From assembly GCA_020351995.1 (NCBI GenBank), contig CP070674.1:381261-445260 (forward strand): a stretch of 64,000 nucleotides of DNA. The letters are read 5' to 3'. The notes under the pieces are model-generated. The model saw only the letters and a program-made list of their open reading frames with translations, was not told the origin of the DNA and ran no database searches. The translations under genes and the position numbers were made by a program. This document shows positions 1 to 64,000 of the stretch, piece after piece; position 1 is the stretch's first letter; each line of letters starts with the position of its first letter. Source of the stretch: Candidatus Zixiibacteriota bacterium (GTDB taxonomy: Bacteria; Zixibacteria; MSB-5A5; GN15; FEB-12).

Positions 1-327
1 GAGTTCACGTTTATGGACAGTAAGACTTTCGAGCAGATTGCCATACCTGTAGACAATCTTGGTGACGCCCGCTGGTACCTGCTTGAGAACGAAGAATACC
101 GCGTGCTTTTTCTCGATAATCAGGCCATCTCAGTTGAGCTTCCGGCATCGGTAATTTTAGATGTTGTTGAAACCGAGCCATCAGCGCGGGGTGACACGGT
201 CACGAATATAACCAAGCCGGCCAAGCTGGTCACCGGACTGGTCGTGAAGGTGCCTCCTTTTGTTAAAGAAGGGGATAAAGTTAAGGTAGATACTCGCACC
301 GGTGAGTACCTGGAACGAGCCAACTGA
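1..327 (+). CDS. efp: Elongation factor P, C-terminal part (5' end outside window)
   Basis: EF-P enters stalled ribosomes and promotes peptide bonds at polyproline stretches in the cytoplasm. The window opens inside the gene: the four codons before the ATG at 13 read E-F-T-F in frame, so that ATG is an internal Met. About 108 residues are visible, against roughly 185 for the family. Domain I with its modified tip residue is therefore missing, and domain II (part) and domain III are present. Family marks are 'FMDSKTFEQIAI', 'VVETEPSARGDT' and the C-terminal 'VKVPPFVKEGDKVKVDTRTG'. The stop lies 3 bases before the RNase HIII gene, so the two are likely co-transcribed. Identification is firm; which Lys/Arg modification system applies cannot be seen here. 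Confidence 0.95.
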   Translation, partial: EFTFMDSKTFEQIAIPVDNLGDARWYLLENEEYRVLFLDNQAISVELPASVILDVVETEPSARGDTVTNITKPAKLVTGLVVKVPPFVKEGDKVKVDTRTGEYLERAN

Positions 328-330
328 TCT

Positions 331-981
331 ATGAAGAACCCCCATCGGGTGATTGGAGTTGATGAGTCGGGTAAGGGAGACTTCTTCGGTCCGCTGGTGA
401 TAGCCTCGTTTCTCGCCGACGATTCCGACCTGGTACTGCTAAAAGCCCTGGGTGTCCGCGACGGCAAATCAATCTCCGATAAGAGAATTCTGGAAATAGA
501 TGGCGACCTTCGTGCCGATTTTTCCCACTCAGTCATAGTAGTCCCGCCGAAGGAATATAACCGTCGGTATAAGAAGACAAAGAATCTCAATAAGCTGTTG
601 GCCGACGGGCACGCCGAGGCGATCGACAGATTGCTGTCCATCCACCCCGCCGAGATGGCTATTTCAGACAAGTTTGGCAAGACGGAATTGGTGGAAAATG
701 CCCTCAAGCATAAGCGGCGCAGCGTCAAACTCGAACAAATCGTCCGCGGTGAGAGCATCCCCCAGGTAGCTGCCGCCTCGATCCTGGCGCGGGCCCGCTT
801 TATCCAGGAGATGGACGGTCTCTCCGCGAAATACGGCATGGCTCTGCCCCGGGGGGCGGCCGCGGTTGTGGATCAAGCTGGAAGGGAACTCGTCAGGTTA
901 TTCGGCGCTGACGTTCTCATGGATGCTGCCAAGATCCATTTCAAGAACTATCATCGAATCGTCAATCCGACTCTCTTTTAG
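331..981 (+). CDS. rnhC: Ribonuclease HIII, short form without the N-terminal TBP-like domain
   Basis: Cuts the RNA strand of RNA-DNA hybrids using metal ions. The N-terminal motif 'GVDESGKGDFFGPLV' is the RNase HIII signature (RNase HII has DEAGRGPLAG) and carries the first Asp-Glu pair of the DEDD/DEGE-type active site. A further candidate acidic residue is in 'ISDKFG'. 'SIPQVAAASILARARF' and 'KYGMALPRGA' followed by 'AKIHFKNYHRI' match the rest of the catalytic core. The product is 216 residues; typical RNase HIII is near 300 because of an N-terminal TBP-like substrate-binding domain. That domain cannot be encoded here, since efp ends 3 bases upstream. The enzyme is therefore reduced to its catalytic core. 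The start at 331 is the only ATG that retains the whole core. Confidence 0.85.
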   Translation: MKNPHRVIGVDESGKGDFFGPLVIASFLADDSDLVLLKALGVRDGKSISDKRILEIDGDLRADFSHSVIVVPPKEYNRRYKKTKNLNKLLADGHAEAIDRLLSIHPAEMAISDKFGKTELVENALKHKRRSVKLEQIVRGESIPQVAAASILARARFIQEMDGLSAKYGMALPRGAAAVVDQAGRELVRLFGADVLMDAAKIHFKNYHRIVNPTLF

Positions 982-990
982 GAATAAAAA

Positions 991-1013
991 AAACCGGACT
1001 CAAAGTCCGGTTT
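991..1013. terminator. Bidirectional intrinsic terminator between convergent genes
   Basis: A perfect 10-bp stem (AAACCGGACT / AGTCCGGTTT) with a 3-base loop sits between the convergent rnhC (+) and lipoprotein gene (-). An A-run at 986-993 gives a U-tract on the minus strand, and TTTCCTT follows on the plus strand. It probably ends transcription from both sides. Confidence 0.85.
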
Positions 1014-1035
1014 CCTTATCGTTTCAAGGGGATAC

Positions 1036-1773
1036 TCAACGGCCAAAATCTATCAGTTCGCCGACTACATCACCTCGCGGATAGCTGCCATCCGTGGTGC
1101 CGATGATGTACTTGACTAAACCGACGCCCGCGGCATACCAGTAATAGTTCTTTTTGCCGGGGGTGGAGCCTTCGTTGTAGATCTTGATCGTATTACTCAG
1201 ATACAGCCCGTTGCTGAGCTCGAGCTGTTCTTCCCCGATTACGGTCATGGTGTTCCCACCGGTCGTCGGAATTGTCTTGGCCGACGTATCATCAAAGATC
1301 GACGAGTCATCGTCATCAACTATTCCCGTGATGATGTCGGTGAAGCCTTCGTCATCATAAGTGTCGGAGAATCTTTCCCAACTGTTTCCGGCGATTAACG
1401 GAAAGCCGAGAATCTTTTCCGGATCGGCATCGACGCCATCGTAGAAGAACGCGGCATCCGTTGTCATTACGACATACCCCGTGTCATAAAAGGCGCCGTC
1501 GTCAGAAAACCATTCATAGGCCGTAACCGCGCCATTCTGGACCTGCCGACCTATGGTGAGGGTGATGGTCTGGTTGCCACCCGCGGCATGGCTGACCAGA
1601 TAGACAGTGCTGAAACCCTCGGCCACTGGCAGGAAGTAGCCTGTCTCTGTTGGCAGGTTGAAGTCGTCCTCCGATATAACGGTCTCTATGGAATTGTCGG
1701 AGCAACCCAACCAGCAGCAGGCCACGAGACAGAAAACTGCCAAGGTTGCGATACTTGCGAATCGGGATATCAT
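1036..1773 (-). CDS. Putative lipoprotein of unknown function
   Basis: No family was recognised. The 245-residue product starts with a hydrophobic signal ending in 'CCWLGCSD', a convincing lipobox (LGC), so the mature protein would begin at the Cys near residue 24 and be lipid-anchored in the envelope. The rest is rich in Thr, Gly, Asp and aromatic residues, with an acidic stretch 'GIVDDDDSSIFDDT' in the middle. This suggests a beta-rich extracytoplasmic domain. The gene has its own SD (AAGGGAGG, about 6 bases before the ATG) and ends at the shared terminator with rnhC. It is transcribed divergently from the sensor genes starting at 2052. Confidence is high that it is a real exported protein; there is no functional assignment. 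Confidence 0.7.
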   Translation of the reverse strand: MISRFASIATLAVFCLVACCWLGCSDNSIETVISEDDFNLPTETGYFLPVAEGFSTVYLVSHAAGGNQTITLTIGRQVQNGAVTAYEWFSDDGAFYDTGYVVMTTDAAFFYDGVDADPEKILGFPLIAGNSWERFSDTYDDEGFTDIITGIVDDDDSSIFDDTSAKTIPTTGGNTMTVIGEEQLELSNGLYLSNTIKIYNEGSTPGKKNYYWYAAGVGLVKYIIGTTDGSYPRGDVVGELIDFGR

Positions 1774-2051
1774 AGAGGCACCTCCCTTAAAGGTTCTGGG
1801 GATTGCAAATTGTTTCGTTCTTGGTAGAGCAATCGCAATGCCGGGAAGCGGAGGCGCTATAATTGATTGTAGTCCCGTCGGTTACGGATTACATATAATG
1901 TAACACATTAGGTTGAAAGTTAAGAAACTATTGGGCTCAACCAACATAGAAGCGGTGGCGGCCAATATGGCTGCGGCCTAACGAATACATACGCTTGTGC
2001 CGATAATTTAGATAATAGTATTGAGTTACCTGGTTCAGGAGGGTTCGGCAT

Positions 2052-4103
2052 ATGCACCTTTTCGATTTTGCCGGGGCCGTTGTCTTCCTTCTGGCTCTGA
2101 TAGCTGTTTCAAGATTCAGCAGATACATTACGGCCCAGGACCGAGAAGCCTACAATCATGTCGTTACCGGACTGGTGATTTTGGCCATCATTTCACTGTC
2201 CAAGATATATAGTGATGCAGGACTGTTCGGTCGGACTCCATTTGTGTCCGAGCCGCTTTTTTTCAAGTTACTGTTCTGGATCGGCATGATTACCGGGCTG
2301 GTTTTTCTCATCAGCGGTGTCACCAACTGGGTGCCGCTGTCACGCTCATATCGCAAGTACAACAAAGAACGGATACAGAAGCTTGAACTGATCAAGAGAG
2401 TAGAGCAGTTACTGCGGGTGGAGAGCAGACTGCCGGTGGTGTTGAAGAAGACACTCGACCATATGGTCAGTTCATATGATCTTTCCCGGGGCGCGATCTA
2501 TCTGTACTCGAGGAAACGCAACGCAATGGTCTGGCTCGGTTCGTCAGACGGCGGTCACGTCGTTTCGGACTTGACGAAAGTGGCCTTTGACATAGAGGCC
2601 GTAAAGGATTTGCCATTGAATCGCCATCAGAGCCCTGAGAACCTCATTGCCGAATTGCCCCGGGATACATCAATGCCGGAACTTGCCGTGCCGGTCATTA
2701 CTGGTGACTATCTCATCGGCTTCTTTCTGCTCTGGACCAAGCCGTCGGGCTCAATAGATGACGATGACAGAGTCAACATGAGAATTATCGGGGATATTAT
2801 CGGACATGAGGTATGCCATGAATTTCTGCAGCTGAAGCAGGATTTTCATAATGACCTTGATCTCTGGGTCAAAAACCTCAATCTGCAGATAGATTACCGG
2901 CGAGGTGCTCAACAGAATGTTACCGCTGTCGCCGAAGCTTTCCGTCGGCAGGTAAATGCGGAGTATTTGAGCCTTGTGATTGTCAAGGAGGAAGGCGCGG
3001 CTGTGCGCTTTACGGTCGGTGAGACGGGTGGATTGCTTACCGAGACAAATGTTGATTTTGGGAAGACTCCAGCGGTTGTAAGCACGGTATATCAGCAGGA
3101 ACAGGCCGTCTATATTGATGATCTCGGTGATCAGGCGGCGATCGAAACAGATGATATGCTCATCCGAAGCGGCAACAAGTCGCTGGCCGTGCTTCCGGTC
3201 AAGCACGGTGCGCGCACGGTCGGGGTACTGACTCTCGCCGCCCGACAACCGTTCGCTATAGGTAGAAACCACCGTCGATTCATTGAATCGGCCCTGCCCG
3301 CAATTGGGGGTATCGTTGACGCGGAGCAGCACCGTCTGGAACTGAGACGCAACGAGCGCCGCGGATTCATTCTTAACAGGCTCCTGAGCAGGATTGTTGA
3401 GGTCGAGAAGGCCGAGGATGTCTTTGCCACGGCAGCCAGCGTCATCAAGGCCGAGCTTCGACCCAGCGCGGTAAGAATCTCCAGTGTCGACAACAGGGGG
3501 GCTTTCATGGAGTCGCTCGCTCTCCAGATGACTGAGCCTACAACGACTATGCTGACTCCCGCCCGTGGCACGATGATACTTTCCTTGATGCCCTACCATC
3601 GGCTGGTGCTTGAGACGGGGCGGTTGATGATGATTAACCAGCAGAGCACCGATCGGCGCATGACGGAAGCCGAATCTAAGCAGGTATTTGGCGTCAAATT
3701 GAATTCCGCGCTTCTGGTTCCCGTAAAGGTCGGTTCGAAAACGGTGGGAATGATAAGCTTGGCCGAAACCAGGCACTGGAATAAACAACGGTTCACCCAG
3801 GATGATATTCAATTCGTCACTACCGTGGCGTCGATTCTCTCGGTGGCGCTGCGGTTGGCGAGAGCAAAGCTCGAGACCAGAGAAACTGTCAGGAAAAAAC
3901 TGGGCAAATTCGACCCTGAGGCCTACGCGCAGGCACGGGCACGGGGCCGCATTAAATCATCGCTTACCGGGATCCTTGGTTCGGTCGAATTTCTCAAAAC
4001 CCATAAACAGCCCACGGATAACGACCTGGAAAAGTGTCTGGCGATTATTGACAGGTCGGCCAGGCGAATTGGTGAATACGTAACGACTGACACCGGGAGA
4101 TAG
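2052..4103 (+). CDS. Membrane protein with three GAF-like domains and a His-less HisKA-like tail
   Basis: Likely a sensory partner of the hybrid kinase that follows 6 bases downstream. Residues 1-95 contain about three hydrophobic segments. After a short linker come three GAF-like domains, each ending in the same strand pattern: 'LAVPVITGDYLIGFFLLW', 'LAVLPVKHGARTVGVLTLAA' and 'LLVPVKVGSKTVGMISLAE'. The last 60 residues ('RGRIKSSLTGILGSVEFL') resemble a HisKA dimerisation helix, but no His is at the phospho-acceptor position and no ATPase domain follows. The protein cannot be a kinase alone. It may dimerise with, or act as scaffold for, the next protein. Start: CAGGAGG lies 9 bases before the ATG. 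Length is 683 residues. The ligand is unknown. Confidence 0.75.
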   Translation: MHLFDFAGAVVFLLALIAVSRFSRYITAQDREAYNHVVTGLVILAIISLSKIYSDAGLFGRTPFVSEPLFFKLLFWIGMITGLVFLISGVTNWVPLSRSYRKYNKERIQKLELIKRVEQLLRVESRLPVVLKKTLDHMVSSYDLSRGAIYLYSRKRNAMVWLGSSDGGHVVSDLTKVAFDIEAVKDLPLNRHQSPENLIAELPRDTSMPELAVPVITGDYLIGFFLLWTKPSGSIDDDDRVNMRIIGDIIGHEVCHEFLQLKQDFHNDLDLWVKNLNLQIDYRRGAQQNVTAVAEAFRRQVNAEYLSLVIVKEEGAAVRFTVGETGGLLTETNVDFGKTPAVVSTVYQQEQAVYIDDLGDQAAIETDDMLIRSGNKSLAVLPVKHGARTVGVLTLAARQPFAIGRNHRRFIESALPAIGGIVDAEQHRLELRRNERRGFILNRLLSRIVEVEKAEDVFATAASVIKAELRPSAVRISSVDNRGAFMESLALQMTEPTTTMLTPARGTMILSLMPYHRLVLETGRLMMINQQSTDRRMTEAESKQVFGVKLNSALLVPVKVGSKTVGMISLAETRHWNKQRFTQDDIQFVTTVASILSVALRLARAKLETRETVRKKLGKFDPEAYAQARARGRIKSSLTGILGSVEFLKTHKQPTDNDLEKCLAIIDRSARRIGEYVTTDTGR

Positions 4104-4109
4104 GACTGT

Positions 4110-5807
4110 ATGGGCAACCAGACATATCCAGCCAAGTCCGATCGGGTAGCGGCTAATCAGTCGAGTGACCAGCAATGTTGCACCAGGTGTGGTCACGATG
4201 GACTGAAGAATCTTTCGGCGGTGTTTGAGCTTAGAGCCGGGGAATACAAGCTGAGTGAACTGGCCTCCAGGATAGCTGTTTGTGCCCGCAACATATTCTC
4301 CGGAGTGGACTTCTCGATCGTTTACCGGGATATCGGGACCGGAGCGTTTCAGCTTAAGGACTGCACCGGCGAGCGTCTTAATGCCGAGCTTGTCCTCAAC
4401 ACGGCCCGGGAACAGATGACTCAGTTGTGTTTGGGCCATGGGCGGTCCGGCGATGTCACGGAAGAATGGATAGCGGTTGGCTCTGATGACAACGCTGAGG
4501 ATTATTCGGTAATGGTCTTTCACCTCGGAACTACCCGAAAATACGACCTCCTGGTTACAGGCTTCACCAGCGATAACCGTCCCTTTGATTCCTGCGAAAA
4601 AGAGATGCTCACGGTCTTCTCTGCTGGTGCCAGGGCCACTTTTGAGGATGCTTTGTTGATTCGGGATGTCAAAAAGGCCAACCGGCTTCTCAAGGAGTCT
4701 TCCGACCAGCTGGCCACCGCTGAAACCCTGGCGGCGCTGACTGATATGACCTCCGGAATGGCCCATGATTTCAACAACGTCATAGGTGCTGTCATCGGTC
4801 GCGTTCAGTTGATGAAACTAAAGGTGACCGACGAAAAACTAATTAAAGATCTCAACAAGATTGAGAAGATGCTGCTGGAAGGAGCCGGAACCGTCCGTAG
4901 CATTCAGGAATTCACGACCTCTACCAAGTATAAGAAGACCCGCACGGTAAACCTGAACCAACTGATAACTGATTATTTCAGCCGTACCGACCATTCGTGG
5001 CGGAAACAGGCGGCGGCCAAGAATGTTCAGATTGAATTCAAACCCGCAGTCAGGGATGCCCTGGTCGACGGGTCGCCGCCCGACCTTGCGACCGTTCTGG
5101 ATAAGCTGGTGGAGAACGCTGTCGAGTACTCACATGATAATATGCCAGTCGAACTCATCCTTGAGCAGACCCGGAAGGATTATCGGTTGAGAGTGGTCAA
5201 CCGGGGAACTCTGATTAGCCAGGAGGTCGGCAAAAAGGTCTTTTATCCTTTCTTTACCACCAAAGACAGGCGGGGCGCCGGAATGGGTCTGGCCATAGTC
5301 CATGGCATTGTTGGGCGTCACAGCGGAAAGATAAGCGTGAATTCCAATGCCGAGAGCGGGACAGTGTTTGAAATCGAGTTGCCCAAAGCTGATGCGACCC
5401 GCGAGGATTCGGAAGTCACACACAGGCGTAAGAAAGTCCGCGATCTGCGCATTCTGGTTGTTGATGACGACGAGCAAATCCGAGAAGTTCTGACCGATAT
5501 GCTGGCCATAAATGGTCATACCATAACCTCCTGTTGCGACGGTTTCTCGGCTCTGGATGCCTTCCGGAAAGCCGATTTTGACATTGTTATTACCGATCTC
5601 GGCATGGCAGGAATGTCAGGGCTCGATCTGGCCGGACTAATCCACCAGGAAAAACCGGAAATCCCGGTTGCCTTGATCACCGGCTGGGGCTCGCAGTTAA
5701 ACCCCGACGAAATGGCCCTGAAGGGGGTTAAGGCGGTCGTTGCCAAGCCTTTCCACCTCGAGGAAATCCACAGCCTGGTCGAAAAGCTAATCGCTAACAA
5801 CAAGTAA
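4110..5807 (+). CDS. Hybrid histidine kinase (GAF - HisKA - HATPase - receiver)
   Basis: A soluble two-component protein of 565 residues. Near the N terminus is a 'CCTRCG' cysteine cluster (residues 23-28). A GAF-like domain (about 35-185) follows. The H-box 'MAHDFNNVIGAV' has the phospho-acceptor His at 219. The ATPase domain has an N-box near 330-340 ('KLVENAVEY') and a G-box 'GAGMGLAIVHG' near 389-399. The receiver domain (447-565) contains 'LVVDDDEQ' and the phospho-acceptor Asp at about 496 in 'VITDLGMAG', plus a conserved Lys in 'VAKPF'. No output domain follows, so the phosphate must pass on or the receiver must be autoregulatory. It starts 6 bases after the GAF membrane protein, which lacks a kinase core; together they look like one split sensory unit. 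Confidence 0.9.
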   Translation: MGNQTYPAKSDRVAANQSSDQQCCTRCGHDGLKNLSAVFELRAGEYKLSELASRIAVCARNIFSGVDFSIVYRDIGTGAFQLKDCTGERLNAELVLNTAREQMTQLCLGHGRSGDVTEEWIAVGSDDNAEDYSVMVFHLGTTRKYDLLVTGFTSDNRPFDSCEKEMLTVFSAGARATFEDALLIRDVKKANRLLKESSDQLATAETLAALTDMTSGMAHDFNNVIGAVIGRVQLMKLKVTDEKLIKDLNKIEKMLLEGAGTVRSIQEFTTSTKYKKTRTVNLNQLITDYFSRTDHSWRKQAAAKNVQIEFKPAVRDALVDGSPPDLATVLDKLVENAVEYSHDNMPVELILEQTRKDYRLRVVNRGTLISQEVGKKVFYPFFTTKDRRGAGMGLAIVHGIVGRHSGKISVNSNAESGTVFEIELPKADATREDSEVTHRRKKVRDLRILVVDDDEQIREVLTDMLAINGHTITSCCDGFSALDAFRKADFDIVITDLGMAGMSGLDLAGLIHQEKPEIPVALITGWGSQLNPDEMALKGVKAVVAKPFHLEEIHSLVEKLIANNK

Positions 5808-5815
5808 AAAAAGAT

Positions 5816-5843
5816 TTGCCTTTTTCGCTGGAAGGCATATATT
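5816..5843 (+). promoter_or_regulatory. Probable promoter of the riboflavin operon
   Basis: TTGCCT (5816-5821) and TATATT (5838-5843) are separated by 16 bases and lie just upstream of the FMN riboswitch aptamer, so the leader would begin a few bases before it. Assigned by pattern only. Confidence 0.6.
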
Positions 5844-5857
5844 TACCTGCAAATTGG

Positions 5858-5973
5858 ATCTTCGGGGCGAGGCGAAATTCCTCGACCGGCGGTTAAAGCC
5901 CGCGACCCGGGGTAGCACCCGGCTGAATCTGTGAAATCCAGATGCCGACGGTATAGTCCGGAAGGGAGAAGAT
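5858..5973 (+). promoter_or_regulatory. FMN riboswitch (RFN element) aptamer
   Basis: All hallmark blocks of the RFN element occur in order. They are the P1 strand ATCTTCGGGG, then 'GAAATTC', 'ACCGGCGG', 'AAAGCCCGCGA', a variable hairpin (GACCCGGGGTAGCACCCGGC region), 'GCCGACGGTATAGTCCGGA', and the closing strand GGGAGAAGAT. FMN binding is known to stabilise this fold and favour a downstream terminator. Such a terminator is present at 6001-6026, directly ahead of ribD, so high FMN should switch the operon off. Confidence 0.97.
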
Positions 5974-6000
5974 TTTCTCAGAGGTGTATCTCTGGCTACG

Positions 6001-6026
6001 CCCCGAAGCATATTTGGGGTTTTTTT
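6001..6026 (+). terminator. ribD: Riboswitch-controlled terminator abutting the ribD start codon
   Basis: The stem CCCCGAA / TTTGGGG (6001-6007 and 6013-6019) with a 5-base loop is followed by seven T (6020-6026). The ribD ATG begins at 6027. The 3' arm GGGG is also the only SD-like sequence before that ATG, so the same hairpin could act on both transcription and translation. A second small hairpin (CAGAG/CTCTG, 5979-5994) lies between aptamer and terminator. Confidence 0.85.
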
Positions 6027-7127
6027 ATGGCCGGAAGGCGTGACTCAAATTTCATGAGATATGCTCTTGACCTTGCTGAAAAGGGGCGCGGCAGAACATC
6101 CCCCAACCCCATGGTCGGTGCTGTCGTAGTATGCGGCGGGCGAATTGTCGGTGAAGGCTATCATCGAGCGCCAGGTAAGGAACATGCCGAAATCGCCGCG
6201 ATAAGAATGGCCGGTGACCATGCCCGTGGCGGCACCCTCTATGTGAATCTGGAGCCATGCAGTCATACCGGCAGGACCGGGCCCTGTACTGAAACTATTA
6301 TAGACGCCGGTATCAAGCGAGTGGTTCTGTCACTAAAGGATCCGAACCCGCTTGTCAATGGTAGAGGTATACGGCGGCTCCGAAAATACGGTATCACTGT
6401 CGAGTCGGGGCTGCTCCGGGAAGAAGCCAGACGGCTCAACGACATCTATCTCGGCTACCATGTTAACAAGCGACCGTACGTAATTCTAAAGCTGGCTCAG
6501 AGCCTTGACGGCCGAATCGCGACGACCACGGGGGCATCGAAATGGATTTCCTCAGTCCCATCAAGGCGCTTCGCCCACAAGCTCAGAGCCGAAGTTGATG
6601 CTGTCGTGGTTGGAGCCGGGACCGTTCGTCGTGACAACCCGACCCTCACCGTGCGACACGTGCGAGGACGCGACCCGTACCGAATCATTCTGTCCGGCTC
6701 CCTGGATATACCTGCCGGGTCGCGATTGTTGGTCAATAATGACGATCTGAAGACCGTTGTGGCGACGACCGGGATATCCGTGAACAGGCTAAGGGGAAAG
6801 GGTCTGAAGGGCAGTCCGATCCTGTGGACAGTAAAGAACTCCGCCAGGGGGCGTCTGGACCTTCATGACTTCGTCTCCAAGGCCGGAAGTTTCGGCCTCC
6901 AGTCGCTGTTAGTGGAAGGTGGTGCTTCTCTGGCCACCTCGTTTTTGCGGGCCGGATTGGTTGACAAATTGGTTGCCATCACGGCTCCCCTGGTTATCGG
7001 AGCGGGAATAAACGGCCTGGGAGACCTGGGTATAAATGAGATATCGGAGGCGGTCAGATTCGACTCCGCATATACCGTCCGGAGCGGTCCGGACACGATT
7101 TTCACGGGTTATGTGTCGAAAGGCTGA
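6027..7127 (+). CDS. ribD: Bifunctional diaminohydroxyphosphoribosylaminopyrimidine deaminase / 5-amino-6-(5-phosphoribosylamino)uracil reductase
   Basis: Performs the deamination and NADPH-dependent reduction steps of riboflavin synthesis. The deaminase domain (about 1-145) has the zinc site 'HAEIAAI' and 'PCSHTGRTGPC'. The reductase domain (about 150-366) begins with 'RPYVILKLAQSLDGRIA' and contains 'LLVEGGASLATSFL'. Length is 366 residues, normal for RibD. The start at 6027 gives the usual 10-residue lead before 'MRYALDLAEKGRG'; an internal ATG at 6054 is the alternative, with GGAAGG upstream. Reading further upstream would translate riboswitch RNA and is rejected. It is the first gene of the FMN-controlled operon, and ribE follows after 3 bases. 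Confidence 0.95.
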   Translation: MAGRRDSNFMRYALDLAEKGRGRTSPNPMVGAVVVCGGRIVGEGYHRAPGKEHAEIAAIRMAGDHARGGTLYVNLEPCSHTGRTGPCTETIIDAGIKRVVLSLKDPNPLVNGRGIRRLRKYGITVESGLLREEARRLNDIYLGYHVNKRPYVILKLAQSLDGRIATTTGASKWISSVPSRRFAHKLRAEVDAVVVGAGTVRRDNPTLTVRHVRGRDPYRIILSGSLDIPAGSRLLVNNDDLKTVVATTGISVNRLRGKGLKGSPILWTVKNSARGRLDLHDFVSKAGSFGLQSLLVEGGASLATSFLRAGLVDKLVAITAPLVIGAGINGLGDLGINEISEAVRFDSAYTVRSGPDTIFTGYVSKG

Positions 7128-7130
7128 ACG

Positions 7131-7766
7131 ATGTTTACGGGTTTAATAGAAACACTCGGTACTCTCGGCCGAATGACCAGACGCGGAAATTACCTGGTCT
7201 TGCAGATCGATGCCGGTTTCTCTGACGAGCCAATTCACATTGGAGAATCAGTTTGCTGCGACGGAGCCTGTCTGACCGTAACCTCAGCCAGAGATTCAGT
7301 CTTTACGGTGGATGTCTCGCAGGAGTCGCTATCGCGGACTATTGCGTCGGGGTATCGCATCGGCGCTAAGATCAACCTTGAGCGAGCGTTAAAAGCCGGC
7401 GACAGATTTGGCGGCCATATGGTCAGCGGGCACATCGACGACATTGGCACTGTCGAGCATGCCAGGAGGATCGGCGACTCGATCGAGCTGGCGGTAGTTT
7501 TCGACAGTCGCTACGACGATTTCGTGGTTGAAAAAGGATCGGTAGCGATAAACGGCGTATCGCTGACAGTTAACGATGTTGGCGGCGGAAGGTTAACAGT
7601 TAACGTTATACCGCTAACCGCGCAAATGACTAATCTGGGTGAAACGAAAAAAGGCGATAAGGTTAATTTGGAATTTGATATGATCGGAAAATATATAGCC
7701 AAAATGACTGATAAAGGTGAGAACACAAATCTTACCATTGAGAAATTAAGAGAAAGTGGATGGTAG
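7131..7766 (+). CDS. ribE: Riboflavin synthase, alpha chain
   Basis: Dismutates two 6,7-dimethyl-8-ribityllumazine molecules into riboflavin and the pyrimidine product. It starts with the family-typical '[12 protein letters not shown]'. Two lumazine-binding barrels occur in tandem. The first carries 'GACLTVTSA' and the linker '[13 protein letters not shown]' leads into the second, with '[14 protein letters not shown]'. Length is 211 residues, as usual. It begins 3 bases after ribD, with an AAAGG ribosome-binding site inside the ribD end, and overlaps the ribBA start by 7 bases, which suggests translational coupling. The symbol follows the ribE usage for riboflavin synthase; some systems call it ribC. 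Confidence 0.96.
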
Positions 7767-8983
7767 ATATGAACGACAAATACAAGTTCAACACTATACC
7801 CGAGGCGATAGCGGACATTAGAGCCGGCAAGCATGTAATTGTGGTCGATGACGAGGATCGTGAAAACGAAGGCGACCTGATAATGGCCGCTGAAAAAGTG
7901 ACACCGGAGGCGATCAATTTCTTCGCCACCCACGGTCGAGGATTAATATGCGTGCTTCTGACCGAGGAGAGGATAGAGCAGTTGAAGTTGCATCCAATGG
8001 TGGAAAACAATACCGCCAAGCTCGGTACCCGGTTTACAGTGTCGGTTGACGCGGTGAACGGCACTACTACGGGCATCTCCGCTTACGACCGGGCCGTGAC
8101 CATACAGACCATCGTGGATGACAATAGCCGACCTGAAGACCTGGCCCGCCCGGGGCATATTTTTCCAATCAAGGCTCTGAAGGGAGGGGTTCTGTCACGG
8201 GCCGGTCACACTGAGGCCTCAACCGATCTGGCCAGGTTAGCGGGTCTGAAACCGGTCGGTGTGCTGTGTGAAATAATGGATGATGACGGGACCATGAAGC
8301 GCGTGCCCCAGTTGATGGAGTTCGCGCGGAAATATGACCTTAAGATAATCACTATCAAGGACCTTATAGCTTATCGCCGGGTAACGGAGAAGCTCGTACA
8401 GCTGGTTACCACTGTTAAATTGCCCACGGCATTCGGGGACTTTAAGCTACACCTGTACAAGTCCGATATCGATGACCACCATCATCTTGCCCTGACCAAA
8501 GGGGAAGTTGCCGGGAAAAAAGACGTTCTGGTGAGGGTTCATTCGATGTGCCTGACCGGCGACGTATTTGGCTCCAGCCGGTGTGATTGCGGTAACCAGC
8601 TTCATGCCGCTATGGAGATGGTGGAGAAAGAAGGCCTGGGTGTCATCCTGTATATGCGACAGGAGGGGCGGGGGATAGGTCTGGCCAACAAGATCCTCGC
8701 CTATGAACTTCAGGATAACGGTCGGGATACAGTCGAGGCCAACGAGGAACTGGGATTTGACGCCGATTTGCGCGATTACGGCATCGGGGCGCAGATCCTT
8801 GCCGACCTGGGATTATCATCTATAAGGCTTCTGACCAACAATCCCAGGAAGGTAATTGGCCTGAAAGGTTACGGCCTCGAAATCGTCGAGCGAATACCCA
8901 TTCAGGTCAGGCCCAATAAGATCAATATGGGTTACCTTGAAACCAAGCGCGATAAATTGGGACATTTGTTGAATCTCAAATAG
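7760..8983 (+). CDS. ribBA: 3,4-dihydroxy-2-butanone 4-phosphate synthase / GTP cyclohydrolase II
   Basis: A fusion supplying both precursors of riboflavin. The N-terminal half (about 1-200) is DHBP synthase, acting on ribulose 5-phosphate, with the acidic metal loop '[16 protein letters not shown]'. The C-terminal half (about 205-407) is GTP cyclohydrolase II, with zinc cysteines in '[15 protein letters not shown]' and the catalytic '[13 protein letters not shown]'. Length is 407 residues, typical of RibBA. The first ATG at 7760 overlaps the ribE stop. A second ATG at 7769 would remove only three residues and cannot be excluded. Both domains keep their key residues, so a bifunctional enzyme is expected. 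Confidence 0.96.
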
Positions 8984-8999
8984 AAACGGAGACGGGTTA

Positions 9000-9473
9000 A
9001 TGAAGTACCAAGTCTATGAAGGAAAGCTTGACGCTTCCGGGAAACGGTTCGCTCTGGTGGTGAGCCGCTTTAACAATTTTCTCACCGATAAGCTGGTCGA
9101 AGGTGCGGTTGATTGCCTGCGCCGCCATGGTGCCACCGATGACAACATTTCGCTGGCCTATGTGCCGGGGGCGTTCGAGATCCCCTATGTGGCGTCCAAA
9201 CTGGCCGCGACCCAGGGCAACGATGCGGTTATATGTCTTGGGGCAGTCATAAGGGGTGACACGCCTCATTTTGACTACATCAGCAACGAGGCCTCCAAAG
9301 GAATCGCCAGGATAGCCCTCGATAGCGGCAAACCCGTAATCTTCGGGTTGGTAACTGCCGATACGCTTGAGCAGGCTATTGAGCGCTCGGGCACCAAAGC
9401 CGGCAATAAGGGATGGGACGCCGCCGAGGCCGCCGTGGAAATGGTCAATCTTTACGCGGCTCTTGAGAAATGA
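9000..9473 (+). CDS. ribH: 6,7-dimethyl-8-ribityllumazine synthase
   Basis: Condenses the RibD-pathway pyrimidine product with DHBP; the family forms large hollow capsids. The 157-residue product has '[16 protein letters not shown]' (substrate loop), '[15 protein letters not shown]', '[16 protein letters not shown]' with the active-site His, and '[10 protein letters not shown]'. An SD, GGAGACGGG, precedes the ATG. The nusB ATG overlaps the ribH stop (ATGA), so the two are translationally coupled, a common arrangement for ribH-nusB. Confidence 0.97.
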
Positions 9474-9892
9474 CGAGAGAATCATCACGCTCTCGCGCGC
9501 GTGAGTTGGTGCTGCAGACATTGTATGCCTGTGAACACGGGGAATCTGAGCCGGATGTGGCATTTGACGACATAACTCGCGAGAATCCTCTCAGTGATAG
9601 AAACACCGGATTTGCCAGGAATCTGCTCCATCTGGTCATTGAAAACAGTGCCGCGGCCGACAAACATATTGCCGAACTGGCTGAGAACTGGAAACTGGAG
9701 AGGATCGCGGCCATTGACCGTAGTATCCTGCGCATGGCCATGACGGAACTGGCGATGATCACAGACACCCCGGTCAAAGTTGTGCTAAACGAGGCTATTG
9801 AGCTGGCCAAGAAATACTCGACGCTGGAATCCTCCAAATTTGTGAACGGCATTCTTGATAATTTTGTAAAACAGCAGAGGCAACTAAAATAG
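9470..9892 (+). CDS. nusB: Transcription antitermination factor NusB
   Basis: Binds boxA RNA with NusE (S10) and supports antitermination in rRNA operons. The 140-residue, mostly helical product begins with '[19 protein letters not shown]' and contains '[17 protein letters not shown]' and '[11 protein letters not shown]', followed by '[10 protein letters not shown]', all NusB hallmarks. It is coupled to ribH by a 4-base overlap and is the last gene of the FMN-controlled operon. About 145 bases with no clear terminator follow before the DUF2723 gene. Confidence 0.95.
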
Positions 9893-10037
9893 TGATACGG
9901 GCCATAATCGCCCAGATTAACGCCGATTATTTGATTTGATGTTATTGTGGGAAGGGCTTATATTCGATGAATTGTGGTAATGAAGTCGGCCATCACTATA
10001 CTTGAACTGATTGGTCCGGGCAGTAAATAAGCTTACG

Positions 10038-13000
10038 ATGTCCAGAGCAGCAAAGAGAATAGACCCAGTCAACGCAACGATTGCCGCCGGTATTTGGCTT
10101 GTCGTGATTACTGTCTATTGGTTTACCAAGGCCCCGACGTTGTCTTTATGGGACTGTGGTGAATTTATCGCGGCCAGCTACATCCTCGGTGTGCCACATC
10201 CCCCCGGAACCCCCCTGTATGTTCTGATGGGTCGAGTTTTCAGCATCATTCCCGTCTCGGCCGACATCGGGCTCAGGGTGAATCTCCTTTCGGCGGTAGC
10301 GTCGTCATTTACGGCGGTTTTTGGATATCTGGCCGGTGTCCGGATTCTTACAGCGTGTTTCAGCGGTGACAAATCTCTGGTGAGCAAAGTCATGATATAT
10401 GCCGGTGCCGCCGCCGGCGCCTTCCTTGTCGCCTTCGGGCTGACCAACTGGAACAATTCGGTTGAAGCGGAAGTGTACGGAATGTCAATGATGATGTTGA
10501 TGGCGGTTCTCTGGCTGGCGCTTGTCTATCGCGACCACGCCGGAAGCGCGTTTGGCGAGCGCGTCATGTTGCTCGTTTACTTCATTGCCTTTGCCGGAAT
10601 AGGGGTTCACATGACGACCTTTCTGGCTCTTCCCGCTCTCTCGCTTCTGTTTATTCTGAAAAAGGATGCAGCCAGGCATGTCTGGTATGCGGTCGTCGCC
10701 TTCGTAATCTTCGAACTGTATCTGATTTTTGCACTCTCATCACGGCCGGGCGAAATTCCGTACTATGTTCCCATCCTTATCGTTTTCATTTTCTACCTGT
10801 TCTACATTTTCTCCTACGAACGGATACCTTCAATCTATCTTGTCGTGGCAGGGCTTTTTTTACTTTCTGTTCTGCCGGTTGCCGGGCCGGTCCTCAAAGC
10901 CGTTCGAGGTGATAGCGGCATACCCGATGAGGATATGGGCTCCGGAGTACTCTCCGGGATAGGACAGGTTTGCTTCGGTGTTTTCATTGTCGTGGCGATT
11001 GTCCTGTTCTTTATCTACCTGCGCAAGGAGAAGGACAGCGAGGCGCGACGACACTATCTGGTAACGTCGCTGTTTATACTTGCCTCCGGTTTGATGACAC
11101 TGGTGCTGATATCCGGTATTAAGGGACACGTGGCGTTTCTGCTGGCCACAGCTTTCCTGGGGTTCGCCTTTGCGGTGGCCCTGCGAAAATACTTGAATTG
11201 GCCGGTGTTGGCTGCCACCATTCTGGTTTCGCTTGTTGTTATCGGCGTTGAAGAATTCTTTATCGGTCTTGCTGTTGGGGTTGTTCTGGTGCCGATAATC
11301 GGGCTTTTGACGAAACAGAGGAGTTGGAAGAACGCTTTGCTGATCCTTCTGGTGGCTGTACTGGGTTATTCGACTCATGTGTACATTCCAATCAGATCAG
11401 CCCAGAATCCGGTAATAAACGAAAACAACCCCTCCCAAAACCTTACTGCCACGATAAACTACATCGAGCGCAAACAGTACGGTTCCCAGTCGATGATTGA
11501 ACGTATGTTTGAGCGTCGGGCCGAATGGGAAAACCAGTTCGGTAATTTTCGCCGGATGGGCTTCTGGCATTTCTTTCAGCAACAGTACGGACTTAACGGG
11601 GTCAGGTTTGTACCTGTATTCATTATTGGCCTGTATGGTTTATGGGAGGTGGTGCGGCGGCGACCCCGGGAAGGGGTACCGTTCCTGGTACTCATCCTGC
11701 TGGCCTCGGTCGGTCTGGTGTTATATATGAATTTTGCCGACGGCATGCGACAGCACCCGGTGACGGGGGAAGATTATATTGAGGTTCGTGACCGGGATTA
11801 TTTTTTCACGCCGGCGTTCATCCTGTTCGCTCTGGCTATCGGAATAGGCATCACCGGCGTGGTGCAGTTCATTAAAGACGCCCTCTGGCGTTCGGGGTCG
11901 GCCGTCAAGAAAGGTATGGTCTACCTGTCACTGTTGGTCTTCCTGTTTCCCGTTTACACGCTGGCACAGAATTATTACTATTCCGATCGCTCCAACAACT
12001 ACATCGCCTACGATTATGCCTGGAACCTGCTCACGTCGGCTGAACCGAATGCTGTATTGATAACGGTGGGTGACAACGACACGTTCCCCTTATGGTGCCT
12101 TCAGGAAGCCTATGGTGTTCGCAAAGACGTCGATGTTGTCAATCTTTCCCTGGCCAATGCTCGCTGGTACATAAAACAACTCAAGCATACCCTTGGCATT
12201 GACCTGCGCTGGACTGACTCCGATATCGATTCCCTGTTGGTATTGCGAGACCAGAATGGCAATATCTATCGCCTGAAACACCAGGTTGTAGCCGAATTAA
12301 TAAACTGTTGCTGGGATAGGCGCCCGATAAATTTCGCCGTTACTGTGCTCGGCGGGGACCGAAAATTCATGGGACAGTCTCTTGATTCACTGTTAATCTT
12401 GCGGGGTCTGGTCCGCAGCCTCGATACTACGTCACGAGCCGGCAACGTGGATGTTGAGGCCTGTATAGATTTTTATACTAACCCTGATAAAATGCGTTAT
12501 CGATCAATAGCCGATCCGGCGGTGTACAAAACCGAAACCGGTCTGAGGCTTACACGGAATTACCTCCAGAGCTTCATGGAAGTAACTGATTCGCTGGTGG
12601 CCCTTAAAGATTACGAGCGGGCCGAGTGGTTGATGAAGGAAGGGATAAAGCGTATTCCCCACGCAGGTGAAGGCGTGAACTACCTGGCAGCACTTTACGC
12701 CGAACAGGGCAAGAGAGATCAGCTACAAGAGTTGATAGAGACTCCGGGTAGGGCCGACCCCAGGTGGTTAAAGATCCTGCTGGGGCGAATGGAAAAGAGG
12801 CTGGGGAATCCGGATAAGGCGGAAGAAATATACAGGCAACTACTGGCCGAGAGCCCCCGGTATCGAATTGCTATGGAAGAGTTGGTGCGATTCTACTATG
12901 CAAATCGAGCCCTGGGACCGCTGAGACAAATACTCCAAACCTGGGTGGCCTACAACCCGGAAGATCGGGAAATCGTCGATTTGCTAAATGGTATCGAGGA

Positions 13001-13058
13001 GCAACTAAAGAAACTTGATTCGGCAGCAGCAGCGACCAATGAAAATCCTGGCCCTTAA
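10038..13058 (+). CDS. DUF2723 polytopic membrane protein with C-terminal TPR-like region
   Basis: A large inner-membrane protein (1006 residues from this ATG) with at least ten hydrophobic segments. The N-terminal signature 'APTLSLWDCGEFIAASYILG' followed by 'VPHPPGTPLYVLMGR' marks DUF2723. That family is related to the GT-C type TMEM260 O-mannosyltransferases, so transfer of a lipid-linked sugar is plausible but unproven here. After the last membrane segments ('MVYLSLLVFLFPVYTLAQ') comes a soluble domain (about 650-1006) whose end looks like TPR helices ('RLGNPDKAEEIYRQLLAESP'). A TTG at 10011 would add nine residues. Its end overlaps the GT4 gene by 20 bases, and the following genes also handle glycans or lipids, so this is probably one envelope-polymer operon. 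Confidence 0.85.
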   Translation: MSRAAKRIDPVNATIAAGIWLVVITVYWFTKAPTLSLWDCGEFIAASYILGVPHPPGTPLYVLMGRVFSIIPVSADIGLRVNLLSAVASSFTAVFGYLAGVRILTACFSGDKSLVSKVMIYAGAAAGAFLVAFGLTNWNNSVEAEVYGMSMMMLMAVLWLALVYRDHAGSAFGERVMLLVYFIAFAGIGVHMTTFLALPALSLLFILKKDAARHVWYAVVAFVIFELYLIFALSSRPGEIPYYVPILIVFIFYLFYIFSYERIPSIYLVVAGLFLLSVLPVAGPVLKAVRGDSGIPDEDMGSGVLSGIGQVCFGVFIVVAIVLFFIYLRKEKDSEARRHYLVTSLFILASGLMTLVLISGIKGHVAFLLATAFLGFAFAVALRKYLNWPVLAATILVSLVVIGVEEFFIGLAVGVVLVPIIGLLTKQRSWKNALLILLVAVLGYSTHVYIPIRSAQNPVINENNPSQNLTATINYIERKQYGSQSMIERMFERRAEWENQFGNFRRMGFWHFFQQQYGLNGVRFVPVFIIGLYGLWEVVRRRPREGVPFLVLILLASVGLVLYMNFADGMRQHPVTGEDYIEVRDRDYFFTPAFILFALAIGIGITGVVQFIKDALWRSGSAVKKGMVYLSLLVFLFPVYTLAQNYYYSDRSNNYIAYDYAWNLLTSAEPNAVLITVGDNDTFPLWCLQEAYGVRKDVDVVNLSLANARWYIKQLKHTLGIDLRWTDSDIDSLLVLRDQNGNIYRLKHQVVAELINCCWDRRPINFAVTVLGGDRKFMGQSLDSLLILRGLVRSLDTTSRAGNVDVEACIDFYTNPDKMRYRSIADPAVYKTETGLRLTRNYLQSFMEVTDSLVALKDYERAEWLMKEGIKRIPHAGEGVNYLAALYAEQGKRDQLQELIETPGRADPRWLKILLGRMEKRLGNPDKAEEIYRQLLAESPRYRIAMEELVRFYYANRALGPLRQILQTWVAYNPEDREIVDLLNGIEEQLKKLDSAAAATNENPGP

Positions 13059-14154
13059 CTGGAACGACTTGAAGAATCCCTACGCTGGCGGCGCTGAAGT
13101 GCATCTCGAAGAGCTCCTGCAGCGGCTGGTTACCTATGGGCATGAAGTGACTCTGTTTTGTTCCGGGTTCGATAACTGCGCGCCGGAAGAAACGGTGGCT
13201 GGCGTCCGTATTATTCGCAGAGGAAACCGGTACAACTTCAATTTGATCGCGCCGTTTCATCTGAGGAAACTTGTCAGAGATGAAAAATTCGATATCCTCA
13301 TTGAAGACATCAACAAGATTCCTTTCTACACCCCGTTTTACCTTAAGATCAAGACACTCGTTGTGGTTCCTCACCTGTTTGCCACAACCGTCTTTCATGA
13401 GATAAATTTCGTTCTTGGCAGCTACATCTACCTTGCCGAAAAACCGCTGATACCGGTCTACAGGGGACTTAGGTTCAATGTTATCTCCGAATCGACCAGG
13501 GACGATATAATAAAACGCGGCATCCCGGAGCAGGACATATCGGTCATTCACTGCGGGATAGATCGCCGAACGTACGCGTATGACCCCGGTGTTTCAAAAT
13601 ATGACCGGCCGACAATTCTCTATCTTGGCCGAATAAAGAAGTACAAGTCCATTCAGGATCTTGTCGGGGCATTCAAGATAGTAAGGACAAAATTGCCCGA
13701 CGCTCGGCTGATGATTGTCGGTGATGGGGACTATCTGCCCAACCTGAAATCGCTGGCCGACTCGCTTGGTCTGGCGAATTACATCGAGTTTCCCGGTTTC
13801 GTGTCCTCAGCCGAGAAGGTTGAGCGGATGCGCAAAGCTCACGTGGCGACTCTGCCATCGCTGAAGGAGGGTTGGGGGCTGACAAATATAGAGGCTAATT
13901 CAGTAGGAACAGCGGTTGTAGCCGCCGATTCGCCCGGTCTAAGGGACTCAGTACGGGATGGGGAAACGGGACTGCTTTACGAGTATGGGAATATCGAACA
14001 ATTTGCGGAGAACCTTCTTAAGATTCTGACCGATAAATCACTAAGAACCAGACTGGAGCAAGGCGGCCTGGAGTGGGCAGAAACCTTCAACTGGGATAGC
14101 GCGGCCAGGAAATTCGAGAACCTTCTAATCGACGTAGTTGGAGCAGCGAAATGA
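13039..14154 (+). CDS. Glycosyltransferase family 4 protein
   Basis: GT-B fold glycosyltransferase, likely cytoplasmic and membrane-associated. The N-terminal acceptor domain starts 'MKILALNWNDLKNPYAGGAE', typical of GT4 enzymes. The C-terminal donor domain has 'ILYLGRIKKYKSIQDLVGA' and the nucleotide-sugar E-x7-E motif within 'SLKEGWGLTNIEANSVGT'. Length is 371 residues from the ATG at 13039; a TTG at 13015 would add eight residues of low-quality sequence and was not chosen. It overlaps the DUF2723 gene by 20 bases and the next gene by 4 (ATGA). Donor and acceptor sugars cannot be told. Confidence 0.93.
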   Translation: MKILALNWNDLKNPYAGGAEVHLEELLQRLVTYGHEVTLFCSGFDNCAPEETVAGVRIIRRGNRYNFNLIAPFHLRKLVRDEKFDILIEDINKIPFYTPFYLKIKTLVVVPHLFATTVFHEINFVLGSYIYLAEKPLIPVYRGLRFNVISESTRDDIIKRGIPEQDISVIHCGIDRRTYAYDPGVSKYDRPTILYLGRIKKYKSIQDLVGAFKIVRTKLPDARLMIVGDGDYLPNLKSLADSLGLANYIEFPGFVSSAEKVERMRKAHVATLPSLKEGWGLTNIEANSVGTAVVAADSPGLRDSVRDGETGLLYEYGNIEQFAENLLKILTDKSLRTRLEQGGLEWAETFNWDSAARKFENLLIDVVGAAK

Positions 14155-15164
14155 CGCGCGGACGTCAGAGACTTGTCTATATCGCTATTGGCCTCATTGT
14201 GTCGGCGCTGCTGATCTGGATGCTCTTCCGGAATATCGACATGGCCGAGTTGCTCAAAGCTCTCAGAGAGGCCGACTACCTCTGGCTGATTCCGAACATC
14301 CTGATGATCTTCCTGACAATGTATCAGCGGGCTTATCGGTGGCGGTTTATGATAGCTCCCATAAAGAGAGTGCCTTTCCCAAATCTCATTGCCGCTACCT
14401 GCATAGGCTTCATGGCTAACAACGTCCTGCCGCTGCGCCTGGGGGAATTCGTTCGAGCTTACTCACTTTCTCGCCAGGACAGAGGTGTCACCAAATCGGC
14501 GTCGCTGGCCACGATCTTCGTGGAAAGAATGGTCTTTGACGTGGTCGCACTGTTGCTTATTTTTGCAGCCGTACTTACATTTTCGCCGAGCTTACGCGCC
14601 CACATTAGCGGCAATATCATAGCGGCAACCAAAGTGGCCATAGTTGTCGCTCTGATTGGCTTGCTAGCGATGATAACGCTGGCCCTTAGACCCAACCAGA
14701 TTGGCAATATCCTGACGAAATACCTGTTCTTCTTTCCCGAAAAAGCCAATGATTTCATCAAAAGCGTGATCGTTAAGTTCTCGCAGGGACTGGAGTTCTT
14801 GAAGGATTGGAAGGCCGTGGTAAATGTCGGCGTTCAGACGCTTCTGATCTGGATTCTGATGGGTATATCCAACTACTTCGTCTTCAAAGCCTTCGGGTTT
14901 GACATCCCCCTGGATGCATCTTTTGTGCTTCTGGTGGTGGTATCACTGGCTATTCTTATGCCGTCAACCCCGGGCTATATTGGCGTTTATCACTATGGCG
15001 TCTTTTTATCCCTCCAGGTTTATGGGATCACCGATGAACGCGCAGTGTCCTGTGCTCTTGTTCTGCATGCCGCTCAGTACATAGTGGTGACGCTTATGGG
15101 CTTTTATTTCCTCAAGAAAGAACACTTGACCCTGAAAGACCTCGGGGAAAGCGTGGGCGACTGA
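14151..15164 (+). CDS. Flippase-like / lysylphosphatidylglycerol synthase transmembrane family protein
   Basis: A polytopic inner-membrane protein of 337 residues of the family typed by the membrane half of MprF (LPG synthase TM region, TIGR00374 type). Visible marks are 'RWRFMIAPIKRVPFPNL', 'GFMANNVLPLRLGEFVRAY' and the late 'MPSTPGYIGVYHYG' motif. There is no soluble synthase domain, so a lipid or lipid-linked substrate flippase role is more likely than lysyl transfer. Its start overlaps the GT4 stop (ATGA), making a three-gene unit DUF2723-GT4-flippase that suggests assembly of an envelope glycan or glycolipid. Confidence 0.9.
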   Translation: MTRGRQRLVYIAIGLIVSALLIWMLFRNIDMAELLKALREADYLWLIPNILMIFLTMYQRAYRWRFMIAPIKRVPFPNLIAATCIGFMANNVLPLRLGEFVRAYSLSRQDRGVTKSASLATIFVERMVFDVVALLLIFAAVLTFSPSLRAHISGNIIAATKVAIVVALIGLLAMITLALRPNQIGNILTKYLFFFPEKANDFIKSVIVKFSQGLEFLKDWKAVVNVGVQTLLIWILMGISNYFVFKAFGFDIPLDASFVLLVVVSLAILMPSTPGYIGVYHYGVFLSLQVYGITDERAVSCALVLHAAQYIVVTLMGFYFLKKEHLTLKDLGESVGD

Positions 15165-15203
15165 TACCAACGCATTTGGCGAGTCCTCGGCGAAAGTTCA
15201 AAC

Positions 15204-15232
15204 TTGACACCTCGGCGGTGGGAAAATATCCT
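15204..15232 (+). promoter_or_regulatory. Probable sigma-70-type promoter
   Basis: TTGACA (15204-15209), a 17-base spacer, and TATCCT (15227-15232), about 26 bases before the next start codon. This separates the coiled-coil/sigma-like pair from the glycan cluster upstream. Confidence 0.7.
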
Positions 15233-15258
15233 GATAAAAAGCGTAAGGATTTCTCCGG

Positions 15259-15792
15259 ATGAAAAAGGTTCTTCTTGTCATTCTTCTGCTGGTTCTGATT
15301 GTGGCGGTAAGTTACATCAAGACCGTCCGGGAACATGACCGCAGCCAGGCGGCTTATGAGGATGGAAAGATGGATGCCGCTCGCGAGCTTGACGCTTATC
15401 AGAGAGAAACGGATTCCCTAAAGAAGGCGTTCGCCCAGCAGCAGCTGGCCTTCGCCGACTCGCTGGTCCAGAAAGACCTCAGGTATCGAATTGAAGTGGA
15501 CTCTTCCGAAAATGCGGTTGACAGCATGGGCGACAGAATAAGCACGCTCTCAACTCAGGAGAGTTCCGCGAATAACACTTCCGGGAAGGTGACGGCATCG
15601 GACAGCACCCTTTCGAGGCATCAGGAAATTCTCACTTATTACAAGAGACGTTATGCAGATCTCCCGAAAGACCTGTCAGAATACGAAAAGCGAATCGCTA
15701 TCAATGAGATAAAAGAAGAAACATCTTTGAAATTCTCGATATCGCTTTCCGAACTGAAAAATATACGAGAGAAGTATAAATTGACGTACTGA
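15259..15792 (+). CDS. Single-pass membrane protein with coiled-coil domain, unknown function
   Basis: No family was recognised. The 177-residue product has one N-terminal hydrophobic segment (about residues 3-21, 'VLLVILLLVLIVAVSYI') followed by a long charged region rich in Glu, Lys, Gln and Ser, with coiled-coil character ('ETDSLKKAFAQQQLAFADSL'). The membrane segment could be an uncleaved anchor. The sigma-region-4-like gene starts 16 bases downstream, so the two are one unit under the promoter at 15204. A regulator-and-membrane-partner relation is possible by position, but nothing in the sequence proves it. Confidence 0.7.
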   Translation: MKKVLLVILLLVLIVAVSYIKTVREHDRSQAAYEDGKMDAARELDAYQRETDSLKKAFAQQQLAFADSLVQKDLRYRIEVDSSENAVDSMGDRISTLSTQESSANNTSGKVTASDSTLSRHQEILTYYKRRYADLPKDLSEYEKRIAINEIKEETSLKFSISLSELKNIREKYKLTY

Positions 15793-15807
15793 TCAGCAGG
15801 GTGGGGA

Positions 15808-16125
15808 ATGGTGCCCGGGAGAAAGACCGAGTTCGCAGAGGTTCTTGTACACAAGCTGTACCTGGAATTATTTTCCGCCGCATCGGGTTACCGCTCCGCC
15901 GCCTCAGGCGCCGCTACCCCCGGCATTTCCTTTGAAGAGTTCCGCTCGAAATTGAAAGGACTGATGCGAAGTGAGCTATCCACCCGCCAGAAGCAAGTCT
16001 TGGAGTACTCGTTGAGGGGAAAAAGTGAGCGGGAGATTGCCCACGCGTTGGGTATCACGCAGCAGGTCGTGAATATCCATAAGGGTCGGGCGCGCAGGAA
16101 GTTACGTCAATGGTGCCTTCCGTGA
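15808..16125 (+). CDS. Small helix-turn-helix protein resembling sigma-70 region 4 / LuxR-type HTH
   Basis: A 105-residue DNA-binding candidate. The C-terminal half reads 'LSTRQKQVLEYSLRGKSERE' then 'IAHALGITQQVVNIHKGRAR', the helix-turn-helix pattern shared by sigma factor region 4 and LuxR-type regulators. The N-terminal half is short and shows no sigma region 2, so it is not a complete sigma factor. Start: AGGGTGGGG directly precedes the ATG. It is co-oriented with, and 16 bases after, the membrane coiled-coil gene. It could regulate its own locus or act with a partner; the target is unknown. Confidence 0.7.
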   Translation: MVPGRKTEFAEVLVHKLYLELFSAASGYRSAASGAATPGISFEEFRSKLKGLMRSELSTRQKQVLEYSLRGKSEREIAHALGITQQVVNIHKGRARRKLRQWCLP

Positions 16126-16147
16126 CCGGGTCGACCGAAAGTTTTAC

Positions 16148-16225
16148 TTGACATAAAAATAGAAAAACGACTAATTGGGACTTGCAAGAAAGTATCAAGT
16201 TCTTTCTGGATAAAGAAGATACTTT
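16148..16225 (+). promoter_or_regulatory. Possible promoter followed by an AT-rich bulged hairpin
   Basis: TTGACA (16148-16153) is followed 18 bases later by TAATTG (16172-16177), a weak -10. Just downstream is a 14-bp interrupted stem: AAAGTATC (16189-16196) pairs with GATACTTT (16218-16225), and TTCTTT (16200-16205) with AAAGAA (16212-16217). The loop has 6 bases and there is a 3-base bulge. It could be a short RNA, an attenuator for the next small gene, or simply the end of the sigma-like unit. Confidence 0.4.
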
Positions 16226-16369
16226 TTGACCTATGGCTCGGGAGGAGGTGGTACCCGCAGTAACTACTACTATTCCCTGCTGTTTTACCGCCATCGCTTG
16301 TATGTGTTGAGCAGCTACTTCAGTTTGTTTCTTGGTAGGGGGGAAAACAGATCCAAGGGAGTTATCGCA

Positions 16370-16552
16370 ATGCCGAGAAGAAAAGAAGACGACAACTACG
16401 CTGATATTGGAGAAAAGGACTGCTGGCATTCCTATAGTCTACAGGTGCTGACACCATCCAAGTTCTCCTCGGTGGTTGAAAAAATCTTGAGTGGACAGTA
16501 CACTCTAATACTTACAAAACTCGATAAACCAGTATCATCCAGAGTGAATTAA
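16370..16552 (+). CDS. Small hypothetical protein (60 aa)
   Basis: Not recognised. A good SD (AAGGGAG, 8 bases before ATG 16370) supports this start over the in-frame codons upstream, which give a low-complexity Gly/Tyr/Ser-rich extension. The product begins 'MPRRKEDDNYADIGEKDCWH' and ends with a Lys/Ser-rich tail. It has no signal peptide or membrane segment. A terminator hairpin lies 35 bases after the stop, so this may be a one-gene unit with the hairpin leader upstream. Confidence 0.45.
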   Translation: MPRRKEDDNYADIGEKDCWHSYSLQVLTPSKFSSVVEKILSGQYTLILTKLDKPVSSRVN

Positions 16553-16586
16553 TAAAGATTTCTGGTGAGTCTTTTCTAAAGGGTGG

Positions 16587-16613
16587 CGGGGTTCGTGTTT
16601 GCGGATCCCGTTT
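16587..16613 (+). terminator. Intrinsic terminator
   Basis: CGGGGTTCG / CGGATCCCG, a 9-bp stem with two G-U pairs and a 6-base loop, followed by TTTGTCTT. It closes the small-protein unit ending at 16552. Confidence 0.6.
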
Positions 16614-16778
16614 GTCTTGCGCCCAATTCAGATTCGTCAATCGTGTCAACCCAATAAAGACCACAGGTGTATAATAGTTCAGGGCGGCCGATAAGAGATC
16701 GGCAGTATGACTTTTGGCTTGAAAAAAGCGCTGCCTTTTGTATTTTAGGCTGTTGAATTCGGTTTACTTGATTAACTG

Positions 16779-17321
16779 GTGCTGATGCAGGAGTTATCGC
16801 CCGTGATTTTCAGGCAGATTGTGGTCATTATGGCAATATCGGTTGCCTTCGGAATAGTCAGCAATATCGTTTCCCCAAACAAGATTCCTTTCTTTGGCCA
16901 TTATCGATCTTTGTCAAGTGGTGATGGTCCGATCGTTCCCCCGACCGCAGAAGAAGGGGACCCGCCTTTTATCGCTATCGATGTGGCCGAGATGGAATTC
17001 AGCAATTACGATGCGGTCTTTGTCGATGCCCGGGACCCCGAAGAATTTGAATGCGGGACGATACCGGGCAGTATCAACATACCTTTCGAATATATGCCCG
17101 ATGAGGGGCTTGAAGCCTACATCGACTCGGCCCTGGGTGACCTTCCCAGGGAGCATCAGCTCATAGTTTTCTGCTCCGGGGAAGAATGCGATCTGTCATT
17201 GCATCTGGGGCGGAATCTGATGATGCTGGGCTACACCAACGTCGCCGTCTTTTTTGGCGGATCGAGAGAATGGGAGAAATTTGGCCTGGAGATGGAAAGA
17301 CAAGTAAGATGCGACGAGTAA
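16779..17321 (+). CDS. Membrane-anchored rhodanese-like protein
   Basis: Single N-terminal membrane segment (about residues 13-32, 'IVVIMAISVAFGIVSNI'), then a rhodanese domain (about 65-175) facing the periplasm. The domain has 'VFVDARDPEEFECGTIPGSI', a CH2A-like motif, and the active-site loop 'FCSGEECDLS' with the catalytic Cys at 132. Rhodaneses carry a persulfide sulfur. The start is GTG at 16779 or ATG at 16785; no clear SD decides. The end overlaps the MauE/DoxX-like gene by 13 bases. The pair probably works together in extracytoplasmic sulfur or thiol redox chemistry. Confidence 0.85.
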   Translation: MLMQELSPVIFRQIVVIMAISVAFGIVSNIVSPNKIPFFGHYRSLSSGDGPIVPPTAEEGDPPFIAIDVAEMEFSNYDAVFVDARDPEEFECGTIPGSINIPFEYMPDEGLEAYIDSALGDLPREHQLIVFCSGEECDLSLHLGRNLMMLGYTNVAVFFGGSREWEKFGLEMERQVRCDE

Positions 17322-17755
17322 TAGACAACGACATTCTGACGCTCATGGTCCGTATGGCGATCGGCATCACTTTTATCTATGCCTCTTACTACAAGATTAT
17401 CGGACCCGGGGACTTTGCCAAATCGATCTGGTACTACCATCTTGTGCCCGGCGCGCTGATCAATCTTATTGCCGTATTCTTACCGTGGATGGAACTACTC
17501 TGTGGTCTCTGTTTGATCTTTGGGGTGGGCTACCGGGGCTCACTGTGGCTGGTCACCATCATGACAGTCGTTTTCGTCGTCGCCATTGCCTCGGCTATTG
17601 CCCGCGGGATAGATCTTGACTGTGGATGTTTCAAGGCGGCAAAATCATCCAGTGCATCTACCTGGAAACCTCTTCTCTTTGACGTTGGGCTACTGGTCCT
17701 GCTGGCTCAGCTATACCTGAGCCGATCCAGGAAGTGGTTTCTCGCCGGACGCTGA
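17309..17755 (+). CDS. MauE/DoxX-family redox-associated membrane protein
   Basis: A four-helix inner-membrane protein of 148 residues from ATG 17309, chosen because it overlaps the rhodanese end and starts just before the first helix; earlier in-frame starts read through the rhodanese gene. The conserved 'GIDLDCGCF' CxC motif between helices 3 and 4 is typical of MauE/DoxX-like proteins, which assist disulfide or thiol processes. It is translationally coupled to the rhodanese. Its stop codon touches the pilQ stop codon on the other strand, with no intergenic base. Confidence 0.8.
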   Translation: MRRVIDNDILTLMVRMAIGITFIYASYYKIIGPGDFAKSIWYYHLVPGALINLIAVFLPWMELLCGLCLIFGVGYRGSLWLVTIMTVVFVVAIASAIARGIDLDCGCFKAAKSSSASTWKPLLFDVGLLVLLAQLYLSRSRKWFLAGR

Positions 17756-19048
17756 TCAGGGCATTATCCTGGGTGTGATCAGGATAATGAGATCCGTCGT
17801 GCTGGTTTCCTCGGAGGTCGATGTGAAAAGCAGTCTTCCCAGCAGAGGAATATGTCCCAGCAGAGGAACCCTGCGCTCTCTTTTGATCACGTCTTCTTTT
17901 AGCAGCCCGCCAAGGGCGGCGGTTTCGCCGTCGTTGACCGTAATACGGGTCCGAATGGAGCGAGATATCGTAATCGGCTTCTGCGCCTCGACCGACCCCG
18001 TATAGCCGATGATATCCTCAACTGTTGGCCGCACATCCATCGTAATTCTTCCGTCTTCGTTAATTCTCGGAGTCACGACCACGGAAATGCCGACTTCTTC
18101 GTCGTAGAAAGTCATAATATCCTGAGTGGCGGCGCCTTCGGTGAATCTGGTAACGGTTGGAATCGGAATCACCGTGGCCACCTCGATGACGGCTTCGTGA
18201 TTTTCCAGTGTAGTAACGTGCGGATCGGAGATGAGTTTTGAATTTCCTTTTTCCTCGAGCATGCTCAGAATCATCGACATCTGTGATACCGACAGCGTCC
18301 CCCAGGTCCAGGTGCCGGTGTTAAGATTGTAGTCGGCGGCGACATTTTGAAGTTCGGTTGACTGATTTGCGGTGGTGCTTGAGGTGCTCCCCGCGCCGAG
18401 CGTGGTTGTGACCGAGGTAGGCCAGGACAGTCCCAGTTGGGACTGGCTGTCAAGATTGGTCTCGATTATCTTTACCTCGATTGAAATCTGACGTTCGGGC
18501 TTATCCATCTCGGCGATCAGGGCCATCATTCTGCTGACCACACTGGGATAATCGCTAATGGCGATTCGATTGGCCGCGTACGCATCATCGCCCGCTGCTC
18601 CCTCCTGCTCCGCGGTTTTGCTGAGGACGATTATCTTTCCCTTAGATGACTTGATCACTTCCAGGGCGTTCTTGGCCGTTATCGGCTCGATATACTTGAG
18701 CGTCACCACTTCGGCCACCAGTTCGCCCACTGCCTCGAACTCGATTGGCTTGACTATGATAACGTCTTCTTTCATGTAGAAGTTGTATCCGTTGGGGTAG
18801 AGGATAGCTTCAAGGGCGGTTTCGATATCGACATTTTCGAGTCTCAAGCTAACCTCGCCTTCTACGTTGTCGGCCACCACCAGGTTGAGCGAGTATTGCT
18901 GGGCTATCATGTTCAGGACGGTTCGCAAGGCGACCGACTCGAGTTCCATCGATAGCTTGTCGGGATTGTTCAAAAGGGCGGCGGAGGCGAAGGAAAATGA
19001 AATCACGGACAGCATCAGGGCGCCGACGATATATCTTAAAGGTCTCAT
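17756..19048 (-). CDS. pilQ: Type IV pilus secretin, short form
   Basis: Forms the outer-membrane channel through which the pilus passes. A signal peptide (about 1-23, ending 'SFASA') leads to an STN-like domain (about 28-95), an N-domain with 'EVVTLKYIEPITAKNALEVI' (secretin N-type), and the secretin core. The core contains 'SKLISDPHVTTLENHEAVI' and the C-terminal signature 'RVPLLGHIPLLGRLLF' followed by 'LIILITPRI'. At 430 residues it is much shorter than common PilQ proteins (about 600-700) and shows no AMIN domains. Last gene of the pil operon, 4 bases after pilP. Function is assigned from context plus family signatures. Confidence 0.9.
   Translation of the reverse strand: MRPLRYIVGALMLSVISFSFASAALLNNPDKLSMELESVALRTVLNMIAQQYSLNLVVADNVEGEVSLRLENVDIETALEAILYPNGYNFYMKEDVIIVKPIEFEAVGELVAEVVTLKYIEPITAKNALEVIKSSKGKIIVLSKTAEQEGAAGDDAYAANRIAISDYPSVVSRMMALIAEMDKPERQISIEVKIIETNLDSQSQLGLSWPTSVTTTLGAGSTSSTTANQSTELQNVAADYNLNTGTWTWGTLSVSQMSMILSMLEEKGNSKLISDPHVTTLENHEAVIEVATVIPIPTVTRFTEGAATQDIMTFYDEEVGISVVVTPRINEDGRITMDVRPTVEDIIGYTGSVEAQKPITISRSIRTRITVNDGETAALGGLLKEDVIKRERRVPLLGHIPLLGRLLFTSTSEETSTTDLIILITPRIMP
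17762..17789. repeat. 10-bp inverted repeat inside the 3' end of pilQ
   Basis: CATTATCCTG (17762-17771) and CAGGATAATG (17780-17789) form a perfect 10-bp stem with an 8-base loop. It overlaps codons for the last conserved strand of the secretin and lies 7 bases past the stop of the convergent MauE gene. It lacks a T-tract but could end or slow transcription from both directions, since no intergenic space exists. Confidence 0.6.
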
Positions 19049-19052
19049 AATT

Positions 19053-19505
19053 CTATCCTTTGGTAACTGTTAGCGTCATTTTTGAACCATTATATTCAAG
19101 CATTACTGATTTCCGGTCTATGCGAAGAACCCTGGCGCTATTGATTGTGTCGCCGGCCTTGACGGGCTTGTTGTTTATTATGGCTACCGGTGCCTGACTG
19201 TTATACAGAATTCCAGAGAGTTGCCACTTCGGTTTCTCTGGCGTTCGCTGGGAGTACCGAGCGCTATGCTGTACACGAAAGGGATCTTTGCCCCAGGGCT
19301 CCCGCGCTTTTTGCTCAATGTTGACGAGTTTCGGCGCGGTCGGAACTGCCGGAGCCTCTTGAACTGGAGTGCCTGTGTCAACCGTCGGTGTGGCTCCGGA
19401 CTTGGCCGCAGGGTTCTTCGGCGTTGACTTAAGATTATTGTAACCCCAGATGATGGCAACAATGAGAATCCCGAATATTATCTTTTTTCGCGTACTTTCG
19501 CTCAT
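19053..19505 (-). CDS. pilP: PilP-like pilus assembly lipoprotein/inner-membrane protein
   Basis: Expected to link the PilMNO platform to the secretin. One N-terminal membrane segment (about residues 8-23, 'IIFGILIVAIIWGYNNL') is followed by a Pro/Thr/Ala-rich linker (to about 65) and a small beta-domain ('WQLSGILYNSQAPVAIINNK', 'VKAGDTI'). That is the HR-type fold of PilP/GspC. No lipobox is visible, unlike classical PilP, so it resembles GspC in anchoring. Length is 150 residues. Its start overlaps the pilO stop by 4 bases (ATGA). Confidence 0.75.
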   Translation of the reverse strand: MSESTRKKIIFGILIVAIIWGYNNLKSTPKNPAAKSGATPTVDTGTPVQEAPAVPTAPKLVNIEQKAREPWGKDPFRVQHSARYSQRTPEKPKWQLSGILYNSQAPVAIINNKPVKAGDTINSARVLRIDRKSVMLEYNGSKMTLTVTKG

Positions 19506-20065
19506 GTTTCCTCTCGCAGGCTTCCCAGCAAGGCCTTAAATCCGAACTGCATCGTAATCTTCGTTTTATCATCGTCCCTGCGGTATACTTTACAGGTGTT
19601 TACGCCCCGGAAGTAATTGGCGTGTTCGATTTCCTCTATGAACTGTCCGAATCCGATGAACCCGCCTTCTAGCTTCAGACCGATATTGAGGAATTGGGGT
19701 TTGCTTGAGTCTGGAATAATCGTGTTCAGGTAGAGCAGTTCCTCGACCGGCGGCGTGATTTCCACTACATCGACATTTTTCCGGGATGCTTCGAGACGCA
19801 AAGCATCGAAAAGCCTCAGTACATCGTTTTTCGTGTAGAGCTTTGAATTCAAGTCAGCCTTCAGGGACAGCAGGTTGTGATGTCTTTCTATAAAGCGGGG
19901 CAGTTCGCTTATCGTGTTCTGGAAATCAGCCAGCTGACTCTCGGCTTTCTTGATCTCAGTGGTCATCCGATCATGGTCTTTCTGGTACGGTACATACACG
20001 CCGAAAAACCACAGACTGGCCAGGATGACCAGAGTAGCTGAATATGTCAGTACCGTCCTGCTCAT
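19502..20065 (-). CDS. pilO: Type IV pilus assembly protein PilO
   Basis: Inner-membrane alignment protein. One membrane helix (about residues 8-26) is followed by a coiled coil (about 30-65, 'HDRMTTEIKKAESQLADFQ') and a ferredoxin-like domain containing 'LEASRKNVDVVEITPP' and 'GFGQFIEEIEHANYFRGV'. Length is 187 residues, as usual. It is coupled to both neighbours by 4-base overlaps, between pilMN and pilP. PilO normally pairs with PilN, here supplied by the fused C-terminal half of the preceding gene. Confidence 0.9.
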   Translation of the reverse strand: MSRTVLTYSATLVILASLWFFGVYVPYQKDHDRMTTEIKKAESQLADFQNTISELPRFIERHHNLLSLKADLNSKLYTKNDVLRLFDALRLEASRKNVDVVEITPPVEELLYLNTIIPDSSKPQFLNIGLKLEGGFIGFGQFIEEIEHANYFRGVNTCKVYRRDDDKTKITMQFGFKALLGSLREET

Positions 20066-21678
20066 ACCGCCCCCCGCAGCTGAATTTGAAAGTCAATCTG
20101 GAACTTGTTCTTGATCGCTTTCTTGACGTGGCGGACTATCGAAACGTCCTCATAAAACGGCGAGTCGGATAAAACCTCAACATATTCGGCCAGGATTATC
20201 TCCGGAGGAATTTCCTTCGACTCAACTATACCATGCAGGTAGATATTCTTCTCGACCGGATCGGGCGTGTAATCCAGGTAGAGGAGAGTTATCGGGTCCG
20301 GGGTCAGCCGGGTCAACTCTTTTAAATTGAGGGCCAGGTAACTGGGTGACTGCTTGATCTGGTCAAGGTATGACTGATCCAGCGCAATCTGTCTCTTCAC
20401 CAGATTGTAGGTGTGAAAGGCTTCGGAGTTCCGGAACTCGACCACCTGGCGATTCAATTCCAGGAGTTTTTTCTCAGCGATATTGGTCCTGTTGCGCAGT
20501 GTCAACCATGAAAGCCCCAGGGCAAGAACAATCAGTACCACGGCTACCCTGGCGTATATACCCGTCTTCCCCTGGGCACGGCTCCTTTTTTGATCCGCAG
20601 GCAGCAGGTTAGCCAGTGATACATGACAGGATGCTGCCGCCAGAGCGGGCAGGCACACCGGGATAATGTCTATCTGATCATTATCGCGGGTACCGAGACC
20701 GCAAAGAGTTGATACCGGCAGTGGCTCCAGTTCGATGCCGCTCTTGGTATTTAACAGTTGCAACAATTCCTCGCTAGATGCGAGATCGCCGTAAACATAG
20801 ATTTTTTCCTGCAGGGAAGCCGAATATTGCCCGGCGTAGTAATCGAGCGATGTCTGTATTTCGTTGGCGATTGTTTCGGCAAAGTACTCGTAACGGGTCT
20901 GCTCCGGAAAAGTCCCCAGCATGGCCGAGCTTACTGCTGTGGCGTGCGAAAACTCCAGCGTGGCGCCCTTGTAAAAGGAGATTTCCGTGGATTTCAGACC
21001 AATATTAAGCAGGGTATAGCTCTTACCTTCCGTGAAACCGGCCAGGTGCTTGAGAAATTCACCGATGACATCCTGGGAGTGGTAGATGTTGGACACATTC
21101 AGGTCTTGAAACTCAAACGGCTCGAGCTGCTCACGGATGAATCGTTTGGTGGCTGCCTGCAAAGCAACCTTGTAACTTTCCGAACCTTCCCGCGATATCC
21201 GATAGATAGGGCGATAATCGTAAGTACAGTCTTCGAAGGGGAAGGGGATCTGTTTCTTTACCTCGAAGCTGACAGCGGTTTCTAACTCGCCGCGCCTGAG
21301 TTTCGGCATCAGGAATGTGCGGAATGTCGTTTCCGGTCCCGACACCGCCAGGGAAACGGTTGTGGCATAGCCGCTGTTATCGGCAATGAAGTCGGTAATC
21401 TCACGGAGGATAATCTCGTTGCGTGATTTTTGACCTGTGGAATCCTTGGGGAAGTACTCTTTTTTAATATCAAGGAGACGTTTTGATTTCCCCCAGTGAC
21501 GTACGGCGGCCATCTGCATTGAATGGTTCTCGATGCAAAAGGAGATCGCCGTTCCCAGCTGGTGGGTAGTCTTCGGTCGGATTTTCTCAATAGAAATGGA
21601 CGGCTGGGTGGCGTCTTTGCCCACGCCGTCTTTGCCGGAAGCTTTTCTCTTCCATTTAAGAAAACCCAACTTGCTCAT
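20062..21678 (-). CDS. pilM: Fused PilM-PilN type IV pilus assembly protein
   Basis: The 538-residue product joins two proteins that are usually separate. Residues about 40-350 are PilM-like (actin fold), with 'SFEVKKQIPFPFEDCTYDYR' and 'FAETIANEIQTSLDYYAGQY'. Residues about 354-538 are PilN-like: the PilN binding motif 'NLLP' at 357-360, a membrane helix at about 375-393, a coiled coil, and a periplasmic domain. PilN's NLLP peptide normally docks onto PilM, so the fusion tethers them permanently. The PilM phosphate loops look degenerate: 'ISFCIENHSMQMAAV' lacks the usual Asp and glycines, and 'LNIGLKSTEISF' has Asn for Asp, so ATP binding may be lost. It overlaps pilO by 4 bases. Confidence 0.85.
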   Translation of the reverse strand: MSKLGFLKWKRKASGKDGVGKDATQPSISIEKIRPKTTHQLGTAISFCIENHSMQMAAVRHWGKSKRLLDIKKEYFPKDSTGQKSRNEIILREITDFIADNSGYATTVSLAVSGPETTFRTFLMPKLRRGELETAVSFEVKKQIPFPFEDCTYDYRPIYRISREGSESYKVALQAATKRFIREQLEPFEFQDLNVSNIYHSQDVIGEFLKHLAGFTEGKSYTLLNIGLKSTEISFYKGATLEFSHATAVSSAMLGTFPEQTRYEYFAETIANEIQTSLDYYAGQYSASLQEKIYVYGDLASSEELLQLLNTKSGIELEPLPVSTLCGLGTRDNDQIDIIPVCLPALAAASCHVSLANLLPADQKRSRAQGKTGIYARVAVVLIVLALGLSWLTLRNRTNIAEKKLLELNRQVVEFRNSEAFHTYNLVKRQIALDQSYLDQIKQSPSYLALNLKELTRLTPDPITLLYLDYTPDPVEKNIYLHGIVESKEIPPEIILAEYVEVLSDSPFYEDVSIVRHVKKAIKNKFQIDFQIQLRGAV

Positions 21679-21690
21679 AAAAACTCCGGC

Positions 21691-22206
21691 TCAAAAGCCA
21701 ACTGTGATGGTGTCCGAGCTTCCGACCGACAGGATGCGGCGATTCGACGGCTGGTAGACATAGGCTACATCCCAGGCGTCCTTCAAATAGTTGTCTTCAG
21801 TGCTGTCTATGTATGGACCGTTCCATCCCAGACCGGTCAACTGGTTATAAGCGGTCACCGAATCGGGTTTGGTTACCAGATCCTGTAGTGATGACGGAAC
21901 ATACCCCACGTCACCTTCAAAGCCGCGGTCGACGTATTTGCCTCCTGCGACAGCGTCAGGATTGCCCGCGATCGCGACTTTCAAATTTTGTAGCTCTTTC
22001 TTGGTAGCGGTGATTTTCGATGAGTCCGAGATATCGCCGAACCTGGGGATAGCAACCGCCGCCAGGATGCCAAGAACGACGATTATCATGACAAGCTCGA
22101 TCAGGGTGAAACCATCCCGAGCGAGCTTGCCCCCTAATAGTGATGGTTTGGGCGGATGGTTATCCACTACCGTAAAAGTTTTACCAGAGATTCTCGCCAA
22201 CCGCAT
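21691..22206 (-). CDS. Type IV pilin-like protein, GspG-like (second pilin)
   Basis: Prepilin with the cleavage site 'RDG^FTLIELVMIIVVLGILA', Glu at +5, and a following hydrophobic helix. The C-terminal part has 'GLGWNGPYIDS' and 'KDAWDVAYVY', reminiscent of the major pseudopilin GspG signature. The true start is unclear: ATG at 22206 overlaps the first pilin by 26 bases and gives a 32-residue leader, while GTG at 22167 gives a 19-residue leader. The longer in-frame ORF further upstream is only the shadow of the first pilin gene. Mature length is about 140 residues. It may be a minor pilin or a second pilus subunit. Confidence 0.85.
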   Translation of the reverse strand: MRLARISGKTFTVVDNHPPKPSLLGGKLARDGFTLIELVMIIVVLGILAAVAIPRFGDISDSSKITATKKELQNLKVAIAGNPDAVAGGKYVDRGFEGDVGYVPSSLQDLVTKPDSVTAYNQLTGLGWNGPYIDSTEDNYLKDAWDVAYVYQPSNRRILSVGSSDTITVGF

Positions 22207-22597
22207 CAGAGTTGAGCCAAATCTCGCCATCGTCAACCAAATAAGCCCAGCCGCAGCCTCCGGCAACCACTGTTCCCTTGGTAGCACCGGCGACCACTGA
22301 ATCAGCCAGTGAATCAACCGCGATATAGGGGTTGTCCGGTATACCCTGGGCCATGATGGCCAGGATGACGCTATCAAGCGGCGGCCAGTGAGCGCTATCC
22401 TGAACAGCGTGATTGGCGTAGTAGATGGTGATGGCTGACCGCACCGCACCGAGCGCTCCCCTTGCGGCGGCTTCCTTGGCCTCATCGGAGAGGTCCTGGT
22501 ATTTGGGGATCGCCACCGCGGCCAATATGCCAAGAATGACAATAATCATGACCAGTTCGATAAGCGTGAATCCCTTTTGGTTTGCTCCGACAAACAT
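22181..22597 (-). CDS. pilA: Type IV pilin (first pilin)
   Basis: Short leader 'MFVGANQKG' then 'FTLIELVMIIVILGILAAVA', the classical prepilin peptidase site with Phe +1 and Glu +5, and the assembly helix up to about residue 60. The mature part is about 129 residues, with two central cysteine-free loops and 'GGCGWAYLVDDGEIWLN' near the end. It sits directly after pilC in the operon, with an AAGGAGG site 5 bases before the ATG. Likely the main pilus subunit, judged by position and size. A prepilin peptidase gene is not in the window. Confidence 0.9.
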   Translation of the reverse strand: MFVGANQKGFTLIELVMIIVILGILAAVAIPKYQDLSDEAKEAAARGALGAVRSAITIYYANHAVQDSAHWPPLDSVILAIMAQGIPDNPYIAVDSLADSVVAGATKGTVVAGGCGWAYLVDDGEIWLNSDAVGENLW

Positions 22598-22679
22598 ACG
22601 TCCTCCTTATGAGTTCATGAAGGTTGTGTATTCTAGGTTTATCTTTATAAATCGGTAAAAATCCAGATTATTTTAGCCC

Positions 22680-23897
22680 TTAACCACCTTTGAAGACTTG
22701 GATTAAGTTCCACATTGGCAGGAATATAGCCAGAGCCATTATCAACACGAAAATGGCGACAACAAAGGTCAGAATCGGCTCTAAAATGGCCGTTAGATGT
22801 CGCGATGTATATTGGACCTCCTTGCTGTAATGAGCACCCACCTCACCGAGCATGCGCTCCAGCGCGCCGGTCTCAAGGCCGATTGCTATCATCTGTTTTG
22901 CCAGGTCCGGAAAGTGGTCGAACTTTTCATCCATCAGGCTGGCGTCCGAACCCTTTCGAAACATTTCTTCCAGCCTCCTTATTTCGCAGCTGACGCGGCT
23001 GTTCTTAACAGAATCAGCCAGGATGTTCAAAGATTGAACAATGGGCAGGCCTGCCTTGAAGAGGATACCAAACATCATCGCGAACCTTGCCACATTTCCC
23101 TTGAGGACGAGATCGCCCAGGATTGGCATCCGGAGCAGCTTGGTGTCTACCCACAGCTTGCCTTTTTCGTTGGTTAGCACTTTTCTTAACCCGAAGCCTA
23201 ACGCCACAATTGCACCCAGGATGATTGCCCAATAGCTCGTAACGAAATTGCTCGTACCTATGAGAATCCGGGTGGCCAATGGTAGCTGCGCTCCGAAAGC
23301 TCCGTAGAAATCGACAAAGCGTGGGATGACGTAGGTCATTAAGACAACGAAGGCTATCGCTATCACGAGGACGACAATGATGGGATATCTGAGCCCCGAC
23401 TTTATTTGCCGACCCAATTCCATCTCTTTTTCCATCATAGTCGACAACTCTTCGAGGATGTCCTCGAGCCGTCCTGATTCCTCACCGGCCGCGATGCTGT
23501 CGCGATACACCCGGGAGAAAATCTCATCGTAACTCGCCATCGCTTCCGAAAGAGACTTACCAGACTGAATGCTGTATCTTATCTGCTGGATAGCGCGGCT
23601 GAATCGACCGTCCTCGGGCCCCACCTTGATAATTGACAACGCCCGTAGGATAGGGATACCTGACCGATACATAGTCGCCAGGTTGTTGGTAAAAATTATC
23701 AGGTTCTCGTAATCACGCCGGCTGGTAAGACCGAGAAGAGAGAAGGAGTGCCTGTCACGAACGGCAGTTATCTTGACGGGTATATAATCCTGCGCGGCCA
23801 GGTATTCGGCTACCTGGTCCGGGTTCTCGGCTGTCAGGGCGCCCTTTTTCGAGCTACCGTCGGCAGCGAGGGCCTTATATTTGAACTGGGTCGGCAT
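22680..23897 (-). CDS. pilC: Type IV pilus inner-membrane platform protein PilC (GspF family)
   Basis: Polytopic platform protein that couples the assembly ATPase to pilin insertion. The 405-residue product has two GspF-type domains, each with 'AGxP' turns: 'MYRSGIPILRALSII' and 'LFKAGLPIVQSLNIL'. Both are followed by 'GRLEDIL' / 'GALERML' patterns, and membrane segments lie near 170-190, 220-240 and at the end. The start overlaps the pilB 3' end by 23 bases; no better start exists downstream that keeps the N-terminal domain. Length and motifs are normal. Confidence 0.95.
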   Translation of the reverse strand: MPTQFKYKALAADGSSKKGALTAENPDQVAEYLAAQDYIPVKITAVRDRHSFSLLGLTSRRDYENLIIFTNNLATMYRSGIPILRALSIIKVGPEDGRFSRAIQQIRYSIQSGKSLSEAMASYDEIFSRVYRDSIAAGEESGRLEDILEELSTMMEKEMELGRQIKSGLRYPIIVVLVIAIAFVVLMTYVIPRFVDFYGAFGAQLPLATRILIGTSNFVTSYWAIILGAIVALGFGLRKVLTNEKGKLWVDTKLLRMPILGDLVLKGNVARFAMMFGILFKAGLPIVQSLNILADSVKNSRVSCEIRRLEEMFRKGSDASLMDEKFDHFPDLAKQMIAIGLETGALERMLGEVGAHYSKEVQYTSRHLTAILEPILTFVVAIFVLIMALAIFLPMWNLIQVFKGG

Positions 23898-25617
23898 CGA
23901 CCGGTGTCACTTTCACTTTTTTCTCGGGATCCCGGTAAGTATCAACGTTTGAAGTTTCCTTGAGCAGTTCCTCGAGACATATGTGACCTGCCGTGAGCTT
24001 CTCCAGTCCAATCTCGAACAGCGGTATGTAGCCAAACTTATGCGCTTCTTCCTTGATCTGGTTCAGGGAAGCGTTTTTAATGACCAGTTCAGCTATTGAG
24101 GGAGACAGCTCTACGAACTCGAAGATTCCGGTCTGGCCCTTGAAGCCGGTCATCTTACAGGCCGGACAGCCAACGCCCCGCTTGAAGTCGATGCAGTCAG
24201 CGAGATCGGTGAGCCCGGCCCTCTGTATAATCGGCTCGGGAGGGATGTAGGAAGTGGCGCAGTCGGGACAATTTACCCGTACAAGGCGCTGAGCTAAAAC
24301 CCCCTTGATAGCCGAAGCGACCAGATAATTCTCGATACCCATGTCAACCAACCGGGTGATTGCCGAAGGAGCGTCGTTGGTGTGGATCGTCGAAAAGACC
24401 AGATGACCCGTCAGCGAGGAACGGATGGCCATCTGGGCCGTTTCCGTGTCGCGAATCTCGCCGATCATAATTACGTCCGGGTTCTGGCGCAGGATGGATC
24501 GAAGGGTAGAGGGAAAAGTGAGACCGGCTTTCTCGTTGATCTGAATCTGAATTATGAGCGGCAGAGAATACTCCACCGGATCCTCAACCGTGATGATATT
24601 CTTTTCGATCGAGTTGATTTCCTGAAGGGCCGCGTAAAGGGTCGAGGTTTTACCGCTCGAGGTAGGACCGGAAATGAGTACCAGCCCCTCCGGTTTATGA
24701 ATGATGTTTCGCCAGCGTTCCTCGAGCCTGGCTGAGAATCCCAGTTGCGCGAAGGAAAGCCTCAGATTGCGACGGTCCAGTATTCGAATAACGATCTTCT
24801 CACCGTGAATTGTCGGTAGTGTCGAAACGCGCAGGTCAACCGTCTGACCGTCGACATTCATGAAGAACCGTCCGTCCTGAGGCAGCCGCTTTTCCGACAC
24901 GTCAAGATTAGCTGCAATCTTTATGCGCGAAATCAGCTCATTCTGCATGGATTTCGGGGGTGCCGCCTCTTCGCGCATGACGCTGTCGACGCGGTACCTA
25001 ATGCGCAGCCGGGCTTCCTCCGGCTCAATATGAATATCCGAAGCTTTCTCTTTTACGGCTTTGGCGATTATCAAGTTTACCAGCTTGATAATGGGTGTTT
25101 CTGACTGGGGATCGGCCAGGGAAGAGATGCCGTCCAGAATCGGAGTCTGGTCGTCGCCCTTCGAACCCATTATGTGTGACAGTGAATCGCCAACGGAATA
25201 GTACTGGTCGATGGAGTCCTTGATCTCGGTTGCGGCGGCGATGACACGTTTTATGTTCAACCCGGTGAGGTACTTTATCTCGTCAATGGCAATAATGTTC
25301 AGCGGATCGGCCATCGCGACCGTGAGGGTGTTACCGATTTCGAAGACCGGTATGAGTGTATAGCGACGGGCTACGTCTACGGGAACACGCTGAACGACCT
25401 GAGGGTCAATGACCATGGAATTGAGACTTATCTTGGGTATGCTGAGTCGTTCCGACACAGCGTCTATCAGCTGCTCCTCGGTGATATATCCTTTCTCGAC
25501 CAGTATCTCTCCGAGCCGTTTACCCAGGATGCTCTGATCCCGAAGGCCTTCCTCCAATTGCTGATCGGTAATCAGTCCCTTTTCAACCAGCAAATCGCCA
25601 ATCTTCTTTTTGGCCAT
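23875..25617 (-). CDS. pilB: Type IV pilus assembly ATPase PilB (GspE family)
   Basis: Cytoplasmic hexameric ATPase that powers pilus extension. An N-terminal GspE/MshEN-type domain (about 1-150, 'LIDAVSERLSIPKISLN') precedes the catalytic core. The core has Walker A 'GPTSSGKTSTLY', the Asp box with 'IITVEDPVEY', Walker B 'NPDVIMIGEIRD' and the His box 'GHLVFSTIHTNDAPSAI'. Two CxxC pairs (CPDC and CPAC) form the zinc site typical of PilB/GspE. Length is 580 residues. First gene of the pil operon, transcribed leftward from the 157-bp divergent gap with the BamA-like gene. No retraction ATPase pilT is in the window. Confidence 0.95.
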   Translation of the reverse strand: MAKKKIGDLLVEKGLITDQQLEEGLRDQSILGKRLGEILVEKGYITEEQLIDAVSERLSIPKISLNSMVIDPQVVQRVPVDVARRYTLIPVFEIGNTLTVAMADPLNIIAIDEIKYLTGLNIKRVIAAATEIKDSIDQYYSVGDSLSHIMGSKGDDQTPILDGISSLADPQSETPIIKLVNLIIAKAVKEKASDIHIEPEEARLRIRYRVDSVMREEAAPPKSMQNELISRIKIAANLDVSEKRLPQDGRFFMNVDGQTVDLRVSTLPTIHGEKIVIRILDRRNLRLSFAQLGFSARLEERWRNIIHKPEGLVLISGPTSSGKTSTLYAALQEINSIEKNIITVEDPVEYSLPLIIQIQINEKAGLTFPSTLRSILRQNPDVIMIGEIRDTETAQMAIRSSLTGHLVFSTIHTNDAPSAITRLVDMGIENYLVASAIKGVLAQRLVRVNCPDCATSYIPPEPIIQRAGLTDLADCIDFKRGVGCPACKMTGFKGQTGIFEFVELSPSIAELVIKNASLNQIKEEAHKFGYIPLFEIGLEKLTAGHICLEELLKETSNVDTYRDPEKKVKVTPVDADPVQI

Positions 25618-25774
25618 ATGCTCCCGAATAGTTCATGGTTAAATAGCAGTTATTATATTATCGGAGCCTTTGTCCATTACCTTAAGAGGGGCATTCGATT
25701 CCGGCCGCAAAGCGTCAAGTAATATGTTGATTCATCACGTCTTTGTATTAAATTGAGCAAAATTGGAGCAGCTT

Positions 25775-27427
25775 TTGAGATTATTACGTCCCCTGAGGAT
25801 ACCCATCGCCTTTGTAATCACCCTCACTCTGTTCGGTGCGGTTTTCGGCTCTGATATGGATTCCAGGCAAACCGATCCGGCATCCGGCATCCAGGTCGAG
25901 GGTGTCCAGATAGACTCGGTGGTAATCGAGAACCGCAATATCTATGACACCGGCAACGACGCCTACGACAAGTTTATCTTCAAGCTGGCGAACAAATTAC
26001 ACATCAAGACACGTGCCTATACCGTACGGCGCGAACTGCTCCTCAGAAAAGGCGATCTGTTTTCGCGTGACCTTGCCGAGGAGTCGTCGCGAAATATCAG
26101 ACAGAACCTGAAGGTATATGACGCCTGGATCGAGACGGAAATGCTGTCAAACGGCAACCTTCTAATGAAGGTCATCACCGTAGATGAGTGGAGTTTGACC
26201 GGCGGCATCAATTATACTCGTGAGGGGAACGAGACGAGGTTTAAGATAGGAGCCGAGGAAGAGAATTTCCTGGGTCATAATCAGTATCTCTCATTCTATT
26301 ATTATGCGCAGTCGGACGATGACAACTTCATCGAAACGAGGTTTTTGGAAAAAAGACTCCTTGGCAGGCGCTATCGCTTGAGGCTGGACTATGTTAATGA
26401 TCCACTAAACACAACTCGCAGAATCGCTCTCAGTCGACCCTTTTATGATCTCGGACAGAAATACTCGTTCGCCGTGGACGTAAGACAGTTAAGTGGCAGA
26501 CGCGACATATATGACGACGGCCTGAGAATAGGGGAATCGTTTTTCGACGGCGACGTTGTGGAAAGCGATGTCCTGTACAGGTGGGGCCGATATGACCGGA
26601 AAATAACCCTGGAATTCTCGCATGTCTATCGTTACGAACACAGCTTCGACAAGAGAATCCTGATGCTTGATGATATCGATACCGCTCTGGCACTGGCCAC
26701 TTTCCCCGACGATTCTCTTTATCATAAAACCGGCGTCGGGGTCAGCTTCGCGGACTTCAGTTATGTTAAGCTGAACAATATCGATGGATTTCATTACACG
26801 GAAGACTATATTCTGGGTTATTTTGTAGGAGTTGGATACGCCCGAACCTTCCCTTCCAACTTCAAAGGATACCACTTTGACATCGCCGGTGCATCCGTTG
26901 GCCGATACTGGTCAAACGGCTCGAATCTGGCCAGGCTGGATTACGGGCACACAGTCTGGTTCAAAGGAAGCGAGATGCTCCGCCATTTTACGACTCTCCG
27001 GGCGAAGTACTATCACAGGGCATCGGATAGAATCACGTTTGCCTTCCAAAGCACCTACACTTCCGACTGGAACCGGGAGGGACGTGACAATCTTGTGATC
27101 GGTGGTACCAGCGGATTACGAGGGTACGACAAGTTCTTCCGAACCGGTAACAGACGAATCGTTTTTAACGCTGAAGCACGTATATTCACGGATCTGGAAC
27201 TTCTCTCGGCGTTGTTCGGTGCGGCTGCTTTTGTGGACTGGGGCAACGCATGGAAGTCTGACGAATCGCTGACCTTCAGTGATTTCTACGCCGCGGGTGG
27301 GGTTGGCCTGCGAATCGGCTTTGAAAAAACGACCAAGAATGTTGTGAGAATCGACCTGGCATACTCGGAATCTTCCGGGTGGGAATTGTCCATCGGCACC
27401 TACCAGTACTTCGCCGCGGCACGCTGA
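25775..27427 (+). CDS. BamA/TamA-family outer-membrane protein
   Basis: About 550 residues. A signal-like N terminus (hydrophobic up to 'LTLFGAVFGSD') is followed by a POTRA-like region (about 40-145, 'LLLRKGDLFSRDLAEESSRN' then 'ITVDEWSLTGGINYTREG'). The rest is a 16-strand-type surface antigen barrel with the lid motif 'GGTSGLRGYDKFF', a variant of the VRGF/Y loop of BamA. One POTRA only, so it is shorter than BamA and is more likely an accessory translocation or assembly factor. No ATG precedes the signal sequence. TTG at 25775 has GGAG 6 bases upstream; TTG at 25763 is the alternative. Transcribed divergently from pilB. Confidence 0.8.
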   Translation: MRLLRPLRIPIAFVITLTLFGAVFGSDMDSRQTDPASGIQVEGVQIDSVVIENRNIYDTGNDAYDKFIFKLANKLHIKTRAYTVRRELLLRKGDLFSRDLAEESSRNIRQNLKVYDAWIETEMLSNGNLLMKVITVDEWSLTGGINYTREGNETRFKIGAEEENFLGHNQYLSFYYYAQSDDDNFIETRFLEKRLLGRRYRLRLDYVNDPLNTTRRIALSRPFYDLGQKYSFAVDVRQLSGRRDIYDDGLRIGESFFDGDVVESDVLYRWGRYDRKITLEFSHVYRYEHSFDKRILMLDDIDTALALATFPDDSLYHKTGVGVSFADFSYVKLNNIDGFHYTEDYILGYFVGVGYARTFPSNFKGYHFDIAGASVGRYWSNGSNLARLDYGHTVWFKGSEMLRHFTTLRAKYYHRASDRITFAFQSTYTSDWNREGRDNLVIGGTSGLRGYDKFFRTGNRRIVFNAEARIFTDLELLSALFGAAAFVDWGNAWKSDESLTFSDFYAAGGVGLRIGFEKTTKNVVRIDLAYSESSGWELSIGTYQYFAAAR

Positions 27428-27595
27428 AGCGGCAATAAGGACTGAATCTATCCGCTTGCGGGTATTGAAGACAAATGAGTCTTAGTTTTTTGTTGACACT
27501 TTTCCCCGTATCCGATATCAATTAAATTGTTTAGAGCAACTAGCTGAATGTGGCTGACAGGGATGAGTTAGTCCATTCGTGAGAGAGGGGGATTG

Positions 27596-27808
27596 ATGAC
27601 TGGCGGTTTCGAACCGAAGTTTTTGATCTGCACGGAATGCAACGAGGAATTTGTCTTCACTGTCGCTGCACAGGAATACTTCGCTGAAAGAGGCTACACC
27701 GAAGACCCCAAGCGCTGTAAGACCTGTCATACCAAGTATAAGAAGGCACTCCGAGACCAAAAACATAATCATGTTATCGATCACCCACAGTACGAGTTCC
27801 CCGAATAA
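27596..27808 (+). CDS. Small zinc-ribbon protein
   Basis: A 70-residue cytoplasmic protein with two CxxC knuckles, 'LICTECNEEFVF' and 'RCKTCHTKYKKA', separated by 'AAQEYFAERGYTEDPK'. This is a widespread 'probable zinc-ribbon' domain seen in many environmental bacteria. GAGAGGGGG lies 4 bases before the ATG and fixes the start. It probably binds one zinc ion; the biological role of the family is unknown. It is a one-gene unit ending at a strong terminator. Confidence 0.85.
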   Translation: MTGGFEPKFLICTECNEEFVFTVAAQEYFAERGYTEDPKRCKTCHTKYKKALRDQKHNHVIDHPQYEFPE

Positions 27809-27809
27809 A

Positions 27810-27836
27810 AAAACCCCGATCATGTAAACCGGGGTT
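27810..27836. terminator. Bidirectional terminator
   Basis: AAACCCCG / CGGGGTTT, an 8-bp stem (27810-27817 and 27829-27836) with an 11-base loop. The flanking A-run (27806-27812) serves the minus-strand M6 peptidase gene, while T's serve the zinc-ribbon gene. Confidence 0.8.
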
Positions 27837-27881
27837 TGGCCGCGTAGGGGAGTACTGCGGACTGACAAAACGTTTTCCTTA

Positions 27882-29639
27882 TTATCGTACTAAAACCATC
27901 TTTTTAACCTTCTTTTGCCCGTTGACATTAACCTGGTACAGGTAAATTCCCGAAGCCACTGTGTTGCCGCTACTGTTCGTGCCGTCCCAGACCGTCTCGG
28001 TGACACCAGCGTCTACCGTGCCTTCGAATAGTGTTCTCACGCGGTAACCCAGCATATTGATAATATTCACCGACGCGAATCCCGGCTCCGGCGAGTAAAA
28101 GGAAATCGTAGTGGCCGGGTTAAAAGGATTGGGGTAGTTCTGTAGCAGGGTCAATCTATCCGGAAGAACATCTTCGCCAATAATACCGCCCGGCTCACCG
28201 TCGATGCTTCCGGCCAGCGCAACTCTGAAATCGGCATACATCAGCGGTGCCGGCGACGAGATGTTCTCTATTGCCACCAGTGACGGACCCAGGGTATAGC
28301 TGTCGGAAGTGGTGGGTGAGTTGGTGTTAAAGGCATCATTGCCGATCGGCAAGATGTCGCCGGCGTCACCCCCATCAACGGCTAGCTCGAGTTCAAACAA
28401 ACCGTCACTCTGCTCCAGGGCTACCAGGTAATGACTGGACGGGTTGAGTCCGGGATACCATTCATGGTCGTTTGAAGTCATGTCCTCGTCGATATGCCAG
28501 ACGAACAATCCTGAGGCCGGGATATAGGTGTCGTAACCGGATTTCTGGCGGTTCTCCACCAGAAAATATTCATCGCCCAACCTTCCAGCCGTCCAGACTC
28601 GGAATATATCACCACCATCTTTGACGTCTTCGATCGCCTGCTGGTTGGTGTTGGTCGATACGACTATTGATCGACCGAATCCCAGTTTGATGCGACTCCA
28701 TGCCGATGGGAGCGATGGCATACCCCCGTCTCCATGCGGACCCAGCCAGCTTCCGTAAGCCATGACACCCCAGGCGCCGATACCGTTCGAACTATAGTCG
28801 GTGTCATAAAGATCCGGGACGCCGAAGGCGTGACCGAGTTCGTGCACAAAGACGCCGATGGTCATATCGCCCGGCGAGTGAAGATATTCAGGTTGTATCG
28901 TGAATCTCGACACATAGACACCGTCATTGGTAGCCTGGGGATAGATGTTCCACTGGTGAGACCACATGTCGTCATCGGAACCGGTTACTTCCGCGCCCTG
29001 ACCGGCGTGAATAACCATCAGCACATCGACGAAATCATTGTTGTTGTTGTCGTACGCGGAGAAATCGATCACCGGGTCAATCAGGGACACAAGATCTTCA
29101 ACCAGTCCTTGAGAGTTTCGAGGGTAACTGTCCGGGTTAACGCCGCTTTCGCCGTTGACATAATAGGAATACGTCTGGGGTGCCATCCGCCATCCCTGAG
29201 ATGAGGGAAGATTTACGGTGACGATATCGAGCTGGCCAAAGGAGGCGTCGCGGTAGTAATGCCTGACGCTGATGTTGGAAGCATCAAAAAGCATGTTGTC
29301 AAAGTAGCTTGCTGATGTCGCTGCCGGTTCATCCGTGAATTGAACGAGAATAGCCAGGACATTAAATTCTCCACTCACCGCCGTAACACCGGTTGCTGGA
29401 GACTTGGAGACTCCAAGCTCATCTTCGAAGACGTTAGTGCCGGAGTTGATGCCGGCGCCGCGCAAGTCGTTCATGTTCTTCATGAAAAATGGTCGAGCTG
29501 CCTTGCCGGCGGCGGTTTGCTCGAGAAGCCTCGGATGTGGCGGTGCCGCTTCAGCGGTAAGTGCCATAATTAACACGGAAATAAGGACCAGCAGCAGCAT
29601 GAGTCTGGTCTTGAAGTCGGTTGTAGATACTGATGCCAT
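27882..29639 (-). CDS. Secreted M6-family metallopeptidase with C-terminal sorting (FlgD/Por-type) domain
   Basis: Zinc peptidase of the immune-inhibitor-A (M6) type. The signal peptide is about 1-32, and the zinc motif HELGH at 266-270 extends to 'HAFGVPDLYD', the M6 pattern. The last 95 residues start with 'LLQNYPNPFNPATTISFYSP' and end 'KKMVLVR', the FlgD-like Ig / type IX sorting domain frequent in FCB bacteria. Export to the cell surface or medium is therefore expected. AAGGGGG precedes the ATG. It is the last gene of a three-gene minus-strand operon with an outer-membrane barrel (17 bases upstream) and a large lipoprotein-like protein. A sorting machinery is not in the window. Confidence 0.9.
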   Translation of the reverse strand: MASVSTTDFKTRLMLLLVLISVLIMALTAEAAPPHPRLLEQTAAGKAARPFFMKNMNDLRGAGINSGTNVFEDELGVSKSPATGVTAVSGEFNVLAILVQFTDEPAATSASYFDNMLFDASNISVRHYYRDASFGQLDIVTVNLPSSQGWRMAPQTYSYYVNGESGVNPDSYPRNSQGLVEDLVSLIDPVIDFSAYDNNNNDFVDVLMVIHAGQGAEVTGSDDDMWSHQWNIYPQATNDGVYVSRFTIQPEYLHSPGDMTIGVFVHELGHAFGVPDLYDTDYSSNGIGAWGVMAYGSWLGPHGDGGMPSLPSAWSRIKLGFGRSIVVSTNTNQQAIEDVKDGGDIFRVWTAGRLGDEYFLVENRQKSGYDTYIPASGLFVWHIDEDMTSNDHEWYPGLNPSSHYLVALEQSDGLFELELAVDGGDAGDILPIGNDAFNTNSPTTSDSYTLGPSLVAIENISSPAPLMYADFRVALAGSIDGEPGGIIGEDVLPDRLTLLQNYPNPFNPATTISFYSPEPGFASVNIINMLGYRVRTLFEGTVDAGVTETVWDGTNSSGNTVASGIYLYQVNVNGQKKVKKMVLVR

Positions 29640-29655
29640 GCTGGCCCCCTTAATC

Positions 29656-30945
29656 TTAGAAGTAAAATCCTGTGGTAACGGCGAGGTTCAGGCCCTTCGA
29701 AGAGTAGCCCGGGAACGTCATTCCGGTTACCATGGCATAGTCTAAATAGAAATACGAAACGTGGAAGCCGGATCCGAAAGAAAAAGCTGCGTTTCGATTG
29801 CCACCCACCGAGTATCCACCGCGGAGAGGAAGGATCCCGATTGGCCACCACTCCACACCCATTGAAAGCCGCGGTTTTGACGACACGCCGGCGGCGCGCT
29901 CGAGGCCCTGCTCCCAGTCGATGGCCCACAGCAAATTCCCGGAAGTGTTGGCCACACCCACGTTGAGGAGCGAGGGGAGACTCGTTTTGAAGTCGTCTAT
30001 CTCGACGGTATAGTCGTCGGTGACGATGTAGTCATCGTCCATATTATCGACGGTCATGGTGTCGAAGCTGAAAATGAAGCCGTGCTCCTCGGTATCATTG
30101 TTCCAGGTGATCGAGCTGAGAACGTTTCGCACTCTGGCCCCGACCAGGTAGTGGTCGTTGAGTTTAAGGGCCGCGCCCAGGTCGAGGGCATAGCCGGTTC
30201 CCCCGGTTGCGGTACGGGCGACCAGGCATCCTTCACCGGTAAATCCCGTTGCGAAGGTTGCCGCCAGGCCTTCGAGTTCGACCACCTGCTCGACCGCGAA
30301 GCCACGCAGATACTTAGCCGTAAAACCGACTGATAGTTCTCGGCTGCCCATTCGATAGATCGAACGGCCGAACGACAGATAGCCGGCCGCATAGGCGACA
30401 GCCTCCGAGTAACAGCCAGTAATTTCCACGGTGTCACCGAAGGTGTTCCCGTCGAGCACCAACTCGACGAGATCCCGGTTGAGGTTGATATCTGCTACTC
30501 CGTGTCCGGTAACTCCAAACACGAAGGAACCAAGTGATACCGACAGGGCTGAGGCCTCGGCATCGGCATCCACTTTGAGGCCGTCCGGCGATATCTTATC
30601 GAGAATGTCTTCCTTGTCTTCATCGGTAAGAAAAGCCCCGGTGTACTTGTTGTAGTCACCAAGCGTGAACGAGTTGTTCGATATATCGGCGCCCACGCCG
30701 GCCACTTCGACGCCTCTGACGCGGAACTCCCCGAAGCCGAGATTGGCAGGGTTGTAACGAGCCGCGTCCACACCCTTGGCCAGTGAAATCGCCGCCGAAC
30801 CCATAGCGACGCTTCTGGCCGAAGAAATCCCTTGCGCGAGGGCGGAGGGTAGCGCGGCCAGACTGATCAGCAAAACCACGATAGTCACCGTCAATGAGCA
30901 CCGGGAGTGCTGTTCTTGCAGTACTTTTTTGTCCAGGCTATTCAT
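29656..30945 (-). CDS. Outer-membrane beta-barrel protein (PorV/FadL-like)
   Basis: A 429-residue protein with a signal peptide ending at 'LPSALA' (about 38). It then shows 'GMSxAA..' style sequence: 'SARSVAMGSAAISLAKGVDA' followed by 'ARYNPANLGFGEFRVRGVEV'. This 'gain of NPA' start is typical of PorV/FadL-type barrels, in which the plug-proximal NPA motif follows the signal. The C terminus ends in aromatic residues ('AVTTGFYF'), as barrel proteins do. An AAGGAGG site lies 6 bases before the ATG. It sits 11 bases after the preceding gene's stop in the same operon, and may serve in surface export of the M6 peptidase; that link is inference. Confidence 0.75.
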   Translation of the reverse strand: MNSLDKKVLQEQHSRCSLTVTIVVLLISLAALPSALAQGISSARSVAMGSAAISLAKGVDAARYNPANLGFGEFRVRGVEVAGVGADISNNSFTLGDYNKYTGAFLTDEDKEDILDKISPDGLKVDADAEASALSVSLGSFVFGVTGHGVADINLNRDLVELVLDGNTFGDTVEITGCYSEAVAYAAGYLSFGRSIYRMGSRELSVGFTAKYLRGFAVEQVVELEGLAATFATGFTGEGCLVARTATGGTGYALDLGAALKLNDHYLVGARVRNVLSSITWNNDTEEHGFIFSFDTMTVDNMDDDYIVTDDYTVEIDDFKTSLPSLLNVGVANTSGNLLWAIDWEQGLERAAGVSSKPRLSMGVEWWPIGILPLRGGYSVGGNRNAAFSFGSGFHVSYFYLDYAMVTGMTFPGYSSKGLNLAVTTGFYF

Positions 30946-30956
30946 GACGGCCTCCT

Positions 30957-33035
30957 TTAGAAGTCACCATCAAAGCGGTATACCACCTCAAGGCGACCGC
31001 TGATGGTTACGTAATCATTTTCGGTCAATTTCACGCCGGCTGTATCCGACGCGTTCAGAAATAGTTGTGGCCGGAAAAAGAGCGTGTCGTTTTTGAGTAT
31101 CTGAACATCTTCGTTGTCAAGATATACTTCGCCTGAGCTTACCGCGGCGCTGATGGCTATCCCTGTTGCCAGTGAGACGGGTGCCGGGTCCGCCCGGAGC
31201 GTATCGATTTGAAGCAGGGGGGAAGTGAAGAGCGAAGCGGTATCATTGCTCACCGAAATCACGGCCCTTAAGCCCAGCGGAAGATGATTGGTCACGGTAT
31301 ATATGAAACGGGCGTCGATGACATGATCAGTTATGGCATCTATATCATCCTGCTCAATTGCTTCTGACTCAATATCCAGATCGGTTACTTCGGCGTTGTT
31401 GATCTTTATCTCCAGCGGGGCGTAGAAGTGAACGCGGGCGAAGACAAAGTCACCTGGAGATATTGTGCCATGATAAAGCCCGTCGCCAAACTGCACCGAC
31501 CCCGCGACATCGATACCCGTTGGCAGAGGTGTGAGAAAATCAGCTATATCGTTGTTGGAGATTGCCGTGATCAGGGAAGGCTGGTCTCCGCATGGTTCGA
31601 TATCCCCGGAGATACTGATTTGCTTTCCGTTATCACCGGTGATGGTGATGTCCAGAAATCCCGGGAAATCAACGGCATTGTCAATCTCGACCGTGAGAAT
31701 CGCTGTTAGTAGTGAGATATTGTCAAATCCTTCCGGTATATCGAGCGACTCATGGATGCCGTCAAACTGTACCAGGCTGTTGCCCATCACACCGGTTACC
31801 TGACTGAAGGTCAGATTGGTCAGTTGGGCATCAACCTCCATGTAATCGGTGTCATCAATTGTTATCTGAGCGCCACCGGAGCCCGGTATCTGTGCCGTTA
31901 CGTTCACGACGATTGAGTCATTATCTGATATCAGTGTGTAACCGGCCAGGTCGGCGTTGATGGGCGCTGTCTCGCCGCTTGCCAGCGTCCTTGTGAATGT
32001 CAGGGAATCCCCGCCGAGACATAAGCCGGGGATCGAGATGGCAAGCTGGGCCGACAGCGGTGTGTTATTGACTACAACCAGGCTAATATCACCGGTCTCT
32101 AATTGTGCGGAGTCAAGGCTCTCCGATTGATCCAGGTCCAGCCCCACTTTTTCCGAGAAGCATATGTCGTTCAGGGCAGGTATGGCGGCCTGGGCCGAGA
32201 CTACTTTAACAGGGTCCACGAATGAGGCATCGATGCTTACCTGCTTGCCGTTCGGGTCAACCCGTACTTCGCTGCCAACGTCGGTATGACCAACCACGCT
32301 AAACCGAAGATCGTTGCTAATCGTCTCACCGTCTAGCACAAGCACTACCGTGTCAATGTCTCCATCGTCCCACGGTGTATCGAGACTGTCATACTCGATG
32401 GTACTACCGTCGGAATTGTCCAGTACGCGAACAACTACGTCGTAAAGCGTAAAGCCTAACTGGTTGTGCACGATCATCTCGAAGCCACCAGTACCGATCT
32501 GAGCCCAGGTAAAGGTTTCCATCTGGTGGTTGGCGGCCGCCTCGAGTTCGGTATTAGCCGGGATTATCACGGTGTCGAATCCGGGAACAACCGGGAATCC
32601 GGCGATGAGATCGTCAACACTGATGACCTTGGTTACTGGTGCTGGTGCCTGCATCTCCAGCGGGGCGAGAACTTCCGACAGCAGGTAAGAAAGATTGCCG
32701 ACCGAGAAGTCGGCATCATTGATCTGCACTGTGTCGAGATCCTCCGATACCGCAAAGGCTACATCCCCGGAGGTATCGATGATTATTTCATCTTGGTCGA
32801 TTGCCCTGACCAGTTCTTCCATATCGTAGGTCCGATTGATGACCGGAACGATGAACGTTGTATTCCATTCCGGTGCCTCTGGTTTCTTGACCGTGCACTG
32901 GGTCAGGGTCAGAAAGATCAGTACTACCGCGGCGGCCAAAAGCAAGCGGCTCACAAGCTTGAAAAGACCGGATTGCCAGAAATTTACAGGCTCCTCGGTC
33001 GGTTTCCGTCTTCTCTTTGAGCGTCTCTTATCCAT
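30957..33035 (-). CDS. Large membrane-anchored beta-rich surface protein, unknown function
   Basis: No family was recognised. The 692-residue protein starts with a strongly basic stretch ('MDKRRSKRRRKP'), then one hydrophobic segment (about 27-46) ending 'LTLTQCTVKK', a possible lipobox (TQC) after an unusually long basic region. The rest has repeated beta-type sequence with many Asp, Ile, Val and Ser. Blocks resemble each other ('ISGDIEPCGDQ', 'VTDLDIESEAIEQDDI'), as in tandem Ig-like domains. GAGGG precedes the start. It is the first gene of the operon with the outer-membrane barrel and the M6 peptidase. It could be a surface-exposed partner or substrate. Confidence 0.65.
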   Translation of the reverse strand: MDKRRSKRRRKPTEEPVNFWQSGLFKLVSRLLLAAAVVLIFLTLTQCTVKKPEAPEWNTTFIVPVINRTYDMEELVRAIDQDEIIIDTSGDVAFAVSEDLDTVQINDADFSVGNLSYLLSEVLAPLEMQAPAPVTKVISVDDLIAGFPVVPGFDTVIIPANTELEAAANHQMETFTWAQIGTGGFEMIVHNQLGFTLYDVVVRVLDNSDGSTIEYDSLDTPWDDGDIDTVVLVLDGETISNDLRFSVVGHTDVGSEVRVDPNGKQVSIDASFVDPVKVVSAQAAIPALNDICFSEKVGLDLDQSESLDSAQLETGDISLVVVNNTPLSAQLAISIPGLCLGGDSLTFTRTLASGETAPINADLAGYTLISDNDSIVVNVTAQIPGSGGAQITIDDTDYMEVDAQLTNLTFSQVTGVMGNSLVQFDGIHESLDIPEGFDNISLLTAILTVEIDNAVDFPGFLDITITGDNGKQISISGDIEPCGDQPSLITAISNNDIADFLTPLPTGIDVAGSVQFGDGLYHGTISPGDFVFARVHFYAPLEIKINNAEVTDLDIESEAIEQDDIDAITDHVIDARFIYTVTNHLPLGLRAVISVSNDTASLFTSPLLQIDTLRADPAPVSLATGIAISAAVSSGEVYLDNEDVQILKNDTLFFRPQLFLNASDTAGVKLTENDYVTISGRLEVVYRFDGDF

Positions 33036-33265
33036 GGTACCCTCGTAGGTTGACTGTTTCTATTTGCCCACCCACGGTAAGTGCAAAGCCAGTGCCGCAC
33101 TTGTCGCCTCGCCATAAATGGTTATTGGCCAATATATTAGACCACACGCTGTACCCGGCACCCCGAGGCGAAATGGGGCAAAACGCAAGACTGTGTGTGG
33201 GGGCAGTCCTATATTTGTTTTTCGGAATTTTTCGGCGTATATTGAGGCTTCGGGAGGATGATTAA

Positions 33266-34219
33266 ATGGGCATGAACAAATACGACCGGATGCTCCATAT
33301 TTTGAACTTGCTCCGGACCAGAAGAAATCTTAACGCTCAAAAGCTGGCCGACGAATGTGGGGTGACGGAGCGCTCAATTTACCGCGACATAATTTCGCTG
33401 TCAGAGATGAACGTACCAATCTACTACGACAAAGGCTATAAGCTGGCTTCTGACAATTTCCTGCCGCCGCTCAATTTCACGTTTGAAGAATATCAGCTTT
33501 TGAAACTGGCCCTAAAATCGTCCCCGCTGATCAGAACATCAACCTACGAGAACATTTTCAGAAGCGTCAAAGCCAAGATCGAGAGCTGTCTGTCGGAACA
33601 GGTGAGACACGAAAAGAAACTAACCCCCGAAACGACACACATCGAGAATCCGCTGCCCGGTGAGCGCGAAAAGGGGGAGAGATTTTACGATACTATTGAA
33701 AGCGCAATCAGCACCTGCAATCGGATAAGAGTCGACTACGAATCTATTACCTCCGGCCCTACCCGGCGGGATGTCGATCCCTATTTCATTATCTTTCGTG
33801 GTCGAGCTTTCTACTTCGTTGGTTACTGCCATCTTCGACAGGAGTACCGAACTTTTCGCGTCGATCGTGTCACCAATATAGAAATCCTTCCGCAGACTTT
33901 TCTGAGGGACAGTAACATCCGCCCGGAAACCTACTTCGAGGGGAGCTGGAGCGTCTTCTCGGGTGAGCCGGTCGATATCGAGATCATCTTCACGGGAACA
34001 GCCGCCAGGGTGGTCTCAACATCGAATCATCATCCTGACGAAAAAATAGAGGTCCTTGGTAATGGGGCTGTGAGATATTCTGTTACCACCCGGGGAGTAG
34101 AGGAGATCCGTCGCTGGATTCTCGGCTTCGGCCAGGAAGCCGAAGTCGTGGCGCCACTCGGGTTACGTGATGACCTTACCCGGATCAGCCGCAAGCTAAC
34201 TGAGCGTTATGAAAAATAG
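33266..34219 (+). CDS. WYL-domain transcriptional regulator
   Basis: A DeoR-type helix-turn-helix is at the N terminus (residues about 8-60, 'LNAQKLADECGVTERSIYRD'). The WYL ligand-binding domain spans about 140-220, with 'RRDVDPYFIIFRGRAFYFVG' and 'FRVDRVTNI', and a C-terminal WCX-like domain follows. WYL proteins sense nucleic acid or nucleotide ligands in several cases. Length is 317 residues. GGAGGATG lies before the ATG. It is transcribed divergently from the surface-protein operon (230-bp gap), which it may regulate, and is followed 39 bases later by the QueT-like gene. Confidence 0.92.
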   Translation: MGMNKYDRMLHILNLLRTRRNLNAQKLADECGVTERSIYRDIISLSEMNVPIYYDKGYKLASDNFLPPLNFTFEEYQLLKLALKSSPLIRTSTYENIFRSVKAKIESCLSEQVRHEKKLTPETTHIENPLPGEREKGERFYDTIESAISTCNRIRVDYESITSGPTRRDVDPYFIIFRGRAFYFVGYCHLRQEYRTFRVDRVTNIEILPQTFLRDSNIRPETYFEGSWSVFSGEPVDIEIIFTGTAARVVSTSNHHPDEKIEVLGNGAVRYSVTTRGVEEIRRWILGFGQEAEVVAPLGLRDDLTRISRKLTERYEK

Positions 34220-34258
34220 TCATTGACATTTTCATCCAAATTCCGTTTTTGAATTCTA

Positions 34259-34747
34259 ATGAACAGCAGGCGAATCAGATTCATATCGACATCGGGGCTC
34301 ATCGCTGCCGTTTATACACTGCTGGCCCTCGTGTTTATGCCGATTTCATTCGGTGTTTACCAGGTTCGAGTTGCGGAAGCTCTGACAGTGTTGCCTTTTC
34401 TAACCGGCGCTGCCGTGCCCGGTTTGTATGTGGGTTGCGTGCTAGCCAATGTAATCGGCGGTATGGGCTGGCTGGATATTGTAATCGGACCGCTCCTCAC
34501 CCTGGCTGCCGCGATAGCTACCCGGACCATTCGAATCCAGTTCGGGGATACCCGCAAGGGAATGTTATTGGCACCACTTCCACCGGTGATCATTAATGCT
34601 TTTGGCGTTTCAATTTATCTGGGTCCCTTACTCGGCTTCGGTTACTGGTTCTGCGTTCAGTGGATCGGCCTCGGGCAGATTGTCGCCTGTTATGTTATTG
34701 GGCTGCCGTTGCTTATTTTGCTTCGTAAACGAGGCATTTTCGTTTGA
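34259..34747 (+). CDS. queT: QueT-family transporter (queuosine-precursor ECF S-component)
   Basis: A 162-residue membrane protein with about five hydrophobic segments. The signature 'MPISFGVYQVRVAEALTVLP' and 'GLYVGCVLANVIGG' match the QueT family, the substrate-binding subunit proposed to import queuosine precursors with an ECF energising module. No preQ1 riboswitch is visible in the 39 bases upstream. A TTGACA at 34223-34228 could be a -35 box for a short leader. ECF module genes are not in the window. Confidence 0.85.
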   Translation: MNSRRIRFISTSGLIAAVYTLLALVFMPISFGVYQVRVAEALTVLPFLTGAAVPGLYVGCVLANVIGGMGWLDIVIGPLLTLAAAIATRTIRIQFGDTRKGMLLAPLPPVIINAFGVSIYLGPLLGFGYWFCVQWIGLGQIVACYVIGLPLLILLRKRGIFV

Positions 34748-34861
34748 CTTTCCTGTCTGCTTAACTTAAAATATCGAGATAATTTCGCCTGAAGTGTCGA
34801 TTATCGGGCGGGCGATAACTTTTAGCCGGAACATGATTTACAACCAGATTGGGGATATTAT

Positions 34862-35815
34862 ATGAGAAAAATCTTCGTCACGGGAGCTGTGGGACAAATC
34901 GGCTCTGAGCTTACCATGGAACTTCGTCAAATTTACGGCAACGACAATGTCGTCGCGGGAGGAAACCGCACCAAACCGAGCGCGAAACTGCTCGAATCGG
35001 GACCGTTCGAAATATGCAATTGCACCGACATGCAAGCAGTCACTGATGTTGTCAAAAAACACGACGTGGGCGTTATATATCACCTGGCCGCCATCCTGTC
35101 AGCCGTAGCCGAGGCCAAACCCGGTCTGGCCTGGGATGTTAATATCAACGGCCTGTACAACATCCTCGAGGCTGCCCGCGAATTCAAGTGTGCCGTAATG
35201 GTTCCCAGTTCGATTGGAGCCTTTGGCCCAACCACTCCCCTTGATGACACCCCGCAAGATACCATTCAGCGCCCGACCTCCATGTACGGCGTTACCAAAG
35301 TGGCCGGTGAACTTCTTTGTGACTATTATTTTAAACGCTTCGAGGTTGACACCCGTGGCCTTCGTTATCCCGGTATCATCTCGAATGAAACCCTTCCGGG
35401 TGGCGGTACCACCGATTACGCTGTGGAAATCTTCTATGAGGCCATCAAGCACAAGAAATACACCTGTCCGCTCGGTGCTGGAACCTTCCTTGACATGATG
35501 TACATGCCCGACGCTATAAAAGGCGCGATCGAGTTGATGGAGGCCGACTCGGCCAAACTGAAACACAGAAACGCTTTTAACGTCACCGCCATGTCGTTCG
35601 ACCCGGAAATACTGGCGGCCGAGGTTAAGAAGCATATCCCCGAATTCACCATGGACTATGACGTCGACCCCGTCAAGCAGGGTATTGCCAACAGCTGGCC
35701 GAACAACATGGATGACTCCGCCGCCCGTGAAGAGTGGGGGTGGAAACCGGAATATACTCTGCCGGTCATGGTCAAGGATATGATCGACGTGCTCTCGAAG
35801 AAGTTGCTGGACTGA
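34862..35815 (+). CDS. tdh: L-threonine 3-dehydrogenase, SDR (epimerase) type
   Basis: Oxidises L-threonine to 2-amino-3-ketobutyrate with NAD+. The 317-residue extended SDR protein has the nucleotide motif 'FVTGAVGQIGSELT' and the catalytic 'SSIGAFGP' with 'SMYGVTKVAGELL' (Tyr-x3-Lys). It also has the threonine-dehydrogenase-specific region 'LRYPGIISNETLPGGGTTDY' rather than sugar-epimerase loops. It precedes kbl by 58 bases, the next step of the same pathway, which confirms the substrate. No regulatory RNA was seen in the 114-base leader. Confidence 0.93.
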   Translation: MRKIFVTGAVGQIGSELTMELRQIYGNDNVVAGGNRTKPSAKLLESGPFEICNCTDMQAVTDVVKKHDVGVIYHLAAILSAVAEAKPGLAWDVNINGLYNILEAAREFKCAVMVPSSIGAFGPTTPLDDTPQDTIQRPTSMYGVTKVAGELLCDYYFKRFEVDTRGLRYPGIISNETLPGGGTTDYAVEIFYEAIKHKKYTCPLGAGTFLDMMYMPDAIKGAIELMEADSAKLKHRNAFNVTAMSFDPEILAAEVKKHIPEFTMDYDVDPVKQGIANSWPNNMDDSAAREEWGWKPEYTLPVMVKDMIDVLSKKLLD

Positions 35816-35873
35816 GCCTGAGCACAACCTGACACGTATAATAAAGTCTGAATAAAGAGGAGTAGAAAGCGAA

Positions 35874-37100
35874 ATGGAAAAACTCGATCGCGCGTTGACG
35901 GCCGCAGTAAACGATCTCAAACAAAAAGGCACCGCCAAGGGCAAGGAACTGGTAATTACCGGTGTTAAGCCGGCTACCGACACCAACTGTCCTCGTTTTT
36001 ACGTCGAAGGTTATGGTGACAAAGAGTTCATCAAGATGAATTCAAACTCTTATATGGGGTTGTCGCTTCGCAAGGATATGATTGAGGCCGAGGAAGAGGC
36101 CGCCAAGACCTTCGGTGTCGGCCCCGGTGGCGTGCGCTTTATCAGCGGTACGTATAAGGCCCATACCGATCTGGAAGAGAAGCTGGCTAAGTTTTTGGGA
36201 CGCGAGGCAGCCATGATTTTCAGCTCGGCCTATGTTACCTCACTCGGCGTTCTCGTTCCGCTTTGCACCGCTGAAACTGTATACATCTCCGACGAGCTGA
36301 ACCACAACTGCATCATCCAGGCCATGCGCCTGTCGCGACCGTCCGGAAAGTTCATCTACAAGCATAACAACATGGCCGATGCCGAAGCCAAGATCAAAGA
36401 GGCTATCGGGCATGGCAAGCGCGCCTTGGTGGTAACCGACGGTATCTTCTCCATGCGTGGCGACAACGCCCCGCTCAAAGAACTGATCGACCTGTGCAAA
36501 AAGTACAACGGTGAGTTCGAGGAAGGCGTTATCAGCGTGGTCGATGACTCCCACGGTATCGGTGCCTTCGGTCCGACCGGGCGTGGTACCGAAGAATACT
36601 GTGGCACGAAGTGCGATGTTATGATCGGCACGCTGGGTAAGGCATTTGGTGTTAACGGTGGCTTTGTGGCGACATCGGCAGCTACGGTTGAGTTTCTCCG
36701 TGAAACGGCCCCGATGTATATCTATTCCAACCCGATCACCGTTTCTGAAACCAAAGCCGCTACCAGAGCACTGGAGATTCTGGACAGCGACGAAGGGCGC
36801 AAGATTCTCAAGCACGTAGCGGCGATGACGAAGCGTTTTGAGGATGGCATCGTAGCAGCTGGTTATGAAACCATTCCGGGTCCACACCCGGTGGTGCCGC
36901 TCATGGTGCGCGACACGGCCCGCACGGCCGATATTGTCAAGTGGCTTACAGAACACGGCGTCCTGGCCACAGGCTTGAACTCTCCAGTAGTGCCAAAGGG
37001 AGACGAAGAGATTCGTTTCCAGGTTACCGGCGAGCACAAACCGGCCGATATTGATTACGTTATTGATGTACTGAAGAAGTACAAAGAAGCCCACCCGTAA
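35874..37100 (+). CDS. kbl: Glycine C-acetyltransferase (2-amino-3-ketobutyrate CoA ligase)
   Basis: PLP enzyme that cleaves 2-amino-3-ketobutyrate with CoA to glycine and acetyl-CoA, completing threonine breakdown with Tdh. The fold-type I motifs are 'VVDDSHGIGAFGPTGRGTEE' and the PLP lysine in 'GTLGKAFGVNGGF'; an N-terminal 'SNSYMGLS' region binds substrate. Length is 408 residues, slightly above the usual 398. An AGGAG site lies about 11 bases before the ATG. The pair tdh-kbl forms a clear operon that ends at the hairpin at 37129. Confidence 0.95.
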   Translation: MEKLDRALTAAVNDLKQKGTAKGKELVITGVKPATDTNCPRFYVEGYGDKEFIKMNSNSYMGLSLRKDMIEAEEEAAKTFGVGPGGVRFISGTYKAHTDLEEKLAKFLGREAAMIFSSAYVTSLGVLVPLCTAETVYISDELNHNCIIQAMRLSRPSGKFIYKHNNMADAEAKIKEAIGHGKRALVVTDGIFSMRGDNAPLKELIDLCKKYNGEFEEGVISVVDDSHGIGAFGPTGRGTEEYCGTKCDVMIGTLGKAFGVNGGFVATSAATVEFLRETAPMYIYSNPITVSETKAATRALEILDSDEGRKILKHVAAMTKRFEDGIVAAGYETIPGPHPVVPLMVRDTARTADIVKWLTEHGVLATGLNSPVVPKGDEEIRFQVTGEHKPADIDYVIDVLKKYKEAHP

Positions 37101-37128
37101 AAGGTGTCATAGATAATAATCTAACAGG

Positions 37129-37154
37129 GCAGGGGTCGGCCTCGACTCCTGCCT
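37129..37154. terminator. Terminator hairpin between kbl and the convergent propeller gene
   Basis: GGCAGGGGTC / GACTCCTGCC (one G-U pair), a 10-bp stem with a 6-base loop, followed by TATTCTT on the plus strand. It lies 28 bases past the kbl stop. Confidence 0.75.
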
Positions 37155-37167
37155 ATTCTTCTGCTCT

Positions 37168-38127
37168 TTAATTGTCTACCCTGACCCAGTCTACCCACGT
37201 CTCATTACTTGAATTATCTGTTATCTGGGTCTGACCGGTTCCGTCAGCATTTATCACGTAGATCTCGGAATCACCGCTGCGGTAGCTTTCAAACGCGATC
37301 ATCTTGCCGCAGGGGGACCAGGCCGCACGGCGCTTACGAGCCGGATTATCCGTCAGGCAGATTTGCTCGGAGCCATCCGCGTTCATGACAAAGATCTCAT
37401 TTCGGCCGTAACGATTGCTGTCGAACGCGATCTTTTTCCCGTCAGGAGACCAATCCGGACGTCCGTCATCAGCCTCTTCGCAATTGGTCAGATTTGTTTG
37501 CTCGGTCCCGTCGGCATTCATGACATATACCTCAGAGTTGCCGTCACGAGTGCTCAGAAACGCGATCTTTCTGCCATTGGGCGACCAGCAGGGAGCACCA
37601 TCCGAAGCAGGATTATACGTCAACCGCGTTAGCCCTGTTCCGTCTACGTTTATGACAAATATCTCGTTGTTCTGGTCGGGTGTCTCGTAGTCGTAAAACC
37701 CGGCGAACACGATCTTTTCACCGTCTGCGGACCAATGCGGATACCAGGGAAGAAACTCACCCTCCGGTACCAGACAGGTCAACCCGGTTCCATCGGCGTT
37801 CTGGATATAGAGCCCCCATTCATCGTCTCGATTGCTTATGAATGCAATCTTCTGGCCACCAGGAGACCAGCAGGGTGCCTCGTCGGGACCCGCATAGTTC
37901 GTCACGTTTGTTTGCTCGGTCCCATCGGCATTCATGGTGTAGATTTCAAGGTTGCCATCACGGTTGCTCTTGAACACAATCTTTGTAGGATGTTCAGGTG
38001 GTTTCATCGCCAGGGTGGCCTGATCCTGTGTTTGGACCGGTGCCAGTCGATTGTCATTGCAGCCGAAAATCAATAGAAGCCCCAGAATTGATGTGGCTAT
38101 AATGCGGCAGTTTCGCAGAACCATCAT
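37168..38127 (-). CDS. TolB-like six-bladed propeller lipoprotein
   Basis: The protein (319 residues) has a signal peptide with lipobox 'LIFGCND' and six consecutive PD40/WD40-like blades. Each contains the pattern 'WSPxGxKIAFxSxRDG..EIYVMNADGT': 'CWSPGGQKIAFISNRDDEWG', 'CWSPNGRKIAFLSTRDGN', 'DWSPDGKKIAFDSNRYGRNE' and so on. This matches the propeller of TolB, but the N-terminal TolB domain is missing. Start: AGGAGG (38135-38140) 7 bases before ATG 38127; the longer reading lacks an SD. Probably a periplasmic or surface binding protein; the partner is unknown. Confidence 0.88.
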   Translation of the reverse strand: MMVLRNCRIIATSILGLLLIFGCNDNRLAPVQTQDQATLAMKPPEHPTKIVFKSNRDGNLEIYTMNADGTEQTNVTNYAGPDEAPCWSPGGQKIAFISNRDDEWGLYIQNADGTGLTCLVPEGEFLPWYPHWSADGEKIVFAGFYDYETPDQNNEIFVINVDGTGLTRLTYNPASDGAPCWSPNGRKIAFLSTRDGNSEVYVMNADGTEQTNLTNCEEADDGRPDWSPDGKKIAFDSNRYGRNEIFVMNADGSEQICLTDNPARKRRAAWSPCGKMIAFESYRSGDSEIYVINADGTGQTQITDNSSNETWVDWVRVDN

Positions 38128-38556
38128 AGAAATACCTCCTTTGAAATAAGGTCTTCGATATGGTGCGACTATAGATTTGCCGGAGAAGCAGATTAAAAGT
38201 GCTATGAAAACTTCACAAAAAGAGTACAACTACAACTAAGCCAATTTCGCCCGAAGACGCAATTCATTTGTACACTTTTTGCGGGTATTGCCCAGTGTAG
38301 GGGGAGCCTGAGAAGGGCACTGCCCTGTATTCCGGTCTTTGGTAAGCCCAAAGGGTACCCTTACATACGCGGCTCAAAGACCAGCCCGGCTCAAGTGACA
38401 CACCAGCATAGCCTTATTCATCCACATTACCTTTGACAATTGGAGTGAAAGGCGTTATTTTTGGTATGGTAGCGGGAGTGCTAACTCAACCATCCAAGAA
38501 TAAGATTGTCCCGAACAATACTCGCTTTAGCAAATAAGTATCAGGAGGACCCCGTC
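38128..38556. other. 429-bp intergenic region with structured block and promoters
   Basis: No gene is visible. For the minus strand, TTGTGA (complement of 38213-38218) and TAATCT (38190-38195) with a 17-base spacer could drive the propeller gene. At 38334-38382 an 8-bp inverted repeat (GGTCTTTG / CAAAGACC) encloses further G/C-rich complementary pieces and may form an RNA structure. TTGACA at 38433-38438 with TATTTT at 38456-38461 may be the promoter for the barrel gene at 38557. Confidence 0.5.
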
Positions 38557-39390
38557 ATGAACAAGAACAATGGTCTGGCCGCAGTTTGTATGATTGTCAT
38601 TGTTATGTTGGCGGCCAGTGTCTCTTCTCAGCCCACCGTTGAGATTGGGCTCAAGACCGGCCTGAGTCAGGGGACTTGGTCAGCAGAGAATACAGGTTTC
38701 GTGTCAACTATCCGTTATGCCCTGAGCGACATGGATTTTACCGATGACTTCGCCGCGAGCTCCCGCATGGGGTTTCAGGCGGGTGGATTCGTGGCTGTGA
38801 GCATGAGCAAGTATTTCTCGATCCAACCCGAACTGATCCTCATCAAGAAAGGGGTTAGTGTTGAAGGTAGTGCCGTGCGTGAAGCCCCGAGTCCGGATGC
38901 TGAAACCCTGACATACATATTGGATGAGAGAATCAGCCTCACGTACCTGGAAATTCCGGTGTTGGCTAAACTGACAATCCCGACCCCGGGTAACGTGAGG
39001 CCAAGCGTCTATATCGGACCGGCTTTCGCGTTTAACCTCTCGGGGAGTGATGATGTGTACCTTTCAGTTGCGATAGAATCCGAGTATTCCGATATATTCA
39101 ATGAATATGAGGGCAATCCAGATATCAGCAATCTCAAGGGATCGGACGTAGGTCTGGTCTTCGGGGGTGACCTGAGGATTCCATCAGGATCGATAAATTG
39201 GATTCTGGACGTCAGATATACTATCGGGACGAGTAAGCTTTTCGATGACGTCAATCCGGCCGATATCCCCGAAATTGACGACGAAATACTCCCCACAGAG
39301 TTACCGATAGCCAATCATCTTACAGGCACGGCTTCGGATGCGAAGACTCGTGTCCTGTCGGTAATGCTCGGCGTATCTATACCGCTGTAG
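38557..39390 (+). CDS. Outer-membrane beta-barrel protein (porin-like, PorT type)
   Basis: The 277-residue product has a signal peptide ('AAVCMIVIVMLAASVSSQP') and the familiar small-barrel opening 'EIGLKTGLSQGTWSAE', followed by 'VAVSMSKYFSIQPELILIKK' and 'YLEIPVLAKLTIP', typical of the OMP_b-brl_2 family in FCB bacteria. The start at 38557 is fixed by AGGAGG (38543-38548); the upstream in-frame start would add 17 residues before the signal. It ends with hydrophobic 'LSVMLGVSIPL'. The function is structural or transport at the outer membrane, not more precisely known. Confidence 0.82.
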   Translation: MNKNNGLAAVCMIVIVMLAASVSSQPTVEIGLKTGLSQGTWSAENTGFVSTIRYALSDMDFTDDFAASSRMGFQAGGFVAVSMSKYFSIQPELILIKKGVSVEGSAVREAPSPDAETLTYILDERISLTYLEIPVLAKLTIPTPGNVRPSVYIGPAFAFNLSGSDDVYLSVAIESEYSDIFNEYEGNPDISNLKGSDVGLVFGGDLRIPSGSINWILDVRYTIGTSKLFDDVNPADIPEIDDEILPTELPIANHLTGTASDAKTRVLSVMLGVSIPL

Positions 39391-39433
39391 GCCACTGGCC
39401 GAAAACATAGGGCTGGATTAAGGATCAATGAAC

Positions 39434-39462
39434 AGGGGCTGGTCTCTTAAGAGACAGCCCCT
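39434..39462. terminator. Long bidirectional terminator
   Basis: AGGGGCTG-G-TCTCTT (39434-39448) pairs with AAGAGACAGCCCCT (39449-39462): a 14-bp stem with one bulged G and almost no loop. It is placed between the convergent barrel gene and the cysteine-rich peptide gene. The T-run is weak on both sides. Confidence 0.65.
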
Positions 39463-39494
39463 CCACCCAGACAACAGTTCCGCAGACAACGCCG

Positions 39495-39743
39495 CTACTG
39501 GCAGGCTGCGTATGACCACGGACAGCCATACTCGGCAGCGGTCGGATTGCAAATACATATGTATTCCGGTAAGGATTGGACCGGGAAATACTTGTACCCG
39601 AAGCACTGACCGCAGTTATAGTCCGGTGGTTTTACACAGCAGTCGTCGTTCTTCTTGGCGTGAACCGTGAACGCGAACGCAAACGTAAAGCACACCACCA
39701 GCACGAGTAGTAGCTTCAAGTCGGTTCTTCTAAGCACTCTCAT
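39495..39743 (-). CDS. Small secreted cysteine-rich peptide (8 Cys)
   Basis: An 82-residue precursor with a long hydrophobic signal ('LKLLLVLVVCFTFAFAFTVHA') and a predicted signal peptidase site after 'VHA', near residue 29. The mature part of about 53 residues has eight Cys in the order CC-x8-C-x2-C-x15-C-x-C-x9-C-x6-C, and many Tyr and Pro. AGGGAGG lies 6 bases before ATG 39743. The gene follows, by 68 bases, a membrane thioredoxin-fold gene on the same strand, the same order as at 61677-62557. It resembles the peptides at 59.6-63.8 kb in size and export but not in cysteine spacing. No homologue is known to me. Confidence 0.75.
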   Translation of the reverse strand: MRVLRRTDLKLLLVLVVCFTFAFAFTVHAKKNDDCCVKPPDYNCGQCFGYKYFPVQSLPEYICICNPTAAEYGCPWSYAACQ

Positions 39744-39811
39744 TAAGTCACCTCCCTTCAAGTGATGAGTAGTTGGCCGATCGTTGGCCCGAGCCGTTCT
39801 ACACACGATTT

Positions 39812-40408
39812 TCAAAGAAGAAGCGCCCGGACATCCTCCTCTTGTAGGCGATTATGAATGACGGCAATAATTACCAGATTACTGTCTACGACGATGTGAA
39901 ACGGATACATACTGATGCCCAACTCCTTCGAGAAGTCGCGCTCCTGATCGTAAAAGAGAGCGGACGTGAAGTCATATCTGTACAGTATCTCGGTCAGGGT
40001 TTCAGATTGCCCGGCGCAAATAAAGAGAATGTTTGCAGCGGAGGTGGTGTCGGACAGGGTCTCGCCGAGCCAGGTCATCTCGTCCAGAGAGGCCCGGCAT
40101 CCGGCCATGATGAAAATCAGCATCGCTCTTGTTCCAACGAGCTCGGAAAGCATAACCGGGTCGCCGTCGTATGAATCAAGCTGACGGTCGGGCAGTACGA
40201 AGCCCGGACGCAGGTGTTCAACGTCGGCCATGGCTTTTGCATGAACGCGGTTCATTGCCCGACTGCTTCGGTAATGGTAATACCGGTCGCCGACGTATGC
40301 ACCGACCACGTAGGTGACTGTGACGGCCAGGATAACTGCGAGCACCGCATATAACCGACGACGAGATTTCGGTTCGGTCTTCCTGTTCGAGCCATGAGTG
40401 TAGCTCAT
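39812..40408 (-). CDS. Membrane-anchored thioredoxin-fold (redoxin/TlpA-like) protein with CxxS motif
   Basis: A 198-residue protein with one N-terminal membrane helix (about 20-40, 'YAVLAVILAVTVTYVVGAYV') and an outward thioredoxin-fold domain. The redox motif reads 'MAGCRASLDE' (C104-R-A-S107), a CxxS instead of CxxC, so only one thiol remains at the active site. The cis-Pro region is 'ISMYPFHIV'. CxxS variants are known as monothiol, isomerase-like or trapping forms. GGGAGG lies 8 bases before ATG 40408. A strong promoter (40504-40533) precedes it. A cysteine-rich peptide gene follows in the same unit, so a role in its folding is plausible but not shown. Confidence 0.78.
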   Translation of the reverse strand: MSYTHGSNRKTEPKSRRRLYAVLAVILAVTVTYVVGAYVGDRYYHYRSSRAMNRVHAKAMADVEHLRPGFVLPDRQLDSYDGDPVMLSELVGTRAMLIFIMAGCRASLDEMTWLGETLSDTTSAANILFICAGQSETLTEILYRYDFTSALFYDQERDFSKELGISMYPFHIVVDSNLVIIAVIHNRLQEEDVRALLL

Positions 40409-40503
40409 CACGCGGTCCTCCCAAAAAAACCGGGGTAGGGGTACTTATGTGAGGAATAAAGGAAGGTTAAGAAACAGGGAACCTAACGGTCCTTTGTTCT
40501 ATC

Positions 40504-40533
40504 AATCTAATCATGTTTAAGACGGATTGTCAA
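40504..40533 (-). promoter_or_regulatory. Promoter for the thioredoxin-fold / peptide unit
   Basis: On the minus strand, TTGACA (complement of 40528-40533) and TAGATT (complement of 40504-40509) with an 18-base spacer, about 95 bases before the start codon. The -10 form TAGATT also occurs before the peptide gene at 60047. Confidence 0.7.
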
Positions 40534-40580
40534 TATTTTTTGTGCATAGCGAGTATTGACCTGCTACGTGCAGATTACGC

Positions 40581-40609
40581 TTGACTAATCCGCCGATGTT
40601 GCCTATCAT
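40581..40609 (+). promoter_or_regulatory. Promoter for the dockerin-bearing peptidase gene
   Basis: TTGACT (40581-40586), 17-base spacer, TATCAT (40604-40609), about 80 bases before ATG 40690. Confidence 0.65.
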
Positions 40610-40689
40610 AATACTGTATTACCCTCCGCTGCGTTTAACAGTCCTCACAAACCACATTAATCAGTAGCTATTCTAAATGGGAGGTTACT

Positions 40690-43344
40690 ATGCACAGGTC
40701 TGTCATCATGACAATCATCTTGCTGCTGCTTGCCTTGCCCTGTTTGGCGGCACAGCCCAACAACGGTACGTCACAAACCGTTGAATCGGTTTCGGCCGAA
40801 GTGGCAAGTTTTTACAACTGGGAATCGCCACCCGGGGAGGCCTATCTGGCACCGCGCGTGGAACTACCTTACAAAGTAACGACATATGTGGGCCAGGAAT
40901 GCGTCATGCCTCATAACTTTATGCAGCTGTCGGCACCAGTAGTACGATTCGCCTGGGATTACGACTCGGACGGCTGGCTGGATGAGATATGGGATACCTG
41001 GGACCCAGCTGTTCACGTATTCGGCTCACCTGGTAAGCGCGACGCCACGCTCTATGCTTTTGACACCTATGGTAATTATGGCAAGGCCACGATAACGGTG
41101 ACCGTTATGAGCGGAACAGGTGAGAATAAGATCGAGGTGGTGAAAGCCGCCGATAGCTTCCGACAGCACCCCAAGAAGAGCCGTCCCGCTGATCTTGCGG
41201 TGGCGCCTGACCCGGAAGAGAGATACTTCCTGCTGATAAACGATAACGACTGCGGTCTATACTATACCATCCAGAGGGCCTATCACCGGCTGGTCGACAC
41301 CTTCGGTTATCACGACGCCAATATCGTAGTAGTCACCAACTGTACGGAGCATCCCGATGATACCGTGTTCATCGACTATTCTACAAGCGAGATGGACCAG
41401 GCTTTCAACTATCTCATAGATCGTATGACTTATAACGATGACCTGCATATTCTGGTCTCGGCTCACGGCAGCGGTTGTTTCGACTCCTCGATAGCCTGGT
41501 ATGGCGATATCGACAAGGGCCCCGGTTTGTATGCCAGGCCGTTTTATCTCAATTTTGTCGGTTTAGTCTTTACCGAAGATGATGATCCTGAATTTATCGA
41601 TGACCCGGATCTGTTTTGCACCGAGGACGAGTTTCCGGTCGCCATCCCCCAATGGTGGAACAACGGATACCGTACCAGCATGGTGGGTATGAACCAGTGG
41701 ATGGCGGATTGGGAACCGGAGTATTGCCGCCGACGTATGGCTGTCTCGCATTTCAATAAGGTCAAATTTTATACTTCGAAACAACCCAAGAGCGATGACG
41801 ACGAGTTTATCGAGATTTTTGTTCAGTATCTGAAAGGTGACACCAACCACAACTGCAAGATCGAACCGGAACTGGGTGAAGTATGGGACTATGACGGCGA
41901 TGGTAACCCGCCCATTGACACCACTGAACACGGCTATGTGTACGACGACCAGGATTGGGGCGACCTCGGGTTGCTTGACAATGGCACTCGGTCGGGCTTC
42001 TTCCTGCCCAGCATCGCCGTTTTTGATGCCGGTCTGGATGACATCCCCGATGTGTGCTTCACCTACCCTGAGCCACCTTCGCAGCCAATAGTTCACGGCA
42101 CGGATTGGGACAATGATGGCCTTGTCATAGGCCTGGATGTCAATCGTGATGGAGACTGGCTTGATTCGGCGGGGATAAGCGAAAACATCACCGTTCCGGA
42201 CAACTACTGGGGTGATTTCCTTGACGCCCTGGAATACCGCTACGTTACGGGCGTATATACTAATTGCTTTTCTGGTGGGGTGATAGACGATATGTCGCGG
42301 GCAAACGTGCTCGTAGCCACCGCCACGACGGCCGGGACAGTCGCCTGGGGCTCTACATTCACATCATACTTTTCCCAGGCTCTTACCGGGGGTATTTCTA
42401 ACAGGGACTTTGACCCCGGCGAAGATCGCCTGGTGACATTTCTGGATGTCTACAACTATCTGGACAGCCTGGATCTCTCGAATCTGGAGGGACGCGTCAG
42501 ACTTGACGACAACGGTGACCGGGTGGGCCATTTGTTTCCGCTTCCGGACGGCGGCGACGGCGCTCTGGCGGCCGAGCTGACCTGGGGGACACTACCTCCA
42601 CCAAAACCGCCAGTGGGACCCCCGGTGCTGGTCTGGCCACTTCAGGACGACTGGACCTATGATACAAAGCCGACTCTGATATGGAGTGATACCGCCGCGG
42701 CTGATTCATTTTTCGTCCAGTGGGGCAACGAGGACTTTTCGGTTGGAGGCAGCGCCACGACGACTGACACATTTTTCACCTTTGGCTCTTATGTAAATCC
42801 CTTACCGTATCATGATCTGTACTGGCATGTCCGCTCGTACAAAGAAGGCCTAACCAATGGTCCTTATTGTGACAGTGTGTCGTTCGATGTTCTGATCGAC
42901 TATGATTGTTGCATAGGTATGCGCGGGAACCTTGACGGCGATCCTTACGACAGCGTCACCATGGCCGATGCGGACTTCCTGGTGGAATTCCTCTGGCAGG
43001 GAGGACCATTACCGGATTGTATTCCGGAAGGAAACGTTGACGGAAGCCCCGGTAACGAAATACCCGATATAATGGATTTGATGTACCTGCAGGCATATCT
43101 GACCAGCGGGGGGCCGCCGCCGGCCCAATGCGCGGGTTACCTGTGTGGAGACGCCGACGGGAGCGATCAGATCGATGCTGCCGACGCGGTGTTCTTAAGT
43201 GACTATCTTTATCACGGTGGACCCCCTCCTGAACCGATGGACGCCGGCGACATGGATTGTATACCCGGCGTTGATGAAGGCGATCTGGATTGGATCGTCG
43301 CATACTTGTGGCAGGGAGGACCTGCTCCTTGTGACTGCGAATAG
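40690..43344 (+). CDS. Secreted clan-CD (C13/caspase-like) cysteine peptidase with PKD-like and dockerin-like domains
   Basis: An 884-residue exported protein. Signal peptide 1-21; a PKD-like region (about 60-140, 'VVRFAWDYDSDGWLDE'); then a peptidase-like domain with a candidate His259 in 'ILVSAHGSG' and Cys526 in 'YTNCFSGGV', the H-G / C-x-S-G dyad of legumain-type enzymes. About 265 residues lie between them, a large insertion with Ca-binding-like acidic stretches ('DYDGDGNPP', 'DWDNDG', 'DVNRDGDW'). An Ig-like domain (about 640-735) follows. The last 140 residues are four half-repeats with DxDG loops and 'LWQGGP' / 'YHGGPPP' ends, equal to two dockerin type I modules. It may be anchored to a cohesin partner not in this window. 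GGGAGG precedes the ATG. Confidence 0.8.
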   Translation: MHRSVIMTIILLLLALPCLAAQPNNGTSQTVESVSAEVASFYNWESPPGEAYLAPRVELPYKVTTYVGQECVMPHNFMQLSAPVVRFAWDYDSDGWLDEIWDTWDPAVHVFGSPGKRDATLYAFDTYGNYGKATITVTVMSGTGENKIEVVKAADSFRQHPKKSRPADLAVAPDPEERYFLLINDNDCGLYYTIQRAYHRLVDTFGYHDANIVVVTNCTEHPDDTVFIDYSTSEMDQAFNYLIDRMTYNDDLHILVSAHGSGCFDSSIAWYGDIDKGPGLYARPFYLNFVGLVFTEDDDPEFIDDPDLFCTEDEFPVAIPQWWNNGYRTSMVGMNQWMADWEPEYCRRRMAVSHFNKVKFYTSKQPKSDDDEFIEIFVQYLKGDTNHNCKIEPELGEVWDYDGDGNPPIDTTEHGYVYDDQDWGDLGLLDNGTRSGFFLPSIAVFDAGLDDIPDVCFTYPEPPSQPIVHGTDWDNDGLVIGLDVNRDGDWLDSAGISENITVPDNYWGDFLDALEYRYVTGVYTNCFSGGVIDDMSRANVLVATATTAGTVAWGSTFTSYFSQALTGGISNRDFDPGEDRLVTFLDVYNYLDSLDLSNLEGRVRLDDNGDRVGHLFPLPDGGDGALAAELTWGTLPPPKPPVGPPVLVWPLQDDWTYDTKPTLIWSDTAAADSFFVQWGNEDFSVGGSATTTDTFFTFGSYVNPLPYHDLYWHVRSYKEGLTNGPYCDSVSFDVLIDYDCCIGMRGNLDGDPYDSVTMADADFLVEFLWQGGPLPDCIPEGNVDGSPGNEIPDIMDLMYLQAYLTSGGPPPAQCAGYLCGDADGSDQIDAADAVFLSDYLYHGGPPPEPMDAGDMDCIPGVDEGDLDWIVAYLWQGGPAPCDCE

Positions 43345-43377
43345 GCGTCTCTGATTTTGAGATACGGAACGAATATG

Positions 43378-43407
43378 AGAGCCGTCTTACAGACGGCTCT
43401 CTTTATT
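43378..43407 (+). terminator. Intrinsic terminator of the dockerin peptidase gene
   Basis: AGAGCCGTCT / AGACGGCTCT, a perfect 10-bp stem with a 3-base loop (43378-43400), followed by CTTTATT. Confidence 0.9.
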
Positions 43408-43462
43408 GCGCTAGATTGTGATGTTCTGTCGCCGCATCAAGTCACCTTCGTGCCGACTTCAG

Positions 43463-43600
43463 CTAGAATATCCCACTGCCCCCGGAATCCCTGAAAAATG
43501 CCCACACGATAGCGATAATCAGCAGCCCGGCCCCAATTAACCCCCAGGCCATACCGGAAATCCCGAGGAATTCAGCCTTCTTTTCTACCTGATTTTCCAT
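43463..43600 (-). CDS. Small single-pass membrane protein (45 aa)
   Basis: Not recognised. The 45-residue product starts 'MENQVEKKAEFLGISG', has one hydrophobic helix (about residues 17-36, 'MAWGLIGAGLLIIAIVWAFF') and ends in a Gly/Ser-rich tail. An AGGTGGG site about 6 bases before the ATG supports real translation. It lies between the dockerin peptidase (convergent) and the DUF4846 gene, whose stop is 71 bases upstream on the same strand. Confidence 0.55.
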   Translation of the reverse strand: MENQVEKKAEFLGISGMAWGLIGAGLLIIAIVWAFFRDSGGSGIF

Positions 43601-43671
43601 AGTTTCCCACCTTATGATTTATTGGACTTACTGGATTAGACCGGATGAACTCGGGCAATGTTGCGGCGATT

Positions 43672-44499
43672 TTACCACCGCTTCAGGTCGGCGCGCTCGA
43701 AGGTCCACTCCGGAGTTCGGATGCGCTCACCAAAATCACAATCGTACCACGGGCTCAAGGTGGCATTGTAGGGGTTTTTCAGAACGTGGATCTCCTGCGC
43801 GGGCATGTAGCTCTGGGCCAGCATGAACATCCGTTTGCCACTCGATTTATCTTCGGCTAAATCGACAACGATCACGGCATGGCCGGGAAACCCGCCCTGG
43901 ATGAAAATGTCGCCAATCTGGATATCACAGGGATCAGTCCTGCGTTTCAGCTCCTTACTTAGCGAAAACGATCCAGCATAGGTAAACACGGTATTGAGAT
44001 ATTCGCGGAAGGTCGCGTACGATGAATCAACAGCGGCGTTTCTGGTCCAGGTGACTTTGTTGCCGTTGACTCTCGGCCGCTTACCTGATATCCAGTCTCT
44101 GAAGGTAGCCCTGTCACCGCTGGTGAAGTTGAAGCTGATGCTGTCAAACATGCCTCGCGAATAGAGATACTCGGCGCGAAGGCGAATGACCGCATCGGCG
44201 CACTGTTGCAGGTCCTTGTTGCCGACATCGATATTAACCACCGCGCAATGGGCCCATTGGTTCCATTTCTTGTCGCCGTTGTAGAGAAGAACCTTTGCAC
44301 CGTCTTCTTTTAGTGGAAGGTGTCGAAGCCACTGGGCGAATGAACCCTCTTCGGCCGGTATCCGTTTGTACTTTTCCGGTACGTCGAACCGTGCTTTTAT
44401 AGTGTTGGTATTGTCATAATGTTGGAGCCACGGGTACTCCTGGCCCAGGGCGGGGCTTATCAGGCATAAACAGACCATAAGAACTGTTATTGATTTCAC
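43672..44499 (-). CDS. DUF4846 domain protein, exported
   Basis: A 275-residue protein with a signal peptide ending 'SPALG' (about 19). The remainder matches DUF4846: 'GSFAQWLRHLPLKEDGAKV', 'QCADAVIRLRAEYLYSRGMF', and the C-terminal 'FPGHAVIVVDLAED' with 'FMLAQSYMPAQEIHVLKNP'. The last part, with conserved Cys, His and Gln residues, recalls a papain/NlpC-like fold, so hydrolase activity is possible but unproven. The start is GTG at 44499 with GGAGAGGG upstream. Neighbour of a papain-like peptidase gene on the same strand, 109 bases away. Confidence 0.85.
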   Translation of the reverse strand: MKSITVLMVCLCLISPALGQEYPWLQHYDNTNTIKARFDVPEKYKRIPAEEGSFAQWLRHLPLKEDGAKVLLYNGDKKWNQWAHCAVVNIDVGNKDLQQCADAVIRLRAEYLYSRGMFDSISFNFTSGDRATFRDWISGKRPRVNGNKVTWTRNAAVDSSYATFREYLNTVFTYAGSFSLSKELKRRTDPCDIQIGDIFIQGGFPGHAVIVVDLAEDKSSGKRMFMLAQSYMPAQEIHVLKNPYNATLSPWYDCDFGERIRTPEWTFERADLKRW

Positions 44500-44608
44500 A
44501 CGGACCCTCTCCGGAAAGGCTGAGTGCTTTCAATATTTATATACGGGATGATCTCGTCGGTTCCGTGGCTGTCTGATACGAGCCTTGCGATTGCACAATT
44601 AGAGCCAG

Positions 44609-45346
44609 CTATTTTGCTGTCCCCCACACAATATAGAAATCATCTATCCCGGTAACGTCGCCGTAAGCGGAGTTGAAATAGCCGCCCTCACCCCATTTTT
44701 CGCCCCAGGAATTGCGGCAAATCCAGTAACCACCGTTCGTAACGGAAGAATCATCACACCATCCGACAATCAGCACCCAGTGACCGCATAAAGCCTCAGA
44801 CTCACCATCGTATTTGTATACACCGCCCCGGTATCGGTCCAGGTCATCGTAAAGGATTAAATTGGTCGCCACCGGGCCGTTGCGTAGAATGGTTTCCTTT
44901 ATCCTTAAGATCCGGTCCGCGAGCGACAGTTTGTCAATTGTGAGCGAGTGAACCTCGCCAACAAAATACTTCCCTTCAAGGTCGTCGATACAGGCCGTGT
45001 CCTTCTGCAGGTATGGGAAGTCGGATTCCAGCACAATCCCGTGGTCGCGGATATATTTCAAGGCGTCCAGGGCGGCGCATCCCGCATTGCAGCCGCATCC
45101 CGGCACGCAGCTTACGACTTGCTGCTCGGATAAATCGACTTCACGGCCGGTTTGCTTCTTAATCAGTGCTTCGGTCAGGGCAACCGCCGCGAATTCGCCA
45201 CATGACCCACAGTTGCCCTGGTGTTTTACAGGGGTGAAGATGCTTGAATCTCGCCAGTCGAACGATGCTGGCAGGTCGTTTTGGGCAAATGACAGATTGC
45301 ACATCAGCAGAATGACAAGCGCTGTCAGGGGTAGCTTTTTGGACAT
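44609..45346 (-). CDS. Secreted papain-like cysteine peptidase (C1A)
   Basis: The 245-residue product has a signal peptide (1-21) but no long propeptide: the mature domain begins almost at once with 'PASFDWRDSSIFTPVKHQGN'. The oxyanion Gln and catalytic Cys are in 'QGNCGSCGEFAAV', the His in 'LCGHWVLIVGW', and the Asn in 'ICRNSWGEKWGEGGYF'. The residue after the catalytic CGSC is Gly, where papains have Trp. Additional Cys pairs ('CVPGCGCNAGC') suggest disulfides. The lack of a clear inhibitory propeptide is unusual for C1A enzymes, though some bacterial members share it. Confidence 0.9.
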   Translation of the reverse strand: MSKKLPLTALVILLMCNLSFAQNDLPASFDWRDSSIFTPVKHQGNCGSCGEFAAVALTEALIKKQTGREVDLSEQQVVSCVPGCGCNAGCAALDALKYIRDHGIVLESDFPYLQKDTACIDDLEGKYFVGEVHSLTIDKLSLADRILRIKETILRNGPVATNLILYDDLDRYRGGVYKYDGESEALCGHWVLIVGWCDDSSVTNGGYWICRNSWGEKWGEGGYFNSAYGDVTGIDDFYIVWGTAK

Positions 45347-45414
45347 GCTAATGTGCTTCTGTTGGATTGATCATAGCATACAATACGAGCTGTGAAGGCT
45401 AATGTTGCGGACGG

Positions 45415-46941
45415 TCACGGCTTCGCTGGTATGCAGTAAAACCAGGCTTCGGTGGTGTCGCGAAACAGGAAGGGCTTGATGAGGGATTCGAGCTCAGTGA
45501 ATAGGGCAGAGTCGGATAGGTTCAATGTGGCCATGATATCATTCTTCGCAAATAACTGCCATCGGATTGGCTGGTAACGCGACCGATGGATAATATAAAG
45601 GTCCGGGCTTCGCTTGCAGAATAACGGTTGGGAGATAAAAATCCGGTCGTTTTCCACAATCTCGGGCAGAAGAAAAGCGTCGGCCTGCGGCAGAAACTGA
45701 ACCGTTTTCAGGTCGTGTTCAAGGCATGTGGACTCGATGAATTCAGTCACCTTTCTCCGGTCGTATTGCGACAGGTATGGTACACGACCCTCAAAACGCA
45801 AATCCCACCACTCCATTCGGAAGGGATACTGATCGATGCTCTTGATGGTACCGCTGTGGTAGTTCCAGTAAACGACCAGAATCGCTGCTAATGTGAACAA
45901 CGTGTAATTGACGGCACGATGCCGGAGGGCCTTCCGGTCGATGGCGACATTAAAGGCTACGTGCAGAGCTATTACTGACAAACATATCAGGCCGATACCC
46001 GAAATTATCTCATACCACATCTCCATTCCGATTCTTTGAATCGACCAGGCCGGGATCGCGAAGGCCAGGACCACGGGAATGTTAATGCCGGCGCGTCTCC
46101 GGTAAATGATGGCGGCAACGGTGATGATCAGAACAGGTATTGTCCCGAAGCTTAGAAGCGTGCTGACAATGTCACGCTCTCCCTTTCGCTGGAACTGAAA
46201 GGCAAGGTCATCGGCAAAATGCGACCAGTTGCCAGCTATGTATATCAGGTACAATCCCCATAGTACGACCGCGGCGAGCATCCACATCAAGTCGGACCGC
46301 GTGAATCCTTTCAAGCCCTGTCCGAATACGCGGGTAAGAACCAGATAAATAACAGCGCCGCCGAGGAAGACAAAACCATTAGGGTGAATTAATGGTGTCA
46401 TGGCAATAAGAAAGAGACCCTTCCAGGGGTGTTGGCGGTCGATAAACAGAAAGCCTATGAGAATGAAAAAGATCAGCATGGTTTCCGGGCGGGCTACGTT
46501 GCCGCTTGCGACAAAAGAGATGTTCAAAAACACGATCCCGGCGATTATCAGCGATACCAGGGCCAGCCGATGCCGTTTAATCAGTACCGATAGAATGAAA
46601 AAGGAGAGCAGCAGTAACGCGAAGGAAAAGGACCTTGCAACATCGAGCGAAACCCCGAATACCTTGAAACACAGCCCCAACGCGATAAGGTATCCGGGGG
46701 GCAACCAGAAGATGGTACGATCCGGGTTCAGGTGCTCGGAAAAGAGAGTGTTATTCTCCGCGAGACCAACGGCCTGCCACATGAAATGAGATTCATCGGG
46801 CCATGGCGTCGGTACGGCATAACCCGCGCGTGTATGCAGCCAGACCTGAAAGGCGAGAAAGACAAAAAAAAGGCCCCAGAACCAGAGGTCCTTTCCGAAA
46901 GGTTTAACGAATCTGTACCTGGCAGGATGTTTCACGAACAC
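45415..46941 (-). CDS. GT39/ArnT-like membrane glycosyltransferase
   Basis: A GT-C fold integral membrane protein of 508 residues, with about ten hydrophobic helices in the first two thirds and a soluble C-terminal end. The first loop has the acidic motif 'PTPWPDESHFMWQAVGLAEN', equivalent to the DD/DE catalytic site of PMT/ArnT enzymes, and 'WLPPGYLIALGLCFKVFGV' is another family block. Uses a polyprenyl-phosphate sugar donor in related enzymes; the acceptor is unknown. The start is GTG at 46941, no strong SD, with a nearby GTG alternative at 46935. Confidence 0.82.
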   Translation of the reverse strand: MFVKHPARYRFVKPFGKDLWFWGLFFVFLAFQVWLHTRAGYAVPTPWPDESHFMWQAVGLAENNTLFSEHLNPDRTIFWLPPGYLIALGLCFKVFGVSLDVARSFSFALLLLSFFILSVLIKRHRLALVSLIIAGIVFLNISFVASGNVARPETMLIFFILIGFLFIDRQHPWKGLFLIAMTPLIHPNGFVFLGGAVIYLVLTRVFGQGLKGFTRSDLMWMLAAVVLWGLYLIYIAGNWSHFADDLAFQFQRKGERDIVSTLLSFGTIPVLIITVAAIIYRRRAGINIPVVLAFAIPAWSIQRIGMEMWYEIISGIGLICLSVIALHVAFNVAIDRKALRHRAVNYTLFTLAAILVVYWNYHSGTIKSIDQYPFRMEWWDLRFEGRVPYLSQYDRRKVTEFIESTCLEHDLKTVQFLPQADAFLLPEIVENDRIFISQPLFCKRSPDLYIIHRSRYQPIRWQLFAKNDIMATLNLSDSALFTELESLIKPFLFRDTTEAWFYCIPAKP

Positions 46942-46996
46942 TCAACTACTTCGCGTTTCCCTTGAAGTTGGGTCAAAATGCAAACCGTACGCTAAT

Positions 46997-47626
46997 ATGT
47001 CAATTCTAAACATCTCGGCCTTGCTCCATACCGCGCAACATGCTATATTCCGGCACGTGTTCAAGAATGTTCAAATAGATACACCACGGCTCATCCTGCG
47101 GCCGTTCACGCTCGACGATATCCCGGCTTTCCATGCTATCCTGTCGCAGCCGGAAGTGATGTACTACCTTCCCGAAGGCGTAATGACGCTCGGCGAAGTG
47201 CGGGAAATTGTCGAATGGTATCAAATGTGCTATGAAAAGGACACGCCGGAGAATATCATCAAATGGACGCTGGCGGTGTGGTTGAAGTCCGACGGGACCC
47301 CGGAGCAGACTGAGGCACACCCCGAACTAATCGGCTGGGCGGGAGTTGGGCCGCTGGAGTTCGATGAGAGCCAAATCGAGATATTCTACGGTTTGGCCAG
47401 GCATCACTGGGGGAGAGGCTACGCCACGGAAGCCGCCAGAGCGGTGCTTGATTACGCCTTCGGTACTATCGGTATAAAGCGTCTGGTTGGGATAGCCAAC
47501 CCGGAGAACGCTGCATCCGTGAAAGTTCTCGAAAAGATCGGCATGACCTTTGAGAAGAAGCTAGTCGGTCTGCCCGAGAAATTCGCCAACGACGAGGGCT
47601 CATATTTCTACTGCAAGCCTGTTTAA
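46997..47626 (+). CDS. GNAT-family N-acetyltransferase (RimJ/RimL type)
   Basis: Acetyl-CoA-dependent acetyltransferase. 'IDTPRLILRPFTLDDIPAFH' is the RimJ/RimL-type N-terminal block. The acetyl-CoA site is 'HHWGRGYATEAARAVLDYAF', and 'GIANPENAASVKVLEKIGMT' completes the fold. Length is 209 residues from ATG 46997. About 27 residues precede the conserved block, so a GTG near 47057 ('VFKNVQIDTP') could be the true start; no SD decides. The substrate may be a protein N-terminus or a small amine; the sequence does not tell. Confidence 0.88.
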   Translation: MSILNISALLHTAQHAIFRHVFKNVQIDTPRLILRPFTLDDIPAFHAILSQPEVMYYLPEGVMTLGEVREIVEWYQMCYEKDTPENIIKWTLAVWLKSDGTPEQTEAHPELIGWAGVGPLEFDESQIEIFYGLARHHWGRGYATEAARAVLDYAFGTIGIKRLVGIANPENAASVKVLEKIGMTFEKKLVGLPEKFANDEGSYFYCKPV

Positions 47627-47703
47627 CATTCGGTAACCCCCTCCAACAATATCCGGTCAGTTTTTCGTACAATAAATGTCTAACCATTATTGGAGAACGC
47701 ATC

Positions 47704-48126
47704 ATGCCGGATATCAAACATCTCTTAACAATCGAAGCACCTGCAAGCAAAGTATACAAAGCCATCACCGACGAGAAAGGCCTGGCGGGCTGGTGGACAG
47801 AAGAAACCAAAGCTGAACCGACGGTCGGCTCAATAGCCGAGTTCAGGTTCGGCGAGCGGTACCTCAATCGCATGCGAATAACGGACCTTGTGCCGCATAA
47901 GAAAGTGACCTGGGAATGTATCGAGGGCGACAAGGAGTGGATAGGTACCAGATTCGTCTTCGATCTCGAAGAGCGTGAAGGCAAAACGGTAACTCGGTTT
48001 GCCCACGCTGATTGGCGGGCTGATACTGATCTGTATGCGTTGTGCAATTACCACTGGGGAAGGTACATGGTCAGCCTGAAGAACTACTGCGAAACCGGCA
48101 AAGGGGCACCGTATCAGGAGCCATAG
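47704..48126 (+). CDS. SRPBCC / AHSA1-like domain protein
   Basis: A 140-residue cytoplasmic protein with the START-like fold. The opening 'IEAPASKVYKAITDEKGLAG' followed by 'WWTEETKAEPTVGS' is diagnostic of the Aha1-C (AHSA1) family. It binds small hydrophobic ligands in many members; no catalytic residue is known. GGAGAA lies before the ATG. It follows the GNAT gene by 77 bases and may share its transcript. Confidence 0.88.
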   Translation: MPDIKHLLTIEAPASKVYKAITDEKGLAGWWTEETKAEPTVGSIAEFRFGERYLNRMRITDLVPHKKVTWECIEGDKEWIGTRFVFDLEEREGKTVTRFAHADWRADTDLYALCNYHWGRYMVSLKNYCETGKGAPYQEP

Positions 48127-48271
48127 CGCTCGTGGGCCATTGTCTTTGCGAGAATGCTCTCGTAAGTCGTTCACGGCCTGCGTATAAGGTTTAAGACGCG
48201 GGCATACGTTTAAGTAAGCTGTCTTTTTACCATCAATATATGAAACTGGCAATCCCAGTTCGGAGGAAAGC

Positions 48272-48805
48272 ATGTCCAAAGCAATCGTGTCGTCGTTCAG
48301 GGTTTTCCTTGTGGCCGGGGCCGTGCTCCTATGCGCTCTGGCTCTGGGGTGTCAGCAGCAACTGGCCGATGCCACCATGGTCGGACAAGCAGCGAAGAGT
48401 GTTATGATCAATGTGGCCGAGATTTACAACACGGGTAACGTGGAGTTGGTTGGGGCGGTAATCTCGCCCCAGTATCTGGGCCATTTCTCGCCCTTGGAAG
48501 AGCCGGTTATCGGCAGGAAAGGATTTACGGAATGGGTGCTGGTCAATCGCGCCGCTTATTCGGATTTACGGGTTAATATCAACGAGATGGTCGCTGAAAA
48601 CAATATGATCTGTGTGAAGTGGACTGTCACAGGTACTCACACCGGGAAACTATTCGATATCGAGCCAACCGGAAACTGGGTCAGGGTCGAAGGTTTGACA
48701 ATGGCCCGGCTGGAAGGAGGGAAGATTATCGAAGAATGGATAATATGGGATGTCCTCGATTTCTACGGGCAATTAGGTGTTGAGATGACACCTGGCCAAA
48801 TTTAA
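48272..48805 (+). CDS. NTF2/SnoaL-like (ester-cyclase type) lipoprotein, copy 1
   Basis: A 177-residue protein with a signal peptide and lipobox 'ALALGCQQQ'. It then has an NTF2-like cone domain: 'IYNTGNVELVGAVISPQYLG', 'GRKGFTEWVLVNRAAYSDLR', 'VKWTVTGTHTGKLFDIEPTG' and 'GGKIIEEWIIWD'. Aspartates and His of the SnoaL-like pocket are partly kept. Two close paralogues lie at 55208 and 55779. GGAGG precedes the ATG by 5 bases. The function is unknown; binding or turnover of a small envelope metabolite is possible. Confidence 0.85.
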   Translation: MSKAIVSSFRVFLVAGAVLLCALALGCQQQLADATMVGQAAKSVMINVAEIYNTGNVELVGAVISPQYLGHFSPLEEPVIGRKGFTEWVLVNRAAYSDLRVNINEMVAENNMICVKWTVTGTHTGKLFDIEPTGNWVRVEGLTMARLEGGKIIEEWIIWDVLDFYGQLGVEMTPGQI

Positions 48806-48845
48806 AGGTAACGGATTTCATTATCCTTACCTGTTCCCAAAAAAA

Positions 48846-48871
48846 ACCGCCCCGATTGGGGCGGTCTTTTT
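48846..48871. terminator. Bidirectional terminator
   Basis: ACCGCCCC / GGGGCGGT, an 8-bp stem with a 4-base loop (48846-48865), extended by A/T pairs. T-runs on both sides (AAAAAAAA before, CTTTTTC after) serve the convergent NTF2-like and PepF genes. Confidence 0.93.
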
Positions 48872-48889
48872 CATGAATTTCAGAAGACG

Positions 48890-50788
48890 TTAAAGTTTCG
48901 CGAGTTCTTCTTCCAGCCGTGTAACAAGACGATCCATATCCTCAACAACGTATGTATAAGTGGCCGGATCGGACATATCGACGCCGGCTTTCAACAGCTG
49001 ATTCATGGGGTGGTCGTTGCCGCCGGACTTGAGCAGTTCGAGATACCTGCCGATTGCTCTCTCACGGGTTTTTTTGTCGGACGAACGGATATCTCTGAGA
49101 ATGTTTTCAGCGGCGGCGTGACTGGTCGAATACTGAAAGACATAGAAGGGGGAAACATACAGATGCGGTATTCGACACCAGTTGGAGCCGTACAGGGTGT
49201 CGTAAACCATTGCCTCTCCGGCCTGTTCCTTCCATAGGTCGGAGTAAAGAGCGGTAAGGATGTCGGCGGTTATGGGCTGTCCCTGTTCGGCTAAACGGTG
49301 CACTTGCAGCTCGTAATCAGCGTACATGGTGCGATTGTAGAAAGTGTATACGAGATCGTCAATAATGCGGACCAGTATTGCGACTCGCTCGTACGGATCT
49401 TTCATGTGTTCGAGCAGGTAATCAAAAAACAGAGCCTCGTTGATGGCGGACGCGACTTCAGCTACGAACAGAGAATACTGGCAGGTCGAGATCGGCTGGT
49501 GTTTCTGAGCCAGGTAAGTGTGCATGGCGTGGCCCATTTCGTGGGCAAGTACCATGGCCGCGGTGAGAGTATTATTGTAATTCAGAAGGATATAAGGGTG
49601 TATCCCGTAGACTTCATCACAGTAACCACCGGTGGATTTGCCCTTAGTTTCATACACGTCGACCCAGCGATTGTCAATTGCCTGCCTGACAATCTGCTGA
49701 TAATCCTTCCCCAGCGGTGCCACCGACTCACAAACCCATTGGGTGGCTTTGTCGTATTCGACAGTCAACTCAACATCCACGACCGGGATACTGGCGTCAT
49801 AGGAGTGATATTCGCTGAGCCCGAGAGCCTTCTTTCGGACCTTGTGATAACGGTGTAGAGGCTCCAGGCCGTTCCTGACAGTGTTGATCAAGGTCTCGAC
49901 GACCTCGACCGGAATGGCATTAGCGTCGAGCGACGCTTCGAGGCATGAGCCGTAGTCTCGGGCCTGTGCGTGAGCCCAGTTGGTTTGCACGACACCATCG
50001 TATATGGCAGCGTATGTATTGCGGTTGACATGGTAGGCCTTGTACAGTGCCTCAAAAGCCGCCGCGCGGTCTTGCTGTCCACGATTGGTGGAAGCTATTC
50101 TGTCATAGTTGCCCTCGGTTATTGTCACGGTCTCGCCGTCGGAGAGCATTACCGAATTATAGACCATGTCGGAGACTGTGAGATTCTTATAGACTGTATA
50201 AGGAATGGCCGATGTAGGGGCAAAGTATGACAGAAGACGCTCTTTATCCTCGTCGAGAACGTGGCTTTGCTGACGGTAAGCGTCTTCAATGGAAAAGCGG
50301 TATGGCTCGAGGTTCGGGTATTCATTCAGCCATTGTTGCATCGTATCTCTCGGGAGAGACAACATTTCCGGCGTGAACCACGATAATGCCACTATGAATT
50401 TGCTGAAGAGTATCTGAACTCTCTGTAGTCTGGCCGCAACCTCGTTATCTGCATTGTTGAGCGCCAGGGTAAGGCCGGGAAACTTATAGACGCGGTAGGC
50501 AAGTTCGGAGAGGTCGTCAGACATTTTGAACGCCCGGTGAATGTTCTCCGGTCCGTCCGACAGGGTGCCTTTGAGAGCGGCGAACCGCGTCGCCAGAGTG
50601 TCCAGTTGGGCCAGTTCGATCTCCCAGGCTGTCCAATCGGGATACACGTGGGTCAGATCCCAGGTATATTTGGGGTCAATATCGTTTCGGTTGGGAATAC
50701 TGCCGGTTTGAGCGAGAGTTGATGCCGCGAGCAGCAGAATCAATGCGGGTAATACAGCTCGGTGAAATTTGCCATTTGGTCCTGGCAT
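48890..50788 (-). CDS. pepF: Secreted M3-family oligopeptidase (PepF-like), copy 1
   Basis: Oligoendopeptidase F type zinc peptidase, 632 residues. Unlike cytoplasmic PepF it carries a signal peptide ('AVLPALILLLAASTLAQ'), so it acts outside the cytoplasm. The zinc motif is in 'VLAHEMGHAMHTYLA', with the third ligand Glu expected in 'FVAEVASAINEALFF'. 'YTWDLTHVYPDWTAWE' is the PepF N-terminal block. ATG 50788 has AGGAG before it; a longer reading adds 13 residues without an SD. Copy 2 lies immediately upstream in the same direction and has exactly the same length, separated by a terminator. Confidence 0.92.
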   Translation of the reverse strand: MPGPNGKFHRAVLPALILLLAASTLAQTGSIPNRNDIDPKYTWDLTHVYPDWTAWEIELAQLDTLATRFAALKGTLSDGPENIHRAFKMSDDLSELAYRVYKFPGLTLALNNADNEVAARLQRVQILFSKFIVALSWFTPEMLSLPRDTMQQWLNEYPNLEPYRFSIEDAYRQQSHVLDEDKERLLSYFAPTSAIPYTVYKNLTVSDMVYNSVMLSDGETVTITEGNYDRIASTNRGQQDRAAAFEALYKAYHVNRNTYAAIYDGVVQTNWAHAQARDYGSCLEASLDANAIPVEVVETLINTVRNGLEPLHRYHKVRKKALGLSEYHSYDASIPVVDVELTVEYDKATQWVCESVAPLGKDYQQIVRQAIDNRWVDVYETKGKSTGGYCDEVYGIHPYILLNYNNTLTAAMVLAHEMGHAMHTYLAQKHQPISTCQYSLFVAEVASAINEALFFDYLLEHMKDPYERVAILVRIIDDLVYTFYNRTMYADYELQVHRLAEQGQPITADILTALYSDLWKEQAGEAMVYDTLYGSNWCRIPHLYVSPFYVFQYSTSHAAAENILRDIRSSDKKTRERAIGRYLELLKSGGNDHPMNQLLKAGVDMSDPATYTYVVEDMDRLVTRLEEELAKL

Positions 50789-50815
50789 GGGACTTCTCCT
50801 CTTGAGGTGTGATTG

Positions 50816-50849
50816 AAAAGCGAGCACAGGGGTTTAGTCCCTGTGCTCG
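50816..50849 (-). terminator. Terminator of the second PepF gene
   Basis: CGAGCACAGGG / CCCTGTGCTCG, a perfect 11-bp stem with a 7-base loop (50821-50849). On the minus strand it is followed by CTTTTC. It separates the two pepF genes into independent units, unless read-through occurs. Confidence 0.9.
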
Positions 50850-50904
50850 GATATATACGATGCGAGTATCCCCACTGACTCGTACCACTGATTTCATGGT
50901 CTCA

Positions 50905-52803
50905 TCAAAGCTTTGCCATTTCCTCCTCGAGCTGGGTCACCAGCCTGTCCATGTGGCGGATGACTGCAGTGTAGGTTTCGGGGTCGGTCATATCTATGCC
51001 CGCTTTGCGAAGTTGCTCCGCGGGATAGTCATTCCCACCCGATTTCAGCAGGGTCATGTACTTATCCAGAGCCTGCTCTCGAACTTCCTTATCTTCAGAG
51101 CGGATTTCCTCCAGTAGCTTGGCGGCCGCCGCATAGCAGGAAGCATACTGATAAACATAGAAAGGCGCATCGTAGAAGTGGCTGATGCGACACCAGATGG
51201 ACCCATAGAGTGAGTCGACGGCCCGGGAGTCGCCGGATGCGGCCCTTTCAAGGTCAAAGCTGATCTTGGTCAGTACATCGGCTGTGATCGGCTGGCTCTG
51301 TTCTACAAGTCGGTGCGCTTGCAACTCATAGTCGGCGAACTGAGTTTGAAGATAAAATGTACCCTCGAGATCCTGGATGGCCATGAGGAGCATTTCAATG
51401 CGTTCCTTCGGGTCGGTGGAGCGCTCCATCAGGTAGTCAAGCAACAGCGCCTCGTTGATTGCCGAGGCAACCTCGGCTACAAATATGGTATATCCGGAGG
51501 TGGCAGTAGGTTGATTCTCGTTGGATAGCCAGGTATGGCAGCAGTGGGCAACTTCGTGCGCGAGCGTGAACACCGAAGTCAGGGTGTTATTGTAATTCAG
51601 CAGCATGTACGGATGGACACCGTAGACATTGGCCGAGAACGCTCCCGAGTATTTGCCCTGGGCCTCATAGACGTCGATCCAGCGGTTCTCCAGGGATTGC
51701 TTGACCACCTCGCGGTACTCCTTACCGAGTGGCTCCACCGACTCGTACGTCCACTTCTTGGCCAGCTCGTAATCGTAGGTCTTGTCCAGTTCTATCAGCG
51801 GAATACGGCCGTCATAGCCGTAGTATTCCTCCAGTCCCAGCGTCTTGGCGCGAAGCTTGTGATAGCGCTGGAGCGGTTCATAACCGTTCTTCACAGCGTC
51901 GATCAACAGCTCGACAACTTTTACGGGAATGTTGTTCGGGTTGAGAGCGGCCTCTATACACGAACCGTAATTACGCGCCTGAGCTTCGGCCCAGTTGCTC
52001 TGCATAATGCTGTTGTAAATTGAGGCATAGGTGTTGCGGTTGGCGTGATAAACGCCGTAAAGAGTCCTGAAGGCTAAGCGGCGGTCGTCTTGATTGTAAT
52101 TGGTTGCCAGGGTGTTGGAATACTTACCCTCTGTCATAGTGACGGTTTCACCCGTAGAAAGCGCGACATCTTCATACTTGATGTCAGAAGTAGATAGATC
52201 GTTATAGATCGACGAGGGCGTTCCGGAGAATGTGGAATAGTACGAAAGCAACTTTTCCTTCTCTTCGTCGAGAACATGCTCCTGCAGACGGTAGGCATTT
52301 TCAATGCCAAAACGATAGGGGGTCAGTTTTTCGTTTTCATCCAGCCATTCCTTCATCGTATCCCAGGGAATAGACAGCAGTTCGGGGTTGAACCACGATG
52401 TGGCCGTGCCGAATTTGGCCATCAGAAGCTGAACCTGTTGCAGCTTTGCCGAATATTCGTTGTTGGCATTGTCCAGCACCAGGTGCAGATCGGGATACCG
52501 GTATACTCGGAACAATAAGGCCGTGAGGTCATCACTCATTTTGTAGGCCTTATAAAGATTATCCGGTCCGCCGGCCAGGGATCCTTTCAGGGCGGCATAG
52601 TCGTCCATCAGTTTTTCGAGGTCTTTCAGACCCGCCTCCCAGGTTCCCCAGTCGGGGTAGATGTGGTTCAAATCCCATTTGTACTCGTCATCGATTTCGC
52701 TTCGCGGGGTAATGCCGCCGCTCTGGCCCATTACAGAGGCGGATAGAGCCAAAATGGTCAGCAGCGTCACGAGATAACCGATTGTTCTGCGAGTTGTCAA
52801 CAT
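50905..52803 (-). CDS. pepF: Secreted M3-family oligopeptidase (PepF-like), copy 2
   Basis: A 632-residue paralogue of the preceding copy, with the signal peptide 'IGYLVTLLTILALSASVMGQ', the block 'YKWDLNHIYPDWGTWE', and the zinc motif 'TLAHEVAHCCHTWLS' followed by 'FVAEVASAINEALLL'. ATG 52803 with AAGGAG 7 bases upstream is the start; the much longer in-frame reading to 53229 has no SD and reads through non-coding DNA. Both copies keep the zinc ligands, so both should be active, perhaps with different peptide preference. They are typical of tandem duplication followed by divergence. Confidence 0.92.
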   Translation of the reverse strand: MLTTRRTIGYLVTLLTILALSASVMGQSGGITPRSEIDDEYKWDLNHIYPDWGTWEAGLKDLEKLMDDYAALKGSLAGGPDNLYKAYKMSDDLTALLFRVYRYPDLHLVLDNANNEYSAKLQQVQLLMAKFGTATSWFNPELLSIPWDTMKEWLDENEKLTPYRFGIENAYRLQEHVLDEEKEKLLSYYSTFSGTPSSIYNDLSTSDIKYEDVALSTGETVTMTEGKYSNTLATNYNQDDRRLAFRTLYGVYHANRNTYASIYNSIMQSNWAEAQARNYGSCIEAALNPNNIPVKVVELLIDAVKNGYEPLQRYHKLRAKTLGLEEYYGYDGRIPLIELDKTYDYELAKKWTYESVEPLGKEYREVVKQSLENRWIDVYEAQGKYSGAFSANVYGVHPYMLLNYNNTLTSVFTLAHEVAHCCHTWLSNENQPTATSGYTIFVAEVASAINEALLLDYLMERSTDPKERIEMLLMAIQDLEGTFYLQTQFADYELQAHRLVEQSQPITADVLTKISFDLERAASGDSRAVDSLYGSIWCRISHFYDAPFYVYQYASCYAAAAKLLEEIRSEDKEVREQALDKYMTLLKSGGNDYPAEQLRKAGIDMTDPETYTAVIRHMDRLVTQLEEEMAKL

Positions 52804-53381
52804 CGCATCACTCCTTGTGTATTTGATGGAAATGTTAGTATTACGGTTAATTGTTTCATTTACGTATGGTCGCCGGTTTTGTTTAGTCAAAAAACGGCCT
52901 AAGTCACTGGTATACAGATAAGGCCATTTTCGCTTGGAGATTGCGGGGATATCACAACTGCGATGTGGGCGTTCTAGCCCCCCTTTTTCGTCAAATAGAG
53001 CACGATAATGAGCCCAACAGAGAGTACCAGCGTACACATCACGCTTGCTTCCGGTCGGAATCCCCCTCCACCAGGCACCGGTCTGTTCACTCCGGCTGAG
53101 TACCGTGATATCTGGTACCGGAGTATTTGGCAGTTGTCGCTCTGCAATTGTTGCGAGGTGCCTATCTGCAATCTTTCGCGCACGGGGCGATTTTTCGGTG
53201 CTGATCTGGCTAAGAAGAGGCAGGAACATGCCCGAACACGCTCCTGCCCGTCAAAGGAGTGTGAAACCATGTGGTCGTGTTGGATTCCGTTTCAAGGAAG
53301 CTTCAACCACATATTTTTTCGGTTACAGTCTTCCCAATAACAGCGTGATTTTCATATCGATTGCCTCCGGACCCCGATGAC
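52804..53381. other. 578-bp intergenic region
   Basis: No convincing gene. It holds the leader of pepF copy 2 and the 3' flank of the TrmB-like gene. On the minus strand an open frame ends at 52974 with a hydrophobic segment and 'LTKKGG', but it lacks an SD and codon regularity. Another minus frame starts at ATG 53360 with GGAGG upstream but stops after 10 codons. I see no repeat or transposon trace. Confidence 0.4.
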
Positions 53382-54224
53382 TCAGTTAAAGTATGATAGA
53401 ATATCCCCATAGCCGGTCGCTTCGAGGTCCAGAAGCTTTCTATATCTTTTCAAGATCCTTTTGAGTTTTTTCGGATCGCAGTCGTTGTCGATGACGCTGG
53501 CTATCTCGGTTGCCAGGAATTCGTAGATCAACCCTTGATAGTAAACGCACCCCAGGTAGTGGCTGTTACTCCATAAAGCCTGGTGTACCTCGCAGCCATC
53601 TCTGGAGAGAAAGGCCAGCAGGTATTCCTTACCGTCTACAATACCATTAACCCACTGTCCGGGCCACTTTTCGAGGATCGCCTCTCGGTTTGGACCCATA
53701 ATGACTTCTACTCCCGGCAGCTGACAGGTTTCATAGGTCTTCACGGTTACGCAGACCCCTCTTTCTGCGGCTGACAGAATGTCATCGCGAAGTTGCTCAA
53801 GTGCCCACGGGAAAAGGTCGAGCATAGCTACTCGCTGGCACTTGCCGAGCATCTCCCGAAATTTCGAGATTACCAGCTCCCTTGTCTGCAGCTGGTAGAT
53901 TCGGTTATCCTGCGGAGAAGGTTTGAGCCTCTTCAGCTCGCGGCCAGCCTGATCTCGAAGGCTTTCAAAACGGCGCTGAAAGTTCGCCAACAATTCATCA
54001 ACCGCCACCGCGCGGCAAAGTCTGGTTCGGCTGTCTTCGATGATTACGGCACCTTTGCTACCCAGAGACTCCAGGGCCTTGTAGGTATTAGCCGCCTGCT
54101 TGCCGATTCCCTTGGCAATGCCATATCCGGTGGAGGGCGAGTTTTCCAGCAGATAGGTATAGATCTCCGCCTCGGAATTGGTAAGCCCGAGAGCAACCAG
54201 CGGCTCTAGATTTACATTCTGCAT
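53382..54224 (-). CDS. TrmB-family transcriptional regulator
   Basis: A 280-residue protein. The N-terminal winged helix-turn-helix is 'LVALGLTNSEAEIYTYLLEN' with 'GYGIAKGIGKQAANTYKALE', the TrmB pattern best known from archaea. A coiled-coil segment ('FQRRFESLRDQAGRELKRL') follows, then a C-terminal domain resembling the phospholipase-D-like half of bacterial TrmB proteins. ATG 54224 has AGGA upstream; an upstream GTG would add 12 residues. The effector is unknown. It is divergent from the membrane-protein gene at 54445 (220-bp gap). Confidence 0.85.
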   Translation of the reverse strand: MQNVNLEPLVALGLTNSEAEIYTYLLENSPSTGYGIAKGIGKQAANTYKALESLGSKGAVIIEDSRTRLCRAVAVDELLANFQRRFESLRDQAGRELKRLKPSPQDNRIYQLQTRELVISKFREMLGKCQRVAMLDLFPWALEQLRDDILSAAERGVCVTVKTYETCQLPGVEVIMGPNREAILEKWPGQWVNGIVDGKEYLLAFLSRDGCEVHQALWSNSHYLGCVYYQGLIYEFLATEIASVIDNDCDPKKLKRILKRYRKLLDLEATGYGDILSYFN

Positions 54225-54444
54225 TTGTTGTTCCTGGCAAATATTATTGTCTATTAACACTAATATACTCTGAAAGTAGCAAAAAGTTGCGGCCTCGACC
54301 AGTTAATTTCGGTTTTTGAAGGGCCATACACTCCGGATAGACCGTAATTGCCAATTGCTCAGCGGTTTACGGAAATGGGCTTAAAATCGGAGTTAATGCT
54401 CACGCGCGACTAACCGATAATAGACTTAATGGGAGGAATTTTCC

Positions 54445-55026
54445 ATGAACTTAAACCCGGTGGTAAAATTTGATATTGATTGTCCGGTTCCAGCGGAGCA
54501 GGTACGCCAAAGACTGCTCAGTGTTACCGAGGTAAGAAGTCCGCTTATTCCTGATTGGAGTTTTTCCCTCAAGGACGACTCGCGACGGTATGCCGGAAAG
54601 ATACTCGAGGACAGGTTCAGAATCAGAACTCGCCCCCGGATGTCTCTACAGACTTTCCTGTTTCATACTCATCGTCAGATTGTTATCCAGGGCCGGCTCG
54701 AACCTCGTGGGCCGCACAGCCGGTGCCAGGTCTTGATCCGGCCGATGATTGGCGTTCTTGCAGGATGGCTGGCTGTAATGGCCGGATTGATACTGATTCT
54801 GGCACGAGTAGTCAATGGCACCGCCGACCTCGTGGATTGGATATTCCTGGCCTTTTTCGCAGTCTGGGTTTACACCTCGGTTCACATATACATCTCAAGC
54901 CATATAGTGGAGAAGGCTTTTCTTGAAAAGCTGTTGGGATCGCCTGCTCAGCGCCCGCTGCCGGCGTCGTGGGATACGGCCGCTGGTGAAATACCTTCCA
55001 AACGGCGTTCGTGCGAAGCCCGGTGA
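54445..55026 (+). CDS. Membrane protein of unknown function (193 aa)
   Basis: Not recognised. An N-terminal cytoplasmic part (about 1-100, 'FDIDCPVPAEQVRQRLL') is followed by two hydrophobic helices (about 102-122, 'IGVLAGWLAVMAGLILILAR', and about 131-150) and a short tail. The helices resemble a hairpin anchor. A strong SD (GGGAGGAA) precedes the ATG. Adjacent to the TrmB-like regulator (divergent), which might control it. Confidence 0.65.
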   Translation: MNLNPVVKFDIDCPVPAEQVRQRLLSVTEVRSPLIPDWSFSLKDDSRRYAGKILEDRFRIRTRPRMSLQTFLFHTHRQIVIQGRLEPRGPHSRCQVLIRPMIGVLAGWLAVMAGLILILARVVNGTADLVDWIFLAFFAVWVYTSVHIYISSHIVEKAFLEKLLGSPAQRPLPASWDTAAGEIPSKRRSCEAR

Positions 55027-55094
55027 TTATCAACTCGCCGTCGGACCAGGCTAACCGGCGAAATATAGCCCGTGAAGGAGCGTCAAAATAGCAT

Positions 55095-55123
55095 TTGACC
55101 CCCATCGGGACACACCCTATATT
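55095..55123 (+). promoter_or_regulatory. Promoter of the NTF2-like lipoprotein copy 2
   Basis: TTGACC (55095-55100), 17-base spacer, TATATT (55118-55123), 85 bases before ATG 55208. Confidence 0.7.
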
Positions 55124-55207
55124 TGTTCAAAGCTAAAAAATCAATTAATGTTCTTCGTCACAGTTATATCCGATGCTTTTGCAGACGCTATCAGTTTGGA
55201 GGTACGG

Positions 55208-55720
55208 ATGTTCAAAGCAACAGTTACACTAACGGTTATGGTGTGTCTTTTGGTCGTTGGCTGCCAGAACCAAAAACCAGTTGTCGGCGACTCCGCGGAG
55301 CAGGCCGCGAAAGCGGTCCTTTACCGCTATCTTGAGATCTTCAATGACGGCAACATGGACCTGATCGGGTCCACCATTGACACGGCCTATGTTTGTCACC
55401 ATCCATCCTATCCTGACGACATTGAAGGGCAAGCCGCCTTCCAGGAGTGGGTGGAAATGAACCGGGGTGCGTTCTCAGATTTCCGCCTGACGCTGGAAGA
55501 CATTCTCGCCAAGGACAACGATGTATACTGCCGCTGGACCATGACCGGTACGCACGATGGCCCACTGCGCGACCTTCCGCCGACAGGAAAGAAAGTAAGT
55601 GTTGCGGGATTGGCGCTCACCCGCATGGTTGACGGTAAAGTTGCCGAAGAATGGGTTATGTTCGACATAGCCAATCTATATCGTCAGCTCGGATATAGAT
55701 TCGTACCGCCGGAACCATAG
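55208..55720 (+). CDS. NTF2/SnoaL-like lipoprotein, copy 2
   Basis: A 170-residue product; signal peptide with lipobox 'LLVVGCQNQ'. The fold blocks are 'YLEIFNDGNMDLIGSTID', 'GQAAFQEWVEMNRGAFSDFR', 'CRWTMTGTHDGPLRDLPPTG' and 'DGKVAEEWVMFD', closely parallel to copies 1 and 3. The start is ATG 55208 with GGAGG 5 bases upstream; a reading from 55148 lacks an SD and would bury the lipobox. It is followed by copy 3 after 58 bases, so a shared transcript ends at the terminator at 56321. Confidence 0.88.
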   Translation: MFKATVTLTVMVCLLVVGCQNQKPVVGDSAEQAAKAVLYRYLEIFNDGNMDLIGSTIDTAYVCHHPSYPDDIEGQAAFQEWVEMNRGAFSDFRLTLEDILAKDNDVYCRWTMTGTHDGPLRDLPPTGKKVSVAGLALTRMVDGKVAEEWVMFDIANLYRQLGYRFVPPEP

Positions 55721-55778
55721 TTGGGCCGGCCGCCGGGAATTACGGGAATTAAATGTACCAAAATCAGGGGGATAGAAG

Positions 55779-56294
55779 ATGTTTAGAACAGTCTGCGCAC
55801 TGATCGTGATGACCTGTCTCTGGGTCTCAGGTTGCCAGCAGCAACAGCAGGTCGTTCAGACCGACGCCATTGAATCAGAGGCCAAAGAAATTCTTAATCG
55901 ATATCTCGAGATCTTCAACGTCGGCAACATGAATCTGGTTGAGAACACCATCGATTCGGCTCACTTCGTGATGGAGCCTAACTTTCCAGAGAAGATCGTA
56001 GGCCGGGATGGCTTCACCCAATGGGTAGAGGGTTATCGGAATACCTTCTCCGATTTCAACCTGGCTATCATCGAAATGCTGGTCAAAGACAGCGTCATAG
56101 TGGTTCATTGGACCGTGACGGGAACTCAGGACGGTCCCATGGGTGACCTGCCGCCGACAGGGAAGAAGATAAAAGTCAGCGGTCTGACACTGTTTCGAAC
56201 CGCTAATGGAAGAATCACCGAGGAGTGGGTCTATTACGATCGTCTCGAGTCCCGAACACAGCTCGGCTTCACGTTGGTTCCTCCAGAGATGTGA
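55779..56294 (+). CDS. NTF2/SnoaL-like lipoprotein, copy 3
   Basis: A 171-residue paralogue of copy 2. Lipobox 'LWVSGCQQQQ'; fold blocks 'YLEIFNVGNMNLVENTID', 'GRDGFTQWVEGYRNTFSDFN', 'VHWTVTGTQDGPMGDLPPTG' and 'NGRITEEWVYYD'. GGGGGATAGAAG precedes the ATG. The shared 'PPTGKK' loop and EEW motif between copies 2 and 3 point to tandem duplication. As with its paralogues, only an extracytoplasmic small-molecule role can be proposed. Confidence 0.88.
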   Translation: MFRTVCALIVMTCLWVSGCQQQQQVVQTDAIESEAKEILNRYLEIFNVGNMNLVENTIDSAHFVMEPNFPEKIVGRDGFTQWVEGYRNTFSDFNLAIIEMLVKDSVIVVHWTVTGTQDGPMGDLPPTGKKIKVSGLTLFRTANGRITEEWVYYDRLESRTQLGFTLVPPEM

Positions 56295-56320
56295 CAGAAT
56301 CCGACATCGGAAAAATAGTG

Positions 56321-56352
56321 ATGGATGGGAGCTTCGGCTCTCATCCATTTTT
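56321..56352 (+). terminator. Intrinsic terminator of the NTF2-like pair
   Basis: ATGGATGGGAGC / GCTCTCATCCAT, a 12-bp stem with one G-U pair and a TTCG tetraloop (56321-56348), followed by a T-run to 56352. It ends directly before the -35 box of the next gene. Confidence 0.95.
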
Positions 56353-56353
56353 G

Positions 56354-56382
56354 TTGACTGTCTATTCTATTACACCTAGGAT
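56354..56382 (+). promoter_or_regulatory. Promoter of the lipoprotein gene at 56412
   Basis: TTGACT (56354-56359), 17-base spacer, TAGGAT (56377-56382). The -35 box begins two bases after the T-run of the preceding terminator. Confidence 0.65.
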
Positions 56383-56411
56383 AAACGGATAGCTTTATCG
56401 GGAGAAGCCCT

Positions 56412-56990
56412 ATGTATCATACTACGAGACAGGTCGTACTATTTCTTGTTATAATTGTGCTGTTGGTATCATGTGTCGAAACTGAAACCAAGCGAACCAC
56501 CAGGAAAGTCGATGTCAGCAAAGCCCAGATATATGAAGTGAACCTTCAGCAACCGCGCGTACGAGTTACACTGGCCGTTCCGGAACATATCGAGGTGGAC
56601 ATAGCCAACATGTTTCGTATCGAGATTGACGACGGTGTGAACCGGTATGGCTTCGGTGGGGGTGCTTTCGTCACGGATTCGACTCAACCGCCCGGGCAGT
56701 TCTATACACCGTGGATAAATACTCCCGACAGCGGCCAATTGATTATGTCGTTTCAGCTTGCCTATGAAAATGGCGTTGTTCTGATCAGCGACCGAATGAA
56801 AGCCAGACTCCGCCCGGAATACTATTGGGAGATTGAAGTCGGCATCACCGATCATAATCCGTGTGCCGATTGGACTCTGGTCGACTTGTGCCGTTCCTAC
56901 ACTCTTCCCCGGGAGATTGAAGCCAGCGGTGACGGTCAGTTGTTTATTGGGTGGCACGAAAATCTGATTGCCGGTTCGGACAATCCGTGA
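56412..56990 (+). CDS. Putative lipoprotein, unknown function
   Basis: A 192-residue product with a signal peptide ending in the lipobox 'VLLVSCVET'. The mature part looks like a beta-rich domain ('RVRVTLAVPEHIEVD', 'GQLIMSFQLAYENGVVLI') with two Cys near the end ('NPCADWTLVDLCRSYTLP'). GGGAGAAG precedes the ATG. It has its own promoter. No family was recognised. Confidence 0.65.
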   Translation: MYHTTRQVVLFLVIIVLLVSCVETETKRTTRKVDVSKAQIYEVNLQQPRVRVTLAVPEHIEVDIANMFRIEIDDGVNRYGFGGGAFVTDSTQPPGQFYTPWINTPDSGQLIMSFQLAYENGVVLISDRMKARLRPEYYWEIEVGITDHNPCADWTLVDLCRSYTLPREIEASGDGQLFIGWHENLIAGSDNP

Positions 56991-57419
56991 TTGCTCGATA
57001 TCTACTCCCGGTATTAGATCCTTTTTTGGTTGCGCGTGTCCGCAACTACTACGAACATCGCACTACGATGCATTTCGTTTTTCCGTTGTGATTGCGTGCA
57101 ACAAAATTCCAGGCAGCTAAATTTTGCGCCGGGCCTTTTGACAATTGTTAAAGTGCCGGGCCGAACGTCATTTGGAGTGTTCAGCAGTTTGCTCCCCTCA
57201 CGGGCTATCCCCTTAGCAAACTGTTGATGTTCTGCATTTGGGCATGTTCGCATGCCTGCGGGGGCCGCCCCTCATTGAAGCGGTCCCCGTATTCCTTTAA
57301 AAATAGGTGGCGAGCGGAAAATTGGCTTTGACGGACAAGGATGGCAACAGTATATTCAGCTAATGCCACCAAGCCAGATAATTACTTCACCATATCATAA
57401 AACCAATAGGAGAGTAAAG
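56991..57419. other. 429-bp intergenic region with hairpin and promoter
   Basis: No gene is visible. A 9-bp stem (GGGGGCCGC at 57260-57268, GCGGTCCCC at 57280-57288) with an 11-base loop looks like the terminator of the preceding lipoprotein gene, although it lies 270 bases past its stop. TTGACG (57328-57333) and TATATT (57351-57356) with a 17-base spacer form a good promoter for the S9 peptidase gene at 57420. Confidence 0.55.
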
Positions 57420-59315
57420 ATGCGGACCTCTGCTATACTGTGTTTGCTTATCGCCACATGTCTGTTCGTATTTGGGTGCACCAAGAGCGGGTATAAGGAA
57501 GTCCCACAGTACACGATCGAACAGTTCATGGACAAGGTTACTATCTTCGGGGGCTCCCTGTCCCATGATGAGTCGAAAGTGCTGATAGGCACTGACAAAT
57601 CGGGCGTCTTCAATCTGTACACCATCCCGGTCGAAGGTGGGGAGATGACTCAACTGACATTTTCTGACAGTAATGCCATTTTCCCGGAGTCTTTCTTTAA
57701 GGAAGACAATCGAATTCTATTCACAAGCGATAAGGCCGGAAACGAGGTTTATCACATCTACCTGCTGGATGAGGACGGGACGGAAACTGATCTGACTCCG
57801 GGCGAGAATGTTCGATCCGTGTTCTATGGCTGGACATACGACTACCAGAGTTTCCTTTACGGTTCCAATAAACGTGACCCGCGGTTCATGGATATATACG
57901 AAATGGACATCTCCGATTTCAGCAGTGAGATGATATTCCAGAATGACGAGGGTTATTACCTGGGCGATATTTCCAAAGATAAGCGTTATATGGCTCTCCT
58001 GAAGGTGATAACCGAACATAACACCGACGTTTATATCTATGACCGCCAATCAGAGGAGATGAAGCATATCACTCCTCATGAGGGTGACGTAGCCTCGAGC
58101 CCGGTCACTTTTAGTATTGATGATAAGAGCCTTTACTATTTGACGGATGAGGCCAGAGAGTTCGATTATCTGGTGCGCTACGATATCGCGACCGGCGAAA
58201 AGGAAAAGGCCTTTGAGACCAACTGGGATGTCATGTATGCCTATTTCTCGCGCAACGGAAAGTATCGCGTGATGGGGATAAATGCGGACGCCAAGACAGA
58301 GATTCAGGTATTGAATACTGAAACCGGAAAGCTGCTGGAACTGCCGAAGCTTCCGGACGCCGATATTACCTCGGTCGGGATTTCCGACAGTGAAAAACTG
58401 ATGGTGTTTTATGTGAACGGCTCCCGCTCACCAAACAACCTGTATATCTACAACCTGCAAACGAATGAATACATGCGGCTGACCGATTCCATGACTCCGG
58501 AAATCGACCCGGAAAACCTCGTCGATGCACAGAATGTCCGGTATCCCTCATTTGACAATCTGCAGATTCCGGCTCTCCTGTATAAACCGCACCATATCAA
58601 GCCAGGCGAGAAGGCCCCGGCCGTGGTATTCGTGCACGGTGGTCCCGGTGGCCAGGCTCGGTTCGGGTACAGCTCCACAATACAATATCTGGTCAACCAC
58701 GGCTATGTCGTGATCGATGTTAACAATCGCGGTAGTAACGGTTACGGCAAGACGTTTTTCAAGGCCGATGACCGCCGGCATGGAGCTGATGACCTTGACG
58801 ACTGCGTCTACGCGAAGCATTTTATGGCTACCCTCGGCTACGTGGACACCAATAAAGTCGCTATTTTGGGCGGCAGCTATGGGGGCTACATCACCTTAGC
58901 GGCGCTGACTTTTCGCCCCGATGTATTCGCAGCAGGCGTAGATCTGTATGGCATATCTAACTGGTTTCGGACGCTTACGAGTATTCCGCCGTGGTGGGAG
59001 GCTTTCCGCGAAGCCCTTTATGTGGAAATGGGCAATCCGGCGACCGACAGTGCCTATCTGTACAGCATTTCGCCGCTCTTTCACGCTGACAGCATTCAGC
59101 GCCCGTTGATCGTGCTGCAGGGAGCCAATGACCCGCGCGTGCTTCAGGCGGAGTCCGACGAAATCGTGGCAGCTGCCAAAAGAAATAATGTCCCGGTCGA
59201 ATACTTGGTTTTCGAGGACGAGGGTCACGGTTTTGCCAAGAAAGAAAACGTTATCGAAAGCCGGAAAGCTATTCTGGATTTTCTGGACAGGTACCTGAAA
59301 GGTGAGGGCCTGTAG
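57420..59315 (+). CDS. S9-family (prolyl oligopeptidase) lipoprotein peptidase
   Basis: A 631-residue serine peptidase. Lipobox 'FVFGCTKSG' anchors it in the envelope. Residues about 50-360 form a TolB/DPP4-type propeller ('LTFSDSNAIFPESFF', 'LYYLTDEAREFDYLVRYD'). The C-terminal alpha/beta-hydrolase domain begins at 'VVFVHGGPGGQARFGYS'. The nucleophile Ser is in 'LGGSYGGYITLAAL', the Asp in 'GANDPRVLQAESDE' and the His in 'DEGHGFAKKEN'. AGGAG precedes ATG 57420; the longer in-frame reading upstream has no SD. Cleavage after Pro or of dipeptides is typical of the family; exact specificity is not visible. Confidence 0.93.
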   Translation: MRTSAILCLLIATCLFVFGCTKSGYKEVPQYTIEQFMDKVTIFGGSLSHDESKVLIGTDKSGVFNLYTIPVEGGEMTQLTFSDSNAIFPESFFKEDNRILFTSDKAGNEVYHIYLLDEDGTETDLTPGENVRSVFYGWTYDYQSFLYGSNKRDPRFMDIYEMDISDFSSEMIFQNDEGYYLGDISKDKRYMALLKVITEHNTDVYIYDRQSEEMKHITPHEGDVASSPVTFSIDDKSLYYLTDEAREFDYLVRYDIATGEKEKAFETNWDVMYAYFSRNGKYRVMGINADAKTEIQVLNTETGKLLELPKLPDADITSVGISDSEKLMVFYVNGSRSPNNLYIYNLQTNEYMRLTDSMTPEIDPENLVDAQNVRYPSFDNLQIPALLYKPHHIKPGEKAPAVVFVHGGPGGQARFGYSSTIQYLVNHGYVVIDVNNRGSNGYGKTFFKADDRRHGADDLDDCVYAKHFMATLGYVDTNKVAILGGSYGGYITLAALTFRPDVFAAGVDLYGISNWFRTLTSIPPWWEAFREALYVEMGNPATDSAYLYSISPLFHADSIQRPLIVLQGANDPRVLQAESDEIVAAAKRNNVPVEYLVFEDEGHGFAKKENVIESRKAILDFLDRYLKGEGL

Positions 59316-59349
59316 GCAGGTAGAAAATCCGCCATATATGAGTCCCCAG

Positions 59350-59377
59350 GGGCTGGCGCTGTGCCAGCCCTCTTTGC
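59350..59377 (+). terminator. Intrinsic terminator of the S9 peptidase gene
   Basis: GGGCTGGC / GCCAGCCC, a perfect 8-bp stem with a 5-base loop (59350-59370), followed by TCTTTGC. It isolates the peptide genes downstream from the peptidase unit. Confidence 0.88.
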
Positions 59378-59424
59378 TTTCCCGAATGTCTTGCCCGGCA
59401 TTACGAAATTTTGAAAAATAGAGG

Positions 59425-59452
59425 TTGACATCTTTGATGGTCTTCCTATATT
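59425..59452 (+). promoter_or_regulatory. Promoter of the first cysteine-rich peptide gene of the cluster
   Basis: TTGACA (59425-59430), 16-base spacer, TATATT (59447-59452), 112 bases before ATG 59565. One of the best sigma-70-type matches in the window, suggesting high expression. Confidence 0.8.
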
Positions 59453-59564
59453 CGGGCTTTTCTGATCAAGCAACCACGATAAATCGCATCAATAGTGGCC
59501 CGCCGACAGCCGTTGGCGGAATCGAATAGTAACATGTAATCTGACCTGGAGGAGGTGAAATCGA

Positions 59565-59780
59565 ATGAAGAAGGTGCTTAGCTGTGCTCTGTTGGGTGTC
59601 CTGGTGGCGTCATTCGCGCTGGGTGCTTTTGTGTCAGACGTACAGTCCAAACCATTACCGGGAGTATGTTACGTCATGTGCAATCGCACGACATACCAGC
59701 TTTTCGAGTGCTGTCCCTATGTCAAGCACGGAGACATTGACTACAATTGCCGGATGATTGGCTGGTGTTACCCGGGATAA
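59565..59780 (+). CDS. Secreted cysteine-rich peptide P1 (6 Cys in mature part)
   Basis: A 71-residue precursor: signal peptide 'MKKVLSCALLGVLVASFALG' with likely cleavage after 'DVQS' (about 28). The mature part of about 43 residues has the spacing C-x3-C-x9-CC-x11-C-x5-C. It is the first of six peptide genes in 4.2 kb, all with a Lys-rich start, a hydrophobic core and a short Cys-rich product. GGAGGAGG lies 9 bases before the ATG. Own promoter and hairpin end, so probably monocistronic. No similarity to a named bacteriocin or toxin family was recognised; knottin-like folding is inferred from the CC-containing pattern. Confidence 0.8.
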   Translation: MKKVLSCALLGVLVASFALGAFVSDVQSKPLPGVCYVMCNRTTYQLFECCPYVKHGDIDYNCRMIGWCYPG

Positions 59781-59817
59781 CCACAAACCCGGCTTTCTGT
59801 ATTATTGCGGGGGCTCA

Positions 59818-59857
59818 AAAGGGCGGGGGGCACGCCAGAGGGGGCTGCCCCGCCTTT
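59818..59857 (+). terminator. Probable terminator after peptide gene P1
   Basis: AAA-G-GGCGGGG (59818-59828) pairs with CCCCGCC-TTT (59848-59857) with one bulged G. The central part is very G-rich. The T-run is short (TTT), so efficiency is uncertain. Confidence 0.55.
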
Positions 59858-59907
59858 GAATATCAGGCAGGTCATAGCGTTAACTCAATAAGAGACGTAA
59901 ACGTACG

Positions 59908-59936
59908 TTGACAATTGAGTCCATATGTGTTAGATT
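59908..59936 (+). promoter_or_regulatory. Promoter of peptide gene P2
   Basis: TTGACA (59908-59913), 17-base spacer, TAGATT (59931-59936), 110 bases before ATG 60047. The leader length is nearly equal to that of P1. Confidence 0.8.
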
Positions 59937-60046
59937 CGCGTTGGTTCAAGAGACGGCGTGAAGACATCCAAATTCCTCACGTCCTTACTGTCGCCGCGGT
60001 CGCACGAACCACAACCAACAACCAAAAATCGAGGAGGTAGCACCGT

Positions 60047-60259
60047 ATGAAGAAGCTACTCAACATGGTTCTGGTCGCGATTCTCGTGGCCTCTTTTGTG
60101 TTCACGGTGATGGCGACCGATAGCCAGGCTAAGGTGGGTGGCGGCTGCCATTACGAATGCCAAGGCATATACTGGATGGAATGCTGCCCGCCCGGGGGGC
60201 AAACTAGCCCCGACAAGGGCGGCATACCCTGCGTATGGACAGGTGCATACTGCGCCTAA
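60047..60259 (+). CDS. Secreted cysteine-rich peptide P2 (6 Cys)
   Basis: A 70-residue precursor: 'MKKLLNMVLVAILVASFVFT' signal, likely cleaved after 'DSQA' (about 28). The mature part has C-x3-C-x7-CC-x14-C-x6-C and the core 'CQGIYWMECC', which parallels P4 ('CIDGVWWECC') and P5 ('CPGGHYVECC'). GAGGAGG precedes the ATG. Flanked by a clear promoter and a strong terminator, it is an independent transcription unit. Gly- and Pro-rich loops and only a few charged residues suggest a compact, disulfide-held extracellular peptide. Confidence 0.82.
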   Translation: MKKLLNMVLVAILVASFVFTVMATDSQAKVGGGCHYECQGIYWMECCPPGGQTSPDKGGIPCVWTGAYCA

Positions 60260-60294
60260 GGCAAATCGAAACACAGATACAAATACGTTTTGCG

Positions 60295-60337
60295 GCGGCA
60301 GAAACAATACAAGACAGTTTCTGCCGCTCTTGTTTTT
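60295..60337 (+). terminator. Strong intrinsic terminator of peptide gene P2
   Basis: GCGGCAGAAAC / GTTTCTGCCGC, a perfect 11-bp stem with an 11-base loop (60295-60327), then TCTTGTTTTT. Confidence 0.95.
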
Positions 60338-60443
60338 GCACAACGAGATTGACAGACCGCTTCCTCTTTCACCGTAAATCAATACTGTTGCCGTCCCCCA
60401 CTTATAGTTATAATATATCCAGTCATTATCAGGGAGAATCACT

Positions 60444-61487
60444 ATGAGTATCACAATGAATCCGTCTAGATTTGCCGTTCGATTTATCGCCGGAACAGCT
60501 GCCGTGGTGTTTATTCTGGGTGCATCGATGGTTTCGGCAGGAACTGGCAAAGCGGCTGCGGTCGCCGAGCGCGACGATATAGTAGCGACCTTTTCTATCG
60601 TCGGACACGATCCGAAGACCGGTGAGTTGGGAATCGCGGTAGCGTCACGTTTTTTCACGGTCGGGAACGTCGTCCCGTGGGCCAAGGCCGGGGTCGGTGC
60701 AGTGGCCACGCAAGCCTACGCCAACACTTCCTTTGGATGGCGCGGGCTTGAACTTCTGCAAATGGGGTTGACACCTCAAGAAGTGAAAGATGTGCTGATC
60801 AGATATGACGATGATCCCACTCGTCGGCAGTTTGGTGTCGTCGATGCGGAAGGTCGTTCAGCAACTTACACTGGCGACGGATGCACTGCCTGGGCCGGTG
60901 GTCGAGCCGGGGCTCACTATGCCGTTCAGGGGAATATTCTGGCCGGCGAAGCAGTGGTTATTGCCATGGAGAAGGCTTTTCTGGAAACCGAAGGAACACT
61001 GGCTGACCGCCTGTATGCTGCCCTGTTGGCAGGGGAAGCTGCCGGCGGCGATTCAAGAGGGAAGCAGTCAGCGGCTTTGCTGGTGGTCAAAGAAGGCGCC
61101 GGTTACGGTGGATATACTGATCGGGCTGTTGACATTCGGGTTGACGATCATCCGGAACCGTTCAAAGAGCTGGGACGAATTCTGAAAATCGGCCAGATGA
61201 ATTACGCCTGGAACGAAGCCTGGACATTGTTTACCACGGGCAAATGGGCGGAGGCCCTGGCGCCCATGGAGCGCACCGCAAAACTAGCCCCTGATTATGC
61301 CGAAGTCTTTTACGATCTGGCCTGTATTCGCCTGGCCAACGACGACCGACCCGGCGCACTCGGAGCACTGGAGAAAGCGCTCGCACTGAATCCAAAGCTG
61401 GTCAACCAGGCGTTAAAGGATGACGACCTCAGGGGGCTGCGCGGTGATCCGGAGTTTAACAGAATTACGGGCTCTGCGGGCCACTGA
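60444..61487 (+). CDS. Exported DUF1028 (Ntn-hydrolase-like) protein with C-terminal TPR
   Basis: A 347-residue protein. A hydrophobic N-terminal signal ('FIAGTAAVVFILGASMVSAG') is followed by the DUF1028 domain (about 45-245) with 'ATFSIVGHDPKTGELGIAVA', 'VVPWAKAGVGAVATQAYAN', 'VDAEGRSATYTGDGC' and 'AVQGNILAG', diagnostic of the family. Its fold is related to Ntn-hydrolases; activity is unknown. The last 90 residues contain TPR-like helices ('YDLACIRLANDDRPGALGAL'). GGGAGAA precedes the ATG; TATAAT at 60409-60414 with TTGCCG or CTGTTG upstream may be its promoter. It sits between peptide genes P2 and P3, and a link to them is only positional. Confidence 0.88.
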   Translation: MSITMNPSRFAVRFIAGTAAVVFILGASMVSAGTGKAAAVAERDDIVATFSIVGHDPKTGELGIAVASRFFTVGNVVPWAKAGVGAVATQAYANTSFGWRGLELLQMGLTPQEVKDVLIRYDDDPTRRQFGVVDAEGRSATYTGDGCTAWAGGRAGAHYAVQGNILAGEAVVIAMEKAFLETEGTLADRLYAALLAGEAAGGDSRGKQSAALLVVKEGAGYGGYTDRAVDIRVDDHPEPFKELGRILKIGQMNYAWNEAWTLFTTGKWAEALAPMERTAKLAPDYAEVFYDLACIRLANDDRPGALGALEKALALNPKLVNQALKDDDLRGLRGDPEFNRITGSAGH

Positions 61488-61676
61488 GCACTCGATAGCC
61501 CGGAAGGCTAGGTACTGGAAGGAAATATGGTGTAAAATTTGTCCTTGCTTTCAAGGGAATTTTGTCTAACTTGTATTTTAGGGTCGGATTTAGCTCTCTT
61601 TGATCCTCACAAACAAACCGCCAGATGGCCTTAAGCGCCAGGAAGCGCAGCAATTTGATGGGAAGGAATCTGTTAC

Positions 61677-62282
61677 ATGTCTGAAAAACAAAGCATCGGT
61701 GTAAAATCCGCTATTCTGTACGGCATAGCAATAATAGTGGTGGCTTTTATCGGGGTTGTATTGGGCAACTGGTTTGTGGAATGGAGGCGTAGCTCTCAGA
61801 TGCCACCAAGGCCCGAACTCAAAGACTGGCAGATGGCCAACCGCAGTTCGCTCGAGTTCAATGACCCGTTTCCCAGCGAAGAACTGCTTGATCTTGACAG
61901 CAATACTGTCAGCATCGACTCTCTTATTGCTGGAAGGAAAGTTCTGGTGGTCATGATTTCACCGGGCTGCCAACCCTGTGCGATGGCGATTAAATCGTGG
62001 AGGAGCCAGTTGGAAACCCTGCCAGCCGATTTCACCCTGCTGGCAATTGCGGGTGATGAGATTGCCGAGATGCGCACCTACCGGGACGAGCACAATGTTC
62101 CATTCCCTATTTATTGTGATCCGGCCATGCTGTATACACAGCAGTATGATCTGACGACTTTCCCGACCGTCATAGGGGTCAATGAAGAAGGCAACGTCGC
62201 GCTGGTATGGCACGGTTTCGGTGAAAAGTACACTTTGACTGACTTTTACGATGTAATTTCGGGTCCCAACCCACAAGGATAG
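61677..62282 (+). CDS. Membrane-anchored thioredoxin-fold (TlpA-like) protein with CxxC motif
   Basis: A 201-residue protein: one membrane helix (about 12-30, 'AILYGIAIIVVAFIGVVLG') then an outward thioredoxin/redoxin domain. The active-site motif is 'ISPGCQPCAMAIKS' (C98, C101), and the cis-Pro is in 'LTTFPTVIGV'. It is expected to reduce or shuffle disulfides in the periplasm. GGAAGGAA precedes the ATG. The peptide gene P3 starts 80 bases after its stop. The same order (membrane thioredoxin-fold gene, then cysteine-rich peptide) is seen at 39495-40408, where the partner has CxxS. A dedicated folding factor is the favoured guess. Confidence 0.85.
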   Translation: MSEKQSIGVKSAILYGIAIIVVAFIGVVLGNWFVEWRRSSQMPPRPELKDWQMANRSSLEFNDPFPSEELLDLDSNTVSIDSLIAGRKVLVVMISPGCQPCAMAIKSWRSQLETLPADFTLLAIAGDEIAEMRTYRDEHNVPFPIYCDPAMLYTQQYDLTTFPTVIGVNEEGNVALVWHGFGEKYTLTDFYDVISGPNPQG

Positions 62283-62362
62283 ATATATATACTGATCATT
62301 TGGTTACGGATGCCGCTTCCGAACGACAACTCCAGTGTAACCCGTAAAGTTGGTGGAGATCC

Positions 62363-62557
62363 ATGATGAAAAAGCTGGTTAGCGTGCTTGTCTTGCTGGT
62401 ACTGGTAATTTCGTTTGTTGCAGGAATTATGCTGACCGAGGCCAAGGCGATTCCCCCGGACACTATTGAGTGCATCGATGGAAAACTCTGGCTCTGCACA
62501 TGGGATATCAGAAACGGCGTGCTGAGATACCATTGTCATTGGGCCGGACCCTGTTAA
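62363..62557 (+). CDS. Secreted cysteine-rich peptide P3 (4 Cys)
   Basis: A 64-residue precursor: signal 'MMKKLVSVLVLLVLVISFVA' with likely cleavage after 'TEAKA' (about 29). The mature part has only four Cys: C-x7-C-x12-C-x5-C. Aligned to P4 through 'ECIDG', it lacks the first Cys of the C-x3-C pair and the second Cys of the CC pair. Coordinated loss of two cysteines fits the loss of one disulfide. GGTGGAG precedes the two ATGs. It probably shares the transcript of the CxxC thioredoxin-fold gene upstream. Confidence 0.75.
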   Translation: MMKKLVSVLVLLVLVISFVAGIMLTEAKAIPPDTIECIDGKLWLCTWDIRNGVLRYHCHWAGPC

Positions 62558-62674
62558 TAGAAGAGGACACAGCACTAAAAGGCTGTGGGAGGATCGGGGT
62601 GCTTCGGACATCCGCGACTGGATAATCCGGGTGTCTGACGTGCTCACAACCTGAATGAGGAGGACAATACCGAA

Positions 62675-62878
62675 ATGAAAAAAGGTATTCTGGTAGCAAT
62701 GCTTTTCGTGCTTGCGATCGCCTTTGCGGTCGGGGCCACGTATTCGCCTGTTGAGGCGAAAGCTGAGAACTGCAGCTTTGAATGTATCGACGGCGTCTGG
62801 TGGGAGTGTTGCGAGTGGACCCGCGGTGGCTACGTGGTGTATCGCTGCCACCTGGTGAATCCGGTAACACCGTGCTGA
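62675..62878 (+). CDS. Secreted cysteine-rich peptide P4 (6 Cys)
   Basis: A 67-residue precursor: signal 'MKKGILVAMLFVLAIAFAVG' with likely cleavage after 'VEAKA' (about 30). The mature pattern is C-x3-C-x7-CC-x11-C-x8-C, with 'CSFECIDGVWWECCEWTRGG' as the core. It is closest to P3 (shared 'ECIDG', 'RYHC'/'YRC' and 'C' end), so these two are likely a local duplication. AGGAGG lies 11 bases before the ATG. A short hairpin (CACAGC/GCTGTG) lies between P3 and P4 but has no T-run, so co-transcription is possible. Confidence 0.8.
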   Translation: MKKGILVAMLFVLAIAFAVGATYSPVEAKAENCSFECIDGVWWECCEWTRGGYVVYRCHLVNPVTPC

Positions 62879-63001
62879 ACAGACTTGACAAGTAATCGAT
62901 AAGATATACCTCACAGATTCGACCAGACGAACCTCACTTGGCGATTACAGGAGTAATTAAAAACACGCCGTTAAGGCGTACTAAGAAGGAGGTAAAGGTC
63001 T

Positions 63002-63217
63002 GTGAAAAAAAGGGTTAGCATCATTCTGGCTGGAATTCTGCTGGTAGCATTCTCATTCGGTGCTATTGCCCCTGCGACCCATGCTGTCATTCCGAAGGTG
63101 ATTAAATGCTGGCATGAATGCCCCGGAGGGCACTACGTAGAATGCTGCAAGTATGTCGTTCCAGGCGGTGGATCCTGGACCGAATGTGAGGACACCGGTT
63201 ACCTGTGCGCTTGGTAG
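63002..63217 (+). CDS. Secreted cysteine-rich peptide P5 (6 Cys)
   Basis: A 71-residue precursor starting at GTG 63002 ('MKKRVSIILAGILLVAFSFG'), with AAGGAGG about 9 bases upstream; likely cleavage after 'ATHA' (about 28). The mature pattern is C-x3-C-x7-CC-x12-C-x6-C, core 'CWHECPGGHYVECCKY'. TTGACA at 62885-62890 may be part of its promoter, but the following TATACC is only 14 bases away. A 12-bp hairpin lies 112 bases after the stop. It belongs to the same family as P1, P2 and P4 by spacing. Confidence 0.8.
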   Translation: MKKRVSIILAGILLVAFSFGAIAPATHAVIPKVIKCWHECPGGHYVECCKYVVPGGGSWTECEDTGYLCAW

Positions 63218-63328
63218 GTTAGCTCTGGACAAGCAGAGAATCAATCAAGCGATCGCAACATTGCACGTTAGCAGCCGCGCACAAGCGATATGCGGCTAGG
63301 CGTGGCAGCCATAGATACAACTGCTCAA

Positions 63329-63360
63329 AATGGAGCCAGAATGTCAAGTCTGGCTCCATT
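63329..63360. repeat. 12-bp perfect inverted repeat after peptide gene P5
   Basis: AATGGAGCCAGA (63329-63340) and TCTGGCTCCATT (63349-63360) with an 8-base loop. No T-run follows on the plus strand, but TTTTG follows on the minus strand. It may terminate P5 transcripts poorly, block antisense transcripts, or protect the P5 mRNA end. Confidence 0.65.
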
Positions 63361-63419
63361 GGAGAAGTAAATTCCGAAGTACTTACCTGACGCTGAAATC
63401 TGACCTTCCATGTGCTTGA

Positions 63420-63468
63420 CCGAAGCGGGCCACTCGGCCCGGCAGTTAGTCCCGTGACTTCGCTTCGG
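63420..63468 (+). promoter_or_regulatory. Structured leader of peptide gene P6
   Basis: CCGAAGCG (63420-63427) pairs with CGCTTCGG (63461-63468) and encloses an inner hairpin GGGCC/GGCCC (63427-63440 region). The SD AAGGAGG begins about 6 bases after the closing strand, so the fold could influence translation. No known riboswitch class was recognised. Confidence 0.4.
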
Positions 63469-63489
63469 ATAGTAAGGAGGTGAGAGCCT

Positions 63490-63786
63490 ATGAAGAGATA
63501 CTTCACATTTGTCTTGATCGTCATTCTGGTCATGGCCTTTGCGTACGGATCTATCGCGCACAACCTTTCTGCCGGGCCGCACAAACCGGTGGTCATGTGC
63601 GTGACGCCGACCGGATCGGCCTATCATCCATCCGGCATAACAGGAGGCTCGTTCGACTGCTCGGAAGAGCGCTGTTTCGAATTCGACCTTTGTCGCGAAG
63701 AAAGCCGAATTTACAGATGTTGTTTCCGATTCGACAATGGTAAATGCAGTTGCCTGTGCTGGGAGAAATACTGGTGTATCCGATAG
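63490..63786 (+). CDS. Secreted cysteine-rich peptide P6 (10 Cys)
   Basis: A 98-residue precursor: signal 'MKRYFTFVLIVILVMAFAYG' with likely cleavage after 'NLSA' (about 28). The mature part of about 70 residues has ten Cys, including a CC pair and a dense run 'CSCLCWEKYWC' at the end. It is longer and differs in spacing from P1-P5, and has an extra Gly/Ser/Thr-rich stretch before the second Cys. AAGGAGG precedes the ATG, after a structured leader. It may be a diverged member with two more disulfides. Confidence 0.75.
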   Translation: MKRYFTFVLIVILVMAFAYGSIAHNLSAGPHKPVVMCVTPTGSAYHPSGITGGSFDCSEERCFEFDLCREESRIYRCCFRFDNGKCSCLCWEKYWCIR

Positions 63787-64000
63787 GCTGTTCTCTGGAC
63801 GTACCCGGGTGAGCCTTATTCGGATATAATGTATCTCGTATCGACCGTGAAAATTTGAGCGCATCAGCTGCTACAATAGAGTGTTTTCGTGGACACCTGC
63901 CGCAATTATGCGTCTTTTGAAAACAAATGGTTGATTAATCGTATCTTAGAGTATTACGGTGCGGCTAATACTTTGACAAACAGTGAGAACTTGCGAAGGA
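63787..64000. other. Right-end non-coding stretch
   Basis: No gene is visible in these 214 bases. TTGACA at 63974-63979 near the window end is in the right form to be the -35 box of another unit; the matching -10 would lie at the very edge, so it cannot be judged. Confidence 0.4.

Follow-up and report, generated by a model that had tools for sequence, protein, structure and literature searches.

The window analysed here is a 64,000-nucleotide stretch from the single-contig, 3.6 Mb genome of a Candidatus Zixiibacteriota bacterium, and holds two loci at which a gene for a membrane-anchored redoxin (TrxA or TrxB) is followed by genes for small cysteine-rich peptides with signal sequences (Table 1). 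When the window was scanned for short genes whose products begin with a hydrophobic segment and contain four or more cysteines after it, one peptide gene was returned beside TrxA and six around TrxB. The original prediction had placed a thioredoxin-fold gene ahead of a peptide gene at each locus, with gaps of 68 and 80 bases; its coordinates were right, and each pair lies on one strand. At the second locus TrxB is indeed followed by P3, but the description as a pair was understated, since the cluster holds seven peptide genes, two upstream of TrxB, four downstream of it in the window and one past the window end.

Table 1. Positions of the redoxin genes, peptide genes and associated features (window coordinates unless a locus name is given)
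Feature	Position	Strand	Description
TrxA peptide	39495..39743	-	82 aa; signal sequence FTFAFAFTV, then 8 Cys; CC motif typical of clade A; aligned with clade A peptides
TrxA	39812..40411	-	membrane-anchored redoxin (TlpA/ResA-like); CRAS (CxxS); PF00578 32.9 bits; N-terminal transmembrane stretch; clade A
Promoter-like TTGACA-18-TAGATT	40504..40533	-	upstream of TrxA; predicted by consensus scan only (10/12)
P1	59565..59780	+	71 aa, 6 Cys; own promoter-like TTGACA-16-TATATT at 59425-59452; orthologues, mature part: dN 0.10, dS 2.8
P2	60047..60259	+	70 aa, 6 Cys; own promoter-like TTGACA-17-TAGATT at 59908-59936
DUF1028 + TPR protein	60444..61487	+	between P2 and TrxB; PF06267 E 5e-75
TrxB	61677..62282	+	membrane-anchored redoxin; CQPC (GCQPCA); PF00578 45.2 bits
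P3	62363..62557	+	64 aa, 4 Cys; 80 bases beyond TrxB; same-genus orthologue 72% identical in mature part
P4	62675..62878	+	67 aa, 6 Cys; family alignment; predicted signal helix and three beta strands
P5	63002..63217	+	71 aa, GTG start, 6 Cys; Shine-Dalgarno GGAGGT; orthologue, mature part: dN 0.14, dS saturated
P6	63490..63786	+	98 aa, 10 Cys after signal; Shine-Dalgarno GGAGGT; peptide-profile match E 1.8e-4
P7	L009:2272-2490		seventh peptide of the TrxB cluster, just beyond the window end

TrxA starts at ATG 40408 or at the adjoining in-frame GTG 40411. The peptide gene begins on the same strand, 68 bases beyond it, with a Shine-Dalgarno sequence (GGGAGGTG) just ahead of ATG 39743, and a consensus scan of the gap returned no promoter-like or terminator-like site. 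Strong Shine-Dalgarno sites precede all six in-window peptide genes of the TrxB cluster, and the promoter-like sites of P1 and P2 are consensus matches only. The DUF1028/TPR gene is probably a bystander; it adjoins the enzyme gene only in the four genomes of its genus, and both it and an S9 peptidase gene beside TrxB were rejected as module parts because their presence is mostly within-genus synteny. Other genes were recorded in the window: 40690-45346 includes, divergent from TrxA, a gene for a secreted protein that has dockerin-like repeats but matches no Pfam family, followed on the other strand by a DUF4846 gene and one of papain type (Peptidase_C1), and 48890-53229 holds two tandem genes for secreted M3-type (oligoendopeptidase F-like) peptidases that are apparent paralogues.

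Both enzymes belong to the AhpC-TSA/redoxin family, scoring above the PF00578 cut-off of 26 bits; against the ResA model (NCBIfam NF002854) they scored 32.4 and 24.7 bits, far from its cut-off of 170. An AlphaFold2 model of TrxB (14 sequences; mean pLDDT 88) has a helix at residues 9-41 followed by a thioredoxin fold, which predicts that the protein is anchored once in the membrane, at its N-terminus, and that its domain lies outside; among solved structures its closest matches are the surface thioredoxin Etrx2 and ResA. The TlpA/ResA-type CxxC is present in TrxB and absent from TrxA, where the context is GCRASL; the conserved proline is invariant in both families. Across the family CxxC is the rule, with one gene carrying SPHC and CxxS confined to TrxA and to four genes of G064, G066 and G067 that form a group of their own. 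From these sequences, CxxS is a minority variant of at least two origins, and a peptide gene is kept beside four of the five CxxS genes. The enzyme tree splits into two deep clades, A (with TrxA) and B (with TrxB), with support of 100/99, and the profiles of the two clades align over their full length, anchor included. The contrast between CRAS and CQPC had been read correctly at the level of residues; TrxA and TrxB are, however, not simple counterparts, as most of clade A carries CxxC. TrxA itself sits on a long branch (1.74) and has lost the resolving cysteine, and it could be decaying. Redoxin genes with one in-frame TGA, apparently for selenocysteine-containing redoxins, were also seen at G000:C1:1366768-1367130 (L002) and in several other genomes of the phylum.

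Local duplication as the origin of the two window pairs was ruled out by the enzyme tree and by comparison of the peptides, which are alike only in the signal sequence. Eight genomes carry both enzyme types. Outside the window's genome the two are found on separate contigs or at distances of megabases, and the spacing of 22 kb between the TrxA and TrxB pairs is therefore probably coincidence. The recurrence of the pair at this distance had been taken to indicate a functional link; the link was upheld by the survey of the phylum described below, while the spacing means little.

Of 47 distinct peptides, 43 have an even number of cysteines after the signal sequence (p 1.4e-9), a parity partly common by descent even after similar sequences were removed, and these counts would suit paired cysteines. 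Clade A peptides have FVFVF-like signals and a CC start in common, those of clade B have a C-x3-C...CC...C...C pattern or other patterns, and peptides of the two clades align over the signal sequence only. A further type, CCWVMVCTVNPPIxCWEECRPCP, occurs at L186 (minus strand, 3 peptides) and L189 (G078, G086), where arrays of up to three such peptides follow a diverged enzyme-family gene. In the mature part, the closest orthologues gave dN of 0.10-0.14 against dS of 0.8-2.8 or saturated, with dN up to 0.48 in others; by this measure, orthologues at one array position within the genus are under strong purifying selection, and the peptide genes are therefore real, with stable roles. An arms race among the peptides was discarded as an explanation, being unsupported by dN/dS, and the conserved orthologues argue for a fixed role.

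Searches of the peptide families against Pfam, NCBIfam, PHROGs and PDB sequences returned just weak, signal-driven or chance matches and no family name. The nearest was DUF6520 (PF20130), likewise a family of small proteins, to which P4 scored 18.6 bits against a curated cut-off of 25.4 and one clade A peptide also matched weakly (E 0.0009); the match with a printed extent covers only residues 1-45, the N-terminal part. The P4 model (mean pLDDT 82, pTM 0.42) consists of a signal helix and three strands, and a fold search with it gave no match better than E 0.6. In the open-access literature we found no paper on Zixibacteria with cysteine-rich peptides or thioredoxin, and the peptides seem new to science.

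To assess the gene neighbourhoods, we performed whole-genome searches across 132 species (genomes) of Candidatus Zixiibacteriota, to which profile searches were also kept. Homologues of TrxA and/or TrxB were found in 45 of the 132 genomes, roughly a third, a total that includes three genomes added by profile. TrxB-like genes occur in 24 genomes, and TrxA-like genes in 21 by single-sequence search or 27 by profile, the latter partly matching TrxB-type genes. Forty loci were taken with up to 17 kb each. Under a strict automatic criterion, a peptide gene lay within 1.5 kb in 32 of 42 enzyme loci and in none of the 30 ordinary redoxin loci used as controls (p 5e-12, Fisher test), with thresholds chosen after first looks and identical for cases and controls; the controls were the top PF00578 matches in the same genomes and hence are mostly other redoxin subfamilies. 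In the 144 kb nearest the enzymes there were 36 peptides, whereas the 205 kb of flanking sequence beyond 4 kb contained none (p 1.5e-14). Hand inspection, which recovered missed ORFs and peptides overlapped by spurious longer frames, raised the count to 39 of 42 loci; with shorter loci of sufficient sequence (7 of 8) and loci found later by profile (6 of 7; L186-L189, L214 and L216 with a peptide, L215 without), an adjoining gene for a secreted cysteine-rich peptide was present at 52 of 57 enzyme loci by inspection. The original prediction had named failure of such a survey as its own refutation, and the pairing held, at 52/57 loci against 0/30 controls.

At the inspected loci the nearest peptide is always on the strand of the enzyme, usually 10-160 bases off, and adjacency is kept where the order is reversed and the peptide comes first (L142, L143, L145-L147). 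The five loci without a peptide are L116 (CSYS), L132 (CAGC), L144 (SPHC), L059 (CSYC) and L215 (CELC), three of which (L132, L059, L215) have ordinary-looking CxxC sites; a normal ResA-type protein (L190, WATWCKPC) has no peptide beside it. The window's genome has eight places matching PF00578 at E ≤0.01, and at the six other than TrxA and TrxB no peptide was found by the same criterion. At least four more loci in that genome, found with the TrxB-type peptide profile, hold lone peptides with no adjacent enzyme; the presence of an enzyme thus predicts a neighbouring peptide, but the converse does not hold. The clearest enzyme-less case is a lone TrxB-type peptide array at G078:C1:1283667-1284652 (L065, L081), in a genome whose enzyme gene lies about 76 kb away. 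With so many peptide genes standing alone, the enzyme need not adjoin them, and they could be served in trans.

Fourteen survey loci (e.g. L119:4011-6440, L149:7505-10051, L121, L113) also carry, beside the pair, a gene for a secreted protein of about 810-870 aa where complete, which either follows the peptide gene or diverges from that of the enzyme. This protein ends in a PNPY/FlgD- or T9SS-like C-terminal region that resembles a sorting signal, and Pfam matches to it are almost absent. Although it may be an additional client or partner of the pair, we do not claim it as a required third component, as it is absent next to TrxA and TrxB. There was no sign of a mobile or phage-borne module, nothing having been found among viral contigs, plasmids and phages. 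A contig search with TrxB alone gave no confirmed relative, and a named-genome search with close TrxB relatives, for which the pattern used was short, gave three matches, all in Candidatus Zixiibacteriota.

Enzymes and peptides also correspond by type. Clade B enzymes are present in 11 of 14 genomes with clade B peptides, compared with 24 of 132 overall (p 2e-7), and the remaining three also hold a member of the enzyme family. Enzyme and peptide distances are correlated within clade A (Mantel r 0.61) and within clade B (0.50; p 5e-5), a correlation that shows inheritance as a pair and is by itself no proof of contact, since plain vertical inheritance of a linked pair gives the same. Taken at the level of sequence, a functional link between enzyme and peptide is strongly supported.

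We propose, with a probability of about two in three, that the enzyme and its peptides form a two-part module in which a dedicated membrane-tethered thiol-disulfide oxidoreductase or isomerase matures disulfide-bonded secreted peptides. A tethered, client-specific enzyme is proposed because it would account at once for the adjacency on a common strand, the co-divergence and the even cysteine counts. Against it count the many lone peptide genes, the three loci with an ordinary-looking CxxC site and no peptide, and the possible decay of TrxA. The peptides, which have typical signal sequences, would leave by the Sec route and, once beyond the inner membrane, fold into small domains that are presumably disulfide-bonded. 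The redoxin, held by its one-helix tether with the ResA-like domain outside, would meet them as they emerge, and the CxxC site of most members would make, break or reshuffle peptide disulfides until the right pairing is reached. In CxxS members, TrxA included, the attacking cysteine alone is left, which would suit a disulfide-swapping chaperone or a holder of mixed disulfides. The original idea of oxidative folding or isomerisation agrees with the even numbers of cysteines and with the ResA-like fold that is predicted. 'Oxidative' is the least certain part of this reading. The window's genome encodes a CcdA/DsbD-type electron carrier, and neither DsbB nor VKOR was found in it at the thresholds used; isomerase or reductase chemistry is therefore favoured over oxidation. 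The likeliest chemistry would be isomerisation with reducing power from the CcdA/DsbD-type carrier; net oxidation is less likely and might be served by an unknown oxidase. In this same genome, a rhodanese-like gene at window positions 16779-17755 is overlapped by a gene for a MauE/DoxX-like membrane protein, a possible redox membrane component.

The same carrier, with DsbB and VKOR not found, would also serve a redoxin that acts as a CcdA/DsbD-fed reductase and keeps the peptides as thiols, for example for metal binding or electron carriage. Reductase activity is likewise what characterises ResA and Etrx2, the proteins closest in solved structure. We consider this unlikely: the even cysteine counts (43/47) suit paired cysteines, the spacing of cysteines is far more variable from family to family than a conserved metal site would be, and CxxS members would reduce poorly, yet four of five keep their peptide. 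Slightly less probable still is that the peptides are bacteriocins or toxins directed at neighbouring bacteria with the redoxin as an accessory folding factor, as in the pediocin and sublancin clusters, where thiol oxidoreductases are paired with disulfide-bonded bacteriocins (PMC4919988, PMC4336743). Arrays and strong differences between peptide families would agree with such a role, but neighbour clustering of 42 loci revealed no recurring exporter, modification enzyme or immunity gene, no PedC-type NCBIfam match appeared at E up to 1, the signals are Sec-type instead of double-glycine leaders, and every array position has conserved orthologues under purifying selection.

Adjacency might also follow merely from a common cell-envelope stress regulon, with the redoxin sensing redox state or taking part in some process unrelated to the peptides. 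TrxA and its peptide share a single promoter-like site, so that co-regulation alone could hold them together, and P1 and P2 carry promoter-like sites of their own. We regard this account as improbable, given that enzyme and peptide families diverge specifically with one another, that the pairing rule holds across two deep clades and that adjacency is retained where gene order is swapped.

The module, carried by 45 of the 132 species searched, is a standing feature of an uncultured, almost unstudied phylum. Its loci amount to a library, made by nature, in which numerous families of small cysteine-rich peptides come with their likely folding enzymes; with it, client-specific disulfide isomerisation becomes testable in a bacterium and CxxS members may act as natural trapping variants. 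The survey also brings to light numerous short genes that may escape routine annotation.

Among known systems, ResA, StoA, TlpA and CcmG likewise have one N-terminal anchor, the PF00578 fold, a CxxC before a helix and the conserved proline, and known members serve particular substrates. The enzymes described here differ in scoring far below the ResA NCBIfam cut-off, in having no tryptophan before CxxC, in being encoded beside secreted cysteine-rich peptides and in some members being CxxS. We know of no peptide partner for HP0377 of Helicobacter pylori. This protein of the CcmG/ResA family is reported to be both a reductase and an isomerase (PMC5909903, PMC4491210). Pediocin PA-1 and PedC likewise combine a thioredoxin-fold protein with a small disulfide-bonded secreted peptide encoded with it, whose potency PedC raises (PMC4919988), and in the sublancin cluster the thiol oxidoreductases BdbA and BdbB are encoded with a cysteine-containing secreted peptide (PMC4336743). 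The sublancin cluster differs in its S-glycosylation and exporter genes, none of which was seen at the loci here. The pediocin PA-1 system has a double-glycine leader, a dedicated ABC exporter and an immunity gene, and neither exporter nor immunity gene is recurrent at our loci. To our knowledge, no known system combines a ResA-like anchor with Sec-type peptide arrays. In eukaryotes, ERp44 is a CxxS protein disulfide isomerase. AGR2, also a CxxS protein disulfide isomerase, is a chaperone of cysteine-rich secreted mucins (PMC10907643, PMC12384036). AGR2 and ERp44 act in the endoplasmic reticulum and have a thioredoxin fold with the attacking cysteine alone, a resemblance of mechanism from which we claim no kinship. 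It is a tentative, rather doubtful extension of our proposal that secreted disulfide-bonded peptides of a class not yet described occur throughout the phylum, that every family of them has a dedicated tethered redoxin, and that the natural CxxS versions, holding mixed disulfides, are bacterial client-specific chaperones of the AGR2 type.
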